Below are positions 1 to 64,000 of a stretch of DNA of 64,000 nt, piece after piece. Source of the DNA: Rubrobacter indicoceani (GTDB lineage Bacteria > Actinomycetota > Rubrobacteria > Rubrobacterales > Rubrobacteraceae); assembly GCF_003568865.1 (NCBI RefSeq), contig NZ_CP031115.1, positions 310,001-374,000 of the forward strand. Direction: 5' to 3'. A model generated the notes under the pieces. It was not told the origin of the DNA. It searched no databases and was given only the letters and a program-made list of their open reading frames with translations. A program made the position numbers and the translations under genes. How positions within the stretch are numbered: the stretch's first letter is position 1; the number at the start of each line of letters is the position of its first letter.

Positions 1-1041
1 CCGCCAGAAGTCGTGGCCGGTCGTGCCTATGGCCTCCGGCCAGCCGGTCATGAACTCCCAGAAAAGGTCGCCGGGGAAGGCATCGTGGCCCGCGGGGACG
101 GGGGTGTGGGTGGTGAAGACCGTGCTGGTCTGGACCTCTTCGCGGGCCTCGTCGAAGGTGCGCCCGACGTTCACCAGCTCGCGCATCCGCTCGACGGAGA
201 GAAAGGCCGCGTGGCCCTCGTTCATGTGGTAGACCGCCGGGGTCAGGCCCATGCGCTTGAGGGCGCGCACCCCGCCGATGCCGAGGACTATCTCCTGAGA
301 TATCCGGGTCCGGCTGTCGCCGCCGTAGAGCCTGGAGGTGAGGTCGCGGTCCGCCTCGGAGTTCTGCGGTACGTTTGCATCGAGCAGCAGCACCGGGACC
401 CGTCCGACCTCGATGCGCCAGACCTTCAGCCGGACCTCGCGGCCCGGCAGGTTCACCGTAACCGTAACCTCGCGCCCGAACTCGTCGAGCGCGGGGGAGA
501 GCGGGCGGGAGTCCGGGTCGAACGGCTCGTAGACCTCCGACTGCTGCCCCGAGGCGTCAAGCCGCTGTCGGAAGTAACCCTGAGCGTAGAGCAGGCCCAC
601 CGCGACAAGCGGGAAACCGAGGTCCGAGGCGCTTTTCACGTGATCCCCGGCCAGAACCCCGAGCCCCCCGGAGTAGACCGGGACCGACTCGTGCAGCCCG
701 AACTCCGCCGAAAAGTACGCCACCCCGCCCGACTCCCGCGCCGCCGGATAGACGTGGTTTGTCCAGGTGTTCTGGCGGTTCAGGTACTTGTCGAGGTCGC
801 CGACCGCCTCGTGGTAGGCCGCGACAAAGGCCGCGTCCTCGGCGGCGGCAAAGAGGTTCTCCGTCTCATCGAGGAGGCGCACCGGGTTGTGCTCCGTTTT
901 CTCCCAGAGCTCCGAGTCGAGGCGTCGGAAAAGGTCGCGGGATTCGGGCCGCCAGCTCCACAGCAGGTTGCAGGCAAGCTCCGGGAGACGCGAGAGCCTC
1001 GGTGGAACGTTCCACGGCCTCTTGCTGGATTTTTTCGTCAA
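1..1041 (-). CDS. glgP: Alpha-glucan (glycogen/maltodextrin) phosphorylase, N-terminal part, cut by window edge
   Basis: GT35 phosphorylase that releases glucose-1-phosphate from alpha-1,4-glucans. The reverse-strand translation begins with the N-terminal domain typical of the short TIGR02094-type enzymes (LPELACNLLWSW, then an AYFSAEFGLHESVP-like stretch) and runs through YHMNEGHAAF and TTHTPVPAGHDAFP, both family hallmarks. The PLP-binding C-terminal half lies outside the window. I chose a TTG start because an in-frame TGA sits 11 codons upstream and a GGGGGA Shine-Dalgarno lies 5 nt before the TTG. The ~100-nt leader begins at a good promoter (TTGCAG, 18 bp, TAGAAT). Functionally it belongs with the glycogen/trehalose operon 20 kb away. 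Confidence 0.9.
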   Translation of the reverse strand, partial: MTKKSSKRPWNVPPRLSRLPELACNLLWSWRPESRDLFRRLDSELWEKTEHNPVRLLDETENLFAAAEDAAFVAAYHEAVGDLDKYLNRQNTWTNHVYPAARESGGVAYFSAEFGLHESVPVYSGGLGVLAGDHVKSASDLGFPLVAVGLLYAQGYFRQRLDASGQQSEVYEPFDPDSRPLSPALDEFGREVTVTVNLPGREVRLKVWRIEVGRVPVLLLDANVPQNSEADRDLTSRLYGGDSRTRISQEIVLGIGGVRALKRMGLTPAVYHMNEGHAAFLSVERMRELVNVGRTFDEAREEVQTSTVFTTHTPVPAGHDAFPGDLFWEFMTGWPEAIGTTGHDFWR

Positions 1042-1145
1042 GGAAGTCCCCCGATTCTCTTGCCTGGCTACGGATCATCGCGTGCGGCCGCGAGCGCTGC
1101 GGACCGCCGAATTTCAGCCGGTCTATTGTGGACCGGGCACCGTAG

Positions 1146-1175
1146 ATTCTACGTAAATGGACGCACGACCTGCAA
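1146..1175 (-). promoter_or_regulatory. Promoter of glgP
   Basis: On the minus strand TTGCAG (-35) is separated by 18 bp from TAGAAT (-10). The -10 lies inside a 13-nt palindrome, CGTAGA-T-TCTACG, at 1141-1153, which could be an operator. The predicted transcript start is about 100 nt before the TTG start of glgP. Confidence 0.45.
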
Positions 1176-1334
1176 GCGTTCCGGGACTTTAGCATCGCAG
1201 AAGTGTTTACGGAGCGTGGCAGGACGCGCGGCGGGGCGTGCGGCGGGGTCTATGGCCGGCTGTTGCGCGGTGTGGTCGGCCGGTCTAACATGCCCCAAAC
1301 GGTCTCTCCGGTTACCCGAGAAGAGGAGCGCGGT

Positions 1335-3188
1335 TTGAGAGAGGGGTTGCGGAGGACCGCCGGCGATCTACGCCGGATCTTACTTTCGCACCTGCGGTTC
1401 GGTGCGGTCGCCTACGCGGTGCTGCTTATCTCGCTCGCCTTCACCGCGCTCGCGTATTTCTATGCAAGAGACAGCATCAGGGCCGAGGTCGAGGTGCGCT
1501 TTCAGGAGACGGTGCTGGTCTCCGAGAGGGCTCTGGAGCGCAGGACGAGCGCGTACCTCGACGCGCTCCTCGCCTCGCGGGCATTTCTGATCGTCTCGGG
1601 CGGCAGCGACTCCGAAGAGTGGGAGGAGTACGTCGACCGGCTGGACTTCGAAGAGCGTTACCGGGGGCTTCAGGCGATGGGGTACGTGCGCTGGATCTCC
1701 TCGGATGCCGAGCTTGCCGCCTACGAGCGTGAGGCCGAATCCGAAGCCGTACCCCGGCTCAGAACCTCCGGTCGCTCGGAGGTCGTTACCCCCGTCGAGT
1801 TCGCAAGCCCTTTAGACCTTGCGAGCGTGAACCTTCTCGGCGAGGACTTCCACTCCGAAGAAAACTACCGATCGGCCATGCGCACCGCCCTCGACACCGG
1901 GCAGCCGCAGGGGACCCCCCGTGAGAACGTCCTGGTCGAGAACCCCGAGGACGACGGCGCGGTCTTCTCCTACCAGCCCGGCTTTCTTATCTTTGTACCC
2001 GTCTACGAGAAGGACGCCCCGACCGGGACCACCGCCGAGCGCCGGGCGGCCATAGAGGGCTTTGTATTCGGTGTCTTCCGGCTGGACTACGCCCTTGAAG
2101 GGCTTGTACCGGAGAGGGCCGAGCCGGGCATAGACTTCGAGGTCTACGACGGGCCGCGCGTCGAGTCGGGGGAGCTGCTCTACGACGCCGACGCCGTCAC
2201 CCGCGCCCGGGATACACAGTCCGAGCTTCTCTACTCGGAAATCTCCAGCACCTCTGTTGCCGGAAGGGACTGGAGCCTTTACTTCGGGAGCCTCCCGAGC
2301 TTCGTGAGGACGGAGCGCAGCTCCCTGCCGAACTTCGTTCTCGCCACCGGCCTGCTCGTCACCCTCGTGCTCTTTTCCGCTACCTGGCTGCTCTCGGCGA
2401 GCCGGGAGAAGGCCGAGGAGGCCACCCGCAAGCTTGAAGACGCAAACCGCAAGCTGGAGGTCGCAAACCGCGAGCTGGAGTCGTTCTCCTACTCCGTCTC
2501 CCACGACCTGCGCGCCCCCCTGAGAAGCATAGACGGCTTTTCGCAGCTGCTTGCGGAGGACTACTCCAGGGCTCTTGGCGACGAGGGCAGCGCGTACCTC
2601 GGGCGCGTCAGAAGCGCGAGCAGCCGGATGGGCGAACTCATAGACGACCTGCTCCTTCTCTCGCGGGTAACCCGCGCCCCGCTCAACCGGGAGAAGGTCT
2701 ACCCGACAAACATAGTCCGGGAGATCGCCACCGAACTGGAGCGACGCGAGCCGGAGCGGTCGGTGAACTGGAAGATACGGGATACTCCGCTTGCCCGTTG
2801 CGACCCCGGTCTTCTTCGCGTCGTGCTCGACAACCTTCTCGGAAACGCCTGGAAGTTTACCGGAAAGCAGGACCGGCCCACCATCGAGTTCGGCTACGTC
2901 CCCGACGGCGAAGACCAGGGCTACTACGTCCGCGACAACGGAGCGGGCTTTGACCCGCGTTACGTCGGCAAGCTCTTCGGAGCCTTCCAGAGGCTCCACA
3001 CCGCAGAGGAGTTCAACGGGACCGGCATCGGCCTCGCGACCGTCGCCCGCATTATCCGCCGGCACGGCGGCGACGTGCACGCCGCGGGCGCGCTCGGCGA
3101 GGGAGCGACCTTCAGGTTCACCCTAGAACCCTCGGGCGGGCCGCCGAAAGACCCCTCCAGAGAGAAGGCCGGTTCCGCCGCCCCCTAA
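1335..3188 (+). CDS. CHASE-domain membrane sensor histidine kinase
   Basis: Two-component sensor kinase. Order: a transmembrane helix (residues ~22-44), a ~270-residue extracytoplasmic CHASE-like domain, a second helix (FVLATGLLVTLVLFSATWLL), a short coiled coil rich in K/E/L, then the transmitter. The H-box SHDLRAPL (His390), N-box NLLGNAWKFT, G1 DNGAGFDP and G2 GTGIGLA are all intact, resembling the phytochrome-like HisKA group. There is no receiver domain and no adjacent response regulator, so it is an orphan kinase. The TTG start is chosen for a strong AGAGGAG 6 nt upstream; an in-frame ATG at 1290 is an alternative without a clear ribosome site. It overlaps the convergent next gene by 4 bp. 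Confidence 0.85.
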   Translation: MREGLRRTAGDLRRILLSHLRFGAVAYAVLLISLAFTALAYFYARDSIRAEVEVRFQETVLVSERALERRTSAYLDALLASRAFLIVSGGSDSEEWEEYVDRLDFEERYRGLQAMGYVRWISSDAELAAYEREAESEAVPRLRTSGRSEVVTPVEFASPLDLASVNLLGEDFHSEENYRSAMRTALDTGQPQGTPRENVLVENPEDDGAVFSYQPGFLIFVPVYEKDAPTGTTAERRAAIEGFVFGVFRLDYALEGLVPERAEPGIDFEVYDGPRVESGELLYDADAVTRARDTQSELLYSEISSTSVAGRDWSLYFGSLPSFVRTERSSLPNFVLATGLLVTLVLFSATWLLSASREKAEEATRKLEDANRKLEVANRELESFSYSVSHDLRAPLRSIDGFSQLLAEDYSRALGDEGSAYLGRVRSASSRMGELIDDLLLLSRVTRAPLNREKVYPTNIVREIATELERREPERSVNWKIRDTPLARCDPGLLRVVLDNLLGNAWKFTGKQDRPTIEFGYVPDGEDQGYYVRDNGAGFDPRYVGKLFGAFQRLHTAEEFNGTGIGLATVARIIRRHGGDVHAAGALGEGATFRFTLEPSGGPPKDPSREKAGSAAP

Positions 3189-3982
3189 CCCCGGAGGAAA
3201 TCGTCCCGGTCGAAGTGAAAGGAGAGGTCGTCCACCGGGGCTTCCTTGAGGGAGGAGATCATGGCCTTCAGCTTCGGCGTAAGGGTTTCGAGGTCTTCGG
3301 GGGCGCAGTTTATGTGCAGGTGGATGTTGACGATGGTCTCGGGGGCGTCGTCGCCGGTCCGGGGGGTCTCGGTGAAAAATGACGGGTCTTCCGGGAAAGG
3401 CGGGGTCTCGGGGGCCCCTTCCTCAAAGGCCGTCTCCTGCTCGGAGAGGATCCCGGCGGCCTCCGGTTCAAGAAGCTTCGGGGGGAAATTATCGTGGAGG
3501 ACAAAGATCCTTCCGCCCTCGCCCTCCCTCAGAAAACCGGCCGATTTAAGGATCTCGACGATGGTTGAGGAGCCGATCATCACCGGCTTGTTGCGCGGCT
3601 GTCCGGCGGCGTGGGCGATGTACGCCTGCACGGCCTCGTAGCTCACGCCGTCCTGCATCTTCACCGCCGAGACAACGTTCTGGAGAAACTCGCTTGTCGA
3701 GACAACCTTGCGCCAGAGGGATTTGATCTCCTCCTCGTCGCGGTCGTAGAGGGCGAGGCCGAGCTCGCGGCCCCGACGCGTGACGAGCTTCTCCCGTTCG
3801 CCGCGCAGGATGCCGATGTCCACAAGAAAGCCGTTCGTGCGGCTCGCGCTCGACCGGTGAACCGCGTCCAGCTTGCGTACGTCTCCGGGGTTGGACGCTT
3901 CGTCGCGTGTCCCGTAGGCCACGATTATGTTCACGAGGTCGTCGTAAGACGCCCCCGGAAGCCTGAAACCTCCCTCTGCCAT
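3185..3982 (-). CDS. Conserved hypothetical protein, soluble
   Basis: 265 residues, no signal peptide or membrane helix. The N-terminal ~170 residues look like a compact alpha/beta fold (winged-helix-like segments such as GFLVDIGILRGEREKL and SSTIVEILKSAGFLREGE are possible). A Pro/Glu/Thr-rich linker (residues ~180-215) follows, then a C-terminal piece with VNIHLHINCAPEDLETLTPKLKAMI, which resembles a small beta-alpha module. I do not recognise the family. It converges on the histidine kinase with a 4-bp overlap, so the two are not co-transcribed. Confidence 0.7.
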   Translation of the reverse strand: MAEGGFRLPGASYDDLVNIIVAYGTRDEASNPGDVRKLDAVHRSSASRTNGFLVDIGILRGEREKLVTRRGRELGLALYDRDEEEIKSLWRKVVSTSEFLQNVVSAVKMQDGVSYEAVQAYIAHAAGQPRNKPVMIGSSTIVEILKSAGFLREGEGGRIFVLHDNFPPKLLEPEAAGILSEQETAFEEGAPETPPFPEDPSFFTETPRTGDDAPETIVNIHLHINCAPEDLETLTPKLKAMISSLKEAPVDDLSFHFDRDDFLRG

Positions 3983-4088
3983 GCGCGCTCCGCTCCTCTT
4001 CGCTTCAACTGAAGGCTTGGAACAGCAGGATATCTGCTCCTCTTCGCCGGAGCCGGATTATCTCAGATGAAACGTCCGAACGTCGAAA

Positions 4089-4118
4089 GACGTCCCGCCC
4101 TGCGCCGGACGGGGCGTC
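4089..4118 (-). terminator. Probable terminator of phoX
   Basis: Two 12-nt arms (GACGTCCCGCCC and GGACGGGGCGTC) pair with one mismatch and one G-T wobble around a 6-nt loop. On the minus strand the stem is followed by only a short T stretch (TTTCG), so it is a weak intrinsic terminator. It lies just after the phoX stop. Confidence 0.45.
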
Positions 4119-4134
4119 GGATGATCGCCGGAAG

Positions 4135-6099
4135 CTACCCCTGAAGCTGTGAGCTGCGGGCCACGTTCGGGAAGCCGCCCGTTATCGCAACGACGGAGGA
4201 CTTCGGCGGCGTCCCCGCACCGCCGGGCCACGTGCTGGTCGGCTCGTTGCGGTTCTCGGAGGTCTCGCCGGGGTGCTGTATGGCGAGAAAGAGCGTCTGC
4301 CCGTCGGGGGTCATGGCCGGACCGGTAAGCTCGGCGGCTATGGGCGCGCTTGCAAACTGGTAGACCTCCGAACCCCTGACTCCGCCGTCGAGGTCCGTCG
4401 GGAGCATGAACGCGCCGTTGTTGCGGAAGCTTGTGTAGATGCCCTCGTTCATCCCGCTCGAAGACATGTCGGTGACAACCCAGAGGTTGTTCTGGTTGTC
4501 GAACATAAGGTTGTCGGGGGAGGCGAAGCCGGTCTGCGGGCCGCCGGCGGCAAAGACCTCGAAGGTGAAAGCCTCGGCGGTCGGGTCGTCGCCCTCCTCG
4601 GTCATGCGGATGATCTGACCGTAGAAGTTCCCGTGCGACTCGTTGTTGGTGAGGGCGCAGTAGACCTGCCCGGTCTCGGGGTGGACCTCGATGTCCTCGC
4701 AGCGGTCCATCGGGGTTCCGAACGTCGGGCCGTCCTCCTCCTGCGGAACGGCGGCGGCCTCGTAGACGCGGGTCAGGAGGTCGCCCTGATCCTGAAAACC
4801 GTTCTCCCCGAAGACCGGGTTGGCCTCGAAGTCCATCGCGTTCCACCTGCCCTGCGAGAAGTCCGCAACGTAGAGCATCCCGTCCGTGAGCAGGTCCATG
4901 TTGGCCTGGCGGTTGCCCGCTTCGTAGGTTCCGCTGGAGACGAACTTGTAGATGCACTGGTCTATCTCGTCGTGGCCGGTGTAGACAACGACGCGGTTGT
5001 CCGGCGCGATGGTGATGGCGGCGTTCTCGTGACGCAGCCTGCCGAGCCACGAGTGCTTGCGGGGTTTGGACTCCGGATCAAAGGGGTCCACCTCAAAAAC
5101 CCAGCCGTAGTGCTCGGGGGGCTGGGTGTTCTCCGGGTCGTCAAGCCAGCGGTAGCTCTCCTCGATCGGGTAGTCTTCCGGTTCGGCGGTCGTGCCGGAC
5201 TTCGGCTCGCCGTCCTCGCCGGTGAACTGGCCGTAGTAGTCTTGGAAGTTCTCCTCACAGGAGAGAATGGTGTTCCAGGGGGTGAGGCCGCCGCCGCAGT
5301 TGGCGAGCGAGCCTATCATCTCCGTTGCCCCCATCACCGCGTCCGACCCGCGCGCCGGGCCGGTTACGTCCATCGGGGTCGTGGCGTCTATGCGGCGGTT
5401 CATCGGGTCGTCCGCCACAAAAGACCATGTATCGCCCTCGCGCCTCACCCTTACAACCGCCCCGCCGACGCCGGATTTCTCTTTGTCTATCTGCTCCTTG
5501 GTCTTCTCCGTCTCGGCGTTGCCGTACTCTCCGTCGTACTCGGAGAAGAAAAGCGGGTTTATGTACTCGTGGTTGACCCAGAGCAGCCCGTCGGTTGAGT
5601 TGTCTCCGCCGTCGAGCGCGTCTATCGGGAGATAGGCGAGGTAATCGTTGTGGTCCCCGAAGTTCATCCCGCCGCCCATATCGTCTTCGGACGAGAGGAT
5701 AACGTTGTATTTGAAGCCTTCGGGTACGATGAGATCGTCAGCGTCGGTCGGTTCGATGGCCGTGAAAAACGGACGGGTCCCCGAGGGAGCCGAGCCGCCC
5801 TCGGAACCCTGGGCGTTCGTCTCCTCGTCTGCCTCCTGCGCGACGGCGTGCTTCGGGAACAACCCCGAACTCCCGGCGGCCAGAGCGGCCGAACCCGTCC
5901 CGAGAAAGGTCAGGAAGCTGCGGCGGCTCATGCCTTCGCGCTGCTGGGAGAGGTCCCGGGCCCGTTTCCCGGCCTTGGTCCTGAGGATGCTCGGCCCGGC
6001 CGGAGCGGGAACTCCGGGCCCTTCCCCACCGTCGTTTTCTCTACCGGAAGGCCCTTCCGCGTAGACGCTCGTATCTTCTGTATCTCTGTCTTTCCTCAA
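4135..6099 (-). CDS. phoX: PhoX-family alkaline phosphatase (DUF839), Tat-exported
   Basis: Extracytoplasmic phosphomonoesterase family that uses Ca and Fe. A charged N-terminal extension of ~55 residues precedes a Tat motif, SRRSFLTFLG, and a hydrophobic stretch ending ...PKHAVAQ, so the mature protein starts near residue 90. The body has PhoX signatures such as GLLWVNHEYINP, NCGGGLTPWNTILSCEENF and EHYGWVFEVDPFDP. The 654-residue length fits the family. The TTG start has AGGAGG 8 nt upstream. The promoter region carries an 11-bp-phased PHO-box-like array and a TATTAT -10, so phosphate-starvation control is inferred. It is divergent from the small RTX-like gene. A second PhoX paralogue lies 10 kb away. 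Confidence 0.93.
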   Translation of the reverse strand: MRKDRDTEDTSVYAEGPSGRENDGGEGPGVPAPAGPSILRTKAGKRARDLSQQREGMSRRSFLTFLGTGSAALAAGSSGLFPKHAVAQEADEETNAQGSEGGSAPSGTRPFFTAIEPTDADDLIVPEGFKYNVILSSEDDMGGGMNFGDHNDYLAYLPIDALDGGDNSTDGLLWVNHEYINPLFFSEYDGEYGNAETEKTKEQIDKEKSGVGGAVVRVRREGDTWSFVADDPMNRRIDATTPMDVTGPARGSDAVMGATEMIGSLANCGGGLTPWNTILSCEENFQDYYGQFTGEDGEPKSGTTAEPEDYPIEESYRWLDDPENTQPPEHYGWVFEVDPFDPESKPRKHSWLGRLRHENAAITIAPDNRVVVYTGHDEIDQCIYKFVSSGTYEAGNRQANMDLLTDGMLYVADFSQGRWNAMDFEANPVFGENGFQDQGDLLTRVYEAAAVPQEEDGPTFGTPMDRCEDIEVHPETGQVYCALTNNESHGNFYGQIIRMTEEGDDPTAEAFTFEVFAAGGPQTGFASPDNLMFDNQNNLWVVTDMSSSGMNEGIYTSFRNNGAFMLPTDLDGGVRGSEVYQFASAPIAAELTGPAMTPDGQTLFLAIQHPGETSENRNEPTSTWPGGAGTPPKSSVVAITGGFPNVARSSQLQG

Positions 6100-6142
6100 G
6101 GCTGCAACCTCCTGAAAATCGCTGATCCCGGCTCAGAGAAAG

Positions 6143-6148
6143 ATAATA
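6143..6148 (-). promoter_or_regulatory. Probable -10 box of phoX
   Basis: TATTAT on the minus strand, about 20 nt past a fourth, degenerate unit (CTGAAAC) of the PHO-like array. It gives a leader of ~35 nt that contains the AGGAGG ribosome site. Confidence 0.4.
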
Positions 6149-6175
6149 AAGATGAGACGCCCCCTGTGGTTTCAG

Positions 6176-6208
6176 GCGCGTTAAACGAGCTTTAAATTGC
6201 TCTGAAAC
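6176..6208 (-). promoter_or_regulatory. PHO-box-like 11-bp direct repeats upstream of phoX
   Basis: Read on the minus strand the three units are GTTTCAG-agca, ATTTAAA-gctc and GTTTAAC-gcgc: a conserved 7-mer plus 4 variable bases every 11 bp. This is the unit geometry of PhoP sites in Streptomyces and Bacillus, although the 7-mer differs from the Streptomyces GTTCACC. The same 7-mers recur before the DUF2079 gene. Regulator identity is inferred, not shown. Confidence 0.6.
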
Positions 6209-6237
6209 GCCCCCCGTCTCTTCCCGAGAAACACCCG

Positions 6238-6304
6238 GTGCAACGAACATTTAAGCCGCTTTTCGCGGTGTTTTAACAACGGGCTCGAAGACCGCGCCTA
6301 GAAT
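6238..6304 (+). promoter_or_regulatory. PHO-like array and -10 box for the RTX-like gene
   Basis: On the plus strand GTGCAAC, ATTTAAG, TTTTCGC and TTTTAAC occur every 11 bp (6238-6277). Exactly 21 nt later comes TAGAAT (6299-6304), and 8 nt after that the ATG. The DUF2079 promoter has identical spacings (21 and 8 nt). The transcript would be leaderless or nearly so. Confidence 0.5.
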
Positions 6305-6312
6305 CCATCCTC

Positions 6313-6723
6313 ATGCAGGCACCAGCATCTTCCGGCGTTCCGGCTCGAACACCGCGGGCCGGCCTTGGGTTGCAGGCCTCGCTGCTCGGTCTCCTGCTGA
6401 TGGGGGTCTCCGTGGTCTGGGGCGGCTCCGGCGCGCTTTTATCTCCAGGCGTCCTGCCGCTGTCAGACTCTGAGGGGACACGGGGAAACGACGTACTCCG
6501 GGCCGGTTCCGAGGGCGGTCTTCTCCCCGGCTTCGCGGGCGACGATGCAATGTACGGCGGACCGGGGGGCGATGTGATGATCGGCGGTTACGGAGACGAC
6601 TTCTTCGAGGTCGCGGGCGGGGGCCCGGACCACGTTTCCTGCGGGCCCGGCACCGACCTCGTAAACGCCGACGGGTCCGACGTGGTCTCCGCTGCCTGTG
6701 AGACCGTCTACCTCTCGCCGTAA
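6313..6723 (+). CDS. Small secreted RTX-like calcium-binding protein
   Basis: 136 residues. An N-terminal hydrophobic segment (LGLQASLLGLLLMGVSVVW, residues ~19-37) looks like a signal peptide or anchor. The rest contains glycine/aspartate nonapeptide-like repeats of the haemolysin type: GNDVLRAGSEGG, AGDDAMYGGPGGDVMIGG, YGDDFFEVAGGGPDHVSCG, ending in NADGSDVVSAACETV. Two cysteines (in VSCG and AACE) may form a disulfide. The start is fixed by a TAGAAT -10 ending 8 nt before the ATG. It is divergent from phoX and shares its regulatory region; since PhoX enzymes bind calcium, a linked role is possible but speculative. Confidence 0.75.
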   Translation: MQAPASSGVPARTPRAGLGLQASLLGLLLMGVSVVWGGSGALLSPGVLPLSDSEGTRGNDVLRAGSEGGLLPGFAGDDAMYGGPGGDVMIGGYGDDFFEVAGGGPDHVSCGPGTDLVNADGSDVVSAACETVYLSP

Positions 6724-6735
6724 CCCGGGCTTACG

Positions 6736-6753
6736 ACCGGGAAAAGACCCGGT
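6736..6753 (+). terminator. Weak hairpin after the RTX-like gene
   Basis: ACCGGG-aaaaga-CCCGGT, 6-bp arms, with no T tract. Further CCCGG/CCGGG repeats flank it. Possibly part of a factor-dependent terminator. Confidence 0.25.
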
Positions 6754-6830
6754 GACCGGGCTTCAGCCGGCGAAGGTCCCCTGCGCCCGGCGGAGCGGGG
6801 CCGGCTCCGGGGTGGAGCGGAGCGGCGGAC

Positions 6831-7172
6831 GTGAAGGTCATGCTCGTAGTCCCCGACGGCCGCGGGCCGGACGCCTTGCGCGCCTCCGGCGGATCGTTCT
6901 CCGGGGCGTTCGGGCGCGATGTCATCCCCGGCCTTGAGGTCTTTACGGGCGGGAGATTCCCCTCTATCCGGATGGTTCCGGAGTCCATACTGGACCGCCG
7001 GGCACCGCACAACTAAGGCTTCGTGCGGGATAACGGCTTCGTCCTGACCGCCTACAGCGGGGGCGAGCTCTCCGGCCGGGGCGAAAAAGAAAAGTCTCGG
7101 ATCAGACCGGCCTCGCACTCGGAGGCGTGGTCCGCGCACGACGAGAAGTTTACTTTGTGGAGCTTTGGTTAA
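6831..7172 (+). pseudogene. Possible broken small gene interrupted by TAA
   Basis: A GTG start opens a 61-codon frame (MKVMLVVPDGRGPDALRA... ending RRAPHN) closed by TAA at 7014-7016. The same frame then stays open for another 51 codons (GFVRDNGFVLTAYSGGELSG... KFTLWSFG) to TAA at 7170-7172. Both halves show the window's GC-rich third positions, suggesting one ~113-residue gene with a nonsense mutation. I recognise no family. The 3' end touches the PHO-like array of the next gene. It could also be chance open frame. Confidence 0.3.
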
Positions 7173-7210
7173 CCTATGTTTAAATCCGGTTTCAGAGCTG
7201 TTTAACCAGA
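7167..7210 (+). promoter_or_regulatory. Four-unit PHO-box-like direct repeat array
   Basis: Four consecutive 11-bp units: GGTTAAC-ctat, GTTTAAA-tccg, GTTTCAG-agct, GTTTAAC-caga. The 10-mer GTTTCAGAGC is shared with the phoX array, in the same orientation relative to its gene. The array ends 21 nt (counting from the last 7-mer) before a TACCAT -10 box, in the place of a -35 element, as expected for an activator site. Confidence 0.65.
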
Positions 7211-7227
7211 ATGCCCCTGGAGGTTGT

Positions 7228-7233
7228 TACCAT
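7228..7233 (+). promoter_or_regulatory. -10 box of the DUF2079 gene (leaderless)
   Basis: TACCAT (TANNNT) ends 8 nt before ATG 7242, so transcription would begin at or within 1-2 nt of the start codon. No Shine-Dalgarno precedes that ATG at a usable distance. Confidence 0.5.
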
Positions 7234-7241
7234 TCAGCGTT

Positions 7242-8843
7242 ATGTCCGAACACCGAGCCTTGTTCAAAAAGGTTAGAGAGGTAAGCCTCAAGGCCGACAG
7301 GTTCGCCGGAGACGGCGCTTCCGGCGGCTCGGTGCCTTCGGCGGCCTCGGCAAAGCAATCGTGGTTCGGACCCGGAGCCTTTGTCTGGTGCTGCGCCGTG
7401 CTGTACGGCGCGGTGTTCAGCCTGCTCACCATCCGGCGCCACGAGACGTATTCCTCGGCGCGCTTCGACCTGGCCAACATGGATCAGGCCATCTGGAACT
7501 CGGCCAACGGTAGGATACTGGAGGTTACCGGGGAGGCCGGGGAGAACCTGACCCGGCTCGTAAACCACGCGGACTTCCTGCTTTTGGCCTACGTTCCGCT
7601 TTACTGGCTCTGGGAGAGTCCCTACTGGCTGCTCGTCTCGCAGTCGCTGATCGTGGGCCTCGGGGCGGTGCCGCTGTACTGGCTTGCCCGGCGTTTCATC
7701 GGACGGGCGTGGCCGGCGGCGATGATCTCGGCGGCCTATCTCTTCAATCCCGGGCTTCAGTCGGCGAACACCTTCGACTTCCACGCGCAGACGCTCGCTC
7801 CGACGTTCCTGCTCTTCGCCTTCCACTACCTGCTTGCGAGGCGTCTCCTGCCGTTCGTGGGGTTTGCGGTTCTGGCCTCGCTCTGCAAGGAGGAGATCTC
7901 GCTCATGGTCGCGATGATGGGCGCGTACGTCTTTGTCTTTGAGCGGCGGTTCGTTCTTGGGGCCTCCGTTCTGGCGGCGGGGTTCGGATACTTCGCGCTT
8001 GTGATGGGGGTTATCATCCCGTCCTTCAACGACGGCACGACAAGCGAGCTGGTCGAGGGGCGCTACGGCGAGGTCGGCGGGTCGATGGGGGGGATGGCCC
8101 GAACGCTTCTAACCGACCCGGCCGCCATTCTGGGACACGCTCTCTCGGGGGGGAAGCCGGGGTATATCCTTGATCTCCTCGGCGCGGGGGTGTTTATCTG
8201 CCTGCTCGCGCCGGGTCTGCTCCTTATCGCCTTGCCGGAGCTTGCGATAAACCTGCTCAGCAACCGGGCGCAGATGTCGAACGCCAACTATCATTACTCG
8301 GCTACGATCTGGCCCTTCGTCTACCTCGCGACCGCCGCCGGGATAGCGAAGATCACCGGCCTCGCCGGGAGGCTCTTCTCGGGTCGCGCCTGGCGGGACG
8401 ACCTGCTGAAGGTTCTGCCCGGGGTCCTTGCGTTCTGGGTGTTGCTGTTCGGGGTCTACCTCGACCTGCTCAACGGACCCGTCCCCGTCTCACCCAACTA
8501 CGTGCAGAACCCGGTCGTTATGCGGGGGCTGCCGGACGAGTACATCGCAAACCTCGACGAAGCCGTAGCCGCGATACCCGACGATCCGGGCGTGAGCGTA
8601 ACGGCGAGCAACTGGATCGCCCCGCACCTCGCCCACCGCGAGACGCTCTACCTCTTCCCGACGCTGGAAGGTTCGGGCGGCCCGGCGGACTACGTCGTCG
8701 TTGACCTCTACCGGGCCAGCTACTTTACCGGGGTCGACCGCCAGCGCGGACAGCGCGTCCTTGAAAGGCTGATAGAAGACCCCCGGTACCGGGCGATATA
8801 CATCGCGCCCAACGTAACCGTCTTCGAGCGAACCCCCGGCTGA
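7242..8843 (+). CDS. DUF2079 polytopic membrane protein
   Basis: 533 residues with about ten hydrophobic helices, beginning with FVWCCAVLYGAVFSLLTI. The early motif RFDLANMDQAIWNSANGRIL and the later NYHYSATIWPFVYLA are characteristic of DUF2079, a GT-C-like predicted membrane family of unknown activity. ATG 7242 is preferred over an in-frame TTG at 7224 because a -10 box lies 8 nt before it. A four-unit PHO-like array precedes the promoter, so the gene is probably induced with phoX. That would suggest a role in envelope glycan or polymer remodelling during phosphate limitation, which is an inference. The next gene is convergent. Confidence 0.85.
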   Translation: MSEHRALFKKVREVSLKADRFAGDGASGGSVPSAASAKQSWFGPGAFVWCCAVLYGAVFSLLTIRRHETYSSARFDLANMDQAIWNSANGRILEVTGEAGENLTRLVNHADFLLLAYVPLYWLWESPYWLLVSQSLIVGLGAVPLYWLARRFIGRAWPAAMISAAYLFNPGLQSANTFDFHAQTLAPTFLLFAFHYLLARRLLPFVGFAVLASLCKEEISLMVAMMGAYVFVFERRFVLGASVLAAGFGYFALVMGVIIPSFNDGTTSELVEGRYGEVGGSMGGMARTLLTDPAAILGHALSGGKPGYILDLLGAGVFICLLAPGLLLIALPELAINLLSNRAQMSNANYHYSATIWPFVYLATAAGIAKITGLAGRLFSGRAWRDDLLKVLPGVLAFWVLLFGVYLDLLNGPVPVSPNYVQNPVVMRGLPDEYIANLDEAVAAIPDDPGVSVTASNWIAPHLAHRETLYLFPTLEGSGGPADYVVVDLYRASYFTGVDRQRGQRVLERLIEDPRYRAIYIAPNVTVFERTPG

Positions 8844-8902
8844 CCGCAGGAAAAGGCCGGGCCGATCTCTCCTTCCGCCCCCGCAATCCACCTCCTTGAC
8901 CG

Positions 8903-10252
8903 TTACGAGGGGATGGCGGATATAGCCCGTTCTATGCTCTCTTCGGAGTGTTCGAGGTCCTCCAGCTCCCCGGCGAGGTAGCGTTCGTAGGCAACCATGT
9001 CGAAGTACCCGTGGCCGCAGAGGTTGAAGAGGATCGTCTTTCTCTCCCCGGCCTCCTTTGCCTGCAGGGCAAGGTCCCGAACGGCCTTTATAGCGTGCGT
9101 GACCTCCGGGGCCGGGATGATCCCCTCGGCCTTCGCGAACTCGAGCCCGGCGGCGAACGTCGCGTTCTGCGGGTACGCGACGGCCTCGACCATGTTCTCG
9201 TGTACAAGCGCGGAGAGGATCGGCGAGTCCCCGTGATACCGCAGGCCCCCGGCGTGTATCCCCGGAGGTACAAACGAGCTTCCGAGGGTGTACATCTTCA
9301 TCATCGGGGTCATCCCCGCAGCGTCCCCGAAGTCGTAGGTGAAGCGGCCCTTTGTAAGCGTCGGACAGGACGACGGCTCGACGGCGATAAGGCGCGTGTT
9401 CCTGCCGTTTGCAAGGTTCTCGCGCAGAAACGGGAACGCGACCCCGCCGAAGTTCGACCCGCCGCCCGCGCACCCGACAACGATATCCGGGTACTCCCCG
9501 GCCATCTCGAACTGCTCCAGAGCCTCCTCCCCGATAACGGTCTGGTGCATAAGGACGTGGTTCAGAACGGAGCCCAATGAGTACTTCGCCCCGCTTACGA
9601 CAGCGTCCTCGACGGCCTCGCTTATGGCGATGCCGAGGCTCCCCGGTGAGTCGGGGTCTTTGCCGAGTATGCCGCGTCCGGCGTTCGTGCGGTCGGTGGG
9701 GCTCGGGAAGACCTCCGCGCCGAAGGTCTCCATCATCATCCGGCGGTACGGTTTCTGGGCGTAGCTGATCCTGACCATGTAGACCGTGCACTCAAGGCCC
9801 ATCGCCTGACAGGCAAAGGCCAGCGACGAGCCCCACTGCCCCGCGCCGGTCTCGGTCGTCAGCCTCCTGACTCCGGCCTCGCGGTTGTAGTAGGCCTGCG
9901 GGACGGCGGTGTTCGGTTTGTGGCTTCCGGTGGGGGAGACGCCCTCGTACTTGTAGTAGATGTGCGCCGGGGTATCGAGGACTTTTTCGAGGCGCCGGGC
10001 GCGGAACAGGGGCGTCGGACGCCAGAGGGAGTAGATCTCCCGCACCTCTTCCGGGATCTCGACGTAGCGTTCGGTCGAGACCTCCTGCTCGATGATGGCC
10101 TTCGGGAAGATCGGGGCGAAGGCGTCCGGCCCGACCGGCTTGCGGGTGTCAGGGGCGACGGGCGGCGCGAGGTCGAAGGGGAGGTCGGGTGCGATGTTGT
10201 ACCAGGAGCGGGGCATCCGGCTCTCGTCAAGGAGATACTTTGTCTGGTCCAT
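8903..10252 (-). CDS. trpB2: TrpB2-type tryptophan synthase beta-like PLP enzyme
   Basis: Fold-type II PLP enzyme. The 449-residue length and the N-terminal extension ([18 protein letters not shown]) mark the TrpB2 subgroup rather than canonical TrpB. The PLP lysine is in GSHKPNTA (Lys112). [15 protein letters not shown] and the phosphate-binding [11 protein letters not shown] are present. TrpB2 enzymes condense indole (or a related substrate) with serine. No trpA or other trp gene is adjacent, so it stands alone, as is common for TrpB2; an indole-salvage role is inferred. The start is ATG, convergent with the DUF2079 gene and divergent from the exporter genes. Confidence 0.9.
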
Positions 10253-10330
10253 CTTGGCCTCCGTTCGGACTCCGCTTTTTGTCGGGGTCAGCTTAACGGG
10301 TCGCGGGGCCTCGCGGAAGCCGGGGTTTCG

Positions 10331-10359
10331 TGGTCAGGCAATATGCCCTGCGTTACACT
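10331..10359 (+). promoter_or_regulatory. Candidate promoter of the polysaccharide exporter genes
   Basis: TGGTCA, 17 bp, TACACT. The -10 is good and the -35 matches four of six consensus bases. It would give a ~65-nt leader before the permease gene. Confidence 0.35.
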
Positions 10360-10426
10360 AGTCGGCGCTCCGTACCGGGGCGTTTACGCAGCGCAGACGG
10401 TGCGGTATATCGAGTGACGGGATGGT

Positions 10427-11290
10427 TTGAATTTGCAGGCGAGGGTAGACATCGAGGCGCGAGAGGCGAACGACGGGCTGTCGAGCGGCTTCCGCGCCGC
10501 TCTGTCGAACTACTACGAGCGGCGGTGGCTTGTTCTGTACCTGGCCCGCAGGCAACTCTTCGCCGGGTATCAGGGTTCGTTTCTCGGGGTGGCGTGGGCC
10601 TTCCTGACGCCGCTTCTTCTGGTGGTTCTCTATACCCTGATCTTCTCGGAGATCATCGGCATCCGGTTTCGGGATGTGGAGGGGGACAACTCCCTTAACT
10701 TCGGGCTGTACCTGTACTGCGGCCTTTTGCCGTTCCTCGCCTTCTCCGAGGCCCTGAACCGCTCGGCCGCGATGATCAAAAGCAACAGCCAGTACGTAAA
10801 GAATCTTGTCTTTCCGACGGAGGTGCTGCCGCTCTCGACAACGCTCGGGACGCTTGTGGACAAGCTTTTCGGCTTTGTCGTGCTCGCCGGGGTGCTGCTG
10901 TTTCTGGAGGGGCGACTGAACTGGACGCTCGTGCTGGTCCCCGTCCTTATGGGCCTGCAGATGATATTCGTTCTGGGGCTCAGCTACATCTTCGCGACCC
11001 TCGGCGCGCTCGTGCCGGACATCCGCTCGACGCTTCAGGCCGTGGTCCGGGTCATGTTCTTTGCGACGCCCATAATCTGGCCGGTAAGTCAGGTGCCGGA
11101 TCACCTGAGCTGGGTGGTTACCATCAACCCGCTGGCGTTTCTGGTGGAGGCTTACCGCGGCATCGTGCTCGAGGGTACGCTCCCGCCGCTCTGGCACACC
11201 GGGGTCTTCGCGCTCTTCAGCGTCGCCCTGCTTGTCGGGGGGCTTGCGCTGTTTTTGAAGGTCAAGCCGAGATTCGCGGACCTCGTATGA
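10427..11290 (+). CDS. wzm: ABC-2 type polysaccharide/teichoic-acid export permease
   Basis: Membrane subunit of a Wzm/TagG-type exporter that moves lipid-linked glycans across the membrane. 287 residues with six helices, e.g. FLTPLLLVVLYTLIFSEIIGI, LVLVPVLMGLQMIFVLGLSY and WHTGVFALFSVALLVGGLAL. The N-terminal amphipathic segment (YYERRWLVLYLARRQLFAGY) and the NPLAFLVEAYRGIVLEG motif are typical. The start is TTG, with a second TTG two codons later. The stop overlaps the ATG of the ATPase gene (ATGA), so the two are translationally coupled. No glycosyltransferases are nearby, so the cargo is unknown. Confidence 0.9.
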   Translation: MNLQARVDIEAREANDGLSSGFRAALSNYYERRWLVLYLARRQLFAGYQGSFLGVAWAFLTPLLLVVLYTLIFSEIIGIRFRDVEGDNSLNFGLYLYCGLLPFLAFSEALNRSAAMIKSNSQYVKNLVFPTEVLPLSTTLGTLVDKLFGFVVLAGVLLFLEGRLNWTLVLVPVLMGLQMIFVLGLSYIFATLGALVPDIRSTLQAVVRVMFFATPIIWPVSQVPDHLSWVVTINPLAFLVEAYRGIVLEGTLPPLWHTGVFALFSVALLVGGLALFLKVKPRFADLV

Positions 11291-12576
11291 AGGGGGTGCG
11301 CGGTGAGGTCTCCCTTAAAGAGATCTCAAAAGTCTTCAAGATCTACGACAGCGGCAGGGACCGCCTGCTGGACGCGCTCCCCTTCGGGGGCTCGGAGCGG
11401 GGCAGGAATTTCTACGCCCTGCGGGACGTGAGCCTAGACATCGAACCCGGCACCACGATGGGGTTTCTCGGGCGGAACGGAGCGGGCAAGAGCACGCTCC
11501 TGCGGGTGATCTCGGGGAACCTCCAGCCGACCAGAGGAAAAGTCCGGATAGTTGGGCAGCCGATATTTCTCCAGATGGGGGCCGGTTTCAACCCGGACTA
11601 CACGGGCCGCGAGAACGTGATGCTGAACGGCCTGATCCTCGGCCTCGAACGGAAGAAGATCCTCCAGCGCTTCGATGAGATCGCGGCCTTCGCGGATATC
11701 GGGGACTTTATAGATCAACCCGTCAGAACTTATTCGAGCGGGATGCGTGCCCGGCTGGGTTTCGCGGTGGCGGTGAACGTCGAGCCGGACATCCTGATAG
11801 TGGACGAAGCCCTCTCGGTCGGGGACGCGGTCTTCAAGCAAATGGGTATTCAGAGGATGAACGAACTCCGGGATTCCGGCTCGACCATCCTTTTCGTCAG
11901 CCACGGCATCTCGACGGTGCGGAGCTTCTGCGACCGGGCGGCCCTGCTGCACGACGGGCGGCTGCTCTCGGTCGGGGAGACGGCCGATGTCGCCGACGAG
12001 TACCAGGCCCTGGTGGCGAAGCTCTCCGCACAGAACCCGAACCTCTCGAACGACCTGGAAGACGTCCCGGACGAGGAGGACGACGCCGTAGCCGCGTCTG
12101 CACCGATCGCGCCGGGCGGGATGCGTCGTGGTTCGGGGGAGGTGAGGGTCCGGTCGGTCGAGACCATGTCCGGCGACGGCTCCCCGCTGGGCGTTCTCCG
12201 CCCCGGCGATGCCATGAAGATCCGCCTCACCCTTTCGGCGAAGCAGGAAGTCGGACCGCTCTTGTGCGGTATCACCCTCAGAAACAGAACCGGGCTCGAG
12301 GTGTTCTCGACGGACACCAGAAGGGAGGGGCTGAAGCTGGAGGTCGAGGCCGGGGAAGAGGCCGTCGTGGATTTCACGCTCGAGTTGCCCCTGCAGCCCG
12401 GAAACTACGGCATCGTCTCCTTTGTCTCGGGCGAGCACGACCGAAAGCAGTTCTTTGACTGGATCGGGGTCTCCGGGACGTTCGAGATCACGAAGGTAGA
12501 ACGTTCCGACGAAACCCCCGGCCTCGTGCGGCTCCCCGTCCACGTCGAGTCTCACCGCACGGGGCGCGAAGCCTGA
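11287..12576 (+). CDS. wzt: ABC transporter ATPase with Wzt-like C-terminal domain
   Basis: Energising subunit for the upstream permease. Walker A GRNGAGKST (residues ~60-68), signature YSSGMRARL, Walker B ILIVDEALSVGD and the His switch VSHG are all intact. The insertion before Walker A (ALPFGGSERGRNFYALRDVSL) is typical of the TagH/Wzt class. An acidic linker (DLEDVPDEEDD, near residue 260) leads to a C-terminal beta-sandwich of ~150 residues that in Wzt proteins reads the glycan's terminal modification. That suggests a modified O-polysaccharide-like cargo. It overlaps the permease gene by 4 nt. Confidence 0.9.
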   Translation: MKGVRGEVSLKEISKVFKIYDSGRDRLLDALPFGGSERGRNFYALRDVSLDIEPGTTMGFLGRNGAGKSTLLRVISGNLQPTRGKVRIVGQPIFLQMGAGFNPDYTGRENVMLNGLILGLERKKILQRFDEIAAFADIGDFIDQPVRTYSSGMRARLGFAVAVNVEPDILIVDEALSVGDAVFKQMGIQRMNELRDSGSTILFVSHGISTVRSFCDRAALLHDGRLLSVGETADVADEYQALVAKLSAQNPNLSNDLEDVPDEEDDAVAASAPIAPGGMRRGSGEVRVRSVETMSGDGSPLGVLRPGDAMKIRLTLSAKQEVGPLLCGITLRNRTGLEVFSTDTRREGLKLEVEAGEEAVVDFTLELPLQPGNYGIVSFVSGEHDRKQFFDWIGVSGTFEITKVERSDETPGLVRLPVHVESHRTGREA

Positions 12577-12607
12577 CCCGAGGCGTGTGCCGGGAGCGCC
12601 GGTGATC

Positions 12608-12613
12608 TAGAAT
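12608..12613 (+). promoter_or_regulatory. Candidate -10 box upstream of the ROK gene
   Basis: TAGAAT with no convincing -35. It would start a ~60-nt leader ending at the GGAGGG ribosome site before the ROK frame. Confidence 0.3.
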
Positions 12614-12677
12614 CCAGACGCTTCGTCCAGAAGACGCTTCGCCCGAACTTGCGTAGAGGCTCACCGGAGGGCAGAGA

Positions 12678-13634
12678 GTTCTAGTCGCCGCCGATATAGG
12701 AGGAACGAAGGTCAGGGTCGCTACGTTCGACCCGGCTTCCGGCTGGGCCGACGGCCCCCTCGACGAACGCGACTTCCCGACCCCCCGCGAGGGCGACGTC
12801 TCCGAGGGCCTGGCCGACATAATCCGCACGATGACCGGGAGCAGGAAGATATCCGCCGTTGGAGCGGGCTGTCCCGGTCCGCTCGATCCGCAGCGGGGCG
12901 TTGTCCTGAACCCCCCGAACCTCTCCGAAAGCTGGTGGAACCTCGACGTACCCGGGAGCCTCTCGAGGCACCTCGGCGTCCCGCCGGGGCACATCGCCGT
13001 GGACAACGACTGCAACCTCGCCGCGCTCGGCGAGTGGCGGTTCGGGGCCGGACGCCAGTACCCTTCGACGCTCTACGTTACGGTCTCGACGGGCGTCGGA
13101 GGCGGGCTGGTCGTGGACGGAGAGATCTACTCCGGCTCGAGGGGCTTCGCCGCCGAGGTCGGGCACATGAAGCTCACCGACGAGCCGTTCTGGTGCGGCT
13201 GCGGCAGGACGGGTTGCGTCGAGTCGGCCATCTCCGGCCCGTCCATCGTTCGCCGCGCCAGAGAATCCGGCTGGACCCCGAAAGGCGGCTCTGACCCGAC
13301 GACCCGCGATATCTTCGAGGCCGCAAACTCCGGGGACAGAGCGGCCTACGGGATAATCGAGCTCGCCGCCGGATATTTCGCGGAGGCTCTGGTGAACTTT
13401 GTCTACGCTTACGACCCGGCGGTAATCGTTGTCGGCGGGGGGGTTACGGATCAGGACCTGTTTATGCGCCTCACCTTCGACGCGATGAACCTTGTCCCGA
13501 TGATGCCGGCCTTCCGGGGCGTTCCGGTCGTGAAGGCCGCGCTCGGTGGGCGCAGCGTAGTGGCCGGGGCCTTTGTACTCGCCGGACATATCGCCGGGAT
13601 GGCGGGCGAGCCTGAGTATCCCGACCCTCTCTAG
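12678..13634 (+). CDS. ROK-family sugar kinase (glucokinase-like) with no standard start codon
   Basis: ROK kinase that probably phosphorylates glucose or a related hexose with ATP. The ATP-binding VLVAADIGGTKVRVA, the catalytic ENNGDCN-type motif seen as VDNDCNLAALGEW, and the zinc-binding ...GCGRTGCVES are present. From GTT 12678 the length is 318 residues, normal for the family. The oddity: from the TAG at 12654 to the ADIGGTK motif there is no in-frame ATG, GTG or TTG, and the first ATG (12831) lies after that motif. GGAGGG ends 7 nt before GTT 12678, so the ribosome site survives while the start codon is atypical, mutated or misread. Confidence 0.75.
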   Translation, partial: VLVAADIGGTKVRVATFDPASGWADGPLDERDFPTPREGDVSEGLADIIRTMTGSRKISAVGAGCPGPLDPQRGVVLNPPNLSESWWNLDVPGSLSRHLGVPPGHIAVDNDCNLAALGEWRFGAGRQYPSTLYVTVSTGVGGGLVVDGEIYSGSRGFAAEVGHMKLTDEPFWCGCGRTGCVESAISGPSIVRRARESGWTPKGGSDPTTRDIFEAANSGDRAAYGIIELAAGYFAEALVNFVYAYDPAVIVVGGGVTDQDLFMRLTFDAMNLVPMMPAFRGVPVVKAALGGRSVVAGAFVLAGHIAGMAGEPEYPDPL

Positions 13635-13639
13635 TGGAG

Positions 13640-14250
13640 CGGGCTCTTCTCGAGACGGTCGGTGAGGCTGGCAGAGTTTCTCGGGATACGGACCGGGCGG
13701 GCTTCTTGTCTGGATGGTGTCCTGTTCTGCAAGGCCGTTCTCCGCCACGAGGGCGATGATGTTAAAGAAGGGATTCCGGGAGCTGAAGGAGACGAAGCCC
13801 CGCGTCGTGACCCCGTTCTTGAGTACCATCTCCTGCTGGTCCCCGGTGCAGATCGCGCCGTAGCCGTAGTTCGCGCGGTCGAAAAACTTTGTGTGCGGGT
13901 TGTCCGGGACGGCTTCTTGCACCATGAGGAAAAAGACATGCGGGAAGGACAAGGGAACGGAGGTGCAGATGTATCCGGTGCGACGGTGCGGATGGCGGTG
14001 TTGTCGGGGTCGAAGTCGGTCTTGAGGTCGTGGACCCAGGAGCGGTGGATGTCGCTGGTCAGGGTGATCGGGTTCCGAACCCCTTTCCTGTCAAGGTAGC
14101 TGATGAGTTGATTGCGGGCCGCGACGCAGCCGTCTTACTGCTCCAAATTGAAGAACTCCATGTCGGGGCTTCCTGCATCTGCGGCGTTGGGGACCTCCGC
14201 GGCCGGCGAGCGAGAAACTCCGCGGCAAGCGGCGACTGGACCATCTCGTA
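13640..14250 (-). pseudogene. phoD: Decayed PhoD-like phosphatase/phosphodiesterase gene
   Basis: Minus-strand fragments match the C-terminal half of PhoD-type enzymes. One frame reads MEFFNLEQ, stop (TAA 14135-14137), then DGCVAARNQLISYL, DRKGVRNPITLTSDIHRSW and VHDLKTDFD, where functional PhoDs have WDGY...TGDVHSSW. The frame is then lost, and the adjacent frame continues with QEAVPDNPHTKFFDRANYGYG and LVAENG, matching the PhoD C-terminus. So there is at least one nonsense mutation and one frameshift, and the N-terminal half is missing or unrecognisable. The remnant lies just downstream of the second PhoX gene on the same strand. The interval 14251-14451 holds nothing I can assign. Confidence 0.6.
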
Positions 14251-14451
14251 GAGCATCGCCGGCGCAAAGAAGGCCGCCAGTCCAAGCTCAACTCGGACCA
14301 CCGCCCGCCGCGTACTCGATCTTTGTTTCCCACAGGATCCTCCAACATCTCGTCCACTCGCACGCTGACAAGCAGGGTACTCGCACACCTCAGCAAACAA
14401 AAGAGAGGGTCCGCCGTAGCAAACCCTCATCGTGACAGGCTCGGGGAGCTT

Positions 14452-16038
14452 CTACGAGCCTGCCGGACCGTTACCGAGGTTCTTGTTGTTCGCGCCGGCG
14501 CGCTTCTCGAACGGGCCGTAGATAGCGTAGGTGACCGCTGGCTGGGCCCCACCTATAGGCTGTCCGCTCTCGTCCACCCCGCGGTCGCCTTGCTGGTTGA
14601 GGTAGAAGGTCTGCCCATCGGGGGCAAAGCAACCTCCGCAGAACTCCGTGTCGTTGGTTATCGTTCCGGCGAAGTTGTAGATCTCGCCGTCCTGGGTCAC
14701 GCCGCGGACGAACTGCTCGCCGCCGGAGTCCTCCTGCAGGAAGATGTCCTGCGTCTGCGGAACGATGACGACGTTGTCCGGGTTCTCCAGCGTGTTGCGG
14801 TCGGTGGAGATGTAGATCAGGGTAAGCACCTCGCGGCCCGGGTCGTACTCCCAGATCTGCCCGAGGTTCTGCGGGCCGCCGGTCGTACAGTCGAAATACA
14901 CCTTGAAGCCGCCACCCTGCGAGGAGGCCCACATGCCCTCCTGGCGGTCGAAGAAGGCCGCGCCGCGGTCGATGGCCTGGATGCGCGTCGGCGTGAGGCC
15001 GGACACGCGGTCGCGTCGGTTGTCCGTGTCGTCGTCGTGATCGGGCTCGGGCACCGGCACCCACTCGACCGGGAACGACGCGCCGGGGGTGACGACGCGG
15101 TCCATGTTCATCCGGGGCGAGCCCTTGATGGCCAGAGCCTCGAGCGGGCCGGTGGTCTCAGCGAAGTTGCCCGACTGTCCGACCCGCTGGTCCGGGGTGT
15201 AGCGATAGAGAACGGCGCCGATCTGGCCGACAACAGGGTCGGCCTGAATGTTGCGATCCTCGGTCTGGTAGAGGATGCCCGAGCGCCAGGTGGTCGCTTC
15301 GTGCGCGAAGCGGCCCATCTGCGGGATCGGCACAGCGACAACAGGTTCGTCGGACATCGCGTCGACCTCGAAGTTGTAGCCATGCTTGAGGCTGTTCTCG
15401 CCAGTTCCGGTCCGCTTGACAACCTCCTCGCAGGTCATCCACTTCTTGAAGGGCAGCTCGCCACCCGCGCAGTTGGTCGAGGTGCCGCCAAGAATCGCGA
15501 AGTTGTCGACCACGGTGTACTCGTAGAGTTCCTGACCGCTTTGCGGATCGCGCTCCCCGGTCCTCTCGCGCTCGACCACGAGCTTGGTGCAGCCGCCGAA
15601 GGACGTCTCGTCGTACTCAAGCGCAGGGCCGGTGATGACCTTGATCTCGCCAGGCCGCTCACGGTTCTCGTGGTTGCGGATCAGCACCGTCCGCTTGCCG
15701 TTGCCGCCAACGCCTCCGCCCGTGTCCGGGTAGGCGCCCATCGCGTCGAAGATGCCGGGGGTCGGGCGACCATCGCGCATCGGCGTACCCTGACGGTCGA
15801 TGATCTGGTAGTTGAATGCTTTCGGAAGACGCAGGTCACCCTTCGGCACGAGCGGACCGTAGCCCGTCGCTGCCGATGGCGCCTGACCCTCCGCCACACG
15901 CGCCCCGAGGGCGCCGAGCGGGCTCCCGCTGAGCATCAACGTCGCAGCGGTCGCTCCCCCCAGACCCAGGAAAGCTCGGCGGCTTATGGGACCTGGCTTG
16001 CCTTCGATGATTTCGTCCGACCTGTCCTGAATACTCAA
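14452..16038 (-). CDS. Second PhoX-family (DUF839) phosphatase, Tat-exported
   Basis: 528 residues. The Tat signal SRRAFLGLGGATAATLMLSG starts near residue 18. PhoX-family signatures include VLIRNHENRERPG, GGTSTNCAGGELPFKKWMTCEE and FDCTTGGPQNLGQIWEYDPG. The TTG start follows AGGAGG by 4 nt; in-frame codons further upstream (to 16254) cross the promoter and terminator and are not expected to be translated. It differs clearly from the first PhoX in length and insertions, so it is a paralogue of a different subgroup and not a recent duplicate. A weak 11-bp-phased array precedes it and decayed phoD follows it. Confidence 0.88.
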   Translation of the reverse strand: MSIQDRSDEIIEGKPGPISRRAFLGLGGATAATLMLSGSPLGALGARVAEGQAPSAATGYGPLVPKGDLRLPKAFNYQIIDRQGTPMRDGRPTPGIFDAMGAYPDTGGGVGGNGKRTVLIRNHENRERPGEIKVITGPALEYDETSFGGCTKLVVERERTGERDPQSGQELYEYTVVDNFAILGGTSTNCAGGELPFKKWMTCEEVVKRTGTGENSLKHGYNFEVDAMSDEPVVAVPIPQMGRFAHEATTWRSGILYQTEDRNIQADPVVGQIGAVLYRYTPDQRVGQSGNFAETTGPLEALAIKGSPRMNMDRVVTPGASFPVEWVPVPEPDHDDDTDNRRDRVSGLTPTRIQAIDRGAAFFDRQEGMWASSQGGGFKVYFDCTTGGPQNLGQIWEYDPGREVLTLIYISTDRNTLENPDNVVIVPQTQDIFLQEDSGGEQFVRGVTQDGEIYNFAGTITNDTEFCGGCFAPDGQTFYLNQQGDRGVDESGQPIGGAQPAVTYAIYGPFEKRAGANNKNLGNGPAGS

Positions 16039-16083
16039 GAAACCTCCTCTGAACCTCGGCTTTCTCTTAACGCGGCAGAAGGT

Positions 16084-16123
16084 TAGCAACGGAGGTTCAA
16101 TGTATGGTTGCAGGCTCGTAAAC
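16084..16123 (-). promoter_or_regulatory. Weak PHO-like 11-bp array upstream of the second PhoX gene
   Basis: On the minus strand the phased 7-mers are GTTTACG, TGCAACC, ATTGAAC and GTTGCTA. Two of the four match GTTTAAC at five of seven positions; the others are poor. The distance to a -10 box does not reproduce the 21-nt spacing seen elsewhere, so support is mainly by analogy. Confidence 0.3.
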
Positions 16124-16130
16124 TTGTTGT

Positions 16131-16177
16131 AAAAAAGAATGGTTCCTGTTATCGAGAGAAGCTCTCGATGACAGGAA
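16131..16177 (-). terminator. Intrinsic terminator of the S9 peptidase gene
   Basis: Two 16-nt arms (16143-16158 and 16162-16177) pair fully except for one G-T wobble around a 3-nt loop. On the minus strand a T6 run follows 6 nt after the stem. It separates the peptidase gene from the PhoX promoter just downstream. Confidence 0.75.
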
Positions 16178-16225
16178 AAGAATATGTCTTTTCGGCGGAG
16201 ATCCTTTCGAAGCGATGAGTGCCGG

Positions 16226-18043
16226 TTAGAAACCGGATCCGCGCAGGTGTTCATCGAGGAAGGTCGCTATTCTCGGGTACGCATCGAGGCGGTTCTTGAG
16301 CTTGGCGAGGCCGTGTCCTTCGTCGTCGTAGATCAGGGCCTCGACCGCCCCGCCGTTTTTCTGCACCTCGGAGACTACCTGCTCCGCCTCCCCGACCGGA
16401 ACCCTCGGGTCGTTTCTGCCGTGTATGACCATCAGCGGGGCGGTTATCCTGTCGGCCTTGTGGATCGGGCTGATGGACTCAAGAAACTCCCGGTCGCGCT
16501 CCAGCGAGCCGTACTCGGACTCGCGCAGGGCCCGACGGTAGCTCCCGGTGTTCTCCAGAAACGTAACCATGTTCGCGATGCCGACGATGTCCACCGCCGC
16601 GCTCCAGAGCTCGGGGTATTCGGTTATCGCAGCCAGCACCATAAACCCGCCGTAGGACCCGCCCATCACGGCGATCCGCTCGTGGCCGCGAGCTTTCAGC
16701 CACTTCGCCGCCTCCGCGAGATCCCGGACGGAGTCCATCCGCTTCTCCACGTCGTCGAGGTGCGTGTAACGCTTGCCGTAACCGGTCGAACCACGCACGT
16801 TGAGCGCAAAGACCGCGTACCCCCGGTTTACGAGGTACTGCGTTACCGGGTTGAAATCGGGCCGCTCCTGGGCCTCCGGCCCGCCGTGAACGTCTATAAC
16901 GACGGGCGGCCTCGCGTCGGCTTCCTGAGCCTCCGGTCTGTAGAGGTAGGCTGGGACCTCCAGCCCGTCGAAGCTCCTGTACCGGATAAGCTTCGGCTTT
17001 ACAAACGTCCGCCTCGGAATACCTGCGGTCGTGGAGCGGGTGAGGCGGCGCGGCTCTCCATCGGGAAGCTCGAGCGTCCACACGTCCGGGTTGCTGTTCG
17101 GCCCGATGTGCGTGAAGGCGAGCTTTGTCCCGGCGTCGCCCGCCGAGAACTCGAAACCCCCGATAACCCCGACCGGGACCTCCACGTCCGGCCTCCGCTT
17201 CCCCGCGCCGCTGAAGAGCACGAGGTTCGAGTACCCGTCCACGTTTCGGCTCACCACGAGGTGCCTGCCGTCCCTGGAGAGCGCGACCCCCTCCACATCC
17301 CAATCGTCTTTGGTGAGGTACTCAAGGCCGAGCGTCTCGAGGTCGAGCCGGGCGAGGCGCAGAAACTCCCCGTCTCTGTCCGTTGCGACAAACGCCGATC
17401 TTCCGTCTCTGGAGACGTTTACCGCCCCGAAGCGCGCTTCGCCTCTGTGCGGGGTCAGGTGCTCTGTCTCCCCGGTTCCGAGGTCGAGGCGATGGAGGTC
17501 GTTGTCGAGGTTCGAGCCGTGCCTGCTGACTACAAGGTACGTATCGTCGTGGCCCCACGCCGCAATGGAATGATACCCCTCCGTCCTCCAGACGAGCCTC
17601 GGCTCGCCGGGCCCGCCGTCGCCGATCTTTCCGACCTCCTGCACGTACACGTCGAAGTCCGTGCCGTTGCGGCGGGTCGCGGTGTAGGCGATGCGCTCTC
17701 CGGCGTGGGAGAAACCGCCGAAGTAGTGGATTGAATCCGGATCACCCGTCAGGTCGGTTTCGACGCCGGTCTGCCGGTCCAGCAGGAATATCTGCATCCG
17801 CTCGTTGCCCCCGACGTCCATGGAAAAGGCGATGCGATCCTCCGCCGGGGAGTACTCCGCGTCGCTGACGCGCTCCTCGTGAAAGGTCAACTGCTCCGGC
17901 CAGCCCCCCGAAACCGGAACCTCCCAGAGCTGCGGAACCCCCGTGATGCTCGTCAGAAACGAAACCCGCAGGCCGTCCGGCGAGAAACTCGCACCGTACG
18001 CGCCCCGGATCTTCAGATACCTCGAAAACTCGTAACCCTGCAT
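16226..18043 (-). CDS. S9-family prolyl oligopeptidase / acylaminoacyl-peptidase-like serine peptidase
   Basis: 605 residues, cytoplasmic (no signal peptide). An N-terminal ~330-residue beta-propeller has TolB/WD-like repeats (FSPDGLRVSFL, YSPAEDRIAFSMD, VSRDGRSAFVATD). The C-terminal alpha/beta hydrolase follows, opening with DVHGGPEAQ. The triad is readable: Ser463 in GGSYGG, Asp545 in HGRNDPRV and His577 in DDEGHGL. Such enzymes clip short peptides or N-acylated residues. It is monocistronic, with its own terminator downstream. The ATG start is consistent with the usual short N-terminus. Confidence 0.9.
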   Translation of the reverse strand: MQGYEFSRYLKIRGAYGASFSPDGLRVSFLTSITGVPQLWEVPVSGGWPEQLTFHEERVSDAEYSPAEDRIAFSMDVGGNERMQIFLLDRQTGVETDLTGDPDSIHYFGGFSHAGERIAYTATRRNGTDFDVYVQEVGKIGDGGPGEPRLVWRTEGYHSIAAWGHDDTYLVVSRHGSNLDNDLHRLDLGTGETEHLTPHRGEARFGAVNVSRDGRSAFVATDRDGEFLRLARLDLETLGLEYLTKDDWDVEGVALSRDGRHLVVSRNVDGYSNLVLFSGAGKRRPDVEVPVGVIGGFEFSAGDAGTKLAFTHIGPNSNPDVWTLELPDGEPRRLTRSTTAGIPRRTFVKPKLIRYRSFDGLEVPAYLYRPEAQEADARPPVVIDVHGGPEAQERPDFNPVTQYLVNRGYAVFALNVRGSTGYGKRYTHLDDVEKRMDSVRDLAEAAKWLKARGHERIAVMGGSYGGFMVLAAITEYPELWSAAVDIVGIANMVTFLENTGSYRRALRESEYGSLERDREFLESISPIHKADRITAPLMVIHGRNDPRVPVGEAEQVVSEVQKNGGAVEALIYDDEGHGLAKLKNRLDAYPRIATFLDEHLRGSGF

Positions 18044-18378
18044 GAAACGCGGCCTCCAGACCTGTTTTTGGACCCCGAACCGGACAACCGGAGAAAAACC
18101 GCCCCGCCCCGATCCTCTTCTGACCCGAGTCTATGAAAGATTCCCCCGAACTTCCCGCAAAACCCTGCTCATCCGCCACGAGATGTTGCGAAAATGTTGC
18201 TATGAGCTTGCGAAATTATTGTGAACAAGCTCACCGCTGGGCTGTTCAGGGGCAAGTTCTGGGGGGTGTTGCGGGTTGAAAGGGGGATTTGCGCTGGTAG
18301 TTTCTCCGCCTTGTGAGGTGTGCGGGCTTTAAGGTTACCGCACGCTTCCGGATGTGAAAGCGAAGTACGGAGGGACCT
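18044..18378. other. Intergenic region with inverted repeat
   Basis: 335 bp between the divergent S9 peptidase and RlpA-like genes. It contains TTGCGAAA twice and an 8-bp inverted repeat, TGAGCTTG...CAAGCTCA (18203-18210 and 18226-18233). Closer to the RlpA-like gene lies GTGCGG...CCGCAC. I saw no coding frame and no recognised riboswitch core. Confidence 0.4.
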
Positions 18379-18876
18379 TTGTCTTTTCTTGAAGGAAAGA
18401 AGATCAGGAGCACGGTCGCGGGTGTCGCGGCGGTGTGTGTAACGGCTACCGGGATGGCGGTTGCGGCCGGACCGGCTCAGGCCGAGCCGGTGGTATCGAG
18501 CTTCTACGGCTACGAGCTTGCGGGCAGCCCGACGGCGAGCGGCGAGCCGTTTGACCCGATGGCCATGACGGCGGCGCACCCGAGCCTGCCGTTCGGGACG
18601 CAGCTGGAGGTCTGCTATCAGGGTTGCGTAACCGTAACCGTCAACGACCGGGGGCCGTTTGTCGAGGGACGCGGGCTGGATCTCTCGCAGGGCGCGGCCC
18701 AAGTTATCGGGCTCTCCGGCGTGGACACCGTTGACATGACCGTTGTCGGCAGCGGCGGCGATGTCTCCGGCTCGACCGTCGGGACCGAGCAGTCCGTTTA
18801 CGGGGATGTCGGCTACGACGAGTTCGGCCCGGTGGGTCACTACGACGCGAACACCGGCCACTGGGTTAACTACTAG
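18379..18876 (+). CDS. Secreted RlpA-like double-psi beta-barrel protein
   Basis: 165 residues. A signal peptide (TVAGVAAVCVTATGMAVAAGPAQA, in two hydrophobic parts) ends near residue 35. The mature part carries the RlpA-like fold: SFYGYELAGSPTASGEPFDPMAMTAAHP..., then PFGTQLEV, VTVTVNDRGPFVEGRGLDLSQGAA, where the NDRGPF and DLS segments are diagnostic of the DPBB domain in RlpA/expansin-like and resuscitation-factor-associated proteins. The expected role is cell-wall binding or peptidoglycan cleavage outside the cell; the short tail has no SPOR or LysM domain. The TTG start has GGAGGG ~5 nt upstream. A terminator follows. Confidence 0.85.
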   Translation: MSFLEGKKIRSTVAGVAAVCVTATGMAVAAGPAQAEPVVSSFYGYELAGSPTASGEPFDPMAMTAAHPSLPFGTQLEVCYQGCVTVTVNDRGPFVEGRGLDLSQGAAQVIGLSGVDTVDMTVVGSGGDVSGSTVGTEQSVYGDVGYDEFGPVGHYDANTGHWVNY

Positions 18877-18938
18877 AGCGTAGTCAGAGCCTGGTCGGCA
18901 CGGAACGGCCTGCGCTGCGGGCCGGGCATCACAAAGAG

Positions 18939-18964
18939 CGGGCGTCGTCTTCGGACGGCGTCCG
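18939..18964 (+). terminator. Terminator of the RlpA-like gene
   Basis: 11-bp stem with two G-T wobbles and a TTCG tetraloop, followed by TTTCGTTGTGT. It is well placed ~60 nt after the stop. Confidence 0.6.
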
Positions 18965-19200
18965 TTTCGTTGTGTATCACACCGGGTTTGAACTCTTCCG
19001 TCGGGGACGCCAGCCTGCGGTATCCGGGCGTCAAAGAAAGAAGAGGGACGCTTCTGGTTGGCGGCGGTCAGGCCGGGAGCATCGCGGTCCAGACTTATAC
19101 AAGCCCCGGAGGCTCTAAAGCCTCGCTTGCGCTCGCCGGTTGTTTCTTCGGGTATAGCGGCGAGTTTACGCGGTTCTCTGGCAACGGCGGAGCGGGCTTC
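18965..19200. other. Remainder of intergenic region, no feature seen
   Basis: About 235 bp between the RlpA terminator and the promoter of the cyclic-nucleotide-binding genes. One open frame here lacks a ribosome site and family resemblance and was not accepted. Confidence 0.4.
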
Positions 19201-19206
19201 TATAAT
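19201..19206 (+). promoter_or_regulatory. Consensus -10 box of the cyclic-nucleotide-binding pair
   Basis: Perfect TATAAT, with CTGGCA 17 bp upstream as a weak -35. It gives a ~30-nt leader containing GGAGG. Confidence 0.55.
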
Positions 19207-19241
19207 CGGGCTGTACCGGAGGCGAGCGGAGGTTGATCAGG

Positions 19242-19790
19242 GTGGCGGAGCGGACAAACATCGTCGAGAGTTTGAGGGGCACCGAGCTTTTCGCGGGTCT
19301 CTCCGACGATGAGTTGAGCGAGTTCTGCGAAAACGCCGAGGCCGTGGAGTTCGCTCCGGGCGAAAGGCTTATAGAAGAAGGTCGGGAGCCGGGCTGCATG
19401 TACGTTATGACGACCGGGATAGTCGAGGTGGTGAAAAAGGTCCCGCGCGGGGAGCGGAAGCTCGCGACGCTGGCCGCCGCCGGACGCCCGACCGTAGTCG
19501 GAGAGCGGGGCCTGCTCCTGGCCTCGGACGCGGACGAAGGCGCGTCGGCCTCGGTCCGGGCGCAGAGCCGGGTGGAGGCCGTCAGGCTGTCGAGAAAGCG
19601 GTTCAAGGGGATGATCCGGGCCGAAAGCCCGGCGGCTTTCAAGGTCTCCCACGCCATCTCGAAGACTATAGCCGAAAGGCTCGTGCGGCTCGACGAGGAG
19701 GTGGTCTCGGCCGTCAGGGAGCTGGAGAGCAGGGGCGAGACCGACCTCGAAGCCTTTCGCGACAGGCTCGTAACCGACTGGATGAGGTAG
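19242..19790 (+). CDS. Stand-alone cyclic-nucleotide-binding-domain protein A
   Basis: 182 residues. The cNMP-binding beta-roll of the CRP type covers residues ~5-130 (LFAGLSDDELSEFCENAEAVEFAPGERLIEEGREPGCMYVM...). The usual phosphate-binding cassette is degenerate (VGERGLLLASDADEGASA). A C-terminal helical tail follows (AISKTIAERLVRLDEEVVSAVREL) but no helix-turn-helix, so it is not a CRP-like transcription factor. GTG is chosen because GGAGG lies 9 nt upstream; a TTG three codons earlier would abut that site. It is 8 bp from its paralogue and upstream of the glgE operon. A regulatory subunit role is inferred. Confidence 0.8.
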   Translation: MAERTNIVESLRGTELFAGLSDDELSEFCENAEAVEFAPGERLIEEGREPGCMYVMTTGIVEVVKKVPRGERKLATLAAAGRPTVVGERGLLLASDADEGASASVRAQSRVEAVRLSRKRFKGMIRAESPAAFKVSHAISKTIAERLVRLDEEVVSAVRELESRGETDLEAFRDRLVTDWMR

Positions 19791-19798
19791 GAGGAGCT

Positions 19799-20317
19799 AT
19801 GGAAGAGCCGCGTCTGGAAGAGATCCCGACCTTCAGGAAGCTGAGCCCCGCCGAGCGGGCCGAACTGGAGGAACTCCTCACCCCCGCACACTTCGACGCG
19901 GGCGAGTCCATCATCGAGGAGGGCGGGGCGGAGGAGTTCTTCTTTATAATTACGGTCGGGACCGTCGAGGTCTACAAAACGATAATCCCCGGTCGCGCCC
20001 AGCGGCTCGCCCGCATGTCCGCCCCAACGGTTATCGGCGAGGTCGGGCTGCTGACCGAGCCGAAGGCCATCGCCTCGGTTGTTGCGAGAACGCCCGTCGA
20101 GGCCCACGCCATAGGTCGCGGCGAGTTTCTTGCGCTGCTCGAAGGGGGCTCGCTCGCCGCCAGCAAGGTCGTCCACGAGGTAGGGAAGACCCTGGCGGTC
20201 AGAATGCACCACACCGACCGGGTCGTGAGCGAGGTTATAGAAGAGATAGAGAACCGCCCCGAGGACGTTGACTACGAGGTCTTCCGCGACCACATGGTCA
20301 ACAGCTTCTACTCGTAA
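19799..20317 (+). CDS. Stand-alone cyclic-nucleotide-binding-domain protein B
   Basis: 172 residues, same architecture as the preceding protein: a CRP-type beta-roll (IPTFRKLSPAERAELEELL..., AGESIIEEGGAEEFFFIITVGTVEVY, VIGEVGLLTEPKAIASVVA) and a helical tail (VVHEVGKTLAVRMHHTDRVVSEVIEEIE). The VIGEVGLLTEPKAIASV stretch aligns with the phosphate-binding cassette, but the conserved Arg-Ala-Ala sequence is not obvious, so ligand binding may be altered. Both proteins end in a similar segment (EAFRDRLVTDWMR and EVFRDHMVNSFYS). AGGAGGAG precedes the ATG. The pair is almost certainly co-transcribed; a consensus promoter then restarts transcription at glgE. Confidence 0.82.
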   Translation: MEEPRLEEIPTFRKLSPAERAELEELLTPAHFDAGESIIEEGGAEEFFFIITVGTVEVYKTIIPGRAQRLARMSAPTVIGEVGLLTEPKAIASVVARTPVEAHAIGRGEFLALLEGGSLAASKVVHEVGKTLAVRMHHTDRVVSEVIEEIENRPEDVDYEVFRDHMVNSFYS

Positions 20318-20335
20318 AAGCGCGTCCCCGGGCCT

Positions 20336-20363
20336 TTGACTAATACCCGAACATAAGTATCCT
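20336..20363 (+). promoter_or_regulatory. Promoter of the glgE-treS-glgB-glgX-treZ-treY operon
   Basis: TTGACT, 16 bp, TATCCT, giving a ~40-nt leader that ends in AAAGGGG before the TTG of glgE. One of the best sigma-A-type matches in the window. Confidence 0.6.
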
Positions 20364-20408
20364 AGCGTCCTGTACGGTAAGTAAACATTCAGGTCAAAGG
20401 GGACGCAC

Positions 20409-22349
20409 TTGACGGGGCAGAGGCTACAGACCGCCGCGGGGCCGGTTATTATCGAGAATTTCCACCCGGAGCTGAACGCCGGTCGTTACCCCGTCAAACG
20501 CGAGGTCGGGGATCCGCTCGAGGTCGAGGCGGATATCTTCCGCGACGGACACGATGCTATCTCAGCCGTTCTGAAGTACCGTCTCAAGGGTCGCCGCAAG
20601 TGGCTCGAAGCCCCGATGCGGCACGTTGTAAACGACCGTTGGCAGGGCACCGCGACGCTCACGGAGAACGCCCGCTACGAGTACACCGTCGAGGCGTGGC
20701 CGGACGAGTACGCAACGTGGGCGCACGACGTCGGGAAAAAGCTGGACGCCGGACAGGACGTTACCCTGGAGGCCGAAGAGGGGCGGATGCTCGTCGAGGC
20801 GACCTTTGCAAAGACCGAAGACCCCTCGCTTCAGACCGTGCTCATCCAGACAAAGGTCGCCCCGACCGAAGAGCGGATGCAGGTGCTGCGGGACGCCGCC
20901 GTGGTGGAGCTTATGACGAAGAACGTTGATCGCTCCGTCGCCACGACGTACCCGACGCGCGAGGTCGTCGTGGACCGGGTGAGGGCGCGCTTCGCGGCCT
21001 GGTACGAGATGTTCCAGCGGTCGCAGGGGACCGAGCCGGGGCGGAGCGCGACCTTTCGCGAGTGCGAGGCGCGGCTGCCGGAGATAGCCGACCTCGGCTT
21101 CGACGTGGTGTACATCCTGCCGCCCCACCCCATCGGCAGGTCACACCGAAAAGGCCCGAACAACACGCTGAACGCCGGACCGGACGACCCCGGAAGCCCA
21201 TACGCCATCGGGAGCGAAGAGGGTGGCCACAGGACCATCCACCCCGAACTCGGGACGCTGGACGACTTCCGGCACTTCGTCGGGGCGGTCGAGGAGCACG
21301 GGATGGAGGTCGCGCTCGACTTCGCTATCCAGTGCTCTCCGGACCACCCCTATATAAAGGAGCACCCAGACTGGTTTAAGTGGCGACCGGACGGGACCAT
21401 CAAGTACGCCGAGAACCCGCCGAAGAAGTACCAGGACATCGTGAACGTGGACTTCTACACCGATGACTGGCCCAACCTATGGCGTGAATGGCGCGACGTA
21501 ATACTCTTCTGGGTCGAGCAGGGCGTAAAGATATTTCGCGTGGACAACCCGCACACCAAGTCGTTCGGGTTCTGGGAGTGGTGCATAAAAGAAGTGCAGA
21601 AAGACCACCCGGAGGTGATCTTCCTGGCCGAAGCGTTCACCCGCCCGAAGGTGATGAAGAACCTTGCGAAGCTCGGTTTTACACAGTCGTACACGTACTT
21701 CACCTGGCGGCACGAGAAGTGGGAGTTCACGGAGTACCTGGAGGAGCTGACGCAGGGGGAGCCGCGCGAGTACATGCGCCCGAACTTCTTCCCCTCCACG
21801 CCGGACATCAACCCGTACATCCTTCATAGCGGCAAGCGCGGGACGTTTATGATGCGCCTCTTTCTCGCCGCGACGCTGTCGAGCGTCTACGGGATGTACA
21901 ACGGCTACGAGCTTCTGGAGCACGTCCCCGTGCCGGGCAAGGAAGAGCTGCTGAACTCCGAGAAGTACGAGTACAAGGTGCGCAACTGGGACGCACCGGG
22001 CAACATAAAACCCTACGTGAAGCGTATAAACAGACTACGCCGGGAGAACGTCGCCCTGCAGGAGCTTACAAACCTCGCCTTCCACCCGGCAAACAGCGAC
22101 CATATCCTTTTCTACGGTAAGCGGACGGGCGAAAACGCCGTTTTCTGCGCGGTGAACCTCGACCCGGACGTGGCGCACGATACGCACGTGCAGTTCCCGC
22201 TCTGGGAGCTCGGGATCTCGGAGGACGAAGAGTACGTGGTCGAGGAGCTTGTCTCCGGACGGGAGCTGTATACGCGGGGAAGCTGGTTCTGGGTGCGGCT
22301 CGTGCCGGAGGAGAACCCGGCCGAGATGTTCCGGCTCAGAAGGATCTAG
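20409..22349 (+). CDS. glgE: Alpha-1,4-glucan:maltose-1-phosphate maltosyltransferase
   Basis: GH13_3 enzyme that extends alpha-glucans with maltosyl units from maltose-1-phosphate. 646 residues, normal size. The N-terminal domain includes IENFHPELNAGRYPVKREVGDPLEVEAD-type sequence specific to GlgE. The barrel carries PPHPIGRSHRKGPNNTL, the nucleophile Asp379 in FRVDNPHTK and the acid/base Glu408 in FLAEAFTRPK; the 29-residue spacing equals that of characterised GlgE. STPDINPYILHSGKRGTF completes the site. The TTG start follows AAAGGGG. First gene of the operon; 30 bp separate it from treS. Its substrate is made by the maltokinase domain of the next protein. Confidence 0.96.
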   Translation: MTGQRLQTAAGPVIIENFHPELNAGRYPVKREVGDPLEVEADIFRDGHDAISAVLKYRLKGRRKWLEAPMRHVVNDRWQGTATLTENARYEYTVEAWPDEYATWAHDVGKKLDAGQDVTLEAEEGRMLVEATFAKTEDPSLQTVLIQTKVAPTEERMQVLRDAAVVELMTKNVDRSVATTYPTREVVVDRVRARFAAWYEMFQRSQGTEPGRSATFRECEARLPEIADLGFDVVYILPPHPIGRSHRKGPNNTLNAGPDDPGSPYAIGSEEGGHRTIHPELGTLDDFRHFVGAVEEHGMEVALDFAIQCSPDHPYIKEHPDWFKWRPDGTIKYAENPPKKYQDIVNVDFYTDDWPNLWREWRDVILFWVEQGVKIFRVDNPHTKSFGFWEWCIKEVQKDHPEVIFLAEAFTRPKVMKNLAKLGFTQSYTYFTWRHEKWEFTEYLEELTQGEPREYMRPNFFPSTPDINPYILHSGKRGTFMMRLFLAATLSSVYGMYNGYELLEHVPVPGKEELLNSEKYEYKVRNWDAPGNIKPYVKRINRLRRENVALQELTNLAFHPANSDHILFYGKRTGENAVFCAVNLDPDVAHDTHVQFPLWELGISEDEEYVVEELVSGRELYTRGSWFWVRLVPEENPAEMFRLRRI

Positions 22350-22379
22350 GCCACAAAACTTTCGAGAGGGGGTTTCCGG

Positions 22380-25300
22380 TTGACGGAGGCCGGTAGCAGA
22401 GAAATCGTGGAGCAGGAAGCGATAGCGGGCGACCCGCAGTGGTACAGGGATGCGATCATCTACCACCTCCACGTCAAGGCATTCAATGATTCGGACAACA
22501 ACGGGGTCGGGGATTTCAAGGGCCTGACCGAGCGGCTGGACTATATAAAGGAGCTCGGGGTCACGGCTATATGGGTGATGCCGTTCTACCCGTCGCCGCT
22601 GCGAGACGACGGCTACGACATCGCCGAGTACAAGAACGTCCACCCCGACTACGGCACGCGCCGCGACGTGCGGGCGTTTGTCCGGCGGGCGCACGAGCTC
22701 GGGCTGCGCGTCATAACCGAGCTGGTCATCAACCACACCTCGGACCAACACCCCTGGTTTAAGGCGGCGAGAAACGCGCCGAAGGGCTCGGCGAAGCGCG
22801 ACTTCTACGTCTGGAGCGACGACCCGCACCGCTACAAGGATACGCGCATAATCTTTACCGACACCGAGGCCTCCAACTGGACCTGGGACCCGGTGGCCGA
22901 ACAGTACTTCTGGCACCGGTTCTTCAGCCACCAGCCCGACCTCAACCTCGACAACCCGCAGGTCTTCAAGGCCATAACCGGCGTGATGAAGTTCTGGCTC
23001 GACGCGGGCGTCGACGGGCTGCGCCTCGACGCCATCCCCTACCTGATAGAGCGCGAAGGAACAGACAATGAGAACCTCCCCGAGACGCACGACGTTCTGA
23101 AGCGGATGCGCTCCGAGATGGACGCAAACTACAGGGACCGGCTTTTTCTCGCCGAGGCAAACCAGTGGCCGGAGGACGTCCTACCGTACTTCGGGGACTT
23201 CGAGGCTGGCGGCGACGAGTGCCACATGGCGTTTCACTTCCCGCTCATGCCGAGGCTGTACATGGCCGTCGCGCAGGAAGACCGCCATCCGATCGTCGAG
23301 ATCATGCAGCAGACCCCCGAGATACCGGACGGCTGCCAGTGGGCTATCTTTCTGCGCAACCACGACGAGTTGACGCTCGAGATGGTCACGGACAAAGAGC
23401 GCGACTACATGTACGAAACCTACGCTTCGGACCCGCGCGCAAGGATCAACGTCGGCATCCGCCGAAGGCTCGCCCCGCTGCTCGAAAACGACCGCCCGAA
23501 AATAGAGCTTCTGAACAGCCTGCTCATGAGCATGCCCGGCACGCCGATCATCTACTACGGCGACGAACTCGGGATGGGCGACAACATCTACCTCGGAGAC
23601 CGCGACGCCGTTCGCACCCCGATGCAGTGGACCGCCGACAGAAACGCCGGGTTCTCCAAAGCCGACCCCCAGAAGCTCTACCTGCCCCCGATCATGGACT
23701 CCGTCTACGGCTACGAATCTATCAACGTCGAGGCCCAGTCCCGCAACTCCGGGTCGCTGCTGAACTGGATGAAGCGTCTCATAAACGTAAGAAAATCATA
23801 CAAAGCCTTCGGACGCGGGGAGCTTGAGTTCCTGCATCCGGGGAACCGGCGGGTGCTGGCGTACATCCGGCGCTACGAAGGGCCGGAAGGCGAGACGGAG
23901 GACATACTCTGCATCGCCAACCTGAGTCGTTCGGCGCAGCCGGTGGAGCTTGACCTTTCGCGGTTCGCCGGGCGGGTTCCGGTGGAGCTTATGGGCGGGA
24001 CGAGCTTCCCACCGGTCGGTTCGCTGCCGTACTTCATCACGCTGCCGGGCTACGGGTTCTACTGGTTTGAGCTGTCGAAGGATTCGGCGGCCCCGAGGTG
24101 GCACCAGGATTCGCCGAGGGTGGTGGAGATGCCGGTGGTCGTGCTTCCGGCGGGGAGGCAGCCTGCAAGGGAGATCCGCCGCGCCCTTCCGCTCCACATC
24201 CCGTACAAGCAGGTCTCGCTGCTCGAAAAAGAGGCTCTGGCGAACTTCCTTGAGGCCCGGCGCTGGTTTGCGGGGAAGAGTTCCGGCATCGGGCGGGTCG
24301 AGATAGCCTCGCAGGCCGAGCTCGGCGGCGACCGTCTCCTGACCATCCTGAACGTAGAGGTCGCGGGTGACTCCGGCGATGTTTCTTCCGCGCCGCAGCT
24401 CTACTTTCTGCCGCTGTCGGCGGGCTGGGAGGACGAGACGGGCGAGGACGGGATGGACGGTCTTCTGCAGCACTCGCTCGCCAAGCTCCGCCGCAGGAGC
24501 CGCACCGGCCTGCTCTACGACGCGCTCGCCGACGACGTATTCTGTCGGGAGGTCGTCCGGGCGATGGGCGAAGAAACGGACCTTTCGATGGGCGAGGGCA
24601 AGGTCCGCTTTAGAAAAACCGGGCGCTACAAAGAGATATTCGGGGATCAGGACCTCTCGGAGGTTCCGGTCAGGAAGGCCTCCGTGGAGCAGTCCAACAC
24701 CTCCGTCATCATCGGCGAGCGGGCGATGATGAAGGCGTACCGAAGGCTCCAGCCCGGCGAGAACCCGGAGATAGAGATCGGTCGCTACCTCACCGAGGCC
24801 GCGGGCTTCCGGCACACGCCGCCGCTTGTCGGGACGATCGAATACGAAGGCCCGGACGGCGAGAAGGTCTCGCTCGCGACCCTTCAGGGCTTTGTGGAGA
24901 GCCAGGGCGACGGCTGGAGCTACGTCCTTGACTACCTTGAACGCTACCTCGACGACCGCACCACCACGACGTGGAGCCTCCCGGACGGCGAGGTATCCGA
25001 AGAAGAGGCCGACCGCTTCGACGCCGACGACGCTTTCTTCGACGGCCTGATGCACAACCTGGGCCTTCGAACCGGGGAGATGCACGCCGCGCTGGCCGGA
25101 GAGGCCGCGACCGAAGACAGGGCCTTTGCCCCCGAAACCGCCGGACCGGACGAGGTGGAGGCGTGGGCCGAGGCCGTTCAGGAGGAACTCAAGCAGACCT
25201 TCGACCTTCTCAAGCGCCGCAGAAAGACGCTGTCGGAGGAAGCCCTCCCGGACGTGGAGGGCCTGCTCGATCGCAAAAAGGAGGTCAGGGAACTCGTCAG

Positions 25301-25805
25301 GGAAGTCCGGGACGCGGCCCGGGGCGGCCTGAGCGCGCTCAAGGCCAGGCATCACGGCGACTATCATCTCGGACAGGTGCTTGTCGTGAACAACGATTTC
25401 CAGATCATAGACTTCGAGGGCGAACCCGCCCGCCCGCTCGACGAGCGTCGTCGCAAACACTCCCCTTTCCGCGACGTTGCCGGGATGCTGCGCTCCTTTG
25501 ACTACGCCGCCAAAACGTCCCTCGACAGCAACCCCGAAAACGCCGAAGAGCTCACGCGCTACGCCGAAGCCTGGCTTCAGCGTACAAGAAAGACCTTTCT
25601 CGCCGGGTACTACGAAGGCGCGAAAGACATCTCGCCTGACAGGGAAGCCGCCGGTAAGCTCACCGACCTCTTTGTCCTTGAGAAGGCCCTGTACGAGATC
25701 CGCTACGAACTCGACAACCGTCCCGACTGGGTAACCATCCCCGTGCGCGGCATCCTTGACCTGCTCGGCGGGTCGCCGTCTGAAGCACCGAAAGGGAGAC
25801 TTTGA
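22380..25805 (+). CDS. treS: Trehalose synthase fused to maltokinase
   Basis: Two enzymes in one 1141-residue chain. Residues ~20-560 are GH13_16 trehalose synthase (trehalose-maltose interconversion): [19 protein letters not shown], nucleophile Asp217 in GLRLDAIPY, acid/base Glu259 in [12 protein letters not shown] and [12 protein letters not shown]. Residues ~590-1141 are the Pep2-type maltokinase, with [16 protein letters not shown] at its start and the kinase motifs [13 protein letters not shown] and [16 protein letters not shown]. The fusion channels trehalose to maltose to maltose-1-phosphate for GlgE. The TTG start has a G-rich site (GAGAGGGGG) 8 nt upstream. The stop overlaps the TTG of glgB by 4 nt. 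Confidence 0.95.
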
Positions 25806-27985
25806 ACCACGACGCCAGCAGATCCGCCCGGGCGATAGTCCACGGCCAGCACCCCGATCCCTTCTCCTTTCTCGGGCCGCACGAGGAGAGCGGCAAAAAG
25901 GTAGTCCGGGCCTTTCTCCCCGGAGCCACGGCCATCGAGGTCGTCTCCGCCGGGGGCGAGCGGCTCGGCGCGCTTGCAAACGCCCACCCCGACGGCCTCT
26001 TTGCGGGCTTTGTGGACGGAGCACCGGCGGACGACTACCGCCTCAAGGCAACGTGGCCCGACGGCTCGACCTCCGAACTTCACGACCCGTACCGCTTCCC
26101 GACGACCGTCTCGGACTTCGACCTCTACCTTTTCGGCGAGGGCAACCACAACGCCCTCTACGACATGCTCGGCGCGCACCTGACGGAGCTGGATGGCGTC
26201 GGGGGTGTTCGGTTCGCGGTCTGGGCGCCGAACGCGCGGCGCGTCTCCGTTATCGGGGACTTCAACGGCTGGGACGGGCGGGTCAACGCCATGCGTAACC
26301 GCTCGGGGGTCTGGGAGATGTTCGTCCCCGGGGTGAAAGAAGGCGACCTCTACAAGTTCGAGGTCGTCGGAGAGAACGGCGCCCTTCTGCCGCAGAAGGC
26401 CGACCCGTTCGGGCTTTTCTTCGAGCAGTACCCCGGCACGGCCTCCATCGTCAGCGACCCGTCGCACTACGGATGGACAGACGACGAGTGGATGCGGACA
26501 CGCGCCGAACACAACGCCCTCGACGCGCCGATGAGCGTCTACGAGGTGCACCTCGGGTCCTGGAAGAAACGCCCCGACGGTTCGTACCTGCTCTACGACG
26601 AGCTTGCGGCCGAGCTCGTGCCTTACGTAAAGGACCTCGGCTACACGCACGTGGAGTTCCTGCCGCTGACGGAGCATCCGTTCGGGGGGTCGTGGGGGTA
26701 TCAGCCGCTGGGGCTCTACGCCCCGACGAGCCGCTTCGGGACGCCCTACGACTTCAGAAAGCTTGTGGACGAGTTCCACCGGGCCGGCATCGGGGTCATC
26801 ATGGACTGGGTTCCGGCCCACTTCCCCGAAGACGCGCATGGTCTGGCGAACTTCGACGGGACGCACCTCTACGACCACTCCGACCCGCGCCTCGGACGCC
26901 ACCCGGACTGGGGGACCGCGATCTTCAACTACGGTCGCAACGAGGTCCGGAACTACCTGACCGCGAACGCCCTTTTCTGGCTGCGCGAATATCACATAGA
27001 CGGCCTGCGCGTCGACGCCGTCGCCTCGATGCTCTACCTCGACTACTCGCGAAAGGAGGGCGAGTGGGTTCCGAACGTTCACGGCGGCAACGAGAACCTT
27101 GAAGCCATCGCGTTCCTGAAGAAGACCAACGAGCTTGTCTACTCCGAAGCCGCGCCGCCCGGGGCGTTCACCGTCGCGGAGGAGTCCACGTCCTGGCCGA
27201 TGGTGAGCCGTCCGACGAGCATGGGCGGCCTCGGGTTCGGCTACAAGTGGAACATGGGCTGGATGCACGACTCGCTTGAATACATCCAGCAGGACCCGAT
27301 GTACCGGGCGCACCATCACAACGAGTTGACGTTCTCCCTGATCTACGCCTTCAACGAGAACTTCGTGCTGCCGCTCTCTCACGACGAGGTCGTCCACGGC
27401 AAGAAGTCCGTTTTCGGTCGGATGCCGGGTGACAACTGGCAGAAGTTCGCGAACCTCAGGGCGTACTACGGTTTCATGTACACCCATCCGGGCAAGCAGC
27501 TCCTGTTCATGGGCAGCGAGTTCGGGCAGGGCCGAGAGTGGAACCACGATACCGAGCTGGACTGGTACCTTCTCGATAATAAGCTGAACGCCGGGACCAG
27601 GGACTTCGTCAGGGATCTCAACGCCGTCTACAAAGAGACCCCGGCTCTGTACAGACGGGACTTCGACGGAGGCGGGTTCGAGTGGCTGGTCGGCGGCGAC
27701 TCGGAGAACTCCGTTGTCGCATTCCTGCGCCGCGCCTCAGACCCGGAAGACCTTGTTTTGTGCGTGTCGAACTTTACGCCCGTGGTGCGTGAGAACTACC
27801 GGATCGGCGTCCCGCAGGCCGGTCTCTACAGGGAGATACTCAACTCCGACGGGGCGAAGTACGGCGGCAGCGGTGTAGAGAACGGGCGGGTCCCGGTCGA
27901 GGAAGCGCCGGAGCACGGCAAAGAGCACTCCGTGAGCCTGACGCTGCCGCCGCTCTCGACGGTCGTGTTGCACCCGGTGCGGTAG
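25802..27985 (+). CDS. glgB: 1,4-alpha-glucan branching enzyme
   Basis: GH13_9 enzyme that introduces alpha-1,6 branches into the GlgE product. 727 residues. Domains: an N-terminal CBM48-like pair (NPFSFLGPH-type start [18 protein letters not shown]; then [24 protein letters not shown]), catalytic barrel and C-terminal beta domain. The nucleophile is Asp405 in [12 protein letters not shown], the acid/base is Glu460 in VAEESTSWP, and [13 protein letters not shown] supplies the third acidic residue; Asp405 and Glu460 match E. coli GlgB closely in position. The TTG start is inside the treS stop (TTGA), so translation is coupled. The 3' gap to glgX holds a large inverted repeat. Confidence 0.96.
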
Positions 27986-28047
27986 GCCAGGATGAAGACG
28001 GTTCGGGCGGGCCTCGGGACCGCGGTGCGCGCGCCGGAGGATTAGCC

Positions 28048-28087
28048 GCGCACCGCTCGGGTAAGACGTAATCCTTGAGCGGTGCGC
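28048..28087. repeat. Perfect 11-bp inverted repeat between glgB and glgX
   Basis: GCGCACCGCTC (28048-28058) and GAGCGGTGCGC (28077-28087) flank an 18-nt loop. One more base pair (28047/28088) can form. No T tract follows, so a simple terminator is unlikely. It may be an RNA stem tuning readthrough or stability between branching and debranching enzymes. It argues against translation starting at TTG 28075 within it. Confidence 0.5.
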
Positions 28088-28164
28088 GTACTGTAGAGAT
28101 CAAACCCCGCAACTTCGGAAGGAAACGTTTGGGCAAGCAGGCGAAAACAGGTGAAAGAAGAAGC

Positions 28165-30287
<2,123 letters not shown>

Positions 30288-30288
<1 letters not shown>

Positions 30289-32093
30289 TGCCCGCCGAGC
30301 CGCTGGAAAAAGGACAGACCCGCTTTGCGCTCCGGGCGCCTTCTGCAAGAAGAGTGGCCGTGGTCATCGAAGGTGAAGCCCATCCCATGAACCGCGACCC
30401 GGACGGCCTCTACTCGGCGGAGTTCGGGGCTCCGGCGGGCACGCTCTACCGTTTCCGGGTAACGACCGGGGGCGGGGAAGAACTGGAGGTTCCGGACCCG
30501 GCGAGCCGCTTCCAGCCCGAGGACGTACACGGTCCGAGCGAGGTGGTGGATACGCGAGCGTTTGGAAGGCCGGATGCGGGGTGGCGGGGACGACCCTGGC
30601 ACGAGACGGTCCTCTACGAACTGCACGTCGGGGCCTTCACGCCGGAGGGCACCTACGAAGCCGCCGCCGGGAAGCTCGACCACCTGCGGGATCTCGGGGT
30701 AACGGCGGTCGAGCTGATGCCGCTCTCGGACTTCCCCGGCGGTAGAAACTGGGGCTACGACGGGGTCCTGCCCTACGCCCCGGACTCGTCCTACGGCAGG
30801 CCGGAGAGCTTGCGGGCGTTTGCCGCGGCGGCTCACGAGCGCGGTATCCAGGTTTTTCTGGATGTCGTCTACAACCATTTCGGGCCGGACGGAAACTACC
30901 TCTCGGCCTACGCGCCGGAGTTCTTCACCGACCGTCACGAAACCCCCTGGGGCGCGGCGATAAACATGGACGGCCGCGGCTCGGGTTACGTCCGGGAGTT
31001 CTTTATCCGAAACGCTCTTTACTGGCTGTCGGACTACGGCCTGGACGGGCTGCGGCTCGACGCGGTACACGCCATCCTGGACGACTCGCCGGAGCACTTT
31101 CTGACGGAGCTTGCCCGGAGGGTTCAGGAGGGGCCGGGGGCCGGGCGGCACGTTCATCTTCTGCTGGAGAACGAGGAGAACGAGGCCTCGCGGCTTCTCG
31201 GCGGCGGGTCTTCCGACTCGGTCTATACCGCCCAGTGGAACGACGACATCCACCATGCCCTGCACGTCTCGGCGACGGGCGAGGGGGCGAGCTACTACTC
31301 GGACTTCGCCGACGCCCCGGTTGCAAGGCTCGGGCGCTGCCTCGCCGAAGGTTTCGCGTTTCAGGGTGATCCGTCCCAGCACCGGGGGAACGCCCGCGGG
31401 GAGCCGAGCGGGCATCTCTCGCCCCTGCGCTTCGTGTCTTTGTTGCAGAACCATGATCAGGTCGGCAACCGGGCATTCGGTGACAGGATCTCCGAATCGG
31501 TTTCGTCCGAGGTAGTCCGGGCCGTCGCCGCCGTCTACCTGCTCGCGCCGCAGGTTCCCATGCTCTTTATGGGTGAGGAATGGGCCGCATCATCGCCGTT
31601 TCAGTTTTTCTGCGACTTCGACGGCGACCTTGCGAGGCTCGTAACCGAAGGCCGCCGCAGGGAATTCCAGAAGTTCCCGGAGTTCTCCGAAGAGGCGACC
31701 CGCGAGCGAATCCCCGACCCCTCAGACGAGCAGACCTTTCTTGACTCGAAGCTTGTCTGGGACGAGCGCGGCGACCTCGAAAACGCCGAAATACTCGACT
31801 TCTACACCGACGCCCTCGCCGTGCGGCGCGCCGAGATCGTCCCCCGCCTCGAAGGCATTCCCGGGACCGGGGCTCAACAACGCCTCGTCGGGGAGCGGGG
31901 CCTGCGGGTGCAGTGGCCGCTCGCGGACGGAAGCCTCCTCTCCTTGCTCGCCAACCTCTCGGAAAAGGAATCCGGCGGCTTCGAGCCTCCACCGGGCAGG
32001 CTTATCTTCGCCACCAACGACACCGGCCCCGACGATACCGGTAACCTTTCGGCCTGGACGGTCGCGTGGTACCTGCTGGAGAACAACTCATGA
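30288..32093 (+). CDS. treZ: Maltooligosyltrehalose trehalohydrolase
   Basis: GH13_10 enzyme that releases trehalose from the reducing-end maltooligosyltrehalose made by TreY. 601 residues. An N-terminal carbohydrate-binding-like domain (RFALRAPSARRVAVVIEG) is followed by a barrel with VYNHFGPDGNYLSAYAPEFF, the nucleophile Asp in GLDGLRLDAVHAI, the acid/base Glu in HLLLENEENEA and the QNHDQVGNRAFGDR motif. The start overlaps the glgX stop by one base and its own stop overlaps the treY ATG (ATGA), so glgX-treZ-treY should be translated together. Confidence 0.95.
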
Positions 32094-34891
32094 GAATCCC
32101 CCGAGCCACCTACCGTCTACAGTTAAACGGCGACCTCACCTTCCGCGACGCAGAGAAACTGGTGCCGTACCTCGCCGCCCTCGGCGTCAGCGACCTCTAC
32201 GCCTCGCCGTACATGGAGGCGAGGCCGGGCTCCACCCACGGCTACGATATCGTGGACCACAACCGCCTCAACCCCGAGATCGGCCCTCCGGAAGACCACG
32301 AGCGCATGATAAATACGCTACATCAACACGATATGAAGCACCTCCTTGACTGGGTTCCGAACCACATGGGGGTCGGGCCGGACAACTCGTGGTGGCTGGA
32401 CGTACTGGAGAACGGACCGGCGTCGAGGCGGGCTCGTTTCTTTGACATAGACTGGAACCCGACAAACCGGGTGGAGCTTCACGGCAAGGTGTTGCTCCCG
32501 GTGCTGGGCGATCACTATCGCAGCATCCTCGAAGGCGGCGAGCTCCGGCTCGACTTCGACGCGGCTTCCGGCGTGTTCCGGGCGGCGTACTACGAGAACG
32601 TTTGTCCGGTAGACCCCGGAACCTATCCCCTGATTCTGGACCGGGTCTCCGGGCTCGAGGGGGTGGCCGGGGCGGAGCTTGCGAGCATCTCGACCTCGTT
32701 CGGAAACCTGCCGGGACGCGATGCTGCGGACGGGGAATCCATCGAGGAGCGGGTCCGGGACGCCGGGATACACCGCGAGCGACTGACCCGGCTCTGTGCC
32801 GCCAGCCCGCAGGTGCTCGAGGCCGTCGAGGACCGCGTAGAAGAGATAAACGGCGAGAAAGCCTCGCTGCACCGCCTGCTCGAAGCCCAGGCGTATCGGC
32901 TGGTCTACTGGCGGGTGGCGGCCGATGAGATCAACTACAGAAGGTTCTTCTCGGTCAACGATCTGGCCGGTATTCGCGTCGAGGACGGAGAGGTCTTCGA
33001 GGCGACGCACCGTTTCGTGCTGGAGCTGCTCAAAAGCGGTCGGGTGGATGGTCTCAGGCTGGATCACCCCGACGGGCTCTACGATCCCGCCGGGTATTTC
33101 GCCCGGCTCCAGAACGCCGCGAAAGCCGCGACCGGAGAGGAAATATACCTGCTCGTCGAGAAGATCCTCGCCGAGCACGAACCCCTGCCCGAAGGCTGGA
33201 CGGTCTCCGGCACCACCGGGTACGAGTTCACCAACCTCGTTATGAAGGTGCTCCTGGATCGGGACAACGAGTCAGAGCTGGATGAAACGTACCGCTCGTT
33301 TGTCTCCGAAGACGGTGACGTGCTGGCCGATTTCCCGAGGCTTCTTTACCGCTGCAAGCGCGAGGTTATGCGCGGGGAGCTTGCAAGCGAGCTCAACGTC
33401 CTGACCCGCAGGCTGCTCGCCATCTCCGAGGGACGAAACGAAGAACGCTACTATGACTTCACGGCCCAGGTTCTGCGCGACGCGCTTGCCGAGGTCGTAG
33501 CGAACTTTCCGGTCTACCGGACGTATATCACGCCGGAAAAGAGCATCTCCGAGGTAGACCGCCGCCACGTCGAGTGGGCGGTATCCCGGGCCATAAAGAC
33601 AACGACCGCCGCCGACACCTCCGTGTTCGGCCTGATCCGGGAAGTCCTTCTGATGGAGCGCGAAGAGGTCGGCGTCGCGGGCTTTGTCGGAAAGTTTCAG
33701 CAGTACACCGGCCCGGTCATGGCAAAGGGGATGGAAGACACGGCGCTGTACCGCTACAACAGGCTGTCCTCGCTGAACGAGGTCGGCGGGGAGCCGGACT
33801 TCTTCGGGAACGGGGTCGCGGGCTTTCACCGGACAACCGCCGAGCGGTCGGGGAGATGGCCGAACGCGATGCTCGCAACTTCCACGCACGATACGAAACG
33901 CTCGGAGGACGTTCGGAGCCGCATAAACGTTCTCTCCGAGCTGCCGGGCGGGTGGCGGGCCGCGCTCGAGAGCTGGAGCCGCATCAACCGCTCCCGCCGC
34001 CGCGAGACGGAGTCCGGCCCGTCTCCGACGCGAAACGACGAGTATCTGCTGTACCAGACCCTTCTCGGGGCGTGGCCGCTCGAAGCCGGTTTCAACCACG
34101 AGGAGTTCACCGGGCGCATCAAAGCGTACATGGAAAAAGCGATGCGCGAGGCCGGGACGCGCACCTCGTGGACAAAGCCCGACGAAGAGTACGAGGCCGG
34201 GGTTGCGGCGTTCGTGGACCTTATCCTCGATCCCTCGGAGAAAAACCTCTTCACAAAGGAATTTCGCCGGCTGCAGGAAAAAACGGCCCGGCTCGGGGCT
34301 TTGAACTCGCTCTCGCAGACGCTTATCAAGCTGACCGCACCGGGGGTGCCGGACATCTATCAGGGAAACGAGCTCTGGGATCTCTCGCTCGTCGACCCGG
34401 ACAACCGTCGCCCCGTTGACTACGAAAAGCGGGCCGCGATGCTGGACGCTCTGCGGAAGCTGGAGCCGTCCGAGGCGGCCTCGCTTCTCTCCGACGGCGA
34501 GTGGCGGACCGGAAGCCCGAAGCTCTACCTGACGTGGCGGGCGCTGGAACTTCGTCGCGAGAGGCCGGAGCTTTTCGAGCGTGGCGAATACGTCCCGCTT
34601 TCGGTGGTCGGAGAAGGATCGGAGCACATCCTCGCCTTCGGTCGGGTCCTCGACGGCGAAGCGACCGTCACCCTCGCCCCGAGGCTCTTCTCCGGTCTGA
34701 GCGACGGCTCGAACGGGCTCACGCTCGACGGGGGCGCCCTCTTCCGTACGTCCGTCTCGGCGGAGGGGCTGCCGCCGGGAAGCTACCGGAACGTGCTGAC
34801 GGGCGATGAGATCCCTGTCGAGGGCGAGGCTTCCGTCCCGGAGCTTCTCGGCGAGTACCCGGTGGGCCTGCTCGTTTCCGAACGCCGGTAG
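32090..34891 (+). CDS. treY: Maltooligosyltrehalose synthase
   Basis: GH13_26 enzyme that isomerises the reducing-end alpha-1,4 bond of a maltodextrin to alpha,alpha-1,1. 933 residues from ATG 32090. It begins with PRATYRLQLNGDLTFRDAE and SPYMEARPGSTHGYDIVDH, both TreY-specific. The barrel, interrupted by the family's large insertions, carries DGLRLDHPDGLYDPAGYF (nucleophile Asp) and YLLVEKILAEHEPLPEGW (acid/base Glu); ATSTHDTKRSEDVRSRI and PGVPDIYQGNELWDLSLVDPDNRR follow. Last gene of the operon. With TreZ it forms trehalose from glucan, opposite in direction to TreS/GlgE, so the operon encodes both arms of a glucan-trehalose cycle. Confidence 0.95.
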   Translation: MRIPRATYRLQLNGDLTFRDAEKLVPYLAALGVSDLYASPYMEARPGSTHGYDIVDHNRLNPEIGPPEDHERMINTLHQHDMKHLLDWVPNHMGVGPDNSWWLDVLENGPASRRARFFDIDWNPTNRVELHGKVLLPVLGDHYRSILEGGELRLDFDAASGVFRAAYYENVCPVDPGTYPLILDRVSGLEGVAGAELASISTSFGNLPGRDAADGESIEERVRDAGIHRERLTRLCAASPQVLEAVEDRVEEINGEKASLHRLLEAQAYRLVYWRVAADEINYRRFFSVNDLAGIRVEDGEVFEATHRFVLELLKSGRVDGLRLDHPDGLYDPAGYFARLQNAAKAATGEEIYLLVEKILAEHEPLPEGWTVSGTTGYEFTNLVMKVLLDRDNESELDETYRSFVSEDGDVLADFPRLLYRCKREVMRGELASELNVLTRRLLAISEGRNEERYYDFTAQVLRDALAEVVANFPVYRTYITPEKSISEVDRRHVEWAVSRAIKTTTAADTSVFGLIREVLLMEREEVGVAGFVGKFQQYTGPVMAKGMEDTALYRYNRLSSLNEVGGEPDFFGNGVAGFHRTTAERSGRWPNAMLATSTHDTKRSEDVRSRINVLSELPGGWRAALESWSRINRSRRRETESGPSPTRNDEYLLYQTLLGAWPLEAGFNHEEFTGRIKAYMEKAMREAGTRTSWTKPDEEYEAGVAAFVDLILDPSEKNLFTKEFRRLQEKTARLGALNSLSQTLIKLTAPGVPDIYQGNELWDLSLVDPDNRRPVDYEKRAAMLDALRKLEPSEAASLLSDGEWRTGSPKLYLTWRALELRRERPELFERGEYVPLSVVGEGSEHILAFGRVLDGEATVTLAPRLFSGLSDGSNGLTLDGGALFRTSVSAEGLPPGSYRNVLTGDEIPVEGEASVPELLGEYPVGLLVSERR

Positions 34892-34919
34892 TTGGGAACT
34901 CATGTCCGGTCGTAAGCAA

Positions 34920-34925
34920 TAGTCT
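34920..34925 (+). promoter_or_regulatory. Candidate -10 box of the oxidoreductase gene
   Basis: TAGTCT (TANNNT) ends 6 nt before ATG 34932, the geometry of a leaderless promoter. No clear -35. Confidence 0.35.
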
Positions 34926-34931
34926 GGGATC

Positions 34932-35960
34932 ATGGAGGCAGAGATGAAAACCTGGGAACTTCAGGGCGATTTCGGCATAGAGAACCTGAAACTCGCGGAA
35001 CGGCCCGACCCGGAGCCGGGCTTCTTCGACGTGGTCGTCTCGGTAAAGGCGACCTCGCTGAACTTCAGGGATTATCAGGTGGTGCTCGGCAAGTACGACC
35101 CGAAGATGCCGCTGCCGAGGGTTCCGTTCTCCGACGGCGCGGGCGAGGTCGTGGCCGTCGGGGAGGGCGTAACGCGCTTCGCGGTCGGGGACCGGGTTAC
35201 TTCCATCTTTATGCGCGACTGGGTCGGCGGGGCCATCGAGCCGCACCACGCCGCCTCCGCGCTCGGCGGCGCAATAGACGGGATGCTCTCGGAGAAGGTG
35301 GTTCTGCCGGAACACGGCCTGACCTCCATCCCCGAACATCTCTCCTACGCCGAAGCCGCGACGCTGCCGTGCGCCGCAGTTACCGCGTGGAACGGCCTGG
35401 TGACGCAGGGCGGCCTCAAGGCCGGGGATACGGTGCTCGCGCTCGGAACGGGCGGGGTGAGCGTCTTCGCGTTGCAGATCGGCAGGATGTTCGGGGCGAA
35501 GGTCATCATCACCTCCTCGAGCGACGAGAAGCTCAAACGCGCAAGAGAACTCGGCGCGGACGCAACCATAAACTACAAAAACAACCCCGACTGGGAAAAA
35601 GAAGTCCTGAGCCTCACGGACGGTCGGGGCGTGGATCACGTCGTCGAGGTCGGAGGGCCGGAGACCTTCGGCAAGTCTCTTGCGGCCGTCAGGATGGGAG
35701 GGAACGTAGCCATGATCGGCGTGCTGACCGGGGCGAAGGGCGAGGTTCCGACCGCCGCCATCCTCCGCAAGAGCGTCCGGGTGCAGGGGATCTATGTCGG
35801 TTCGCGCGAGATGTTCGAGGCGATGAACCGCGCCATCTCACTCCATGAGATGCACCCCGTCGTGGACGCGACCTTCCCGTTCGAGGAAGTGCCGGAGGCT
35901 CTGAACCACATGGGCGGCGCGTCGCACTTCGGGAAGATCGTCGTCGAAATCGGCGGCTAG
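34932..35960 (+). CDS. Zinc-independent MDR-superfamily NAD(P)-dependent oxidoreductase (quinone-oxidoreductase-like)
   Basis: 342 residues. GroES-like N-terminal domain (FFDVVVSVKATSLNFRDYQVVLGKY; PFSDGAGEVVAVGEGVTRFAVGDRV) and Rossmann domain (GDTVLALGTGGVSVFALQIGRMFGAKVI; AGE-type tail HFGKIVVEIGG). Neither catalytic Cys/His zinc ligands nor the four-cysteine lobe is seen, so it belongs with the quinone/enoyl reductase-like MDRs. The substrate cannot be assigned. ATG 34932 is supported by a -10 box 6 nt upstream; ATG 34944 has GGAGG 5 nt before it and is equally possible. It is separated from treY by 40 bp but has its own promoter. Confidence 0.85.
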   Translation: MEAEMKTWELQGDFGIENLKLAERPDPEPGFFDVVVSVKATSLNFRDYQVVLGKYDPKMPLPRVPFSDGAGEVVAVGEGVTRFAVGDRVTSIFMRDWVGGAIEPHHAASALGGAIDGMLSEKVVLPEHGLTSIPEHLSYAEAATLPCAAVTAWNGLVTQGGLKAGDTVLALGTGGVSVFALQIGRMFGAKVIITSSSDEKLKRARELGADATINYKNNPDWEKEVLSLTDGRGVDHVVEVGGPETFGKSLAAVRMGGNVAMIGVLTGAKGEVPTAAILRKSVRVQGIYVGSREMFEAMNRAISLHEMHPVVDATFPFEEVPEALNHMGGASHFGKIVVEIGG

Positions 35961-36049
35961 GGTTTCGTAGCTTTTCGGTACGCCGGGGCGTATAGTTACG
36001 CTCCCTTGAGAGCGGTGTCCAGAACAGATCATCTATCACCGGTGCGCCG

Positions 36050-37207
36050 TTGAACGTCCGGCTCCTGATCCTCGCCGTCGGGACGTTCGCCATCGGTACC
36101 GGGAGCTTTGTTTTTGCGGGGCTTCTGGAGAACGTCGCTGAGGGAACGGGCGTCTCCGTGGCGGCGGCGGGGAACCTCGTTACGGTCTTTGCGGTTACCT
36201 ACGCCGTCGCGGCACCGGTTCTTGCGACGCTCCTCGCCAACGCGCCGCGCCGGGGGCTTCTGCTCGTCGCTATCTCGATCTTCACCCTCGCCAATTTCGC
36301 CTCCGTTGTCGCCCCGACGTTCGGGTTGCTGGTGCTTCTGCGCGTCTTCGCGGCCCTTGGGGCGGCGATGTTCACCCCGAACGCGGTGGCGGTCGCCTCC
36401 AGCCTCGCCGCACCGGGGGAGCGGGGGCGGGCCATCTCCATAATCACCGGGGGGTTGACTATAGCGTTCGTCATCGGCATCCCGCTTGGCTCGTTTGTCG
36501 GGTCGCTCTACGGCTGGCGTTCGACGTTCGCCCTTGTCGGGGTGCTGGCCCTTGTTGCGGCCGTCGGGGTGCGCTTCCTGCCGCCGCTCCCGACCCCGCC
36601 CGCCGTCAGGATGTCCGAGCGGCTCGGGATGCTCAAGCGTCCGGCCATCCTCGCCACGATGGCCGTGATGGTCTTTTCGATGATGGGCGGCTTCGTCGCT
36701 TTCACGTACCTCGGGCCGCTTCTCACTACGATCTCCGGCTTCGGTGGTGCGGGGGTGAGTTTGCTGCTTCTCCTGTTCGGGGCGGCTGCTATGGTCGGGA
36801 ACTCGCTCGGGGGCTACGGTGCGGACAACTTCGACTACCGACGCTTTGTAATGGTGATGGCTCTGTGTCAGATCGTCGCCCTCGCAACCCTCTCGCCACT
36901 CGCCGCAAACCCCGGCGCGGCCGCAACGGTCGTACTCTGCGTCGTGCTCGCGGTATGGGGGATGGCCGGGTTCACCTTCAACCCGCTGCAGCAGCACCGC
37001 ATGACCCGACTCGCGCCGGAGGCCGAGAACGTCGCCGTGTCGCTGAACTCCTCGGCCATCTACCTCGGGCAGGGGATCGGAGCCGGCCTCGGCGGCCTCG
37101 CCCTCGGTTACGGCTCGCTCGCCGCGCTCGGCGCGGTCGGCGCATCCGTAACGGCGGTCGTGCTGCTCGTCGTCCTGTTCCTTGTCCGGCCCGAGAAACC
37201 CCTCTAA
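36050..37207 (+). CDS. MFS transporter, arabinose/purine-efflux-like
   Basis: 385 residues with twelve predicted helices. The first, LLILAVGTFAIGTGSFVFAGLL, resembles DHA1-type efflux pumps such as PbuE/YdhP/AraJ. The loop between helices 2 and 3 is short (NAPRRG), and RGRAISIITGGLTIAFVIGIPLGSFVG is the motif C/antiporter-like signature in helix 5. This points to proton-coupled efflux of a small molecule; the substrate is unknown. The TTG start has no strong ribosome site. A TATAGT box near 35991 may be its -10. Confidence 0.85.
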   Translation: MNVRLLILAVGTFAIGTGSFVFAGLLENVAEGTGVSVAAAGNLVTVFAVTYAVAAPVLATLLANAPRRGLLLVAISIFTLANFASVVAPTFGLLVLLRVFAALGAAMFTPNAVAVASSLAAPGERGRAISIITGGLTIAFVIGIPLGSFVGSLYGWRSTFALVGVLALVAAVGVRFLPPLPTPPAVRMSERLGMLKRPAILATMAVMVFSMMGGFVAFTYLGPLLTTISGFGGAGVSLLLLLFGAAAMVGNSLGGYGADNFDYRRFVMVMALCQIVALATLSPLAANPGAAATVVLCVVLAVWGMAGFTFNPLQQHRMTRLAPEAENVAVSLNSSAIYLGQGIGAGLGGLALGYGSLAALGAVGASVTAVVLLVVLFLVRPEKPL

Positions 37208-37283
37208 AACCGCCGGGCATCACCCGCAGACAGAACGGGTATCAACCGGGCATCGGTACGTTTCAGACGGAAGGATTCAGAAG

Positions 37284-37928
37284 ATGAAGGTAGTGATCGC
37301 CGGTGCTGCGGGTCAGATCGGCTCGATAACCGTCAGGCTCCTTGTAGACGCCGGACATGAAGTACGCGGCCTTGCCCGCAAGGACGGACAACTGGAGTTG
37401 CTCGGAGGCATGAACGCCGAGCCTTACCGCCTCGACCTCGAGGCCGACGGCTCGGACGCGGTAGCCGAAGCGGTGCGCGGTGCGGACGCCATAATCTTCG
37501 CCGCCGGGGCCGGGCCGGGGAGCGGCGACGCCCGCAAGGAGACGATGGACTACGGCGGCGCGGTGAAGCTGATAGAGGCCGCTGACCGCGAGGACGTGAG
37601 GCGCTACGTCCTTGTAAGCTCGATGGGCTACGCCGACCCCGGCGGCAGCGGCAAGATGGAGAACTACGCCCTCGCCAAGCTCAAGGCCGATGTCGCCCTC
37701 CAGACAAGCGACCTCGACTACACCATCGTCCGCCCCGGCAGGCTCTCCGACGATGACCCCACCGACCGGATAGACGCAGCGGTGCAGCTCGGACGCTACG
37801 GGGAGATACCCCGCGCCGACGTCGCCGCCACGCTCGTCGCCGTCCTTGAATCAGAGAACACCACCCGCCGCGCCTTCGAAGTCCTCTCAGGCGACAAAAG
37901 CGTGAAGGATGCCGTAGCCGGGATCTAA
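37284..37928 (+). CDS. NAD(P)-binding atypical SDR / NmrA-like protein
   Basis: 214 residues. The dinucleotide-binding motif GAAGQIGSITVRLL starts at residue 7, followed by the atypical-SDR pattern (DAIIFAAGAGPGSG, YVLVSSMGYADP, YALAKLKADVALQTSDLDYTIVRPGRLSD). It has the YxxxK-like Tyr/Lys spacing, but the fold group (SDR_a5/YwnB-like) usually acts as an isomerase-like or regulatory NAD(P) sensor. ATG is chosen with AAGGA upstream; an earlier in-frame GTG would extend into the MFS 3' end. It lies 76 bp after the transporter and may be co-transcribed. Confidence 0.85.
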   Translation: MKVVIAGAAGQIGSITVRLLVDAGHEVRGLARKDGQLELLGGMNAEPYRLDLEADGSDAVAEAVRGADAIIFAAGAGPGSGDARKETMDYGGAVKLIEAADREDVRRYVLVSSMGYADPGGSGKMENYALAKLKADVALQTSDLDYTIVRPGRLSDDDPTDRIDAAVQLGRYGEIPRADVAATLVAVLESENTTRRAFEVLSGDKSVKDAVAGI

Positions 37929-38012
37929 CCCGCGGGGATCTAACCCACAGAAAGGGAGATCCCCCGGCGACGCACCCCGACACGCCGCGCCGCTTTTCTT
38001 TTCCCGACCGAC

Positions 38013-38042
38013 TTGCCAATCGTCATACTGTCATAGTACACT
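38013..38042 (+). promoter_or_regulatory. Promoter of the EamA transporter gene
   Basis: TTGCCA, 18 bp, TACACT. The spacer contains a near-tandem GTCATACT/GTCATAGT. It gives a ~40-nt leader. Confidence 0.4.
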
Positions 38043-38089
38043 CGGCTGGTCGCTGAGGTTGGCGGGCTGTAGAGAACGGTGGTGTTGGG

Positions 38090-39004
38090 TTGGAGCAGGT
38101 GCGGTCGCGGGTATGGCGGGGTGTGGACGGGGCTCGGGCCGGGCTTGGTTCGGTGCCGCCGACGGGGCTGGTGCTCATGGGGATCGTCTGCTTCCAGCTC
38201 GGGGCGGCGCTTGCGAAGGGTTTGTTCGCGGACGTGGGGCCGGGTGGGATGGTCCTGCTGCGGGTCGGGTTTGCCGCGATCATAATGGCCGCTGTCTGGC
38301 GTCCGGTCGTGCGGGGCTACACCGCAAAGCAGTACGGTCTTGCCATCGGTTTCGGCCTCACGCTCGCGGCGATGAACCTTGCTTTCTACTCGGCGCTCGA
38401 CCGGATACCGCTCGGGGTTGCGGTGACGCTGGAGTTCACCGGGCCGCTCATGGTCGCCGTTATCGGGAGCCGGAGGTGGCTCGATGCTGTGTGGGTCGTC
38501 TTCGCTGCGGGCGGGATACTGCTGCTCGCCCCGATAGGCGCTTTAGGCGGCCTCGACCTCGACCCGGTGGGCGTCGGGCTCGCGTTGCTCGCCGGGGTTT
38601 TCTGGGCGACCTACATAATCCTCAGCGCGCGGACGGGGGCGGTTTTTCCCGGCATCACCGGGCTTGCGATAGGGTTCATGGCCGGGGCCGTCATGCTGGT
38701 GCCGTTCGGTGTGGCTCAGGGCGGGATGGGGCTGCTCGACCCGAAGATACTCCTGCTCGGGGCGGCGGTCGCGCTTCTTTCGAGCGTCATCCCGTACTCG
38801 CTCGAGATGGAGGCCCTGAGGAAGATCCCGACAAAAGTCTTCGGAATCCTCATGAGCCTGGAGCCTGCAATGGCCGCGCTGGTAGGTTTCGTCGTGCTGC
38901 GGGAGACGCTCCCGGCCCGCGCCATACTGGCTATCTTCTTTGTAACGTTCGCGGCCTTCGGAGCGTCGCGGTTCAACGGTAAAGAGAGCGACAAAGGAGG
39001 TTGA
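38090..39004 (+). CDS. EamA-family (DMT superfamily) permease, RhtA-like
   Basis: 304 residues with ten predicted helices in two EamA halves (LVLMGIVCFQLGAALAKGLFADVGPGGMVLLRVGFA; VGVGLALLAGVFWATYIILSARTG). The first half has AMNLAFYSALDRIPLGVAVTLEFTGPL and the C-terminal half SLEPAMAALVGFVVLRETLP, both typical of RhtA/YdcZ-type exporters of amino acids such as threonine and homoserine. The substrate is inferred only. The start is TTG; GTG 38099 is an alternative. The stop is 1 bp before the next GTG, so it forms an operon with the aminotransferase gene. Confidence 0.87.
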   Translation: MEQVRSRVWRGVDGARAGLGSVPPTGLVLMGIVCFQLGAALAKGLFADVGPGGMVLLRVGFAAIIMAAVWRPVVRGYTAKQYGLAIGFGLTLAAMNLAFYSALDRIPLGVAVTLEFTGPLMVAVIGSRRWLDAVWVVFAAGGILLLAPIGALGGLDLDPVGVGLALLAGVFWATYIILSARTGAVFPGITGLAIGFMAGAVMLVPFGVAQGGMGLLDPKILLLGAAVALLSSVIPYSLEMEALRKIPTKVFGILMSLEPAMAALVGFVVLRETLPARAILAIFFVTFAAFGASRFNGKESDKGG

Positions 39005-39005
39005 C

Positions 39006-40187
39006 GTGAGTCTGGATGTGTCGCGTGCCAGAGAAGAGACCCCCGGTTGCAATGAAGTTCTGCACTTCAACAACGCCGGGGCCTCGCTCATGCCCGAACC
39101 CGTTCTTGAATCCGTCGTCTCGTACCTCGAACTGGAGGCGCGGATCGGCGGTTACGAAGCCGCCGGGCGGATGCAGGACAGGCTGGAGAACACCTATGAT
39201 GCGGCGGCGAGGCTGGTGGGATGCGACCGGGATGAAATCGCCGTCGTCGAGAACGCTACCCGGGCGTGGGATATGGCGTTTTATTCGATACCGTTTCAGC
39301 CCGAAGACCGAATCCTGACCGCAGAGGCGGAGTACTCGAGCAACTACATAGCGTATCTACAGGTTGCCCGGAAGACCGGTGCAAGCGTCGAAGTAGTACC
39401 GAGCGACAGGTCCGGCCAGTTGTCCGTAGATGCCCTCAGAGAAATGATAGACGAGCGTGTGCGGCTGATCTCCGTTACCCACGTGCCAACCAACGGCGGG
39501 CTCGTCAACCCGGCGAAGGAGATCGGAGCCGTCGCCCGTGAGGCAGGATGTCTCTTTCTTCTGGATGCCTGTCAGTCCGCCGGGCAGATCCCGCTGAATG
39601 TCTCCGAGGTCGGCTGCGACATGCTCTCCGTTACCGGAAGAAAGTTCCTGCGCGGGCCGAGGGGTACGGGGTTTCTCTACGTCAGGCGTGGGCTTCTCGA
39701 TTCACTTGAGCCGCCGTTTCTGGACCTCCACGCCGCAACCTGGACCTCTGAGGATACCTACGAGGTACGGGCGGACGCCCGCAGGTTCGAGAACTGGGAG
39801 ACCAACTTCGCCGGGAAGGTCGGACTCGGAGTCGCCATCGACTACGCCTTTAAGTGGGGCCTTGAGAATATAGAGAGCCGGGTCAAAGCCCTTGCCGGGA
39901 CCTTGCGCGAGCGGGTGTGCGAGATACCGGGCATAACCGTGCGCGATCTCGGACGGGAACAGTGCGGCATCGTAACCCTGACCTCCGACCGAAAAACACC
40001 TCTGAAGCTCTTTGAAAAGCTCTCCGAGCGGGGGATCAACACCTCCGTAACGCCGTCGAATTCGACGCTCATAGACATGGAGAGACGCCAGCTTGACGGT
40101 CTACTGCGCGCATCGGTTCACTACTTCAACACCGAAGAAGAGATAGACCGCTTCTGTAGAGAGTTGAGCCGCATAACAACAGGTTAG
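39006..40187 (+). CDS. Class V PLP-dependent aminotransferase-fold enzyme
   Basis: 393 residues. The PLP lysine is Lys213 in SVTGRKFLRGPRGTGFLYV. FNNAGASLMPEPV near the N-terminus and LLDACQSAGQIPLNVSEVGCDML are class V features. It is nearer to the isopenicillin-epimerase/EgtE/Csd-like branch than to IscS, because no active-site cysteine loop is evident. The reaction may be a C-S lyase, desulfurase or epimerase and is not resolved. AAAGGAGG lies 5 nt before GTG. It follows the permease gene at 1 bp, so the permease may export its substrate or product. It converges with the polymerase gene 11 bp away. Confidence 0.85.
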   Translation: MSLDVSRAREETPGCNEVLHFNNAGASLMPEPVLESVVSYLELEARIGGYEAAGRMQDRLENTYDAAARLVGCDRDEIAVVENATRAWDMAFYSIPFQPEDRILTAEAEYSSNYIAYLQVARKTGASVEVVPSDRSGQLSVDALREMIDERVRLISVTHVPTNGGLVNPAKEIGAVAREAGCLFLLDACQSAGQIPLNVSEVGCDMLSVTGRKFLRGPRGTGFLYVRRGLLDSLEPPFLDLHAATWTSEDTYEVRADARRFENWETNFAGKVGLGVAIDYAFKWGLENIESRVKALAGTLRERVCEIPGITVRDLGREQCGIVTLTSDRKTPLKLFEKLSERGINTSVTPSNSTLIDMERRQLDGLLRASVHYFNTEEEIDRFCRELSRITTG

Positions 40188-40198
40188 ATGCTCTGGCT

Positions 40199-41953
40199 TT
40201 ATTTCCGCCATTCCTTTGAGGTCATTACCTCGACCTCGACGGGGACATTCTTGAGGAGTTTCTCTCCGGCGAAAGTCATGGCCTGTTTTACTTTCTCGCT
40301 GACCTCCGGGGCGATTTTCTCCGGGCATTCGATGACGAACTCGTCGTGGATGGAGTTTATAAGCCTGGCTTCGGTATCGCGGAGGGCTTTGTTTATGTAG
40401 ATCAGGGCGAGCTTCGCGATATCCGCGCTTGCGCCCTGTATGGGGTAGTTCATGGCTTCGCGTCGCAGAGCGCCTTTTTCCTGCCGTCCAAGCTCGTCGG
40501 CGGGTTTGAACTTTCTGACGCGCCCGGCGAGCGTGCGGAGGGTGCGCTCTTTTGTCGCCCGGTCGGCGGTTTCGTGCAGGAGCTGCTGCACCTTCGGGTA
40601 GTTTGCGAAGTACTCGGCGATAAGCTTGCGACCGCGTACCTCGTCTGTGCCGAGCTGCGCGGAGAGGCTCTTTGCGCCGCGTCCGTACATCAGGCCGAAG
40701 TTGATGCGCTTGGCGTCCGAGCGCTGTTCCTTTGTGACCGACTCCATCGGGACGCTGTACATCGTGGAGGCCGTCAGGCGGTGCAGGTCCTCGCCCTCGT
40801 TGAAGGCCCGCACGAACTCCGGGTCTTCGGAGACCTCGGCGAGGATGCGGAGCTCTATCTGTGAGTAGTCGGCGATCACGAGCGTGTTGCCCTCCTCGGC
40901 GACAAAGCAGCTGCGGAACTCGTCTTCGTTGGGGATCTGCTGCACGTTCGGGTTCGTGCACGCGAGCCGGCCCGTCGGCACCCGGCACTGCAGAAAGCTT
41001 GCGTGGATGCGCCCCGTCTTCTCGTCTATGTACTTCGGGTACGTCTCCAGGTAAGTCCCGAGCTTTTTCTGCAGTTCGCGGTAGTGAAGAAGGGCTTTTG
41101 CGGCGGGATGTTCGACCTTGAGGAGCGTCCACACCTTCGTATCCGCGAGTTCGATGCCGAGGAGTTTGAAGGCGTCCGTGATCTGCTTCGGGCTGTTCAG
41201 GTTCAGGCTCGGCCCGATTCCTTCCAGAGGCAACATGCCCTCCGGCTCGGGGAAGTACGACTCCAGCTTCCCGGCGGCCAGGTCGCGCCGTTCCCGGACA
41301 GCGATCTCGAGTTCCTTCCACTTCGCCACATCGAGCTTGATGCCCGCAAGCTCCATCTCCGCAAGCGCCCCGACCGCCCCGAACTCGATGCGCCCGACAA
41401 GCTTCAGCTTCTCCAGCTCCAGCTCGGATTTCAGCCTCTCCTGAAGCGGCAGCAGTACCCGCGCGTCTTTCGCCGCGTATTGAAGCTGACGTTCCGAAAG
41501 TCTGCCCGACCAGTCCGTTACCTGCTCTGTTTTATCCACCGCCTCGTCCAGGTACCGCCCCGCGACCGCATCGAGCGAGTAGCTCCGGCCCTCGTGGTCT
41601 CCACCGGAGAGAAGCTGCGCCGCCAGCATCGTGTCGAAGACGGGCGAGAGCCGGATGCCGTAGTGCCAGAAAAGAAACGCATAGTCGAACTTCGCGTTGT
41701 GGAGCACCTTCACCGGGCCGTCTTCGAGTATCCCCCGAAGCGGCCCGATATCTTCTACAGACAACAGGTCCACGATAAAAGTCTCGTTCGGCGTCGCAAG
41801 CTGCAAAAGGCGCACCTCCGAGCTGCGGGGGGAGAGGCCCGTCGTCTCGATGTCGGCCCCGACGACTTCGGCGGCTTCGAGGACCGCTGCGACCTTCGGG
41901 AGTTTCTCCGCGTCGGTGATGAGGGTGTAGTCGGTCCGGCTTTTCTGTTCCAT
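40199..41953 (-). CDS. DNA polymerase I-like protein with 3'-5' exonuclease, no 5' nuclease
   Basis: 584-residue family A polymerase. Exonuclease domain with all motifs: Exo I GADIETTGLSP, Exo II VLHNAKFDYAFLF, Exo III QYAAKDARVLLP, so proofreading should be active. Polymerase domain: motif A VIADYSQIELRILAE, motif B (O-helix) RSDAKRINFGLMYG with Phe at the sugar-selectivity position, motif C SIHDEFVIECP. The 5' flap-nuclease domain of classical PolA (~300 residues) is absent, not truncated by frameshift, so this is the short bifunctional form. Expected roles are repair or gap filling; a full-length polA is probably elsewhere. Confidence 0.92.
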   Translation of the reverse strand: MEQKSRTDYTLITDAEKLPKVAAVLEAAEVVGADIETTGLSPRSSEVRLLQLATPNETFIVDLLSVEDIGPLRGILEDGPVKVLHNAKFDYAFLFWHYGIRLSPVFDTMLAAQLLSGGDHEGRSYSLDAVAGRYLDEAVDKTEQVTDWSGRLSERQLQYAAKDARVLLPLQERLKSELELEKLKLVGRIEFGAVGALAEMELAGIKLDVAKWKELEIAVRERRDLAAGKLESYFPEPEGMLPLEGIGPSLNLNSPKQITDAFKLLGIELADTKVWTLLKVEHPAAKALLHYRELQKKLGTYLETYPKYIDEKTGRIHASFLQCRVPTGRLACTNPNVQQIPNEDEFRSCFVAEEGNTLVIADYSQIELRILAEVSEDPEFVRAFNEGEDLHRLTASTMYSVPMESVTKEQRSDAKRINFGLMYGRGAKSLSAQLGTDEVRGRKLIAEYFANYPKVQQLLHETADRATKERTLRTLAGRVRKFKPADELGRQEKGALRREAMNYPIQGASADIAKLALIYINKALRDTEARLINSIHDEFVIECPEKIAPEVSEKVKQAMTFAGEKLLKNVPVEVEVMTSKEWRK

Positions 41954-42024
41954 AGAAAGATTCTAACAGCGCGGCGAAAGGAGTCTGGTGAGCGGGGACG
42001 CACATCATTTTCGCTCCGGTCGGG

Positions 42025-42030
42025 TAGACT
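42025..42030 (+). promoter_or_regulatory. TAGACT -10 box of the site-2 protease gene
   Basis: TAGACT ends 9 nt before ATG 42040; there is no ribosome site, consistent with a very short or absent leader. The same hexamer precedes two later genes. Confidence 0.45.
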
Positions 42031-42039
42031 TCAAAGCGT

Positions 42040-43167
42040 ATGGGAAGCGCATTCAAAGTAGGCCGGGCATTCGGCATCGACGTAAAGGTCCACTGGACGT
42101 TCTTTCTGCTCGTTCTTTTCTTCGGTTTCTTCTCCTACACGCAGAGCCAGAGCATCACCGCCGCGCTCATCACGGGGCTTTTGATCCTCGCTCTTTTCTT
42201 CTGCGTGCTGCTCCACGAGTACGGACACTCCATAACCGCCCAGAAGCTCGGCATCGAGATACAGGACATAACCCTGCTGCCCATCGGCGGCGTCGCCCGC
42301 ATGAAGTCCATGCCCGAAAAACCCTGGGACGAGGTCAAGATAGCCCTCGCCGGACCCGCCGTGAACGTCGTGCTCGCCCCGATCTTCTTCGGGCTCGCGC
42401 TGCTCTTCGGCGGTTTCTCCGGCGGCATCCCGAACCTCTTTACCGGGGTAACGGGCATCGGCGGGTTCTTCGGGTATCTTGCGATCATCAACGTAGTGCT
42501 GGCGGTCTTCAACATGATCCCGGCCTTCCCGATGGACGGCGGTCGGGTTCTCAGGGGGCTTCTGGCCACCCGTCTCGGCCCAGTCCGAGCCACCGACCTC
42601 TCCTCCACCATCGGCCAGATCGCCGCCGTCGGGTTTTTTCTGTTCGGTCTTTTTACAAACCCCCTGCTTGCGCTCGTGGCGGTCTTTATCTTTTTCGGGG
42701 CCTCGGGCGAGGCGCAGATGGTCCGGCAGCGCGAGATGCTTCGCGGCCTCAGCGTGCGCGACGTGATGGGAACGAAACGCAGAACCGAAACGGTAACGCC
42801 CTGGCACAACTTCGGACAGGTCTTTGATGCGGTGCTGCACGGCTACCAGGACGACTTCCCGGTGGTGGACGATGACGGGCGGCTCGTCGGTATGATCACC
42901 CGCACAGAAATCTCCGCCGCCGCTCACTCCCCGGACCGCTTCTCGACCGTCCGCGACCTGATGAAAACCGATGTACCGACCATCTCCCCGAACGCCGATC
43001 TTTTCGCCGACGCGCAGAAGATTCTCCAGGAGAACAACCTCCGGGCCATCCCCGTCGTCGAGAACGGCGAACTCGCCGGGATGCTCACGATAGACGACAT
43101 CGGGCAGGCCAGCCTGATCCGGGACATCCGGCGTGTCGGAAACGAACCGCAGGCCCGACGCCCCTAG
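42040..43167 (+). CDS. M50 site-2-protease-family membrane metalloprotease with two CBS domains
   Basis: 375 residues. Six predicted helices, with the zinc motif HEYGH (59-63) in the second and NMIPAFPMDGGR (Asp166) supplying the third ligand, so the protease is intact. Residues ~245-365 hold two CBS domains (VRDVMGTKRRTETVTPW..., VRDLMKTDVPTISPNADLF...), which in such proteins sense adenine nucleotides. It probably cleaves a transmembrane regulator; the target is unknown. Divergent from the polymerase gene. A TAGACT -10 box lies 9 nt before the ATG. Confidence 0.92.
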   Translation: MGSAFKVGRAFGIDVKVHWTFFLLVLFFGFFSYTQSQSITAALITGLLILALFFCVLLHEYGHSITAQKLGIEIQDITLLPIGGVARMKSMPEKPWDEVKIALAGPAVNVVLAPIFFGLALLFGGFSGGIPNLFTGVTGIGGFFGYLAIINVVLAVFNMIPAFPMDGGRVLRGLLATRLGPVRATDLSSTIGQIAAVGFFLFGLFTNPLLALVAVFIFFGASGEAQMVRQREMLRGLSVRDVMGTKRRTETVTPWHNFGQVFDAVLHGYQDDFPVVDDDGRLVGMITRTEISAAAHSPDRFSTVRDLMKTDVPTISPNADLFADAQKILQENNLRAIPVVENGELAGMLTIDDIGQASLIRDIRRVGNEPQARRP

Positions 43168-43194
43168 CGACAGACAAAACCCGCCCGTCTCGGT

Positions 43195-43200
43195 TAGACT
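43195..43200 (+). promoter_or_regulatory. TAGACT -10 box of the HD-domain gene
   Basis: TAGACT ends 10 nt before ATG 43211, again without a Shine-Dalgarno. Supports the ATG over upstream in-frame codons. Confidence 0.4.
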
Positions 43201-43210
43201 TGCGCCCCGT

Positions 43211-43816
43211 ATGGATCAGAGCACAGCGCACAGCGTAGAGGAGATAATCGCCCGAGTCGGGACGCACCCGGTATGGGGCTACTCCCACTGCCTGAGGGTC
43301 TACGAACTCGCAAAAGACCTTGCCCGCGACGAGGGCCTCGAATACAACGGAGAAGTCCTCTACCTCGCGGCCCTGCTCCACGACATCGGACTCTACAGGG
43401 CATACAACCTGCGCGAGGCCGCCGACCACGCCGAACGCTCCGCCTCCGTTGCCGGGCGCATCCTGCGCGACGCCGACCACCCCGCGCCCGCGACCCGCCT
43501 CGTCGTCGAGGCCATAAGGGCGCACCAGCCCGGCTCCCGCCCCGCCCCCTCAGCGGAATCCACCCTGCTCAACGACGCCATCTGCCTCGACTACCTCGGC
43601 TCCATCGGGATGGGCCGCATCCTTGCGATGGTCGGCAGCGAGGAAGACGTGCCGGACCTCAGAACCGCCGTATCCCACGCCGAGGGGCTCCGCCGCAGCC
43701 TGCCGGGGACGCTCAACCTCGAAGCCAGCCGCTACCTCGCCGAAGAACGCGTCCTTGAAACGGACAGCTTCATCGAGACCCTCCGCCACTCCACAAACAA
43801 CCTCAAGCTGCTCTAG
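43211..43816 (+). CDS. HD-domain metal-dependent phosphohydrolase
   Basis: 201 residues. HD motif: His in GYSHCLRVYELAKDLA, His-Asp in LYLAALLHDIGLYRAYNL, His in EAADHAERSASVAGRIL and a later Asp in LLNDAICLDYLG. Members act on nucleotides or small phosphoesters; it resembles the YedJ/PF01966 group of single-domain HD proteins. The ATG is preferred because a TAGACT -10 lies just upstream. Downstream genes are on the other strand. Confidence 0.85.
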   Translation: MDQSTAHSVEEIIARVGTHPVWGYSHCLRVYELAKDLARDEGLEYNGEVLYLAALLHDIGLYRAYNLREAADHAERSASVAGRILRDADHPAPATRLVVEAIRAHQPGSRPAPSAESTLLNDAICLDYLGSIGMGRILAMVGSEEDVPDLRTAVSHAEGLRRSLPGTLNLEASRYLAEERVLETDSFIETLRHSTNNLKLL

Positions 43817-43867
43817 CAGCCCTCCGCGCCTCGAAGTAGACCGGCGAGGGTTCAGAGAAAAGTAAGG

Positions 43868-44098
43868 CTAGCCCGCAAGCTGCAGGATGGCGTAAAGCCC
43901 GGCTGCGATGCAGATCAGACCAAAAACCAGCATCCTGACCCCGGCGAGAACGTGGATGCCGCGCTCCGGTATCGGCCCCAGCCCGCCGCCGTCCTCCGGC
44001 TCGTTCCGGCCGCCGCGAAACATCGCGTACAGACCGAAACCCACCCCGCCGAGCCCCGAGAGGACAAGGATCACCCCGACGACCGTTATTCCGCTCAT
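43868..44098 (-). CDS. Small two-helix membrane protein
   Basis: 76 residues. Two hydrophobic helices (ITVVGVILVLSGLGGVGFGLYAMF and LAGVRMLVFGLICIAAGLYAILQL) are joined by a Gly/Pro/acidic loop. Its ATG overlaps the stop of the TPR gene by 4 nt, so it is translated with that protein and is likely real despite its size. Function unknown; a membrane partner for the TPR protein is possible. Confidence 0.7.
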   Translation of the reverse strand: MSGITVVGVILVLSGLGGVGFGLYAMFRGGRNEPEDGGGLGPIPERGIHVLAGVRMLVFGLICIAAGLYAILQLAG

Positions 44099-45432
44099 GA
44101 ACCTTCCCCGTTCATCTTCAGCAGCAGCGTCCGAAAGCGCGGGTCCTGCCGCAGCGGTATGAACTCTATTGCGGCCTCGAAGTGCTGGATGTCCCGTTCT
44201 CCGGCCTCGACGGCTCGTTCAAGGTAGTTCAGCGAGGCCGCGTACTCGCCCCGGCGCGCCCGGATGCTCGCGAGCGCGGACAGCGCGGGTGAGTACGAAG
44301 AATCCGAAGAGACGGCCCGGACCAGGATCTCCTCCGCCGTTTCGAGGTCGCCCGAGGCGTAGTAGATGCTCGCGTAGGAGTAGAGAGCGCGCGGGTTTGA
44401 GGGGTCGCTTTTCAAGGACTCCATGAAGTGTTCCTCGGCCTCCGCGCTCTCGCCGCGCCGGTCGCAGATTATCCCGAGCTCCAGGTGCGCGTCCGGGTTC
44501 TCCGGGTCGAGGGCGAGCACTTCCTTGAAGGTCTCCTCCGCGCCCTCGTCATCGGAGCTTGCAAGCCGGACCTCCGCAAGGGTCTGCAGGTGCCGGATCT
44601 CGTCGCGCCCGAGGGCGACGGCCTCTTCGGCGAGGGAGAGCGCTTCGGGGAGGTTCCGTTTCTCGGCGAGCAAGTGAGCCGCAAGCTCGTCCCTTATCTC
44701 CGGCGAACCCGGACACGCTGCAAGCCCGCGCCTGAAGGTCGCCTCCGCCTCCTCGTAATGCTCATTTCTGGCCTGACAGATGCCGAGGTTGGCGTGGGCC
44801 TCCCACCAGTCGGATGACTCGCGGATAACCTCCCCGTACGCCGCTACGGCCTCTTTGTAACGACCGAGCATGTCCAGCGAGTTCGCCCGGAAAGTCCTTG
44901 CGCCGCTTACCTGCTCCGGATCGTCCGCAACCGAGAGAGCCTCCTCGAAAAAGACCAGGGCCTGCGCGTAGTCCGCGGCGTCAAAGGAGGTCAGGCCGGC
45001 GTTTATAAGCACGTCCGCATCGTCGGGGTGGTTCTTTGTCCAGCGCTCGAAGGTCGCCTTCGCGAGCGCTGGTTCGCCCATCATCCCGTAGTAGCGTCCG
45101 AGCTCGACGTAGGCTTCGGGGTACTCCGGGTCGGCCTCTACGGCGCGTTCGAGGTGATGAACCGTCTTGAACGGTTCGTCGCGGCGGATCGAGACAAGCG
45201 CGAGGCCCATGCGCGGGGCGGCCCAGCCGGGGTCGAGTTCCAGGGCGTCGAGGTAGCAGGCTTCGGCCTCCTCGAGCCTGCCGAGGTTCAGCAGGGCGCG
45301 ACCGACGGCTTCAAGAACCTCCGGGTCTTCCGGCGCGTTCTGAAGGGCCTGTTCAAAACGAGTAAGAGCTTCTTCCAGAAGCCCCTCTTCGGCGAGCGTC
45401 TCGCCCTGCTTGAGTAATTCTTCGTGTTCCAC
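44095..45432 (-). CDS. Tetratricopeptide-repeat protein
   Basis: 445 residues, very acidic, built almost wholly of TPR units of 34 residues (about eleven to twelve). Examples: EEALTRFEQALQNAPEDPEVLEAVGRALL, EAEACYLDALELDPGWAAPRMGLALV, EAEATFRRGLAACPGSPEIRDELA. No signal peptide or enzymatic domain. A protein-interaction scaffold. The start is GTG. It is followed in the operon by a small membrane protein and is divergent from the thioesterase gene. Confidence 0.85.
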   Translation of the reverse strand: MEHEELLKQGETLAEEGLLEEALTRFEQALQNAPEDPEVLEAVGRALLNLGRLEEAEACYLDALELDPGWAAPRMGLALVSIRRDEPFKTVHHLERAVEADPEYPEAYVELGRYYGMMGEPALAKATFERWTKNHPDDADVLINAGLTSFDAADYAQALVFFEEALSVADDPEQVSGARTFRANSLDMLGRYKEAVAAYGEVIRESSDWWEAHANLGICQARNEHYEEAEATFRRGLAACPGSPEIRDELAAHLLAEKRNLPEALSLAEEAVALGRDEIRHLQTLAEVRLASSDDEGAEETFKEVLALDPENPDAHLELGIICDRRGESAEAEEHFMESLKSDPSNPRALYSYASIYYASGDLETAEEILVRAVSSDSSYSPALSALASIRARRGEYAASLNYLERAVEAGERDIQHFEAAIEFIPLRQDPRFRTLLLKMNGEGS

Positions 45433-45469
45433 CGTCCGTAATTAAATCAGATGACGCCCGGATGACATC

Positions 45470-45499
45470 TTCCACGAAGGACCCGGGATTGGCTATGAT
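45470..45499 (+). promoter_or_regulatory. Promoter of the thioesterase gene
   Basis: TTCCAC, 18 bp, TATGAT. It lies inside the longest open frame and supports translation from TTG 45534, 9 nt after an AAGGAG site, rather than from upstream ATGs. Confidence 0.45.
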
Positions 45500-45533
45500 C
45501 CCGGAAGCCCAACTTCTCAAGGAGACGCACCGC

Positions 45534-45998
45534 TTGAAGAACCCGCCCGTAGTAAAGAAGCTGGAGATCCGCTACCGGGACCTCGATACGCTCGGCCACG
45601 TCAACAACGCCGTCTACCTCGAATACTTCGAGGAGATCCGCTTCGCCTACTGGTGGAAGGTTGCGGCCGAGATCGGGGTTACGGAGTTCGTCGGGGGGGA
45701 TATCCCCGGCGCGCAGTTTGTTCTCGCCGAGACAAGCGTCCGCTACAAAGCCCCCATCGAGCTGACCGACACCATCTTCGGGGCCGGAAGGGTAACGCGC
45801 ATCGGCAACCGCTCGTACGCGATGGAGTATGAGATCCGTGCCGGGGAATCCTATAAAGCCGGAGCCGCCGTCGCGACCGGAGATGTCAGCCTCGTCTTCT
45901 ACGACCCGCAGACCGGGAAGGTCCAGCCGCGCCCCGACTGGTTTCTCGCCACCGTAGCGAAAATAGAGGGTCGCCCGGAGGATGCGTTCTTAACGTGA
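45534..45998 (+). CDS. Hotdog-fold acyl-CoA thioesterase (4HBT/YbgC-like)
   Basis: 154 residues from the chosen TTG, the normal size for a single-hotdog thioesterase. The active-site signature RYRDLDTLGHVNNAVYLEYF is intact, with Asp as the probable catalytic residue, followed by the central strand pattern LAETSVRYKAPIELTDTI and RSYAMEYEIRAG. It hydrolyses acyl-CoAs; the chain is not predictable. A longer frame starting at ATG 45462 would pass through the probable promoter. It lies 13 bp before the methyltransferase gene. Confidence 0.85.
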   Translation: MKNPPVVKKLEIRYRDLDTLGHVNNAVYLEYFEEIRFAYWWKVAAEIGVTEFVGGDIPGAQFVLAETSVRYKAPIELTDTIFGAGRVTRIGNRSYAMEYEIRAGESYKAGAAVATGDVSLVFYDPQTGKVQPRPDWFLATVAKIEGRPEDAFLT

Positions 45999-46011
45999 GA
46001 AGCCCGGCTTC

Positions 46012-46839
46012 GTGAACCCCTCCGACCTTGAATCCTTCGGTGAACCGGGCTGCCTCGTTTACCTGGCCGACTGCCTCGACCTCATGCGCTCCATGCCGGA
46101 TTCGTGCGTGGACTGCGTTTTCACCGACCCGCCGTACAGACTTTCGGGCGGGGGCAGGACGATCAGAAACGGCGAGCTTGTAAGCGTGGACAAGGGCGAC
46201 TGGGACCGGACGCTCGGCTCTTTCAGGGCGGATCACGCCTTCAATGCGGCGTGGCTTCTGGAGGCGCGGCGCATCCTGAAACCGGGCGGCGCGCTCTGGG
46301 CGAGCGGCACGCACCACATCGTCTTCAGCCTCGGGTTCGCGCTTCAGACGCTCGGTTTTCGCGTCCTCTCGACCGTTGTCTGGGAGAAGACCGACCCGCC
46401 GCCGAACCACTTCGGAACAAGCTTCCGGCACTCGCACGAACTGCTGGTCTGGGCGGCGAAGCCGGGGGCTCGGCACACCTTCGAGTCCGACGCGGTAAGC
46501 GGCGCGGTGAACGCCGGGGTGCCGCCGCCCGCGCAGGTCGGGACGGTGTGGCGCATCCCGCACGTCCCGATGGAGGAGAAGCGGCACGGCAGACACCCGA
46601 CCCAGAAACCCCTGCGGCTCGTACGGCGGGCGCTGCTCGCGACGACCCGCCGCGACGGTCTGGTCTTTGACCCCTTCAGCGGCTCCGGCACGACCGCCGT
46701 TGCCGCACGAGAGCTCGGGCGTTCGTTTGTCGGGACGGAGACGGAGCGCGAGTACGCGGAGCTTGCCGGAAGCCGAATCCGCGCGACGGAGCCGGGAGGC
46801 GTCCTGCACCGCCTCGTACGGAAAGAAAAGGACCGGTGA
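46012..46839 (+). CDS. Solitary DNA methyltransferase, beta-class (N6-adenine/N4-cytosine type)
   Basis: 275 residues. Motif IV is TDPPYRLSGG (DPPY at 39-42) near the N-terminus and motif I FDPFSGSGTTAVAARELGR lies near residue 222, the circularly permuted order of beta-class enzymes. DPPY most often marks N6-adenine methylation. HPTQKPLRLVRRALLATTRRDG (motif X region) and FVGTETEREYAELAGSRI complete the fold. There is no restriction endonuclease or specificity subunit beside it, so it looks orphan. The GTG start lies 13 bp after the thioesterase stop; its own stop overlaps the next GTG (GTGA). Confidence 0.87.
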   Translation: MNPSDLESFGEPGCLVYLADCLDLMRSMPDSCVDCVFTDPPYRLSGGGRTIRNGELVSVDKGDWDRTLGSFRADHAFNAAWLLEARRILKPGGALWASGTHHIVFSLGFALQTLGFRVLSTVVWEKTDPPPNHFGTSFRHSHELLVWAAKPGARHTFESDAVSGAVNAGVPPPAQVGTVWRIPHVPMEEKRHGRHPTQKPLRLVRRALLATTRRDGLVFDPFSGSGTTAVAARELGRSFVGTETEREYAELAGSRIRATEPGGVLHRLVRKEKDR

Positions 46840-47312
46840 AGGTAGTTGCGATCTCGGACACCCACCTCCCGCGCCGGGCGAAGCGGCTGCCGGACGGCCT
46901 CCTCCTCTACCTGAAAGCCGCCGACCTTATCCTTCACGCCGGGGACCTGATGGACCCCGCGCTTCTCGATGAGCTCGAAACATACGCGCCGACCCTCGCC
47001 GTTTGCGGTAACCTCGACCCGCCGGACAGCAGGCTGCCGGAGACGCGGGAGTTCGGTATAGGGGAGATAAAAGTCGCCATGATCCACGACTCCGGCAGAA
47101 GGGAAGGCCGCGCCCGCCGCATGCGCCGCCAGTTCCCCGAAGCCCGCGTCGTGGTTTTCGGACACTCCCACATCCCCCTCCTCCAGGACGACGGAGACCT
47201 GATGCTCCTGAACCCCGGAAGCCCCACGGATAAACGCCGCCAGCCGGACTTTACGTTCGCCGTTCTGGAGGTGGAGAACGGCGCGCTCTCTACGGAGCTT
47301 GTCCGGCTCTGA
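46836..47312 (+). CDS. YfcE/MJ0936-family metallophosphoesterase
   Basis: 158 residues. Metal-binding motifs of the calcineurin-like fold: AISDTHLP, ILHAGDLMDP, VCGNLDPPDS, MIHDSGRR and VFGHSHIPLL, in order, followed by LNPGSPTDKRR. This is a small cytoplasmic phosphodiesterase; natural substrates of the family are uncertain. GTG overlaps the methyltransferase stop by 4 nt, so the two are coupled. Confidence 0.9.
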   Translation: MKVVAISDTHLPRRAKRLPDGLLLYLKAADLILHAGDLMDPALLDELETYAPTLAVCGNLDPPDSRLPETREFGIGEIKVAMIHDSGRREGRARRMRRQFPEARVVVFGHSHIPLLQDDGDLMLLNPGSPTDKRRQPDFTFAVLEVENGALSTELVRL

Positions 47313-47842
47313 GCCGGATAGTCCGCCTTGTTTATAGTGCAGGCGCGCAGACCTGGTCTTTCCGCGGGGTTGGTGAGTCTGAACCGGTCCGGGGGTTGCA
47401 TGCACCGTTCTGATCCGAGTCGGACGAGCTCTCTGCGTACGGTCGGGGCCGGCGTAGCCTCTGCCGGTTTGCCCGGTTGTTCAGGGAGTTGTCCGGCCTT
47501 TGCGGGCTTGCCCTTCTCGCCGTCGAAGACGGAGTTCCCCGTCGGCATCCGGCACCCGTCGGCATCCGGCACCCGCCGCCATCCGAACCCGGCGGGGTTG
47601 CTGTGAAAGGTCCACATCGCCCTCGCCTACGGCGCAGAAGGACTTCATCACTTCACCTGCCGGACGCCGGGACCGGGGACGGTTGGCTTTGAAAAGGCTC
47701 TGGTCTCCCGCTCGGACAAGCGGCCCCGGACCTACCCCGACGAACTCCTGCCTCGCCGGGAGTGGCCGGGCTGCTCAGGCTTCGCCGCCGCTGAAGGCAA
47801 CGAGCCCTGAAAGCCGTGATTGGCGGGATTCCCCCTCGCCCG
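47313..47842. other. Non-coding gap with a tandem repeat
   Basis: About 530 bp without a convincing gene; open frames here lack ribosome sites and family resemblance. It holds the 17-bp tandem repeat listed separately. I saw no RNA gene. Confidence 0.4.
47541..47590. repeat. 17-bp tandem repeat, about three copies
   Basis: GTCGGCATCCGGCACCC occurs twice exactly in tandem, followed by a degenerate third copy GCCGCCATCCGAACCC. Confidence 0.7.
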
Positions 47843-47848
47843 TAGACT
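47843..47848 (+). promoter_or_regulatory. TAGACT -10 box, leaderless, of the radical SAM gene
   Basis: TAGACT ends 6 nt before GTG 47855, placing the transcript start on the start codon. There is no ribosome site. Confidence 0.5.
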
Positions 47849-47854
47849 ATCGGG

Positions 47855-48931
47855 GTGAGCGCTTCAGCCAGAAATATCCCCGGTCGCGGAGCGGCCAACA
47901 ACCCTGGAAACCGCTTCGAGCGCCTCGAATCCGTCGCGGACGACTCATACCTCGACGACCTGGACCCGGAGAACCGGGAAGGGCCGAGACCGGAGACGGT
48001 CTACTACCGCGACGCGACCAAGTCCATCATCACGACCAACACCAGCCCCGACGTCGGCTTCGACGCAAGCATCAACCCGTACCGGGGATGTCAGCACGGG
48101 TGCGTCTACTGCTTCGCCCGTCCGAACCACGAATACCTCGGCCTCTCCGCCGGGCTGGACTTCGAAACGAAGATCCTGGTAAAAGAAAACGCCCCCGAGC
48201 TCCTCCGCAGGGAACTCTCCGCAAAGAAGTGGCGACCGCGCCCCATCGCCCTGAGCGTTGCGACCGACTGCTACCAGACGATAGAAAAGAAACTGAAGAT
48301 CACCCGCCGCTGTCTCGAAGTTCTGGCGGAGTTCCGAAACCCCGTCGCCGTGGTGACAAAGAACCACCTTGTAACCCGCGATGTGGACCTGCTGCAGAAG
48401 CTTGCAAAGTACGGCGCGGCCTCCGTATCCATATCGCTTACGACCCTCGACGACGAACTGCGCCGCCGGATGGAACCGCGCACGAGCAGCCCGAGACGCC
48501 GCCTCGCCGCGATGGAGAAGCTGTCGGAGGCGGGAATCCCCGTCAGCGTCCTTGTCGCGCCCGTAATCCCCGGCCTCACCGACCACGAGCTGCCGAACCT
48601 CCTGCGGGCCGCCGCAGACGCCGGAGCGACGAGCGCGGGCTTCACGCCCGTCCGGTTGCCGCACGCCGTCGCGCCGCTCTTTGCGGGCTGGCTGCAACGC
48701 AACTACCCCGACAGGGAAGAGAAAGTCCTGAACCGCATCCGTGAAATACGGAACGGGAAGCTCAACGATCCGCGCTTCGGAAGCCGGATGCGCGGCGAGG
48801 GAGTATACGCCGAGCACATGAGGAGCCTCTTCGACCTTTCGTGCCGGCGAGCGGGGATCAGCCGCGGTCGGATGAAACTTTCCACGGGTTCGTTTCGCGT
48901 GCCGACCGACCAGCCCTCGCTCTTTGACTGA
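47855..48931 (+). CDS. PA0069-family radical SAM protein
   Basis: 358 residues. The iron-sulfur cluster motif CQHGCVYC (Cys79, Cys83, Cys86; CX3CX2C) lies in NPYRGCQHGCVYCFARPNHEYLG, the hallmark of the PA0069/SplB-related group. FETKILVKENAPELLRREL and VAVVTKNHLVTRDVDLL follow, and the C-terminus ends in QPSLFD, also typical. The family's reaction is unknown; relatives include spore photoproduct lyase. It appears to be transcribed as a leaderless monocistronic gene from a TAGACT promoter. Confidence 0.92.
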   Translation: MSASARNIPGRGAANNPGNRFERLESVADDSYLDDLDPENREGPRPETVYYRDATKSIITTNTSPDVGFDASINPYRGCQHGCVYCFARPNHEYLGLSAGLDFETKILVKENAPELLRRELSAKKWRPRPIALSVATDCYQTIEKKLKITRRCLEVLAEFRNPVAVVTKNHLVTRDVDLLQKLAKYGAASVSISLTTLDDELRRRMEPRTSSPRRRLAAMEKLSEAGIPVSVLVAPVIPGLTDHELPNLLRAAADAGATSAGFTPVRLPHAVAPLFAGWLQRNYPDREEKVLNRIREIRNGKLNDPRFGSRMRGEGVYAEHMRSLFDLSCRRAGISRGRMKLSTGSFRVPTDQPSLFD

Positions 48932-49030
48932 CCCGCTACCTGTTCGTTTGCTGGATGCGACATCGGACAACACTATGTTGTCCGGATAGAACTCTACTCA
49001 CGGTCTCCGGAGCCTCGAGCGGCTAAGGAC

Positions 49031-50626
49031 CTATTTCCCACCGCTCTTGCTGCCGGCCACAGCCGAAGTCCTCGCCCCGTACTCGAGACCGTCCACGAGC
49101 GCCTGCCAGCTTGCCTCGATGATGTTCTCCCCGACCCCGACCGCGCCCCACACCCTGCGCCCGTCCGTCGAGTCTATAAGGACGCGGGTCGTCGCCTCGG
49201 TTGCGCGGTGCTCGTCGAGTATCCTGACCTTGTAGTTCGAGAGGTGGATGTCGGACAGTTCGGGGTAGTGTTGCTCTATGGCCTGCCGCAAGGCGCGGTC
49301 GAGGGCGTTCACGGGGCCGTTGCCCTCGGCGGTCGAGATGGCCCGCTTGCCGCCAACAAGAAGCTTTATGGTCGCCTCGGTCGTCGTTGCCCCGTCGGCC
49401 CGCTTCTCGCTTATGATCCGGAAACTCTCAAGGTCGAAGAGCGGCGCGTCCTCCCCGGCGGTGCGGCTTATAAGAAGGGCGAGCGAGGCGTCGGCGGCCT
49501 CGTAGTGGTAGCCTTCGTGTTCTTTTTTCTTGATCTCCATAAGCACCGTCATCTCGTCCCCGGCCTCTATGCCGAGCTCCTCGGCCTTTGCCCGGATGGA
49601 GTTCTTCCCCGAAAGCTCCCCGACGGGTGTGCGCCGCGTGTTCCCGATGGATTCCGGCTCGACGTGCTCGTAGGTTGACGGGTCTTTCGAGATGCCGTCG
49701 ACGTGCAGACCGCCCTTGTGTGAGAACGCGCTCCTCCCGACAAACGGCCGGTGCGCGTCCGGCGTCAGGTTCATAAGCTCGGAGACGTAGTTGGAGACCT
49801 CCGTCAGGCGCGACAGGTTCTCTCCGGCCCGCACGGGCTCGCCCATCTTCAGCTGCAGGTTCGCTATCACGGGGACGAGATCACAGTTCCCGCACCGCTC
49901 CCCGACCCCGTTTATCGTCCCCTGAACCTGCATCGCCCCCGCCTCCACGGCGACCAGAGCGTTGGCGACCGCGCACCCCGAATCATTGTGCGTATGTATC
50001 CCGACGTTGACGTGGGGTAGACCCCGGAATTCCCCGACCGTCTCTTCGACGATGGCGCGCAGCTCCGTCGGGAGCGTCCCGCCGTTTGTGTCGCAGAGAA
50101 CGAGCGTGGTCGCGCCGGACTCCGCCGCCGCCCGAAGCACCGCCAGCGCGTGATCCCTGCTGTCCTTGAAGCCGTCGAAGTAGTGCTCCGCGTCGAAGAT
50201 AACCTCTTTCCCGGCCTTCGACAGGTACTCGACGGTGTCCCGCACGGAGGCCAGGTTCTCCTCGACCGTCGTGCGCAGGACTTTCTCGACGTGCATCTTC
50301 CACGACTTCGCGACGATGCACGCGACGGGGGCCGAGAGCCCGGTCAGAAGCGTAACCGCCGGGTCGTCCTCGGCCCTCGCGTTCGGACGCCGCGCCCGCG
50401 TAAACGCGACGAGCTTCGCGTTCTCCAGCTGTGATGCGTCGAAGCCCTCGAAGAACTCAAGGTCTTTCGGGTTCGAGGCCGGAAAGCCCGCCTCGATGTA
50501 GTCCACGCCCAGAGCGTCGAGTTCCTTTGCTATCCGGGTCTTGTCCTCGGCGGTCAGGGTAACGCCCTCGCGTTGGGTTCCGTCGCGGAGGGTGGTGTCG
50601 AATATCGTTATCTGTTCCGTTGTCAT
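49031..50626 (-). CDS. cimA: Citramalate synthase
   Basis: Condenses acetyl-CoA with pyruvate to (R)-citramalate, the first step of the threonine-independent isoleucine pathway. 531 residues. [21 protein letters not shown] is the CimA-type variant of the DRE-TIM motif (LeuA has DGEQSPG). AEHYFDGF and the metal ligands in GIHTHNDSGCAVANAL are present. The C-terminal ~170 residues form the allosteric dimer domain. It could be homocitrate-like, but the DGTQREG/AEHYFDG pair favours citramalate. The ATG lies 1 bp after the leuB stop on the minus strand; last gene of the leu cluster. Confidence 0.9.
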   Translation of the reverse strand: MTTEQITIFDTTLRDGTQREGVTLTAEDKTRIAKELDALGVDYIEAGFPASNPKDLEFFEGFDASQLENAKLVAFTRARRPNARAEDDPAVTLLTGLSAPVACIVAKSWKMHVEKVLRTTVEENLASVRDTVEYLSKAGKEVIFDAEHYFDGFKDSRDHALAVLRAAAESGATTLVLCDTNGGTLPTELRAIVEETVGEFRGLPHVNVGIHTHNDSGCAVANALVAVEAGAMQVQGTINGVGERCGNCDLVPVIANLQLKMGEPVRAGENLSRLTEVSNYVSELMNLTPDAHRPFVGRSAFSHKGGLHVDGISKDPSTYEHVEPESIGNTRRTPVGELSGKNSIRAKAEELGIEAGDEMTVLMEIKKKEHEGYHYEAADASLALLISRTAGEDAPLFDLESFRIISEKRADGATTTEATIKLLVGGKRAISTAEGNGPVNALDRALRQAIEQHYPELSDIHLSNYKVRILDEHRATEATTRVLIDSTDGRRVWGAVGVGENIIEASWQALVDGLEYGARTSAVAGSKSGGK

Positions 50627-50627
50627 G

Positions 50628-51695
50628 CTACATCTGCCCTTCCCCGGCCCCGATCCAGCGGATCACGGCCTCCGTAACTTCTTCGGTATTTCTGTCGCCG
50701 CCGAGATCGCGGGTGAGGTATCCGGCCTCCATCGCGACGGAGACGGCCCGTTCGAGTGCGTTCGAGACATCCGGGCGGTCGAGGCCGTGCCGGAACATCA
50801 TCGCGGCGGTAAGGATGGTCGCGTAGGGGTTTGCGACGCCCTGTCCGGCAATGTCCGGCGCGGAGCCGTGTACAGGCTCGAAGATGCCCGGCGTCCCCGG
50901 CGCTCCGAGCGAGGCGGAAGGGAGCATTCCCATCGAGCCGGGCAGGACGGAGGCTTCGTCGGAGAGCATGTCCCCGAAGAGGTTGTCGGTTACGATCACG
51001 TCGAAGCGGCGGGGGTTCTGTATCAGGTGCATCGCCGTGGCGTCCGCGAGGACGTGATCCAGTTCAACCTCCGGGTACTCTTTGGAGATTTCGTTGACGA
51101 CCTTGCGCCAGAGCCGTCCCGTCGCCATCACGTTCGCCTTGTCCACCGAGGTGAGCCTGCCCTTTCTGCGTCCCGCCGCTTCGAAAGCGACCCGCGCCAC
51201 CCGGGAAACCTCTTCCTTTGTATAGACCGAGTTGTCGCTTGAATAATCGAAGCCCTCGACCTTCTCGCCGAAGTACGAGCCGCTTGTAAGCTCGCGGATG
51301 ATAAGGACGTCGACGCCCTCGACGATCTCCCGCTTTAACGGCGACGAGTCTATAAGGGCGGGAATAGCCGCGACCGGCCTCAGGTTGGCGAAGGTGTCGA
51401 GAGCTTTGCGCAGGGCCAGAAGCCCTGCTTCGGGGCGGATGTCGCCGCCGTCGTACTCCGGGTCGCCAACCGCTCCGAAAAGAACCGCGTTCGAGCTCTT
51501 CGCGGCCGCGAGCGTCTCGTCTGAAACCGGCGCACCTTCGGCGCGTATCGCCGCCGCCCCTATAAGTCGTTCGTCGTAGACGATCTCAAAGCCGAAATGT
51601 TCCGATGCCGCGTCAAGGACCCTTCTTGTCGCCCCGATCACCTCCGGTCCGATACCATCCCCCGGCAACAGAAGAACGTTGAACCTGTCAGCCAT
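50628..51695 (-). CDS. leuB: 3-Isopropylmalate dehydrogenase
   Basis: 355 residues. It starts [13 protein letters not shown] and carries [12 protein letters not shown], the catalytic [15 protein letters not shown], the metal-binding [15 protein letters not shown] and NAD-binding [18 protein letters not shown]. The glutamate-type adenine pocket indicates NAD. It oxidises 3-isopropylmalate, and may also act on the 3-methylmalate made from citramalate, since LeuB homologues serve both routes. AGGAGG precedes the ATG. It sits between a predicted metalloprotease-like gene and cimA. Confidence 0.95.
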
Positions 51696-51731
51696 GCTTG
51701 CCTCCTGAGTTTGTTATAAAGCAACAAGACA

Positions 51732-52460
51732 TTAGAACTCTTCCCTGCGGCTCAGCCAGCCCGAACCATCCCCGCCGAGCGAGGCGGCGAACAACTCCGT
51801 CGCCCGGTTTCCGTCCACGACCTCCGACTCATCCCGCATGGAACGGATCAACCGCAACAGAAACCCGTCCCCGAAACGCCGGACAGCCGCAACCCCGAAC
51901 AGGAGCAGCAGGTTCTGGAACCGCATCTGATCCCCCGCCGAAGCCGGAAGCGTAAACTCGCGCACCGTGAAACCGGTCGGCTCGATGCGCGAAAGATGCT
52001 CTTTCAGCGGAACCCCCTCGCGCAGCGCAACCGCCGCCGAAGCCGCCTGCGGCACAAGCTCACCGAGCCAGAGCGGCATCTTCACGGGCTCTCGGTCAAG
52101 AAAGAACGCGTGTGCAAGCTCATGCCAGACGGTCAGCGGGGTGGTGAGGTTCGTGCGGGGTTGCAGCGCCTCCGAAAGCTCGGACGGGAACACAAGCGTC
52201 GGGGTCTCTGTGGAGCGGGTGAAGTAGGGGAGGCCGAACGGATACGGACGCTTCGACTCGCGGGGGGCACGGTCCCAGTCGGCTTCGGAGAGCACCATCG
52301 CCTGCAGACGGGGTGTTTCCGAACCGAGTATCTCCCTCAGACAGAAACACCCGGTCGTCAGGTGGTCGCTCACTTCCGAAGCTTGTCTATCCAGACCGGG
52401 TGAACAGAAAACGGGAACCACGCCCGTAAGTAGCCCTGGTTCTAGCGTGGTCCCAATCAT
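51732..52460 (-). CDS. Uncharacterised HExxH (gluzincin, peptidase MA-like) protein in the leu cluster
   Basis: 242 residues, no signal peptide or membrane helix. VWHELAHAFFLD (HExxH at 113-117) is followed 17 residues later by PLWLGELVPQ, where Glu134 would be the third zinc ligand, the pattern of MA-like gluzincins. The rest I do not recognise. It lies 26 bp downstream of leuA and 36 bp upstream of leuB on the same strand, so it should be transcribed with them. No such enzyme is known in leucine synthesis. It could be a cytosolic peptidase or a degenerate fold without activity. Confidence 0.7.
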   Translation of the reverse strand: MIGTTLEPGLLTGVVPVFCSPGLDRQASEVSDHLTTGCFCLREILGSETPRLQAMVLSEADWDRAPRESKRPYPFGLPYFTRSTETPTLVFPSELSEALQPRTNLTTPLTVWHELAHAFFLDREPVKMPLWLGELVPQAASAAVALREGVPLKEHLSRIEPTGFTVREFTLPASAGDQMRFQNLLLLFGVAAVRRFGDGFLLRLIRSMRDESEVVDGNRATELFAASLGGDGSGWLSRREEF

Positions 52461-52486
52461 GTCCGGCTCTCCGTCTTTCGGTTTCG

Positions 52487-54025
52487 TTACGGCGTTACCT
52501 GGGTCTGGGGGGTCTTGACAGCACCGGACGTGTACACGTTGACGGCCCGCACGTATGCCCGCGCCGCCGCGTCCACCACGTCCTGCGAAAGACCGCGACC
52601 GGCGTACTCCTGGCCCTCGAACTCGACCTGCACACGCACCTCGCCGAGCGCGTCCTTGCCGCCCGTAACGGCGTCTATGCGGAAGTCGGTCAGACGGCCC
52701 TTGATGTTCGTTGCGGCGTCGATCGCCTTGAAGACCGCGTCCACCGGGCCTTCGCCCTCGGCCTCGGCCTCAAAGGAACCGTGTTCGGCGTGGCTGATGG
52801 TAACGGCGGCGCGGCTCTGACGGCCCGTAGCGGCGACGACGCGGAACGTCTCGAAGACAAACTGACCCTCGAACGAACCGACCTCATCGGCGGCGATGGC
52901 TTCCAGGTCGGCGGCGGTTACGCTCTTCTTTGTGTCCGCGATGTCCTTGAACCGCCGGAACGCCCGCTTCAGCACGTCGCCTTCGAGCGTGTAGCCAAGC
53001 TCCGAAAGGGCTTCCTTGAGCGCGTGGCGACCGGAGTGTTTACCGAGAAAGATATTGGAGCCTTCGACGCCGATGTCCTCTTTTGTCATGATCTCGAAGG
53101 TGCGGCGGTCTTTCAGCACGCCGTCCTGGTGTATCCCCGACTCGTGCAGAAACGCATTGCGACCGACTATCGCCTTGTTCGGCGGCACTTCGTAGCCGGT
53201 GATGTTCGACACCATCCGGCTTGTATTCGCAAGCTGGCGCGTATCCACCCCGACCTCGGTATTGTAGAAATCGCCGCGCGTCCTGAGCGCCATGACGACC
53301 TCTTCGAGCGAGGCGTTCCCGGCTCGCTCGCCGATGCCGTTCACCGCCACCTCGACCTGCCTTGCGCCGACCTCCACACCCGCGAGCGAGTTGGCGACCG
53401 CCATCCCGAGGTCGTCGTGGCAATGAACCGAGAGGATGCGCTCTTTCAAGAGCGGCACCCGCTCCTGAAGCTCGGTCAGGAACTTAGCGAACTCGACGGG
53501 GGTCGTGTAGCCGACGGTGTCGGCGATGTTCACCACGTCGGCCCCGGCCTCGACCGCCGCCGCGACGACCTCCGCGAGGTACCCGATGTCCGTGCGCGTC
53601 GCGTCCATCGGGGAGAACTCCACCTCCGGCGAGAGCGACTTCGAGTGCGCCACGCCCCGCCGCGCCCATTCAAGGACCTGCTCTTTGTTGGATCTCATCT
53701 GGTGTTCGATGTGGAGGTCGCTTGTCCCGACAAAGGTGTGGATTCTGGGCTTCTCCGCCCACTTCACGGCCTCCCAGGCGCGTTCGATATCCTCGGTGTA
53801 GACCCGCGCAAGCCCGGCGACGGTGGGGCCTTTTATCTCCGCCGCTATCCGCGACACCGATTCGAAGTCGCCCTCGCTCGTGATCGGAAACCCGGCCTCT
53901 ATTACGTCTACCTTCAGGCGGGCAAGCTGGCGCGCTACGTCTACTTTCTCTTCTACGGAAAGGGAAATTCCGGGGGACTGCTCTCCGTCGCGGAGGGTGG
54001 TGTCGAAGATCTGGACATAACCCAT
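52487..54025 (-). CDS. leuA: 2-Isopropylmalate synthase
   Basis: 512-residue bacterial type Leu[35 protein letters not shown], the metal ligands in [18 protein letters not shown] and the [15 protein letters not shown] motif are present. The C-terminal domain from ~390 on ([10 protein letters not shown]...) is the leucine-feedback module. It condenses 2-ketoisovalerate with acetyl-CoA. The ATG follows a ~245-bp gap from ilvE that holds a hairpin and a possible leader peptide, suggesting separate control of the leu part of the operon. Confidence 0.96.
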
Positions 54026-54134
54026 GTTCGTCTTCCTTCCCGCGCTACGCCGTTACATCTATGCGCAACGCTTCTGGTGCGTGTTTTCGTCGCTGCTTCA
54101 GGGGAGGTTCGGGTAACTGGTGGCCCGGAGAAGA

Positions 54135-54160
54135 GGCCCGACCGCTTTAGAGGCCGGGCC
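54135..54160 (-). promoter_or_regulatory. Hairpin in the leuA leader (possible attenuator)
   Basis: 9-bp stem with one G-T wobble and an 8-nt loop, followed on the minus strand by TCTTCT. Just upstream, a GTG-started frame of 19 codons (MASGRSLAVGRGRIIRPGL, stop in the loop) contains five Leu/Val/Ile codons. An attenuation role is speculative. Confidence 0.35.
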
Positions 54161-54269
54161 GGATAATTCGCCCACGACCAACGGCAAGGCTGCGCCCGGA
54201 GGCCACCTTCGCTAGTCGCAGGGTATTGTGTGAGTCAGTCAACGTCCGGGTATCTTAACGTGTTTCTCC

Positions 54270-55223
54270 CTACCGTGCAGCTTTTGCGACTTCCACCGGG
54301 ACGGTCCACGAGTCGTACTTGTCCCACTCGCCGCGAGCGGCCCGGAAGTACATCTCCTGAAGGTCTCCGGCTATCGGGCCGACGGTTCCGTCTCCGACGG
54401 GGCGGTCGTCGATCTCGACGACGGGTGCGATCTGAAACCCCGTACCCGTCAGGAACACTTCGTCGGCGGCGTAGAGTTCCGTCCGTCCGACGTCGCGCTC
54501 TACCGTTTCGAGGCCCATCTCTTCTTTCGTCAGCTCCATCACCGCGTCGCGGGTGATGCCTTCAAGGATGTCGGCGGTCGGCGGGGGGGTGATGAGCTTC
54601 CCCTTCCGCACGATAAAGAGGTTTGCCGCGCTCGCCTCGGAGACAAGACCCGCCTGCGTCAGGAATATGGCGTCGTCGTAGCCCGCCCGGTGCGCCGCAT
54701 CCACCGCAAGGGCGGTGTTCATGTACGAACCCGTCGTCTTCGCCCGCGCCGGGAGCGAGTTGTCCGGGACGCGCCGGAAGGACGAGACCGCGCAGCGAAG
54801 CCCCGTAAGCTCCACGTAGTTGCCCATCGGGGCCGTGAAGATCGTCAACGTATCCTCGTGCTGCAGGTTCACCCCGATTGAGTTCGCGCTCTTGTACGCA
54901 AGGGGCCGGATGTACGTGTCCACCTGCGGGGCGTTCCGTTTCAGGATCTCAAGGGTGATGTCGCACAGCTCGTCCACCGTGTGATCCAGGCTCATATGGA
55001 CCATCTTGCACGAGGTGGCGAACCGCTTGTAGTGCTCGCGCATCTTGAGGACCTGCATCGTCCCCTTCGCCTCGTTCCAGTACGCCCGGATGCCCTCGAA
55101 GACCCCGGTGCCGTAGTTCAGCGCGTGGGTCGCCGGGGAGAGCCTGATGTCCCCGATCTTCACGAACTCCCGGTCGTGGTAGCCCCACTCGGCGTCAGAG
55201 ACGCTGAAAGCCGTCTTTGCCAT
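54270..55223 (-). CDS. ilvE: Branched-chain amino acid aminotransferase
   Basis: Fold-type IV PLP enzyme, last step for valine, leucine and isoleucine. 317 residues. ALNYGTGVFEGIRAYW near the N-terminus, the PLP-binding lysine in RAKTTGSYMNTALA, and EASAANLFIVRKGKLITPP are diagnostic. VERDVGRTELYAADEVFLTGT closes the cofactor site. The ATG lies 2 bp after the ilvC stop, so they are in one operon. Confidence 0.95.
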   Translation of the reverse strand: MAKTAFSVSDAEWGYHDREFVKIGDIRLSPATHALNYGTGVFEGIRAYWNEAKGTMQVLKMREHYKRFATSCKMVHMSLDHTVDELCDITLEILKRNAPQVDTYIRPLAYKSANSIGVNLQHEDTLTIFTAPMGNYVELTGLRCAVSSFRRVPDNSLPARAKTTGSYMNTALAVDAAHRAGYDDAIFLTQAGLVSEASAANLFIVRKGKLITPPPTADILEGITRDAVMELTKEEMGLETVERDVGRTELYAADEVFLTGTGFQIAPVVEIDDRPVGDGTVGPIAGDLQEMYFRAARGEWDKYDSWTVPVEVAKAAR

Positions 55224-55225
55224 GT

Positions 55226-56218
55226 CTACTTCTCAACTCCCTCCGCGGCCAGCGCCCGAAGGTCCTGACCGACTTTCTCGACCTCAGAACGGGCGCCCTT
55301 CTCGCGCATCGCAAGAAAGCTCGCCGCCCCGGCCTGGTTCTCGAGCACCCACTCGCGCGCGAACTTACCCGTCTGGATGTCCGTCAGGATGTCGCGCATC
55401 CGCTCCTTCACGCCGTCGTCTATAAGCCTCGGCCCCGCCGTGTAGTCGCCGTACTCGGCGGTGTTGGAGATGGAGTATCGCATCCCCGCAAGGCCGTTTT
55501 CGTAGATAAGGTCCACGATAAGCTTAAGCTCGTTGACGCACTCGTAGTACGCAAGCTCCGGCTGATACCCGGCCTCGACAAGCGTCTCGAAGCCCGCCGT
55601 GAGCAGCGCGGAGAGCCCGCCGCAAAGAACGGCCTGCTCCCCGAAGAGGTCGGTCTCGGTCTCTTCCTCGAAGGTAGTTTCCAGAACCCCGGCGCGTCCG
55701 CTCCCGATGCCTTTGGCGTACGAAAGTACGATGTCGCGGGCGTTGCCGCTGGCGTCGTTCTGCACGGCGAAGAGCGACGGCATCCCGTTGCCCTCGACGT
55801 AGAGACGGCGCAGGACGTGGCCCGGTCCCTTCGGGGCGACGAGGCCGAGGTCGACGTTCTCGGGGACGACGATCTGGTTGAAGTGGATGTTGAACCCGTG
55901 AGCGAAGAGCACGAGCATCCCGTCCGTGAGGTTCGGCTTCACCTCTTCCTCGAAGACCTTCGGCTGCCGCTCGTCGGGGATGGTGAACATCACGACATCG
56001 GCCCACTCTGTAGCGTCCGCGACGGACATTACCTTCAGGCCCTCGGCCTCGGCTTTTTCCTTTGACGGGGAGCCTTCGTAGAGTCCGACGGAGACGTTGC
56101 CGCCGGAGTCTTTGAGGTTCAGGGCGTGGGCGTGACCCTGGCTCCCGAAGCCGAGGATGGCTACGTTTTTCTGGAGGATCTCATCCCCGATGTCACCCGC
56201 TCGATATACTCTGGCCAT
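55226..56218 (-). CDS. ilvC: Ketol-acid reductoisomerase
   Basis: 330-residue class I enzyme. The NADPH-binding fingerprint [21 protein letters not shown] starts at residue ~19. Metal and substrate ligands lie in [16 protein letters not shown] and the [18 protein letters not shown] helix, and [14 protein letters not shown] is the usual C-terminal motif. It converts acetolactate or acetohydroxybutyrate to dihydroxy acids. ATG start. It is preceded on the minus strand by a small unknown gene and followed 2 bp later by ilvE. Confidence 0.96.
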
Positions 56219-56257
56219 GTGAAACTCCCTTTCCTGAAGCTCTTTATCGTCGGCTGC

Positions 56258-56524
56258 TTACGCGACGCCACTATACGCCGGATGCTCGATGTATTCCGCG
56301 AACCGGGCGAAGCGCGGCTCCGCCGTCCCGAGGTACGTCCCGGCCCAGGCGTCCCAGACCGAACCCTCCGCTATGCAACTGCAGCCGTCGTCGAAGATGG
56401 AGGATTCGATGTCGCGCGCGACGACCGCCTCGGAGAGGGCGTCGAACATCAACCCGCCGTCCGGCACCCAGAAGAAGTCGCCGCCGAAGTTCGTATGGTT
56501 GCTGCTATGCGTCGTATGGATCAT
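56258..56524 (-). CDS. Small hypothetical protein in the ilv operon
   Basis: 88 residues from ATG 56524: an unusual start (MIHTTHSSNHTNF) and then GGDFFWVPDGGLMFDALSEAV, SSIFDDGCSCIAEGSVWDAWAGTYLG, EPRFARFAEYIEHP. It has no signal peptide and no family I recognise. It fills the gap between ilvN and ilvC on the same strand, and its codon use beyond residue ~13 matches its neighbours, which supports it being real. An earlier ATG (56620) would overlap ilvN and is less likely. It may have no role in the pathway. Confidence 0.5.
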   Translation of the reverse strand: MIHTTHSSNHTNFGGDFFWVPDGGLMFDALSEAVVARDIESSIFDDGCSCIAEGSVWDAWAGTYLGTAEPRFARFAEYIEHPAYSGVA

Positions 56525-56585
56525 GGAGATGAAAAGCTCGTTTCTTGTGGTTGGTGATGCAGGATGGGGGGCGCTCTTCTCTGCG

Positions 56586-56807
56586 CTACTCGACGGGGCC
56601 GATCTCCCGTACGTCTTCAAGGCCGTCCAGCAGGATGGTGTAGCGGCGGGCGTTCTCGGGGGGACAGTCGAAGGTGAACGCGACGGTCGTATCGCCGTCG
56701 CGCATCTTCGCGTCGAGGTTCCGTATCGGCATCCGCTTGTTCTGGATGGTGAGCATAAACCGGTTGAGGGCGTAGATCCCCGAGTCGAGTTTCGCTTCGA
56801 CCTTCAT
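56586..56807 (-). CDS. ilvN: Acetolactate synthase small subunit, single ACT domain
   Basis: 73 residues. It covers one ACT domain (FMLTIQNKRMPIRNLDAKMRDGD..., YTILLDGLEDVREIGPVE) and nothing else, so it is shorter than the usual 160-180-residue IlvN/IlvH and more like IlvM or an ACT-only regulator. In this family the ACT dimer binds valine and activates the large subunit. It lies 33 bp downstream of ilvB on the same strand. Confidence 0.78.
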   Translation of the reverse strand: MKVEAKLDSGIYALNRFMLTIQNKRMPIRNLDAKMRDGDTTVAFTFDCPPENARRYTILLDGLEDVREIGPVE

Positions 56808-56840
56808 ATCGTCGTACCTTCTCCGGCTCTGACCGACGAC

Positions 56841-58601
56841 CTAGACCGAGTGTTCCTCGATGATCTCGCTGACGGACATGCCGGAGGGGATCATGGGAAA
56901 CACGTTCGCCTCCGGGTCTATGTGGAAGTCAACGACCGTGAGACCTTCCTGAGCCTGCGCCCATTCAACAGCCGCCTCGATATCGTCGCCCGGCTTGACG
57001 GTCTTGCCGGCGAGGCCGTAGGCCTTTGCGAACTGCTCGTAGTCGGGGCCGGTCATCGGGGTCTCGGAGTAGCGGCGGTTGTGGAAGAACTGCTGCCACT
57101 GACGCACCATGCCGAGGTAGCCGTTGTTGAGGACGGCGACCTTTATGTTCAGCCCGAGGTCGCGGATGGTGGCGAACTCCTGGATGTTCATCTGGAAACC
57201 GCCGTCTCCGGCGACGACCCACACCGGGTCTTCCGGGAACGCGAGGGCCACGCCCATCGCCGCCGGGAGCGCGAAGCCCATCGTCCCGTGACCGCCCGAG
57301 GTGATGTGGCTGTTCCTTTTCGTGAACTCAAAGAACTGCGCCGTCCACATCTGGTGCTGCCCGACGTCCGAGACGATGCGGACGTTCTCGCCCGCCGTTT
57401 TCTTTATGGCGCTCATTATCCGGACCGGCCCGTACTCGTCCGTCGCCCCGGCCACGCGGGCCTTTTCCGACTTCTGCGACTTCGCTATCTCCTCGCGCCA
57501 GCCGGAGAGCGTGTCCTGCGCGTCTTCGAGGTGTCCGAAGATGCCGCGCAGCGCCGATCTGGCGTCGGCCGGGATGCCGACGGTCGGGCGTTTGACCTTG
57601 CCGAGCTCGGAGGGGTCTATGTCTATGTGGACTATCTTCGCGTTCGGCGCCCACTTCTCGGCGTTTCCGGTGATGCGGTCGTCGAAGCGCATCCCGACCG
57701 CGAAGATAAGGTCGGCCTTGTCTACGGCGCGGTTCACCGAAGCCATGCCGTGCATCCCCGGCCAGCCGATGTAGAGGGGGTGATCGTGCGGGACGGCGGA
57801 GAGCCCCAGAAGCGTCGTGCTTATGGGCGCCCCAACCCTCTCCGCGACGAGCATGAGCTCGCGCTCCGCGCCGGAGAGCGTAACCCCGTGCCCGGCGAGG
57901 ATCACGGGCCGCTTCGCCTTTTTGAGGAGCATCGCAGCCGCCGCCATCGCCGGGGACTCGGCCTGTCCCTCGACCGCCCTGAGACGCCGGAACGTGTCGT
58001 GCTTGCAGGCCGCGAGCTGCACGTCCTTCGGGATGTCCACAAGGACGGGGCCGGGCCTGCCGGAGCGGGCGATCTCGAAGGCCCGTCTCATCGTCTCGTA
58101 CAGCTCATCCGGGTCTTCCACAAGAAACGAGTGCTTGGTGAACGGCATCGCCATCGCCATCACGTCCGTCTCCTGAAAGGAGTCCTTGCCCATCACCGGT
58201 CGTCCGACCTGCCCCGTTATGGCGACCATCGGCACCGAGTCCGTCTTGGCGGTCGCAAGCCCGGTAACGAGGTTCGTCGCGCCGGGGCCGCTCGTTGCGA
58301 TGCACACCCCGACCTCGCCCGTTGCCCGGGCGAAGCCGTCGGCGGCGTGGGCTGCGGCCTGTTCGTGGCGGGTCAGGACGTGCTTGAGCGGGTAGTCCGG
58401 AAGGGCGTCGTAGAACGGCATGATCGTCCCGCCGGGATAGCCGAAGATGCGTTCGACCCCTTCGTCGAGAAGGGCCTCGCACATCGCCTCGCTCCCGAGG
58501 CGGGGTTTGTACTCTATCTGCTGCGAGGTGTAATCCGTGTCGAAGGCGTTCGAGGTGTTGTTCGCTGCATTGTTTGCGATGTTATCCACGCTGTATCCCA
58601 T
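56841..58601 (-). CDS. ilvB: Acetolactate synthase large subunit
   Basis: ThDP/FAD enzyme, first step of branched-chain synthesis. 586 residues. An extra ~35-residue polar N-terminus (MGYSVDNIANNAANNTSNAF) precedes EAMCEALLDEGVERIFGYPGGTIMPFYDAL. The catalytic Glu is in HEQAAAHAADGFARATG, and the ThDP-binding motif is VVAGDGGFQMNIQEFAT...LNNGYLG. The ATG follows a ~290-nt leader with three inverted repeats and a strong promoter. First gene of the minus-strand ilv-leu cluster. Confidence 0.96.
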   Translation of the reverse strand: MGYSVDNIANNAANNTSNAFDTDYTSQQIEYKPRLGSEAMCEALLDEGVERIFGYPGGTIMPFYDALPDYPLKHVLTRHEQAAAHAADGFARATGEVGVCIATSGPGATNLVTGLATAKTDSVPMVAITGQVGRPVMGKDSFQETDVMAMAMPFTKHSFLVEDPDELYETMRRAFEIARSGRPGPVLVDIPKDVQLAACKHDTFRRLRAVEGQAESPAMAAAAMLLKKAKRPVILAGHGVTLSGAERELMLVAERVGAPISTTLLGLSAVPHDHPLYIGWPGMHGMASVNRAVDKADLIFAVGMRFDDRITGNAEKWAPNAKIVHIDIDPSELGKVKRPTVGIPADARSALRGIFGHLEDAQDTLSGWREEIAKSQKSEKARVAGATDEYGPVRIMSAIKKTAGENVRIVSDVGQHQMWTAQFFEFTKRNSHITSGGHGTMGFALPAAMGVALAFPEDPVWVVAGDGGFQMNIQEFATIRDLGLNIKVAVLNNGYLGMVRQWQQFFHNRRYSETPMTGPDYEQFAKAYGLAGKTVKPGDDIEAAVEWAQAQEGLTVVDFHIDPEANVFPMIPSGMSVSEIIEEHSV

Positions 58602-58893
58602 CTCTTCTGTGTGATCCGTATTGCTGGAAGCCTCGCGCCGTAAAACGGAATCCGTCCGTTTTTTGTGGCTGCTAGGCGAACCGGATGGCGCCGTCCCGGT
58701 TCGCCCCGGTAATTACTACTAGCCGTACTAGTAGTCGGGCGTCGGGTACGACGGGCGTGGATACTCGCGGGTGGATCGGGGGGGTCAGAAAGGAACCGAC
58801 CCAGCGCTGGGCGACGGTGGTGGTATTCGCGTTGTCGGAAGCTCCGTTCAAGAGTCTTCTCTATTCCCGTCTGACTAGCTTACAGTAGAGCGA
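58602..58893 (-). promoter_or_regulatory. Structured ilvB leader (candidate attenuator)
   Basis: About 290 nt between the ilvB promoter and ATG. It contains three perfect inverted repeats: ACTACTAG/CTAGTAGT (58715-58735), GGCGAACCGG/CCGGTTCGCC (58675-58705) and AAAACGGA/TCCGTTTT (58642-58662). The last has the A-tract/stem/T-tract form of a bidirectional terminator and lies ~40 nt before ilvB. A T-box core was looked for and not seen. A TTG-started 40-codon frame sits in the 5' part but is not rich in Ile, Val or Leu. Confidence 0.45.
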
Positions 58894-58922
58894 AGGGTAA
58901 ACGGACGGTCAACCTCTGTCAA
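58894..58922 (-). promoter_or_regulatory. Promoter of ilvB
   Basis: On the minus strand a perfect -35 TTGACA, 17 bp, TACCCT. A second TTGACC follows 10 bp downstream. It lies ~140 bp downstream of the thrB stop. Confidence 0.6.
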
Positions 58923-59063
58923 GCGTTTTTGCCCGCCTTTTGCGCCACGCTGTATGTTTTCGGCACACAGCGACGGATTCTTTATGGCCGACGGTATGAA
59001 AAAGGCTCCGGTTGCGGACGGCGGCGAGGGAAAAGGTCGAGAAAAGACGGGCGCAAACGTACG

Positions 59064-59996
59064 TCAGGCGACGGGTTCGGGGACCCTCGAGGCGACTTCC
59101 CCCGGCGGCTCAACGCGCGCTCCGGCGAGGTCTACTTCGAGGGCGTAGGCTTTTGCTTCGGTGCCGCGTACGGTAAAGACCTCGCGCATCGCGGCGGCGA
59201 TCTCCTGCGTTTTTTCCGGCGGGGCGAAGGCGATCACGGTCGGGCCGGAGCCCGAGAGCGACGAGCCGTAAGCCCCGCTTGCGAGCGCGGTTTCTATAAC
59301 TTCTTCGAGGCCGGGGATAAGGTGCGCCCGGTACGGCTGGTGGAGCCTGTCCTGCATCGCGACGTTGAGGAGACCGTAGTCTCCGGTGGCCAGAGCGCCG
59401 AGCAAGAGTCCCGACCGCCCGACGTTGAAGACGGCGTCCTTGTGCGGTACGGACCCCGGCAGGGCATGTCTTGCAGCGGAGGTAGAGACGGTGAAGTCCG
59501 GGACGACGACCGCCGCGCCGAGGTCTTCCGGCTCCAGGCGGACGCTCTTTATGCCGTCGGGGGTGAGCGTGCCGATTATGAGGCCGCCGAGAAGGGCGGG
59601 GGCGGCGTTGTCCGGGTGGCCGTCGAGGTCGCACACTAAGTTGAGCAAGTCTTCCGGGGCCATCGCCCGTCCGAGAAGGTCGTTGGCGGCGACGGCCCCA
59701 CCTACAAGAGCCGCTGCGGAACCGCCGAGGCCGCGAGCGGGGGGTATGGAGTTCTCCTGCACGAGATGGAAGTTTATGTCCGGCTCTCCGATAAAGTCTG
59801 CGACGAACTTGGCGGCCCGGTAGGCGGGGTGGTCGGGGTTTTTGGGGATCAACTCCGCGCCGTCGCCCGTGGCTTCGACTATCGGCTCGGGGGAACGGTC
59901 GAGTGAGATCCTCATGAACAGCGAAAGCGCAAGCCCGACCGCGTCGAAGCCGGGGCCGAGGTTGGCGGAGGTCGCCGGGACCCGGACCGAGATCAC
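59064..59996 (-). CDS. thrB: Homoserine kinase
   Basis: GHMP kinase that phosphorylates L-homoserine. 310 residues. RVPATSANLGPGFDAVGLAL at the N-terminus, the ATP loop PPARGLGGSAAALVGGAVAAN and the C-terminal SSLSGSGPTVIAFA are the three GHMP motifs. The start overlaps the thrC stop by 4 nt, giving a thrC-thrB order. The homoserine dehydrogenase gene is not adjacent. Confidence 0.95.
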   Translation of the reverse strand: MISVRVPATSANLGPGFDAVGLALSLFMRISLDRSPEPIVEATGDGAELIPKNPDHPAYRAAKFVADFIGEPDINFHLVQENSIPPARGLGGSAAALVGGAVAANDLLGRAMAPEDLLNLVCDLDGHPDNAAPALLGGLIIGTLTPDGIKSVRLEPEDLGAAVVVPDFTVSTSAARHALPGSVPHKDAVFNVGRSGLLLGALATGDYGLLNVAMQDRLHQPYRAHLIPGLEEVIETALASGAYGSSLSGSGPTVIAFAPPEKTQEIAAAMREVFTVRGTEAKAYALEVDLAGARVEPPGEVASRVPEPVA

Positions 59997-61099
59997 GCCC
60001 GCTCCGAGCTTTCGATGCGACGCTCCATTACCCCGGATACGGCCTCGAAGGTCGCCTCGACGGGCTCCGGGAGCTTTGTCCGGTTCAGGATAACGTCCGG
60101 GTCTTTAAGGCCGTGTCCGGTCAGGATGCTGACGATCGTTCCCGATGGCGCGCGGCCTTCGCGGGCGAGCTTCAAAAGCCCTGCGATTCCGGCGGCGGAG
60201 GCAGGTTCGCAGAAGACGCCCTCCGCTGACGCGAGCATGGACTGGGCTTCGAGGATCTCATCGTCGGTAACGGCCTCTATCGCGCCGCCGGACTCTTCGA
60301 CCGCCGTTATGGCCCCGGCCTTGCTCGCCGGGGAGCCGATGCGGATCGCGCTCGCAACCGTCTCTGGGTTTTCTATGTCGTGCCCGGCTACAAGCGGCGC
60401 GGAACCCGCCGCCTGAAAGCCGAGCACCGTCGGCGTGGAGTCGGCGTTGCCGGCGGCGTGCCACTCGGTGAAACCCTTCCAGTAGGCGGTGATGTTCCCG
60501 GCGTTCCCAACGGGCAGGGTGAGGTAGTCCGGCGCGCCCCCGAGAGACTCGCAGACCTCGAAAGCCGCCGTTTTCTGGCCCTGGATTCTGTCCGGGTTAA
60601 CGGAGTTGACAAGGGCGATGTCGCTTCGTCTCTCGACGGCTTTCTTGGAGAGGCGGAGGGCGGCGTCGAAGTTGCCGTTTATCTGGATTATGCGTGCGCC
60701 GTGCGCAAGAACCTGCACGGCTTTGCCGAGGGCTATCTTCCCGGCGGGAACCATCACGAAGCACTCCATCCCGGCCCTTGCTGCATACGCCGCAGCAGAG
60801 GCCGCCGTGTTCCCGGTCGAGGCGCAGATGCAGGCCCGCATCCCCATCGCCCGCGCGCGGCTCATGGCGACGGTCATGCCCCGATCCTTGAACGAAGCCG
60901 TCGGGTTAAGACCCTCGAACTTAAGGAATAGCCGGACGTCCGGGCCGATCCCGGCCGCCACCTTCGGGGCTTCTATAAGCGGGGTCCGACCTTCTCCGAT
61001 GGTGGTGATGGCGCTGTCGGGCATCTCTGGAAGAAGGTCACGGTAGCGGTGTATAAGGCCGGACGGAACGACCTTGCCGGGTTGATTGGAGATAGTCAA
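59993..61099 (-). CDS. thrC: Threonine synthase
   Basis: Fold-type II PLP enzyme that converts O-phosphohomoserine to threonine. 368 residues, the short class II form. The PLP lysine is Lys71 in NPTASFKDRGM. CASTGNTAASAAAYAARAG binds phosphate, and the glycine loop is LPVGNAGNITAYWKGF. The TTG start has AGAGGAAG upstream. It is translationally coupled to thrB. Confidence 0.95.
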   Translation of the reverse strand: MTISNQPGKVVPSGLIHRYRDLLPEMPDSAITTIGEGRTPLIEAPKVAAGIGPDVRLFLKFEGLNPTASFKDRGMTVAMSRARAMGMRACICASTGNTAASAAAYAARAGMECFVMVPAGKIALGKAVQVLAHGARIIQINGNFDAALRLSKKAVERRSDIALVNSVNPDRIQGQKTAAFEVCESLGGAPDYLTLPVGNAGNITAYWKGFTEWHAAGNADSTPTVLGFQAAGSAPLVAGHDIENPETVASAIRIGSPASKAGAITAVEESGGAIEAVTDDEILEAQSMLASAEGVFCEPASAAGIAGLLKLAREGRAPSGTIVSILTGHGLKDPDVILNRTKLPEPVEATFEAVSGVMERRIESSERA

Positions 61100-61154
61100 G
61101 AAGTCTTCCTCTCTTGCGCCCGGCTCTGTGGCTCGGGCGGGGGTCGGGGTGGGT

Positions 61155-61301
61155 TCAGGCCCGGTTCTGGAGCCTGTTCTCGCCGCAGCCCGTGGTCTGT
61201 CCGTGCTTCGACCCGAGGGTTCCCGGGGTTTCTTCCGGCGCGCTCCCCGCGGTCGTCGGGTGGTCCGAAAGGTCCGTGCCGAAGTCTGTGTCGAGGTTCA
61301 T
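61155..61301 (-). CDS. Possible small threonine-rich protein or leader upstream of thrC
   Basis: A 48-codon frame from ATG ends 55 nt before thrC on the same strand: MNLDTDFGTDLSDHPTTAG, then SAPEETPGTLGSKHGQTTG. Eight of 48 codons are Thr, high for this window. No ribosome site is obvious. If translated it could act as a threonine-responsive leader, but no clear attenuator hairpin follows. The alternative is a chance frame. Confidence 0.25.
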   Translation of the reverse strand: MNLDTDFGTDLSDHPTTAGSAPEETPGTLGSKHGQTTGCGENRLQNRA

Positions 61302-61362
61302 ATCGCGGCCAAAGTTACCATGCTCCGCAAGCGGGATGCAAGGAGCGGTTTTACCGGGGTGA

Positions 61363-62355
61363 TCACTCCGGGTAGATCTCACGCATCGCCCGCCCCGCCG
61401 TGCGCTCGACGGTGCGGGCCTGATCCCCCGTGAGGTCGTCGCGCCAGCCTCCGGCGGCGGCTTTGCGGTAGAACTTCCCGCTTCCTTTTTCGTGGGCCGG
61501 GACGTTGGACCAGGAGTGTTTCTCGACCACCCGCCTTATCTCCCGGGGGCTTGCCGGAAGGCCGAGGTCGTGGCAGAGCCTCTGCATCGCAGCCTCCGGG
61601 TCTTCCAGAAGGTCTTCGTAGCGGACGGTGGTCTTCGGGCCTCTATGTTTGTCTACGGCTTCTTTGGCGGTGCCTATCTGCCGCTTCCAGGCTTCGGCGC
61701 GGTTCTTCAGGAACTTCTTTGTTTTGTCGGTCGCCCGGCCCGCCGCATCGCGTTTGTCCGGGTCGAGCTTCTCGTTCATCCAGCTTCCGCGACGCATCCC
61801 GTCGAGCGCGGAGGCCGCAACGTCCCTCGGGTCGCGCACGAGCAGCACGACCCGGCTCTCGGGCAGGGCCGGAAGGATAACGGACGCGCCGGTCGAGCCG
61901 TCCGGCTCCTTGACGATAAGGTAATCGTCGGGCGTGAGGTCCGGGTTGGAGCCGAGCGCGGTCGTGAGAACGAACTCTCTGACGGCCCCGCGCCAGACCC
62001 GCTTCGTCGGGTCGCCGAGAACGTAGTCCCTGGAGCCGAGCTGGCCCTCCTGCGACCGGGCGTAGAAGTTCCCGAAGAGCTGCCCGACCTTCGGCTCCTC
62101 CCAGACCTTTGCGCCCAACAGGTCGGCGAGCATCGCCCGAAGCCAGGAACTCCCGCTGCGGCTGGTGCAGAAGATCCAGACGACCCTCTGCGCGTTCGGG
62201 ATATCCGTCTGACCGGAGCGCTCCCGCCGGAGCCTTAGGCGCGCGTCGTGCAGCGCCCCCCGACCCCGGTAGAAAGAGCGTCGCAGCACGGCGTTGCGCC
62301 GGATCGCCGTCTGCAGACTTTTCCCGAGCTTCCCTGGAAGACCCCTGAAACTCAT
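61363..62355 (-). CDS. PAPS-dependent sulfotransferase family protein
   Basis: 330 residues, cytoplasmic with a basic N-terminus. The 5'-phosphosulfate loop is FCTSRSGSSWLRAMLADLLG (residues ~62-81) and the 3'-phosphate motif VVLLVRDPRDVAASALDGM; the C-terminal VRYEDLLEDPEAAMQRLC is typical of the group acting on carbohydrates or small molecules. The acceptor is unknown. It is divergent from the dTDP-sugar gene, so a cell-surface glycan is a reasonable guess. Confidence 0.87.
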   Translation of the reverse strand: MSFRGLPGKLGKSLQTAIRRNAVLRRSFYRGRGALHDARLRLRRERSGQTDIPNAQRVVWIFCTSRSGSSWLRAMLADLLGAKVWEEPKVGQLFGNFYARSQEGQLGSRDYVLGDPTKRVWRGAVREFVLTTALGSNPDLTPDDYLIVKEPDGSTGASVILPALPESRVVLLVRDPRDVAASALDGMRRGSWMNEKLDPDKRDAAGRATDKTKKFLKNRAEAWKRQIGTAKEAVDKHRGPKTTVRYEDLLEDPEAAMQRLCHDLGLPASPREIRRVVEKHSWSNVPAHEKGSGKFYRKAAAGGWRDDLTGDQARTVERTAGRAMREIYPE

Positions 62356-62464
62356 AAACCACCAGCCCGTTTCCGGTCATGTACAACGCCCGCCGCCGCA
62401 GACCGCCGGAGGCCGCGAAGAGTATAGAGCCTGGGCCAACCTCCGGTATCGGGGACGGGGATCT

Positions 62465-62490
62465 AGTAAATTTACTTTGCCGGGACAAAG
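62465..62490. promoter_or_regulatory. Palindromes in the sulfotransferase/rfbB intergenic region
   Basis: AGTAAATTTACT is a perfect 12-bp palindrome and is followed by CTTTG-ccggga-CAAAG. In a GC-rich 200-bp divergent region this AT-rich palindrome is a candidate operator. Confidence 0.35.
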
Positions 62491-62558
62491 GATAAACCAC
62501 CAGGTTCTGCCGGAGCGGGGCAGAGACAGACAAGACATCACGCAAGGGGTGAGGTGCA

Positions 62559-63641
62559 GTGGGCGAACGTACCCTGCTTGTAACGGGCGGAGCCGGTTTC
62601 ATCGGGGGGAACTTCGTAGGGCTGACGGTCGGCGACCACGAGGTCGTGAACCTCGACGCCCTCACCTACGCCGGGAACCTCGAAACCGTGGAAGAAGCCT
62701 TCGGACGGCCGGATCACATCTTTATCCAGGGTGATATCGGGGACCGGAACCTTGTCCCGAAGCTGCTCTCCCAGTACCGGCCGCGGGCGGTGGTGAACTT
62801 CGCCGCCGAAACCCACGTGGACCGCTCGATAGACGGCCCGGAGGCTTTCGTCGAGACAAATGTCCTGGCGACCCAGCGGCTCCTCGCCTCCTGCCTGGAG
62901 CACTGGCGGTCCATAGAAGACCCCGAAGAGCGCGAGGCCTTTCGCTTTCTGCACGTCTCGACGGACGAGGTCTACGGTGCGCTCGGCCAGACGGGGTACT
63001 TCACCGAGAAAAGCCCGTACCGGCCCAACTCGCCGTACTCGGCCTCGAAGGCGGCTTCGGATCACTTCGTCAGGGCTTACCACCACACCTACGGGCTGCC
63101 GACGCTCACGACGAACTGTTCCAACAACTACGGGCCGTACCAGTTCCCGGAGAAGCTTATCCCGCTCGTTATCTCAGCCGCGCTCGCCGGGAAGCCGCTC
63201 CCCGTCTACGGCGACGGCGGGCAGGTGCGCGACTGGCTCTACGTGGGGGATCACTGCCGGGCGATCCTCCGGGTTCTCGAAGGCGGCGTACCCGGTGAGG
63301 TCTACAACGTCGGCGGACACAACGAGAAAACGAACCTCGAAACGGTGCGCTACATCTGCACGCTTCTGGACCGTCTGGTCCCCGACTCCCCGCACGCGCC
63401 GCACGCGAACCTGATCGAGTTCGTCACCGACCGCCCGGGCCACGACCGCCGCTATGCAATAGACGCGGGCAGGATGGAACGCGACCTCGGCTGGACGCCG
63501 GATGAGACCTTTGAGAGCGGCATGGAGAAAACCGTTCTCTGGTACCTTGAAAACCGCTGGTGGAGCGAGGCCGTCATGGAGGGCAAGTACTCCGGTGAAC
63601 GACTCGGCACCGAAGAGACCGGGTTGGATTCGGGGGAGTAG
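62559..63641 (+). CDS. rfbB: dTDP-glucose 4,6-dehydratase
   Basis: Extended SDR enzyme making dTDP-4-keto-6-deoxyglucose, the branch point to rhamnose and other deoxysugars. 360 residues. NAD loop VTGGAGFIGGNFVG, the HVDRSIDGPEAFVETN segment, catalytic STDEVYG and YSASKAASDHFVRAY, then NCSNNYGPYQFPEKLIPL and GDGGQVRDWLYVGDHC, all typical of RmlB. The GTG start follows GGTGAGG. The other rml genes are not in the window. Confidence 0.95.
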   Translation: MGERTLLVTGGAGFIGGNFVGLTVGDHEVVNLDALTYAGNLETVEEAFGRPDHIFIQGDIGDRNLVPKLLSQYRPRAVVNFAAETHVDRSIDGPEAFVETNVLATQRLLASCLEHWRSIEDPEEREAFRFLHVSTDEVYGALGQTGYFTEKSPYRPNSPYSASKAASDHFVRAYHHTYGLPTLTTNCSNNYGPYQFPEKLIPLVISAALAGKPLPVYGDGGQVRDWLYVGDHCRAILRVLEGGVPGEVYNVGGHNEKTNLETVRYICTLLDRLVPDSPHAPHANLIEFVTDRPGHDRRYAIDAGRMERDLGWTPDETFESGMEKTVLWYLENRWWSEAVMEGKYSGERLGTEETGLDSGE

Positions 63642-63686
63642 CAAACCGCTACCGGAAGATGTAACACGCCGCCGAAGAGAAGCGGT

Positions 63687-63712
63687 TAGAATGGCCTGGA
63701 ACATACCAGGTC
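63687..63712 (+). promoter_or_regulatory. Candidate -10 box and small inverted repeat before the last gene
   Basis: TAGAAT (63687-63692), then CCTGG-aacata-CCAGG, then the GGAGGGG ribosome site. No -35 recognised. Confidence 0.35.
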
Positions 63713-63722
63713 TGGAGGGGTT

Positions 63723-64000
63723 TTGATCTTTCGCCTTGCACTTATAACGCTCGCGGCGTGCCTTATCGTAACGGTCGGGTTTATCGGGCGCTTCGCCTAC
63801 GAACAGCAGGCCTCGGCCCAGGACACCGGGGGTGGAGATCGTGTCATAGAAACCCAGGATGTGGACGACGGCCCGGAAGGCGATATCTCCCGCACCATAC
63901 AGAGCCCGGAGTATGACACCGACGACGTATCTGACAACAATAGCGCCATGAACGTATCCTCGGGAGACGGAGATGCCGGGCTTGCGGTGGAAGCCCAGTA
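63723..64000 (+). CDS. N-terminal part of an exported or membrane-anchored protein, cut by window edge
   Basis: 92 codons are visible, open to the end of the window. The TTG start has GGAGGGG just upstream. A signal peptide or anchor (LALITLAACLIVTVGFIGRF, residues ~4-23) is followed by YEQQASAQ, a possible cleavage site, and then a polar, Asp/Gly/Ser-rich stretch (DDGPEGDISRTIQSPEYDTDD). No domain is recognisable yet. It lies 80 bp after rfbB on the same strand. Confidence 0.65.
   Translation, partial: MIFRLALITLAACLIVTVGFIGRFAYEQQASAQDTGGGDRVIETQDVDDGPEGDISRTIQSPEYDTDDVSDNNSAMNVSSGDGDAGLAVEAQ

Follow-up and report, generated by a model that had tools for sequence, protein, structure and literature searches.

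A four-unit Pho-type operator very probably places the gene of a GT-C-like DUF2079 membrane protein in the phosphate-starvation response of Rubrobacter

Introduction

In Escherichia coli, the pho box is composed of CTGTCAT units, classically two, with about 10 nt between the last unit and the -10 element. It is textbook knowledge that PHO boxes are built from 11-nt units, the sequence of which is species-specific (PMC4415409). At the pstS gene of Streptomyces lividans, two units are located at -141 to -113 in the numbering of that study (PMC2605767). In other Gram-positive bacteria, phosphate-rich polymers are swapped for phosphate-free ones under Pho control (PMC4415409). In the literature searched, of which a part was covered, no description of a Pho-box consensus of the Rubrobacteraceae was found, and, judged by titles and abstracts, the publications naming both "Rubrobacter" and "Pho regulon" do not appear to include a promoter study. 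Here, a repeat upstream of a DUF2079 gene is compared with these systems. It is located in a stretch of 64,000 nucleotides of Rubrobacter indicoceani, which is called the window in the following.

Results

A four-unit repeat precedes the DUF2079 gene

The DUF2079 locus has the following features:

7167-7206, plus strand: putative Pho operator of DUF2079, units GGTTAAC (7167-7173), GTTTAAA (7178-7184), GTTTCAG (7189-7195) and GTTTAAC (7200-7206); identified by matrix rank and clade conservation
7228-7233, plus strand: -10 element TACCAT of DUF2079; the 21-nt spacing is the same in five orthologues and at pstS
7242-8843, plus strand: DUF2079 membrane protein with a predicted GT-C fold, 533 aa, predicted leaderless; PF09852 with E = 6e-65, AlphaFold prediction, PDB matches

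A PHO box contains at least two direct repeat units of 11 nt, with seven conserved and four variable bases. At the DUF2079 gene four such units were found, at steps of exactly 11 bp (starts 7167, 7178, 7189 and 7200). The last unit is separated from the -10 element by 21 nt (7207-7227), and 8 nt (7234-7241) lie between TACCAT and the ATG (7242-7244). The units, the steps and both distances had been given in the initial annotation and proved to be correct to the base. The promoter has a -10 element and no evident -35 element, and no Shine-Dalgarno sequence was seen at the usual distance before the ATG at 7242.

The region 7100-7241 was shuffled 5,000 times with preservation of dinucleotides and scored with a pstS/phoX matrix. 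The best four-unit score of the shuffled sequences was 22.8 compared to 31.4 observed, and for the units plus the -10 element it was 15.4 compared to 40.3.

phoX and a small RTX-like gene have putative operators of their own

The initial annotation had pointed to a 10-mer common to the upstream regions of DUF2079 and phoX, GTTTCAGAGC, in the same orientation relative to the gene, and this was verified. In the window it is present at two sites only, 7189-7198 (plus strand) and 6199-6208 (minus strand), each pointing at its own gene, and two or more copies were obtained in 2 of 100 shuffles. The region of the second site contains the following features:

4135-6099, minus strand: phoX alkaline phosphatase; PF05787 with E = 6e-113
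6143-6148, minus strand: -10 element TATTAT of phoX, 20 nt after the fourth unit
6169-6208, minus strand: putative Pho operator of phoX, units GTTTCAG (6208-6202), ATTTAAA (6197-6191), GTTTAAC (6186-6180) and CTGAAAC (6175-6169); covariance model R1 (see below), E = 2e-5 genome-wide
6238-6277, plus strand: second putative Pho operator (RTX gene), units GTGCAAC (6238), ATTTAAG (6249), TTTTCGC (6260) and TTTTAAC (6271); rank 2 in the window
6299-6304, plus strand: -10 element TAGAAT of the RTX gene, 21 nt after the last unit and 8 nt before the ATG at 6313
6313-6723, plus strand: small RTX-like gene, 136 aa, predicted leaderless; HemolysinCabind with E = 1e-4, just below the Pfam cut-off

The fourth unit of the phoX box, CTGAAAC, had been overlooked in the initial annotation, as had the RTX gene between phoX and DUF2079, which has a four-unit box of its own and the same spacing as DUF2079 (21 nt, 6-nt -10 element, 8 nt, ATG). 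The RTX protein has a single N-terminal hydrophobic segment and RTX-like Ca-binding repeats. Divergent phoX/RTX gene pairs with a box on each side were found in about ten genomes.

In eight relatives (L052, L054, L055, L063, L072, L176, L179 and L182) an ATG 8-10 nt past the Pho -10 element opens an ORF of 13-27 codons, the stop codon of which overlaps the RTX start as ATGA or TTGA. The overlap is conserved and the peptide is not, which suggests that a leaderless upstream ORF is translationally coupled to the RTX gene in these relatives. In the window, the ATG after the RTX -10 element is in frame with the RTX gene itself.

The module is linked to phosphate genes across the Rubrobacteraceae

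The pst operon of the same genome (pstS, two permeases, pstB, phoU) was located through TIGR00972. The pstS promoter has the sequence GTTTAAC-GTAG-ATTTAGC-TTCG-AGTTTAC-ATAA-CAGCAAC, followed by 21 nt and TATCAT. The DUF2079 gene shares its box with two known phosphate genes of the same organism, pstS and phoX, and the position relative to the core promoter is fixed, with 20-21 nt to the -10 element at the pstS, phoX, RTX and DUF2079 genes. The unit differs from the Streptomyces GTTCACC, as had been proposed, but the single 7-mer GTTTAAC of the initial annotation had to be replaced by a position-specific consensus, GTTTAAC / ATTTARC / AGTTTAC / GTGMAAC.

Within the family, the module of four units at 11-bp steps, 20-21 nt and a TANNAT-like -10 element was found at pstS and at most phoX genes. 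It was present in all 23 pstS-type upstream regions that were scored (34.7-44.2 with a matrix for which five sites of this genome and of G004 were used), and the best shuffle in any of them reached 19.2. An independent matrix was generated from an ungapped alignment (A1) of 26 pstS/phoX sites, all of them from other genomes. Among 127,868 window positions, it ranked the DUF2079 site first, the RTX site second and the phoX site third.

The same 26 sites were used to train the covariance model R1, which was run over 40 family genomes and yielded matches in 39. Besides pstS and phoX, the annotated matches in relatives included sites at phoD (twice) and at genes for a phytase-like protein, a DUF47/PhoU-like protein, an ABC permease and a sulfatase-type hydrolase. 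The DUF2079 site of the window was absent from the genome-wide local covariance search with R1 even at E = 5, because its third and fourth units depart from the pstS type, and the RTX site of the window was likewise missed; the DUF2079 site of G012 was listed. The ungapped matrix is a better test than the local search with R1. The distribution of the predicted motif sites is the signature of a Pho regulon. The assignment of DUF2079 to the phosphate-starvation regulon in the initial annotation was supported by the rank with the matrix from other genomes, by the sharing with pstS and phoX, and by conservation.

Well-formed boxes are rare in the genome

The genome (3.08 Mb, three contigs) was examined by pattern and model searches and in a few stretches. 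A three-unit pattern with up to three mismatches yielded five matches in 3.08 Mb, compared to one for the reversed pattern used as a control; three of the five were located at phoX and DUF2079. A looser two-unit search resulted in 30 matches, compared to 5 for the control. After inspection, about six loci with well-formed boxes were retained, i.e., pstS, phoX, the RTX gene (window 6313), DUF2079, a glycerate kinase-transporter pair (C1:135.7 kb) and a glycosyltransferase operon (C1:2800.7 kb). The initial annotation had proposed a genome-wide scan, in which a motif spread over the genome and unlinked to phosphate genes would have spoken against it; the motif turned out to be rare, with pstS and phoX among the few loci. 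Two-unit matches in coding ends (e.g., C1:1415841) are probably due to chance, as are the matches at C1:2669651 and 2588297.

The glycosyltransferase operon (C1:2800657; L013, L195-L202) encodes a GT28-like protein, two GT4 proteins, an ABC exporter and an APH-type kinase. It has a three-unit Pho box, and the units exceeded the shuffles in six of eight orthologues tested, including G000.

Several further sites were observed. At C1:135692-135730 (L012), four strong units, which match well on both strands, lie between an isochorismatase-like gene and the glycerate kinase-SLC13-type transporter pair, which is a possible new Pho target. Pho-like sites were found before other GT-C-like membrane proteins in G007 (L182:200-1911), where the protein is TMEM260-like and the gene begins 7 nt from the -10 element, and in G015 (L186:12392-14615), where a UDP-sulfoquinovose synthase gene is nearby; the box before the latter gene is weak and was not counted as support. 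In the window, 16080-16146 (minus strand) contains the partial units TTTTTAC, AGTTTAC and CTGCAAC (R1, E = 0.037 genome-wide); this site lies between two plus-strand genes and points into the end of the upstream gene. G034 (L174, L190) had 17 R1 matches, several of them before very short ORFs with a common downstream sequence (CTTTAAC tcaggg), and they perhaps represent a repeated element that carries a Pho promoter.

The putative operator is conserved in one DUF2079 clade

A set of 14 DUF2079 genes of the family was compared, six of which form one clade (support 94/100). The box was found in five of the six (sum scores 24.9-40.3, shuffles at most 4.0) and in none of the eight genes outside the clade, including a paralogue of the same genome (C1:2224609). 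The G001 orthologue was devoid of a box. In this closest orthologue (L030 upstream of DUF2079) the box, the -10 element and the ATG are lost, with ACG at the aligned position, and it is a natural loss of the predicted Pho control.

In leaderless genes, an in-frame start codon follows the -10 element after about 6-9 nt and a Shine-Dalgarno sequence is missing; this arrangement was found in the window, G003 and G004. These three are identical in having the box, 21 nt, the -10 element (TACCAT, TAATAT and TAACAT, respectively), 8 nt and an in-frame ATG. In G012 a GTG follows 8 nt after the -10 element, but the DUF2079 frame opens at 19 nt, and in G006 a 13-codon ORF starts 6 nt after the -10 element; in both, the start codon nearest to the -10 element is out of frame with DUF2079. 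Thus, the predicted Pho operator is general in the clade, and the spacing of a strictly leaderless gene is found in three of the five. The leaderless promoter of the initial annotation thus holds with regard to the spacing, which is exact in the window and common to three species, but its strict form is restricted to three of five box-bearing orthologues.

DUF2079 is predicted to have a GT-C fold

NCBIfam has no name for DUF2079, and no mention was found in the literature searched, which was partially covered. An AlphaFold prediction from 16 sequences had a pLDDT of 84 and a pTM of 0.84. All 18 PDB matches at E <= 1e-3 (Foldseek) were GT-C enzymes or complexes containing them, including the oligosaccharyltransferase (OST) STT3, ALG9, DPY19, AftA, ArnT and PglB, with modest TM-scores to known GT-C enzymes of 0.38-0.50 by query length. 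GT-C enzymes keep a catalytic acid after the first main membrane helix. In DUF2079, the loop that follows this helix contains the invariant residues D76 and D81; they would correspond to the conserved acidic residues in the first outer loop of GT-C enzymes, and the predicted structure has the GT-C membrane fold. The designation "GT-C-like" of the initial annotation is in agreement with this prediction.

A RegX3-like protein is the likely regulator

The response regulator encoded at C1:2527980-2528645 is closest to RegX3 (PDB 2oqr, E = 1.6e-50). Its gene adjoins a gene for a PhoR/PnpS-type kinase (pair C1:2527980-2529439). No Pho box was found near these candidate phoPR genes. The motif is likely to belong to this RegX3/PhoP-like protein, and the assignment is no firmer than that because at least nine OmpR-type regulators are encoded in the genome.

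Discussion

We consider it highly probable that the repeat is a PhoP/RegX3-type Pho operator, which places a putative GT-C enzyme gene in the phosphate-starvation response. The motif, its conservation, the operator common to pst, phoX and phoD, the promoter geometry and the GT-C fold are based on sequence; the identity of the regulator, activation, the leaderless transcript, catalysis and purpose are what we infer in the following model. Low phosphate would act via a kinase to yield a phosphorylated regulator of the OmpR/PhoB family, most likely the RegX3/PhoP-like protein. Arranged head-to-tail, it would occupy the four 11-bp units that directly precede the -35 region and recruit RNA polymerase to the promoter, which contains a -10 element and no evident -35 element. 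Transcription would begin at the DUF2079 ATG or no more than about 2 nt away from it, and would yield a leaderless mRNA. The DUF2079 gene would very probably be switched on when phosphate runs out, and the extra enzyme, given its modelled fold, would take a sugar from a polyprenyl-phosphate donor and attach it to an acceptor in the envelope. This could perhaps serve to replace phosphate-rich envelope components, i.e., a phosphate-sparing envelope glycosylation.

The probability that the repeat arose by chance in an AT-rich promoter is negligible. With 49% AT the region is indeed AT-rich for this genome, but its score was reached by none of the 5,000 dinucleotide shuffles, and together with the conservation of the box in five species this already refutes chance. 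It is quite improbable that the motif belongs to another OmpR-family regulator, e.g., one for envelope stress, which would then control pst, phoX and DUF2079. Throughout the family, the motif accompanies pstS, phoX, phoD and other phosphate genes, and its unit length and register agree with those of PhoP-type boxes (PMC4415409, PMC6754071), even if the RegX3-like protein is only one candidate among at least nine OmpR-type regulators and the candidate phoPR genes are without a nearby box.

A real Pho box could also drive a DUF2079 transcript that is not leaderless, with transcription beginning further upstream or translation at a later start codon. The different arrangements in G006 and G012 would be in accordance with this; still, it is unlikely, given that three species and the RTX gene have an in-frame ATG 8 nt from the -10 element, and that a Shine-Dalgarno sequence is lacking at the usual distance upstream of 7242. 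A far more serious contender, with a probability not much below one half, is that the Pho operator is real but DUF2079 has a general role, e.g., in S-layer or protein glycosylation, that is unrelated to phosphate sparing. DUF2079 paralogues without a box exist in the same genomes, and GT-C enzymes serve many acceptors, whereas the Pho-linked glycosyltransferase operon and the Pho sites before other GT-C proteins (G007, G015) suggest a common theme.

Because Pho units precede the glycosyltransferase operon, a change of envelope glycans or glycolipids is suggested. It is tempting to speculate, although we regard it as somewhat less likely than not, that the Rubrobacteraceae have a starvation programme in which DUF2079, the glycosyltransferase/ABC-export operon and the RTX surface protein would remodel the envelope with phosphate-free glycoconjugates, DUF2079 and RTX being transcribed from leaderless Pho promoters. 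If true, this would be the first function for a DUF2079 protein. With the Pho operator reading, an uncharacterised family of membrane proteins is assigned to a named regulon, and low phosphate is thus a growth condition for testing the enzymatic function of DUF2079. In addition, a Pho-box consensus and a promoter geometry are defined for a deep-branching actinobacterial family. New are, as predicted from sequence, the Rubrobacteraceae consensus, its fixed geometry of four units and 20-21 nt, its use in leaderless promoters, and the membership of DUF2079 and the RTX gene in the regulon.

With regard to the protein, the predicted fold and the position of the invariant Asp loop match those of the GT-C glycosyltransferases ArnT, AftA, ALG9, STT3/PglB and DPY19, with an identity of 9-16%, which is too low for naming a donor or an acceptor. 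With regard to the operator, the E. coli PhoB pho box likewise consists of 11-bp direct repeats that replace the function of a -35 element, but the distance of 20-21 nt between unit and -10 element in the Rubrobacteraceae is one helical turn longer. The PhoP PHO boxes of Streptomyces (GTTCACC) are alike in having seven conserved and four variable bases, in their head-to-tail arrangement and in preceding pst and phosphatase genes (PMC4415409; PMC7866108); the Rubrobacteraceae box differs in its GTTTAAC-like unit, the number of four units and the fixed distance to the -10 element. The PolR site of Microlunatus, GTTCACnnnnnGTTCaC, is also actinobacterial, has an 11-bp step and is found at phosphate genes, but it has two units of another sequence and a suggested response to oxygen (PMC6754071).
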